Shown: positions 1 through 6,980 of the stretch, piece after piece | Layout of the letters: every line of letters starts with the position of its first letter | How positions within the stretch are numbered: the stretch's first letter is position 1 | From: an uncultured Shinella sp. | GTDB lineage: Bacteria > Pseudomonadota > Alphaproteobacteria > Rhizobiales > Rhizobiaceae | NCBI GenBank assembly: GCA_946481465.1 | Contig: CAMLOC010000191.1 | Span: forward strand, 1 to 6,980 | Reading direction: 5' to 3' | DNA length: 6,980 nt | Made by a program: the position numbers and the translations under genes | The notes under the pieces: model-generated | Told to the model about the DNA's origin: nothing | The model's input: only the letters and a program-made list of their open reading frames with translations | The model's database searches: none

Positions 1-1000
1 GTGCGCCGTGCGCCTTGGCGACGAAATCGCCGCGGCTGAGGCGGTATTCCCAGCGGTCGCCGAGATAGATGCTGTCGTCGAGGTCCATTTCGAGGCCGCC
101 CGCCTCCGGCCTGTCGCTGACGCTGATCTGTTCGACGCGGATGACGGCGCGGGCCTCCTCGGCGGCGCTGAGGCCGGCCGCCTCGCGCACCGTGCCGTCG
201 AGGCTCCAGTTGTCGCCGCCGATGACGGCCGCCTTGCCGTCGACGGCCTTCACCCTGGCGCTGACGATGTTGTTGGCCCCGAGGAAATCCGCCGAATAGA
301 AGCTGTTCGGGTTGGAATAGATCTCCTGCGGCCCGCCCTGCTGGACGATCCGGCCGTCCTGCAGGAGCAGGATATTGTCGGCGGCGGCCAGCGCCTCGCT
401 CTGGTCGTGCGTCACGAGGATGGCGCAGATCTCGAGGTCGAGGATCAGCTTGCGGATCCAGTAGCGGGCCTCCTCGCGCAGCTTCGCATCGAGGTTGGAC
501 AGGGGCTCGTCGAGCAGCAGCACGCGCGGCTCATAGACCAGCGCCCGGCAGATCGCGACGCGCTGCTGCTGGCCGCCCGAAAGCTGCGAGGGGAAGCGGT
601 CGGCAAGATGGCCGAGGCCCATGCGCTCGAGGATCGCCTGGACGCGCTTTTCGATATCGGCCTGCGCAACGTTGCGCAGCTTCAGCCCGTAGCCGACATT
701 CTCCTTCACCGTGCGGTGCGGCCAGAGCGCGTAGGACTGGAAGACGAGGCCGATATTGCGCTGCTCGGGCGGCAAGGCGAGCTTCTTCTCGCCGTCGAGC
801 ACGGTCTTGCCGCCGATGACGATCTGGCCGATCTCCGGCTGTTCGAGGCCGGCGACGCAGCGCAGAAGCGTCGTCTTGCCGCTGCCGGAGGCGCCGAGCA
901 GGGCGACGATGGAGCCGCGCTGCGCGGTGAACGACGCGCCCTTCAGGATCTGCAGGCCGCCCAGCCACTTCTGGACATTGCTGACGACGAGTTCAGTCAT
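1..1000 (-). CDS. ABC transporter ATP-binding protein, iron/carboxylate (FbpC/PotA-like) type, 3' end cut by window edge
   Basis: Cytoplasmic ATPase that powers the importer formed with the permease and binding protein next to it. The reading frame is open from the ATG at 1000 to the left edge, giving 333 residues with the C-terminus missing. Visible motifs: Walker A GASGSGKTT (36-44), Q-loop FQSYALWPH (Q88), ABC signature LSGGQQQR (140-147), Walker B VLLLDEP (160-166), D-loop SNLD (168-171) and H-loop VTHD (H198). After about residue 240 comes a TOBE-like C-terminal region (NNIVSARVKAV..., VIRVEQISV...), as in FbpC, PotA and UgpC ATPases. The start lies inside the end of the permease gene (ATGACTGA, 8-base overlap), so translation is probably coupled. 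The motifs fix the function; they do not fix the substrate. Confidence 0.96.
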   Translation of the reverse strand, partial: MTELVVSNVQKWLGGLQILKGASFTAQRGSIVALLGASGSGKTTLLRCVAGLEQPEIGQIVIGGKTVLDGEKKLALPPEQRNIGLVFQSYALWPHRTVKENVGYGLKLRNVAQADIEKRVQAILERMGLGHLADRFPSQLSGGQQQRVAICRALVYEPRVLLLDEPLSNLDAKLREEARYWIRKLILDLEICAILVTHDQSEALAAADNILLLQDGRIVQQGGPQEIYSNPNSFYSADFLGANNIVSARVKAVDGKAAVIGGDNWSLDGTVREAAGLSAAEEARAVIRVEQISVSDRPEAGGLEMDLDDSIYLGDRWEYRLSRGDFVAKAHGA

Positions 1001-2753
1001 GGATTTTGGCTCCCAAACGGAGGGCGAGGGCAAGGCCTGCGCCCGTCAAGACGATGCTGATGAGGGAAAGGGCGGCGATGGTGTTCATGGCGCCGGTCTG
1101 GAGAAGCGAGACCATCAGCGAGCCGATGACCTCCGTGCCGGCGCCCATGAGGTAGACGCCCGTCGCATATTCGCGCAGGAAGATGATCATGATCAGCGCC
1201 CAGGCGCCGGCAAGGCCGGGCCGGACGATCGGGATCACCACGTCCTTCCAGGTGCGGCCGATCGTGGCGCCGGTGGTGCGGGCGGATTCCTCCAGTTCCG
1301 GCGCCACCTGGATGAGCGTGCCCTGGAGAAGCCGCAGGCCGTAGGACAGGCCGACGACGACATAGGCGATGAACAGGCTGACCAGCGTCGGGCGCAGCGG
1401 CGTCAGGAGCGGCACGAAGAGGAACACCCAGAAGAAGGCGAGGCCGATGACGAGGCCCGGCAGGGCGCGCGGCAGGAGCACGATGTAGTCGAGCACGGTG
1501 TTCGACAGGCCCCAGTTGCGGTGTCCCGCAAGGCCGACCATCAGGTAGATGCCGACCGCCACGGCGCCGCCGACGACGGAGAGCAGCACGGTGTTGACGA
1601 TGCCGCGCACCAGGCTCGGCACTTCGAACATGCGGTCGAAATTCGAGAAGGTGAGCTGGTCCCACAGGTTGACGCCCTCGCCCCAGGCATCGACGAAGGC
1701 GCGCACCGCAATGCCGCCGATCGGCAGGAGGACGGAAACGAACAGCCAGAAACCGATGATCGACAGCGCGATGACCTGGCCGCTCGTGCCGAGCTTCAGG
1801 GTGGCGACGCGTGCGCCCTTGCCGCCCATCGCGGCATATTTGCGGGCATTGCGCAGGAGCTTGCGCTGCATCCAGACGAGCGGCAGCGTGATGAGGATGA
1901 GCACGACGGCGACCACGGCCATGAGCTGGTAGGTGGGCGTGCCGAACAGCGTCGTCAGCTTGTAGATATAGGTGGTGAGCACCATGATGCCGTTCGGATC
2001 GCCGAGGACGAGCGGAATGCCGAAGGTCTCGAAGCCGAGCAGGATGTTGAGCGCGGCCGCGAAGATCAGCGCCGGCAGGACCATGGGCAGCGTGACGTCG
2101 CGCGAGACCTGCCAGATGGAGGCGCCGGTGGTGCGGGCGGCCTCCTCGAGGTCCGACGGCAGGTTGCGCATGGCCGAGGAGACGTAGAGATAGACGTGCG
2201 GCACATGGCTGAGGCCGGCGATCAGGATCATGCCCGGCAGGCTGTAGATGTTCCACGGCACGAAGCCGAGGACGCCGCGGATGAAGAGCGAGACGAAGCC
2301 GGTCGGCCCGACCGACACCGTGTAGCCGAAGGCCAGCACGATGGACGAGATGAACATCGGCACCAGCACAAGGATTTCAAGCAGGCGCTTGCCCTTGATG
2401 TCCGTGCGCGTCACGAGGAAGGCGAGCAGGCCGCCGAGCGGCACGGCGATGGCGACCATGCCGAAGGAGAAGACCGCCGTGGTGCCGAGCGCCTTGTAGA
2501 AATTCCTGTCGGTGAAGACATAGATATAGGCATCGAGGCCGAACCGCGCGCGCGGGCTGAAGAAGGCCGCCGTCAGGAAGCTCTGGTAGATGATCAGGCC
2601 GACCGGCGCCAGGACGGCGATGGCCAAGAGCCCGATGACGATGCGCCTGTAGAGGCTGGCATTGCCGTGGCGCGGCATCCTTGCCGGATATTTCTTTTCG
2701 GCCGCGGCCCTGGACAGGTCCAGCGCGGCCGGCGCTTGAGCGTGGGTAGACAT
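993..2753 (-). CDS. ABC transporter permease, fused two-domain (FbpB/AfuB-like)
   Basis: Inner-membrane channel of the importer, 586 aa. It has two BPD_transp_1 units in one chain, the usual arrangement and about the usual length for FbpB/AfuB/ThiP-type permeases, so one polypeptide replaces a permease dimer. The first membrane segment is about 38-59. Unit 1 runs to about 300 and unit 2 from about 320 to 580, with roughly six hydrophobic segments each. Each unit carries the cytoplasmic EAA loop that docks on the ATPase: EEAARTTGAS at 203-212 followed by DVTLP, and EESARTTGAT at 488-497 followed by DVVIP. The similarity of the two loops shows internal duplication. The ATG at 2753 is preceded by GAGAGGCTAGGA. 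The stop overlaps the ATPase start. The binding-protein gene ends 66 bases upstream. The family handles Fe3+, thiamine, phosphonates, sugar phosphates and others, so the substrate is open. Confidence 0.95.
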   Translation of the reverse strand: MSTHAQAPAALDLSRAAAEKKYPARMPRHGNASLYRRIVIGLLAIAVLAPVGLIIYQSFLTAAFFSPRARFGLDAYIYVFTDRNFYKALGTTAVFSFGMVAIAVPLGGLLAFLVTRTDIKGKRLLEILVLVPMFISSIVLAFGYTVSVGPTGFVSLFIRGVLGFVPWNIYSLPGMILIAGLSHVPHVYLYVSSAMRNLPSDLEEAARTTGASIWQVSRDVTLPMVLPALIFAAALNILLGFETFGIPLVLGDPNGIMVLTTYIYKLTTLFGTPTYQLMAVVAVVLILITLPLVWMQRKLLRNARKYAAMGGKGARVATLKLGTSGQVIALSIIGFWLFVSVLLPIGGIAVRAFVDAWGEGVNLWDQLTFSNFDRMFEVPSLVRGIVNTVLLSVVGGAVAVGIYLMVGLAGHRNWGLSNTVLDYIVLLPRALPGLVIGLAFFWVFLFVPLLTPLRPTLVSLFIAYVVVGLSYGLRLLQGTLIQVAPELEESARTTGATIGRTWKDVVIPIVRPGLAGAWALIMIIFLREYATGVYLMGAGTEVIGSLMVSLLQTGAMNTIAALSLISIVLTGAGLALALRLGAKIHD

Positions 2754-2780
2754 TCCTAGCCTCTCGCAAAGGGTGGCGGG

Positions 2781-2813
2781 GCCGGCCGCGGGCGCGAGCG
2801 CGCTGCGGCCGGC
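2781..2813 (-). promoter_or_regulatory. GC-rich stem-loop between binding-protein and permease genes
   Basis: A perfect 9-base inverted repeat, GCCGGCCGC at 2781-2789 and GCGGCCGGC at 2805-2813, with a GC-rich centre that can pair further. It fills most of the 66-base spacer after the binding-protein stop codon. No T-run follows in the direction of transcription (the next bases are CCCGCCACCC), so it does not look like an intrinsic terminator. Stem-loops here are known in binding-protein operons to protect the upstream message or trim read-through, so that binding protein is made in excess over membrane subunits. That role is inferred here. Confidence 0.6.
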
Positions 2814-2819
2814 AGGGCA

Positions 2820-3920
2820 TCAGCGGCCGAGGGCTGCCTTCCAGTCGTTGAAGAACTGGACGCGCTTGGTCGGGTCCATGTATTCGAGCACGCCCTCATC
2901 GACCGCGATCGGCTTCAGGCCGCCGCCGACACGCTCGTTCAGCGTCTTGATGTTGAGGCCGGCGGTCACGTCCTCGCGCACGGAGGGCAGGCCGCCCTCG
3001 GCGAGCAGCGACTGGCCTTCGCTCGACAGCATGAAATCGATGAAGAGCTTTGCCGCGTTCGGGTGCGGCGCATCCTTCGTCACCAGCGCGAGGCGCGAGA
3101 AGGCCGGCGTATAGTCGGTCGCAAAATGCACGCCGAGGTTCGGGCTCTCCTTCACCCAGTCCAGCGCGTAGGAGCCGATGATGTTGATGGCGATGACGTT
3201 CTCGCCCGAGACGACCGTCTCCTTCATGCCGCCCGAGCTGGAGTAGATCTTCGCGCCGTTCTCGCCCATGGCCTTGGCGAGATCCCAGAAATCCGCGCGG
3301 TTGCGCGCATCGTTGGAGTGGTGGAGGAAGCCGGAGCCGCTCTTTTCCGGATCGAAGGTGGCGACCTTGCCCTGAAGCTCCGCCTTGTTGTCCTTCAGGA
3401 AGGTGATCAGGTCGGCATAGGTCTTCGGCAGCTTGTCCTCCGACAGCGCCTTGGTGTTGTAGATGACGCCGACCGGCTCGACGGTCGTGCCGTAGAGCAT
3501 GTTCTTGTAGTTCGCCCAGGCGGGAACGTTGCCGGCCTCCGGCGAGGCATATTCCCCGGCATAGCCGTCCAGCACCAGCGTCATCTGGAGGTCCATGGCC
3601 GAGCTCCAGACCACGTCGGCGGTCGTCTGGCCGGCGGCGGCCTCGGAGATCACCTGGTTGTAGGCGCCGTTCGTGCCGAGGTCGTTATAGGCGATCTTGA
3701 TGCCGTATTTTTTCGTAAAGCCGTCCTGCAGCTTCTGCGACTGGGCCGCGTCGGTCGAGGTGTAGATCGAGACCGTGCCCTCCTCCTTCGCAGCGGCGAC
3801 GATCGCCGCATAATCGGCCGGATAGCCGGCCGGAAGCTCGTCGGCCGAGGCGCCGAAGGCAGTCATGAGCGCGGTGCCGAGCACAAGGGCGGCCGCGCGG
3901 GCGGATAGGTTGCTGTTCAT
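2820..3920 (-). CDS. Periplasmic solute-binding protein of the ferric-iron ABC family (FbpA/AfuA-like)
   Basis: Captures the substrate in the periplasm and delivers it to the permease; 366 aa. A signal peptide is visible: one Arg (R8), hydrophobic core ALVLGTALMTAFG, and an ASA|DE cleavage site after A26. The mature part has the two-lobe extracellular solute-binding pattern: VSIYTSTDAAQSQKLQDGF near 50-68, ADVVWSSAMD (101-110), the hinge stretch VGVIYNTKAL (150-159), and a C-terminal block with AAKLFIDFMLSSEGQ (289-303). The ATG at 3920 is chosen because GGGAGAAG lies just upstream and it directly begins the signal peptide; an in-frame TTG at 3935 would place the ribosome site inside the gene. 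The Tyr-Tyr pair that binds Fe3+ in FbpA proteins is not evident; the comparable region reads NIIGSYALDW (246-255). The ligand is therefore probably not bare iron. Confidence 0.93.
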   Translation of the reverse strand: MNSNLSARAAALVLGTALMTAFGASADELPAGYPADYAAIVAAAKEEGTVSIYTSTDAAQSQKLQDGFTKKYGIKIAYNDLGTNGAYNQVISEAAAGQTTADVVWSSAMDLQMTLVLDGYAGEYASPEAGNVPAWANYKNMLYGTTVEPVGVIYNTKALSEDKLPKTYADLITFLKDNKAELQGKVATFDPEKSGSGFLHHSNDARNRADFWDLAKAMGENGAKIYSSSGGMKETVVSGENVIAINIIGSYALDWVKESPNLGVHFATDYTPAFSRLALVTKDAPHPNAAKLFIDFMLSSEGQSLLAEGGLPSVREDVTAGLNIKTLNERVGGGLKPIAVDEGVLEYMDPTKRVQFFNDWKAALGR

Positions 3921-3942
3921 TATCTCTTCTCCCAAAGATCAG

Positions 3943-3997
3943 GCCCGCGCCCAAAAGCGGCCGCGGGCAATGCGCGAGGGCCACTCCCTGCCCTCGC
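3943..3997 (-). promoter_or_regulatory. Two tandem stem-loops in the leader of the transporter operon
   Basis: Between the candidate operator and the binding-protein start are two perfect 7-base inverted repeats. GCGAGGG (3974-3980) pairs with CCCTCGC (3991-3997) across 10 bases. GCCCGCG (3943-3949) pairs with CGCGGGC (3962-3968) across 12 bases. A third possible pairing, TGCCC at 3989-3993 with GGGCA at 3965-3969, would exclude both. No T-run follows and no leader peptide is obvious. The second hairpin ends only about 10 bases before the ribosome-binding GGGAGAAG. It may affect message stability or translation; short GC repeats are also easy to find in DNA this GC-rich, so confidence is limited. 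Confidence 0.35.
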
Positions 3998-4010
3998 ATC
4001 CTCCATGCCC

Positions 4011-4039
4011 GTGTTTTGGTTTTTGACAAATCAAAACAC
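4011..4039. promoter_or_regulatory. 29-base AT-rich palindrome upstream of the transporter operon, candidate operator
   Basis: GTGTTTTG (4011-4018) and CAAAACAC (4032-4039) are perfect inverted arms around a centre at 4025. Twelve of the 14 symmetric pairs across the whole element match. It lies 12 bases beyond the dehydrogenase stop and 91 bases before the binding-protein start. It stands out as AT-rich in GC-rich surroundings and shares TTTTGGTTTTT with the other two palindromes in the window. It is unlikely to be a terminator because the arms are weak and no GC stem plus T-tract is present. I infer an operator, most likely for the GntR protein encoded nearby. I see no convincing -10/-35 pair around it. 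Confidence 0.6.
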
Positions 4040-4050
4040 AAACAATGCCG

Positions 4051-5139
4051 TCAGGCGCGCTTGCGCTCGCCGTCGCCGTTTCGAACCGCACCCGCCACGC
4101 GGGCGCCGAAGGCGTCGGTATTGGTGGTGCCGCCGAGGTCGCGCGTACGCGAGCCCGGATCGGCCAGGACCTCGTCGACGGCCCGCTCGATCTCCGCGCC
4201 CGCCGCCTCGAATTGCGGCAGGCCGCGCTGCTCGCCGAGCCAGCTCAGCATCATCGCGGTCGACAGGATGAGCGAGGTGGGGTTGGCGATGTTCCTGTTC
4301 TGGATGTCCGGGGCCGAGCCGTGCTGGGCCTGGGCGCAGACGAGGCCGGTCTCGGCATTGGCGTTGATCGAGCCCGCAAGGCCGAGGCTGCCGGAAAGCT
4401 CGCTGGCAAGGTCCGACAGGATGTCCGAATAGAAGTTCGTCGCGACGATCACGTCGAAACGCGAGGGATCGCGCACCAGGTGGGCGGCCATCGCGTCGAT
4501 GATGACCTCGTTGAGCGCGACCTCCGGGAACTCGGCCGCGACCTTGTGCACCTGCTGCAGGAACAGGCCGTCCGTGAGGATGAAATTGTTGGCCTTGTGG
4601 ACCGCGGTCACCTTCTTGCCCCGCTTCATGGCGAGCAGGAAGGCCTGGCGGGCGATGCGCTCGCAGGCGGAGGCCGTGATCTTGCGCACCGACAGGGCGA
4701 CATCCGGCGTCGGCATGAATTCGCCCGTGCCGGCGAACATGTTGCGGTCGGGATAGAACCCTTCCGTCGCCTCGCGCATGATGACGAGGTCCATCGCCTT
4801 GGCATCGTTGAGGAACGGGCGCGAGCGCGCCGGGCGCACATTCGCATAGAGGTCCAGCTTGACGCGGAAGCCGGCCGAGACGTTCGCGCCGCCCTTGTCG
4901 CGGGGCGGATAGTCCATGTGCGACTGCGGGCCGAGGATGATGCCGTCGAAGGTGCGCGCCCGCTCGATCGTCTCGTCGCGCAGCGTCGTGCCGAATTTCT
5001 CCAGGCTGGTGAAGCCCGTGTCCTCGAAGTGGTATTCGAGGCCGAGACCGAAGGCCGCGTCCGCGACCTTCAGGACCTCCATGGTTGCCGCAGTGATCTC
5101 GGGGCCGATCCCGTCACACGGCGTCACGAATATTTTCAT
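4051..5139 (-). CDS. NAD-type isocitrate/isopropylmalate dehydrogenase family protein (beta-decarboxylating)
   Basis: Cytoplasmic enzyme, 362 aa, of the family that oxidises a 2-hydroxy acid to the 2-oxo acid and removes the beta-carboxyl as CO2, using a divalent metal. Landmarks: GDGIGPE-like DGIGPEI (9-15); arginines R92, R102 and R122 for the malate part of the substrate; catalytic Tyr in EGFY (Y129) and Lys in HKANN (K182); metal-binding aspartates D215, D239 and D243 (the last two in SDILSD); and the cofactor loop HGSAPDI (273-279). The Asp-Ile there (D278-I279) is the NAD+ signature; NADP+ enzymes have Lys-Tyr. The substrate helix lacks the Leu-Leu of isopropylmalate dehydrogenase (N86, S88 instead), so a polar substrate is likelier. 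GGGAG at 5153-5149 favours the ATG at 5139; an ATG at 5148 has GGGAG touching it. The exact substrate (isocitrate, homoisocitrate, a tartrate or another alkylmalate) cannot be read from the sequence. Confidence 0.9.
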   Translation of the reverse strand: MKIFVTPCDGIGPEITAATMEVLKVADAAFGLGLEYHFEDTGFTSLEKFGTTLRDETIERARTFDGIILGPQSHMDYPPRDKGGANVSAGFRVKLDLYANVRPARSRPFLNDAKAMDLVIMREATEGFYPDRNMFAGTGEFMPTPDVALSVRKITASACERIARQAFLLAMKRGKKVTAVHKANNFILTDGLFLQQVHKVAAEFPEVALNEVIIDAMAAHLVRDPSRFDVIVATNFYSDILSDLASELSGSLGLAGSINANAETGLVCAQAQHGSAPDIQNRNIANPTSLILSTAMMLSWLGEQRGLPQFEAAGAEIERAVDEVLADPGSRTRDLGGTTNTDAFGARVAGAVRNGDGERKRA

Positions 5140-5194
5140 CAGATCCATCTCCCATGAGGCGGCGTGCGATAGCGCCGCGCAATGTCACGGGAGC

Positions 5195-5224
5195 AGTATT
5201 GGCTTTTTTAATTCAAAAATGCAA
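5195..5224 (-). promoter_or_regulatory. Candidate dehydrogenase promoter enclosing an AT-rich palindrome
   Basis: The 88-base gap between the regulator stop and the dehydrogenase start holds a 21-base imperfect palindrome (5202-5222, centre 5212, 8 of 10 pairs matching) with T5 and A5 arms. It is preceded on the plus strand by ATTGGCTTTT (5198-5207), the same 10 bases found inverted at 6256-6265. A weak minus-strand promoter can be drawn around it: TTGCAT (5224-5219), 18 bases, AATACT (5200-5195). In that reading the palindrome fills the spacer, where a bound repressor would block polymerase. The promoter hexamers are low confidence; the palindrome is clear. Confidence 0.5.
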
Positions 5225-5227
5225 TCC

Positions 5228-6154
5228 TTATTTTTCGGCATCCTCTTTTCCGTGCGCCTGGTGCGACCAGGACCAGGCGACCGGCGACTTTTTCGACAGC
5301 GCGCCGCCGAGGTGCCGGCGCATCGTGTAGGAGGCCTCGACGATCTCCCCGCGCTCGAGAAGATCGAGGATCCCGAGATGCTCCTGGCATTGCCGCACCG
5401 TGCGGCTGCGGTCGACGCGCGAGCGGTATTCGAGCAGGCGGCGCATGCGGTTCACGCGCACCAGCGAGAGATGGAAGAACGGATTGTTCGACATCTTGAT
5501 CAGCTCTTCGTGGAAGAACGCGCCGTTGTGCAGCAGGCGCTCGGCCGGCAGGCGCTCGATATCGGTGTCCAGCATGCGCTGCTGGATGCGCCGCTGCTCC
5601 TCGATGATCTTCCGGTCGAGGCTGAATTCCGGCTCCAGCATGGCGGCCGGCTCGATCAGCATGCGGAAGCGATAGATCTGCTCGAAGGCCTCCGGCGTCT
5701 TGGCCACCGGCAGGAAGCGCCAGCCGTAGCCCTGCTTGCGCTCCGCCCAGCCTTCGCGGGTGGCGCGCATCAGGACGTCGTTGAGCTGCGACTTCGTCAG
5801 TTCATAGCGCTCGCGCAGCATCTGCTCGGTCACCTCGGCGGGGATGCGGTCCGTCAGCCAGTCTTCCGCCAGCCGCTGGTAGTCGTTCGCCACCTCGAAC
5901 GGCTCGGCGTCGTCGCGCACCCGCTCGACGATGCCGCCGGCGATTTCCCGCACGAAGAAGCCGCGGTTTTCCTTCTGCTCCAGCAGGCCCTGGCTTGCCA
6001 GCATGTCCATCGCCTCGCGCACCGGCGAGCGCGAGACGCCGAACCGGTCCGCCAGCTGCTGGGTCTTCACATGGTCGCCCACCGCAAGCTCGCCGGAGGT
6101 GACGAGAAGGGTGATTTCGTTGGCGATCGTCTGGGCAAGCTGGCTGGAGCGCAT
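5228..6154 (-). CDS. GntR-family (FadR/FCD subfamily) transcriptional regulator with an extra winged-helix-like segment
   Basis: DNA-binding regulator, 308 aa, probable local repressor. Residues 1-70 form the GntR winged helix: start QLAQTIANEI, helix-turn-helix TQQLADRFGVSRSPVREAMD (31-50), wing ENRGFFV. Residues about 155-285 fit an all-helical FCD effector domain with three expected His ligands, H215 (FFH), H259 (EHL) and H281 (RHL, 22 residues on, the usual spacing). The Asp normally four residues before the first His is G211. The stretch 92-148 (RERYELTKSQLNDVLMRA, REGWAERK, GYGWRF) looks like a second winged helix, making the protein longer than the usual 220-250 aa. The ATG at 6154 is chosen because the GntR domain begins there; a GTG at 6295 would add 47 unrelated residues across the promoter region. 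The ribosome site is weak (GAAAG). FCD ligands are commonly carboxylic acids, which suits the neighbours. Confidence 0.92.
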   Translation of the reverse strand: MRSSQLAQTIANEITLLVTSGELAVGDHVKTQQLADRFGVSRSPVREAMDMLASQGLLEQKENRGFFVREIAGGIVERVRDDAEPFEVANDYQRLAEDWLTDRIPAEVTEQMLRERYELTKSQLNDVLMRATREGWAERKQGYGWRFLPVAKTPEAFEQIYRFRMLIEPAAMLEPEFSLDRKIIEEQRRIQQRMLDTDIERLPAERLLHNGAFFHEELIKMSNNPFFHLSLVRVNRMRRLLEYRSRVDRSRTVRQCQEHLGILDLLERGEIVEASYTMRRHLGGALSKKSPVAWSWSHQAHGKEDAEK

Positions 6155-6253
6155 GTCTTTCGTGTCCCGGATCTGTCTGAGGGCCTGTGGCGAGGTTATT
6201 CCACGGCCGGCGCAAAAGAAACAAGGGGCCGGTTTCTTTGCATGTCTGACGGT

Positions 6254-6282
6254 ATAAAAGCCAATGGCTGGCCCGTTTCCAA
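6254..6282 (-). promoter_or_regulatory. Candidate regulator promoter with overlapping half-operator
   Basis: On the minus strand TTGGAA (6282-6277) and TTTTAT (6259-6254) are 17 bases apart, a plausible -35/-10 pair that would give a leader of about 90 bases for the GntR gene. ATTGGCTTTT (minus strand, 6265-6256) overlaps the -10 and is identical to the left arm of the palindrome before the dehydrogenase gene. This suggests autoregulation. The sequence AGCCAATGGCT (6259-6269) is also a small perfect palindrome. Confidence 0.45.
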
Positions 6283-6312
6283 TTGACATTCGCACATAAT
6301 TGGTTTTTTAGA
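6283..6312 (+). promoter_or_regulatory. Candidate aconitase-gene promoter
   Basis: TTGACA at 6283-6288 is a perfect -35 consensus. The -10 is not clear: TTTTAG at 6306-6311 lies at 17-base spacing and falls inside the AT-rich palindrome. Transcription would begin about 20 bases before the ATG at 6341. The -35 abuts the regulator's proposed -35 (6277-6282), so the two divergent promoters are nearly back to back. Confidence 0.5.
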
Positions 6313-6323
6313 TACTAAAAATC
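6298..6323. promoter_or_regulatory. AT-rich palindrome in the divergent control region, candidate GntR operator
   Basis: TTTTTAG (6305-6311) and CTAAAAA (6315-6321) form a perfect inverted repeat around ATA, with an outer G/C pair at 6303/6323. It is preceded by AATTGG (6298-6303), itself the inverse of CCAATT at 6279-6284. It overlaps the expected -10 and start of transcription of the aconitase gene, the classic position for repression. It shares TTGG plus a T-run, and an A-run on the right arm, with the palindromes at 4011-4039 and 5202-5222. Confidence 0.6.
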
Positions 6324-6328
6324 ACTTT

Positions 6329-6341
6329 TTGGAGTCTCCAA
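6329..6341 (+). promoter_or_regulatory. Ribosome-binding site of the aconitase gene within a small perfect palindrome
   Basis: GGAG (6331-6334) lies six bases before the ATG at 6341 and fixes that start. It is embedded in TTGGAG-T-CTCCAA, perfect over 6+1+6 bases and ending on the A of the start codon. In RNA it could form a four-pair stem (UUGG/CCAA) that hides part of the ribosome site; in DNA it could be a minor protein site. Its TTGG also resembles the operator half-sites. Confidence 0.5.
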
Positions 6342-6980
6342 TGGCGCAGCGGATCGAAACGGCCGAGGGAACCGTCAGGCTCGTTTCGCTGGGCGATGCC
6401 TTTCCGGGCCGGCTCGAACGCCTGCCGGTCGTGCTGCGGATCCTGCTGGAGAACGTCGCGCGGCGCGATCCCGGCCGGCTGGCCGCCTTCACCGAAGCGC
6501 TCGACCGCTGGCTCGACGAGGGCACGAGCGAGGCGGAGGTCGATTTCCACCCGTCCCGCGTGCTGATGCACGACACGACCTGCGTGCCGGCGCTGGTGGA
6601 TATCGCGGCGATGCGCGACGCCGTCGCGGAAGCCGGCGGCGATCCCGCGGCGCTGACGCCGGTTCTGCCCGTCGACGTCTCGGTGGACCACAGCGTGGCG
6701 GTCGACTGGTACGGCCGCCCCGGCGCGCGCGAACACAACATGCGCCGCGAAATGGAGCGCAACGGCGAGCGCTACCGGCTGATGAAATGGGCGACCGCCG
6801 CGCTGCCCGGCGTGCGCGTCCATCCGCCCGGCACCGGCATCATGCACACGCTGAACCTCGAACAGCTCGCCACCGTCATCGGCATCGAGGAGCGCGACGG
6901 CGAACGCTGGGCCGCGCCCGACACGCTCATCGGCACGGACAGCCACACGCCGATGATCAACGGCATCGGCGTGCTGGCCT
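6341..6980 (+). CDS. Aconitase-family hydro-lyase (AcnA/AcnD-like), 3' end cut by window edge
   Basis: Cytoplasmic [4Fe-4S] dehydratase/isomerase that moves a hydroxyl group in tri- or dicarboxylic acids; 213 N-terminal residues are visible of a protein that is usually near 900. Recognisable blocks: LPVVLRILLENVARRD (28-43), HDTTCVPALVDIAAMRD (77-93), PVDVSVDHSVAVD (110-122), ERNGERYRLMKWA (139-151), PPGTGIMHTLNLE (162-174) and GTDSHTPMINGIG (198-210). Active-site residues equivalent to mitochondrial aconitase D100-H101, H147 and D165-S166-H167 are present as D116-H117, H169 and D200-S201-H202. The cluster cysteines lie beyond the window. H77 sits where AcnA/IRP1-type enzymes have Gln (QDFTGVP), so it may not be an ordinary citrate-cycle aconitase. 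Its divergent position next to the regulator, dehydrogenase and importer suggests a pathway-specific paralogue acting before the dehydrogenase. Confidence 0.93.
   Translation, partial: MAQRIETAEGTVRLVSLGDAFPGRLERLPVVLRILLENVARRDPGRLAAFTEALDRWLDEGTSEAEVDFHPSRVLMHDTTCVPALVDIAAMRDAVAEAGGDPAALTPVLPVDVSVDHSVAVDWYGRPGAREHNMRREMERNGERYRLMKWATAALPGVRVHPPGTGIMHTLNLEQLATVIGIEERDGERWAAPDTLIGTDSHTPMINGIGVLA

Follow-up and report, generated by a model that had tools for sequence, protein, structure and literature searches.

A conserved 26-bp palindrome and a GntR/FCD regulator mark a probable regulon of dehydrogenase, aconitase and ABC transporter genes in an uncultured Shinella sp.

The window, by which we mean the whole 6980-bp stretch of DNA analysed here, has a G+C content of 61-68%. 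Its closest plasmid records, those of Shinella sp. WSC3-e and WSD5-1, are 88.2% identical across the entire window, and the closest regulator among genome contigs, from a metagenome bin, is 97% identical. The window encodes three components of an ABC transporter, a dehydrogenase, a GntR/FCD regulator and an aconitase-family protein:

2-1000, minus strand: ABC transporter ATPase, clipped by the window edge, its start set by the annotated Shinella homologue
993-2753, minus strand: ABC transporter permease, with two BPD_transp_1 stretches
2820-3920, minus strand: ABC transporter solute-binding protein
4051-5148, minus strand: isocitrate/isopropylmalate dehydrogenase family gene (PF00180)
5228-6154, minus strand: gntR, encoding a GntR/FCD regulator of 308 aa, with a putative second GntR-type winged helix within residues 86-152 (window 5699-5899)
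6341-6979, plus strand: acnA, aconitase-family gene, clipped by the window edge

The original prediction described a family of A/T-rich palindromes in the promoter regions of this locus. When upstream sequences of related loci were compared side by side (those viewed came from loci with homologues more than 60% identical), a single 26-bp operator, TTGSMTTTT-N8-AAAAKSCAA, accounted for the palindromes. The window contains three copies of this operator and a fourth, looser site, all of them intergenic, together with an overlapping local palindrome:

5199-5224, minus strand: operator 5' of the dehydrogenase gene; 18/18, 51-76 bp from the ATG
4016-4041 (centre 4028.5), minus strand: operator 5' of the ABC transporter operon; 15/18, 96-121 bp from the ATG of the solute-binding protein
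6300-6325, plus strand: operator 5' of acnA; 14/18, 16-41 bp from the acnA ATG and 11 bases past TTGACA (6283-6288)
6238-6264, no strand assigned: fourth, looser site TTGCAT...AAAAGCCAA with spacer N9 in the gntR-acnA gap; 16/18, 84-110 bp from the gntR ATG
4011-4039 (centre 4025), no strand assigned: local palindrome with 12-nt arms, 92% complementary; overlaps the 4016-4041 operator, with its register 3.5 bp off

A string search of both strands of the window confirmed every string previously quoted: ATTGGCTTTT lies at 5198 (plus strand) with an inverted copy at 6256, ATTGGTTTTT at 6299 and TTTTGGTTTTT at 4014. The same search of both strands found no further occurrence of TTGGCTTTT or TTGGTTTTT in the window. 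The inverted copy of ATTGGCTTTT at 6256-6265 is present, but is really one arm of the N9 site at 6238-6264, which had been overlooked and whose start is 62 bp from that of the acnA operator. Likewise, the palindrome centred on 4025 exists, and its local symmetry is stronger than that of the 4016-4041 operator, but it is the latter that constitutes the operator. In several related loci (L001, L005, L006, L008, L020 and L027) the transporter site allows two readings whose registers differ by 7 bp, which may account for the out-of-register palindrome. The palindromes had also been placed before transcription starts, which holds only in the sense that each precedes a gene or operon. The window's genes are, as had been noted, free of any comparable element.

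In 200 dinucleotide shuffles of the window, a consensus score of 14 occurred at 0.025 sites per shuffle and no higher score was reached. Shuffling the three A/T-rich intergenic stretches 1000 times yielded, per set, 0.05 sites scoring 14 and 0.006 scoring 15. A 26-column matrix was also built from 82 sites of other genomes, with none taken from the window. With this matrix the four sites rank first among non-overlapping places in the window, scoring 43.4 (5199-5224), 32.0 (6300-6325), 25.5 (4016-4041) and 10.6 (6238-6264, read with N8); the best place that overlaps none of them scores -5.7. The maximum was 16.0 across 200 shuffled windows and 23.8 across 300 shuffles of the three intergenic stretches, so on score alone 4016-4041 passes narrowly and 6238-6264 fails.

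Intrinsic termination or chance A/T-rich symmetry is an extremely improbable explanation of the palindromes. Weak symmetry does arise easily in shuffled A/T-rich intergenic DNA, and 4011-4041 and 5199-5224 lie directly downstream of where the dehydrogenase gene and gntR end. Against this, shuffled DNA stays below the matrix scores of the three N8 operators, both sequence and N8 spacing are conserved, no T tract follows the A/T-rich arms, and the acnA site follows no gene. A consensus terminator scan, which looks for a G/C-containing stem followed by a T tract, lists none at the palindromes, and chance symmetry was rejected by both the consensus and the matrix shuffles.

Conservation was assessed in 33 close loci (3 plasmid loci and 30 of 80 genome loci), defined as those in which the regulator, the dehydrogenase and the solute-binding protein are each more than 60% identical. 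Within 150 bp upstream of the dehydrogenase gene, a site of at least 15/18 is present in 33/33 close clusters, starting 67-86 bp from the start codon, a count that is partly circular because the consensus was learned from those same clusters. A transporter site of at least 15/18 is found within 250 bp upstream in 24/33, and the other 9/33 have a weak one, scoring 10-14 of 18. For acnA homologues at least 60% identical, 19/26 have a site of at least 15/18 within 150 bp upstream. Two of the seven misses score 14 and one scores 13; in the remaining four (L002, L012, L013 and L028) acnA lies kilobases from gntR, and in L002 it is found on a same-strand run after the transporter, otnK, otnC and rraA. 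The motif is thus conserved upstream of the orthologues of all three genes, as had been anticipated.

The 50 genome loci outside the matrix contain 86 sites of at least 15/18 upstream of cluster genes, over 42,165 bases, and 11 in their remaining 846,694 bases, an upstream enrichment of approximately 150-fold, in a test that was not blind because the dehydrogenase upstream sequence of some of these loci had already been viewed. Such a site is present in 43/50 of the left-out loci, and none reaching 15/18 was found in the other seven (L035, L039, L041, L055, L057, L060 and L075). Across all 80 loci, 170 sites lie upstream of cluster genes versus 23 elsewhere, and 73/80 loci are positive. Twenty permuted-arm controls over the same 80 loci gave means of 4.5 sites upstream and 2.9 elsewhere; one control reached 48 sites and one 35 loci, presumably as near-copies of the true arm. 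The excess of sites is highest at a spacer of 8. Spacers of 7 and 9 are raised too, partly because the T runs allow a site to be read one base off.

At genome scale the pattern TTGNNTTTTN8AAAANNCAA was searched and its matches assigned to the cluster by hand from their coordinates. Twelve genomes (~71 Mb) yielded 21 exact sites, two of them overlapping, of which 20 lie in the cluster; in 12 further, more distant genomes (~63 Mb) the figure is 6/6. Pooled over the 24 genomes, 26/27 exact matches therefore fall within the cluster, as would be expected of a single local regulon whose sites are largely absent from other parts of the genome. The single outlying site, in Devosia, is on the same contig as the transporter site and ~12 kb from it, 147 bp before an ORF resembling a peptide-type solute-binding protein and near the start of a divergent permease-like ORF, as judged by eye. 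With one mismatch allowed, 29/48 matches lie in the cluster (13/21 and 16/27), indicating that single-mismatch matches outside it are near noise. The pattern read backwards served as a control; allowing at most one mismatch, it matched 2 and 10 times in the two genome sets, compared with 42 and 33 times for the true pattern. The conservation of the motif, its position and its near-exclusive location in the cluster are direct observations.

From the co-occurrence of site and gene, we infer that the GntR protein binds the operator. The site accompanies gntR in Rhizobiaceae, Bradyrhizobium, Rhodobacterales and Granulosicoccus loci. As a control set, we used five dehydrogenase homologues, 60-69% identical, encoded on other plasmids. 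Four of the five have no site, the best match within 400 bp scoring 11-12 of 18. The exception is the Pantoea homologue, with a site of 16/18, and its plasmid encodes, ~11 kb away, a 47% identical GntR protein that is the closest among the control GntR homologues. The GntR homologues of Paraburkholderia (43%), Cupriavidus (42%) and Roseomonas (37%) are on plasmids whose dehydrogenase has no site, and the Shinella sp. HZN7 control has only partial GntR matches. In these five cases only, the site seems to disappear as the regulator diverges.

These data also bear on whether the palindromes are read by a regulator encoded elsewhere, with gntR a mere neighbour. Co-occurrence is the sole link to the GntR protein, the known GT-N3-AC core of FCD operators is absent, and the Paraburkholderia, Cupriavidus and Roseomonas plasmids combine a 37-43% identical GntR homologue with a dehydrogenase that has no site. 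We consider this reading very unlikely, given that the site travels with gntR through four groups of bacteria, that only 1/27 exact sites in 24 genomes lies outside the cluster, as suits a local regulator, and that the sole site-bearing control shares its plasmid with the closest control GntR protein.

The GntR protein has an N-terminal GntR winged helix (PF00392; residues 6-68, 77.8 bits against a cut-off of 27) and a C-terminal FCD domain (PF07729; residues 159-282, 48.2 bits against a cut-off of 24.3). In these two domains it resembles the FCD (FadR/VanR) GntR regulators, whose operators are likewise palindromic, located in a divergent gap and beside acid-metabolism genes (PMC4494728, available part). 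A second GntR-type winged helix seems to lie between the normal head and the FCD domain, judging from the sequence and the structural model; this arrangement differs from that of the FCD regulators described in the available part of PMC4494728. A structure search with the whole model listed, as its best 50 matches, members of the GntR family with alignments of 207-333 columns and target TM-scores no higher than 0.54, and the extra domain is taken as an insertion relative to these listed solved structures. A profile of the second domain searched against PDB sequences gave an irrelevant best match, 6vj6 (E 0.0023), and weak matches to FadR (E 0.15 and worse).

The operator is also unusual. FCD operators commonly, though not universally, carry TKGT/ACMA boxes in which GT and AC are usually 3 nt apart, and NanR and BioR are other exceptions to this core (PMC4494728, available part). 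The consensus of the 82 sites contains no TKGT/ACMA core with GT-N3-AC, and its N8 centre is weakly conserved; unlike the operators covered by that source, the present one is 26 bp long with 9-bp arms. Given the NanR and BioR exceptions, absence of the core is compatible with membership of the FCD (FadR/VanR) subfamily. Atu1419 of Agrobacterium fabrum, a member of the VanR group (PDB 6z74/6za3), has one winged helix per subunit and an operator described as a 10-bp palindrome, ATGTATACAT, as opposed to 26 bp here (PMC7797058, available part). Each arm of the present operator can be divided into two blocks, a TTG block and a T4 block. We suggest tentatively, and with less than even confidence, a two-headed GntR/FCD subfamily in which duplication of the GntR winged helix would give each dimer four heads that jointly read a long two-block palindrome placed on promoter elements, and which would control an undescribed sugar-acid or tricarboxylate pathway from rhizobia to marine Rhodobacterales. 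If the second winged helix does bind DNA, it would show the large GntR family extending its DNA recognition in a new manner.

The position of the operators suggests how they might act. On the minus strand, TTGCAT (5224-5219) and CAATAC (5201-5196), separated by N17, can be read by eye as a -35/-10 pair. The dehydrogenase operator opens with TTGCAT in 29/33 loci, and CAATA follows that hexamer at N17 in 25/33, so the operator likely spans the -35 to -10 stretch. TTGACA precedes the acnA site in many relatives too, and an operator 11 bases past it would cover the -10 element. A strict-consensus sigma-70 scan of the window called no promoter at the operators, and the -35/-10 reading therefore rests on the aligned relatives, inspected by eye. 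Placement over promoter elements is a repressor-type arrangement; the palindromes of Atu1419 lie on the -10 or between -35 and -10 (PMC7797058, available part).

In the gntR-acnA gap, an N9 or N10 site of at least 15/18 is present in 10/15 gaps examined, the window among them. Its right arm lies exactly 35 bases from the acnA operator in 10/10 of these gaps, with variable intervening sequence. The N9 site may be the operator of gntR itself or an auxiliary site some six helical turns off, and common descent could explain the fixed distance. Located 5' of the TTGACA of acnA and at a constant 35 bases from the acnA operator, the N9 site at 6238-6264 occupies a place typical of activator sites, which would suit a GntR protein that uses the same operator to activate with its ligand. 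CitO of Enterococcus faecalis provides a precedent, being an FCD regulator of tricarboxylate metabolism that binds upstream of the cit promoters with citrate and activates them (PMC4746285, available part); it is set beside the present regulator by description only and differs from it in being reported as a citrate-dependent activator rather than a proposed repressor. Because the dehydrogenase operator lies over the likely -35 to -10 stretch, and that of acnA begins 11 bases past TTGACA instead of upstream of it, activation appears improbable, though less so than control by a regulator encoded elsewhere.

We therefore favour, with considerable confidence, a model in which the GntR/FCD regulator encoded amid the palindromes would use them as its operators and repress the uptake and breakdown genes until an acid binds. 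One operator would lie on or beside each of three promoters, those of the dehydrogenase gene, of the ABC transporter and following genes, and of acnA, with the fourth, looser operator in the gntR-acnA gap. In the absence of substrate the regulator would cover the core promoter and thereby block RNA polymerase; it is probably dimeric, each subunit contributing two winged-helix heads. An acid of the pathway would then bind the FCD domain, causing the regulator to release so that the uptake and breakdown genes are switched on together. FCD regulators are known to bind carboxylic acids (PMC4494728, available part). Repression, dimerisation, the ligand and the assignment of heads to blocks are what we infer; the reading of the locus as a genuine regulon with an unusual regulator and operator is largely right as far as sequence comparison can indicate. 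A literature search covering titles and abstract openings, with few subscription papers and with RegPrecise outside its scope, found the regulon, the operator and a two-winged-helix GntR protein untreated. The doubled winged helix and the non-canonical operator are what exceed the routine. The locus provides an operator and a regulon ready for experiment, in root-nodule and marine bacteria, for a regulator and pathway with no described function in the literature searched.

The original prediction envisaged a small regulon of regulator, aconitase, dehydrogenase and transporter. Its existence is supported by the conservation and genome scans, but it is probably larger than proposed, to judge from the genes that the site precedes in relatives. 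Where the gene order is changed, the site is found before other genes: in Agrobacterium it precedes a semialdehyde-dehydrogenase operon, and in Rhizobium it stands upstream of a methyltransferase gene, annotated as encoding trans-aconitate methyltransferase, and of a gene for a chemoreceptor. Beyond the transporter genes, the run in relatives extends to genes for an OtnK-type kinase, an OtnC-type aldolase and a protein of the racemase family. OtnK and OtnC act in breakdown towards dihydroxyacetone phosphate. Together with the added site-bearing genes, the OtnK/OtnC-type genes point to uptake of an organic acid and its breakdown towards dihydroxyacetone phosphate, and the operator can be used to collect further genes of the pathway and so narrow down its substrate. 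Rhodobacterales loci carry paired sites 5' of gntR, the two starts being 33 bp apart (L036, L040, L045, L047, L049, L058, L063 and L079 among others).

The genes adjoining the cluster in other genomes and plasmids (numbered loci L001, L003 from Rhizobium and L103 from a Pantoea plasmid) probably encode an acid-breakdown pathway. The OtnK kinase, the OtnC-type aldolase and an Asp/Glu-racemase-family protein are conserved neighbours in all three loci, and are joined by an amidohydrolase in L003 and L103:

L001 5195-7777, conserved neighbour genes
L003 4303-7803, conserved neighbour genes
L103 2785-7700, conserved neighbour genes

One racemase homologue in L001 carries the label arylsulfatase. 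In Pantoea, a DeoR-type regulator gene adjoins the same enzymes.

Operators are also present ahead of further genes:

L003 13359-13384, operator ahead of a HAMP/MCP chemoreceptor gene
L003 17225-17250, operator flanked by genes for a solute-binding protein and a methyltransferase
L107 (Devosia) 6362-6387, exact operator ~12 kb from the cluster
L012 9049 and L025 9095, perfect (18/18) sites ahead of other genes, ~0.9 kb upstream of gntR

From the L003 operators, chemotaxis may form part of the regulon. The Devosia operator precedes a solute-binding-protein-like ORF, with a divergent permease-like ORF nearby.

The operators of Rhodobacterales are paired, with a start-to-start distance of 33 bp (approximately three helical turns), a spacing that suggests cooperative binding:

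L040, operator starts at 9659 and 9692
L058, operator starts at 9678 and 9711
L079, operator starts at 9486 and 9519

The regulator itself contains a second winged helix, whose G-Y-G-W-R wing motif is invariant among the 54 proteins of alignment A2:

Window 5699-5899, minus strand, second GntR-type winged-helix domain within the regulator

The regulator occurs twice in one uncultured Nioella genome (G015, loci L036 and L066), and sites lie near these copies.
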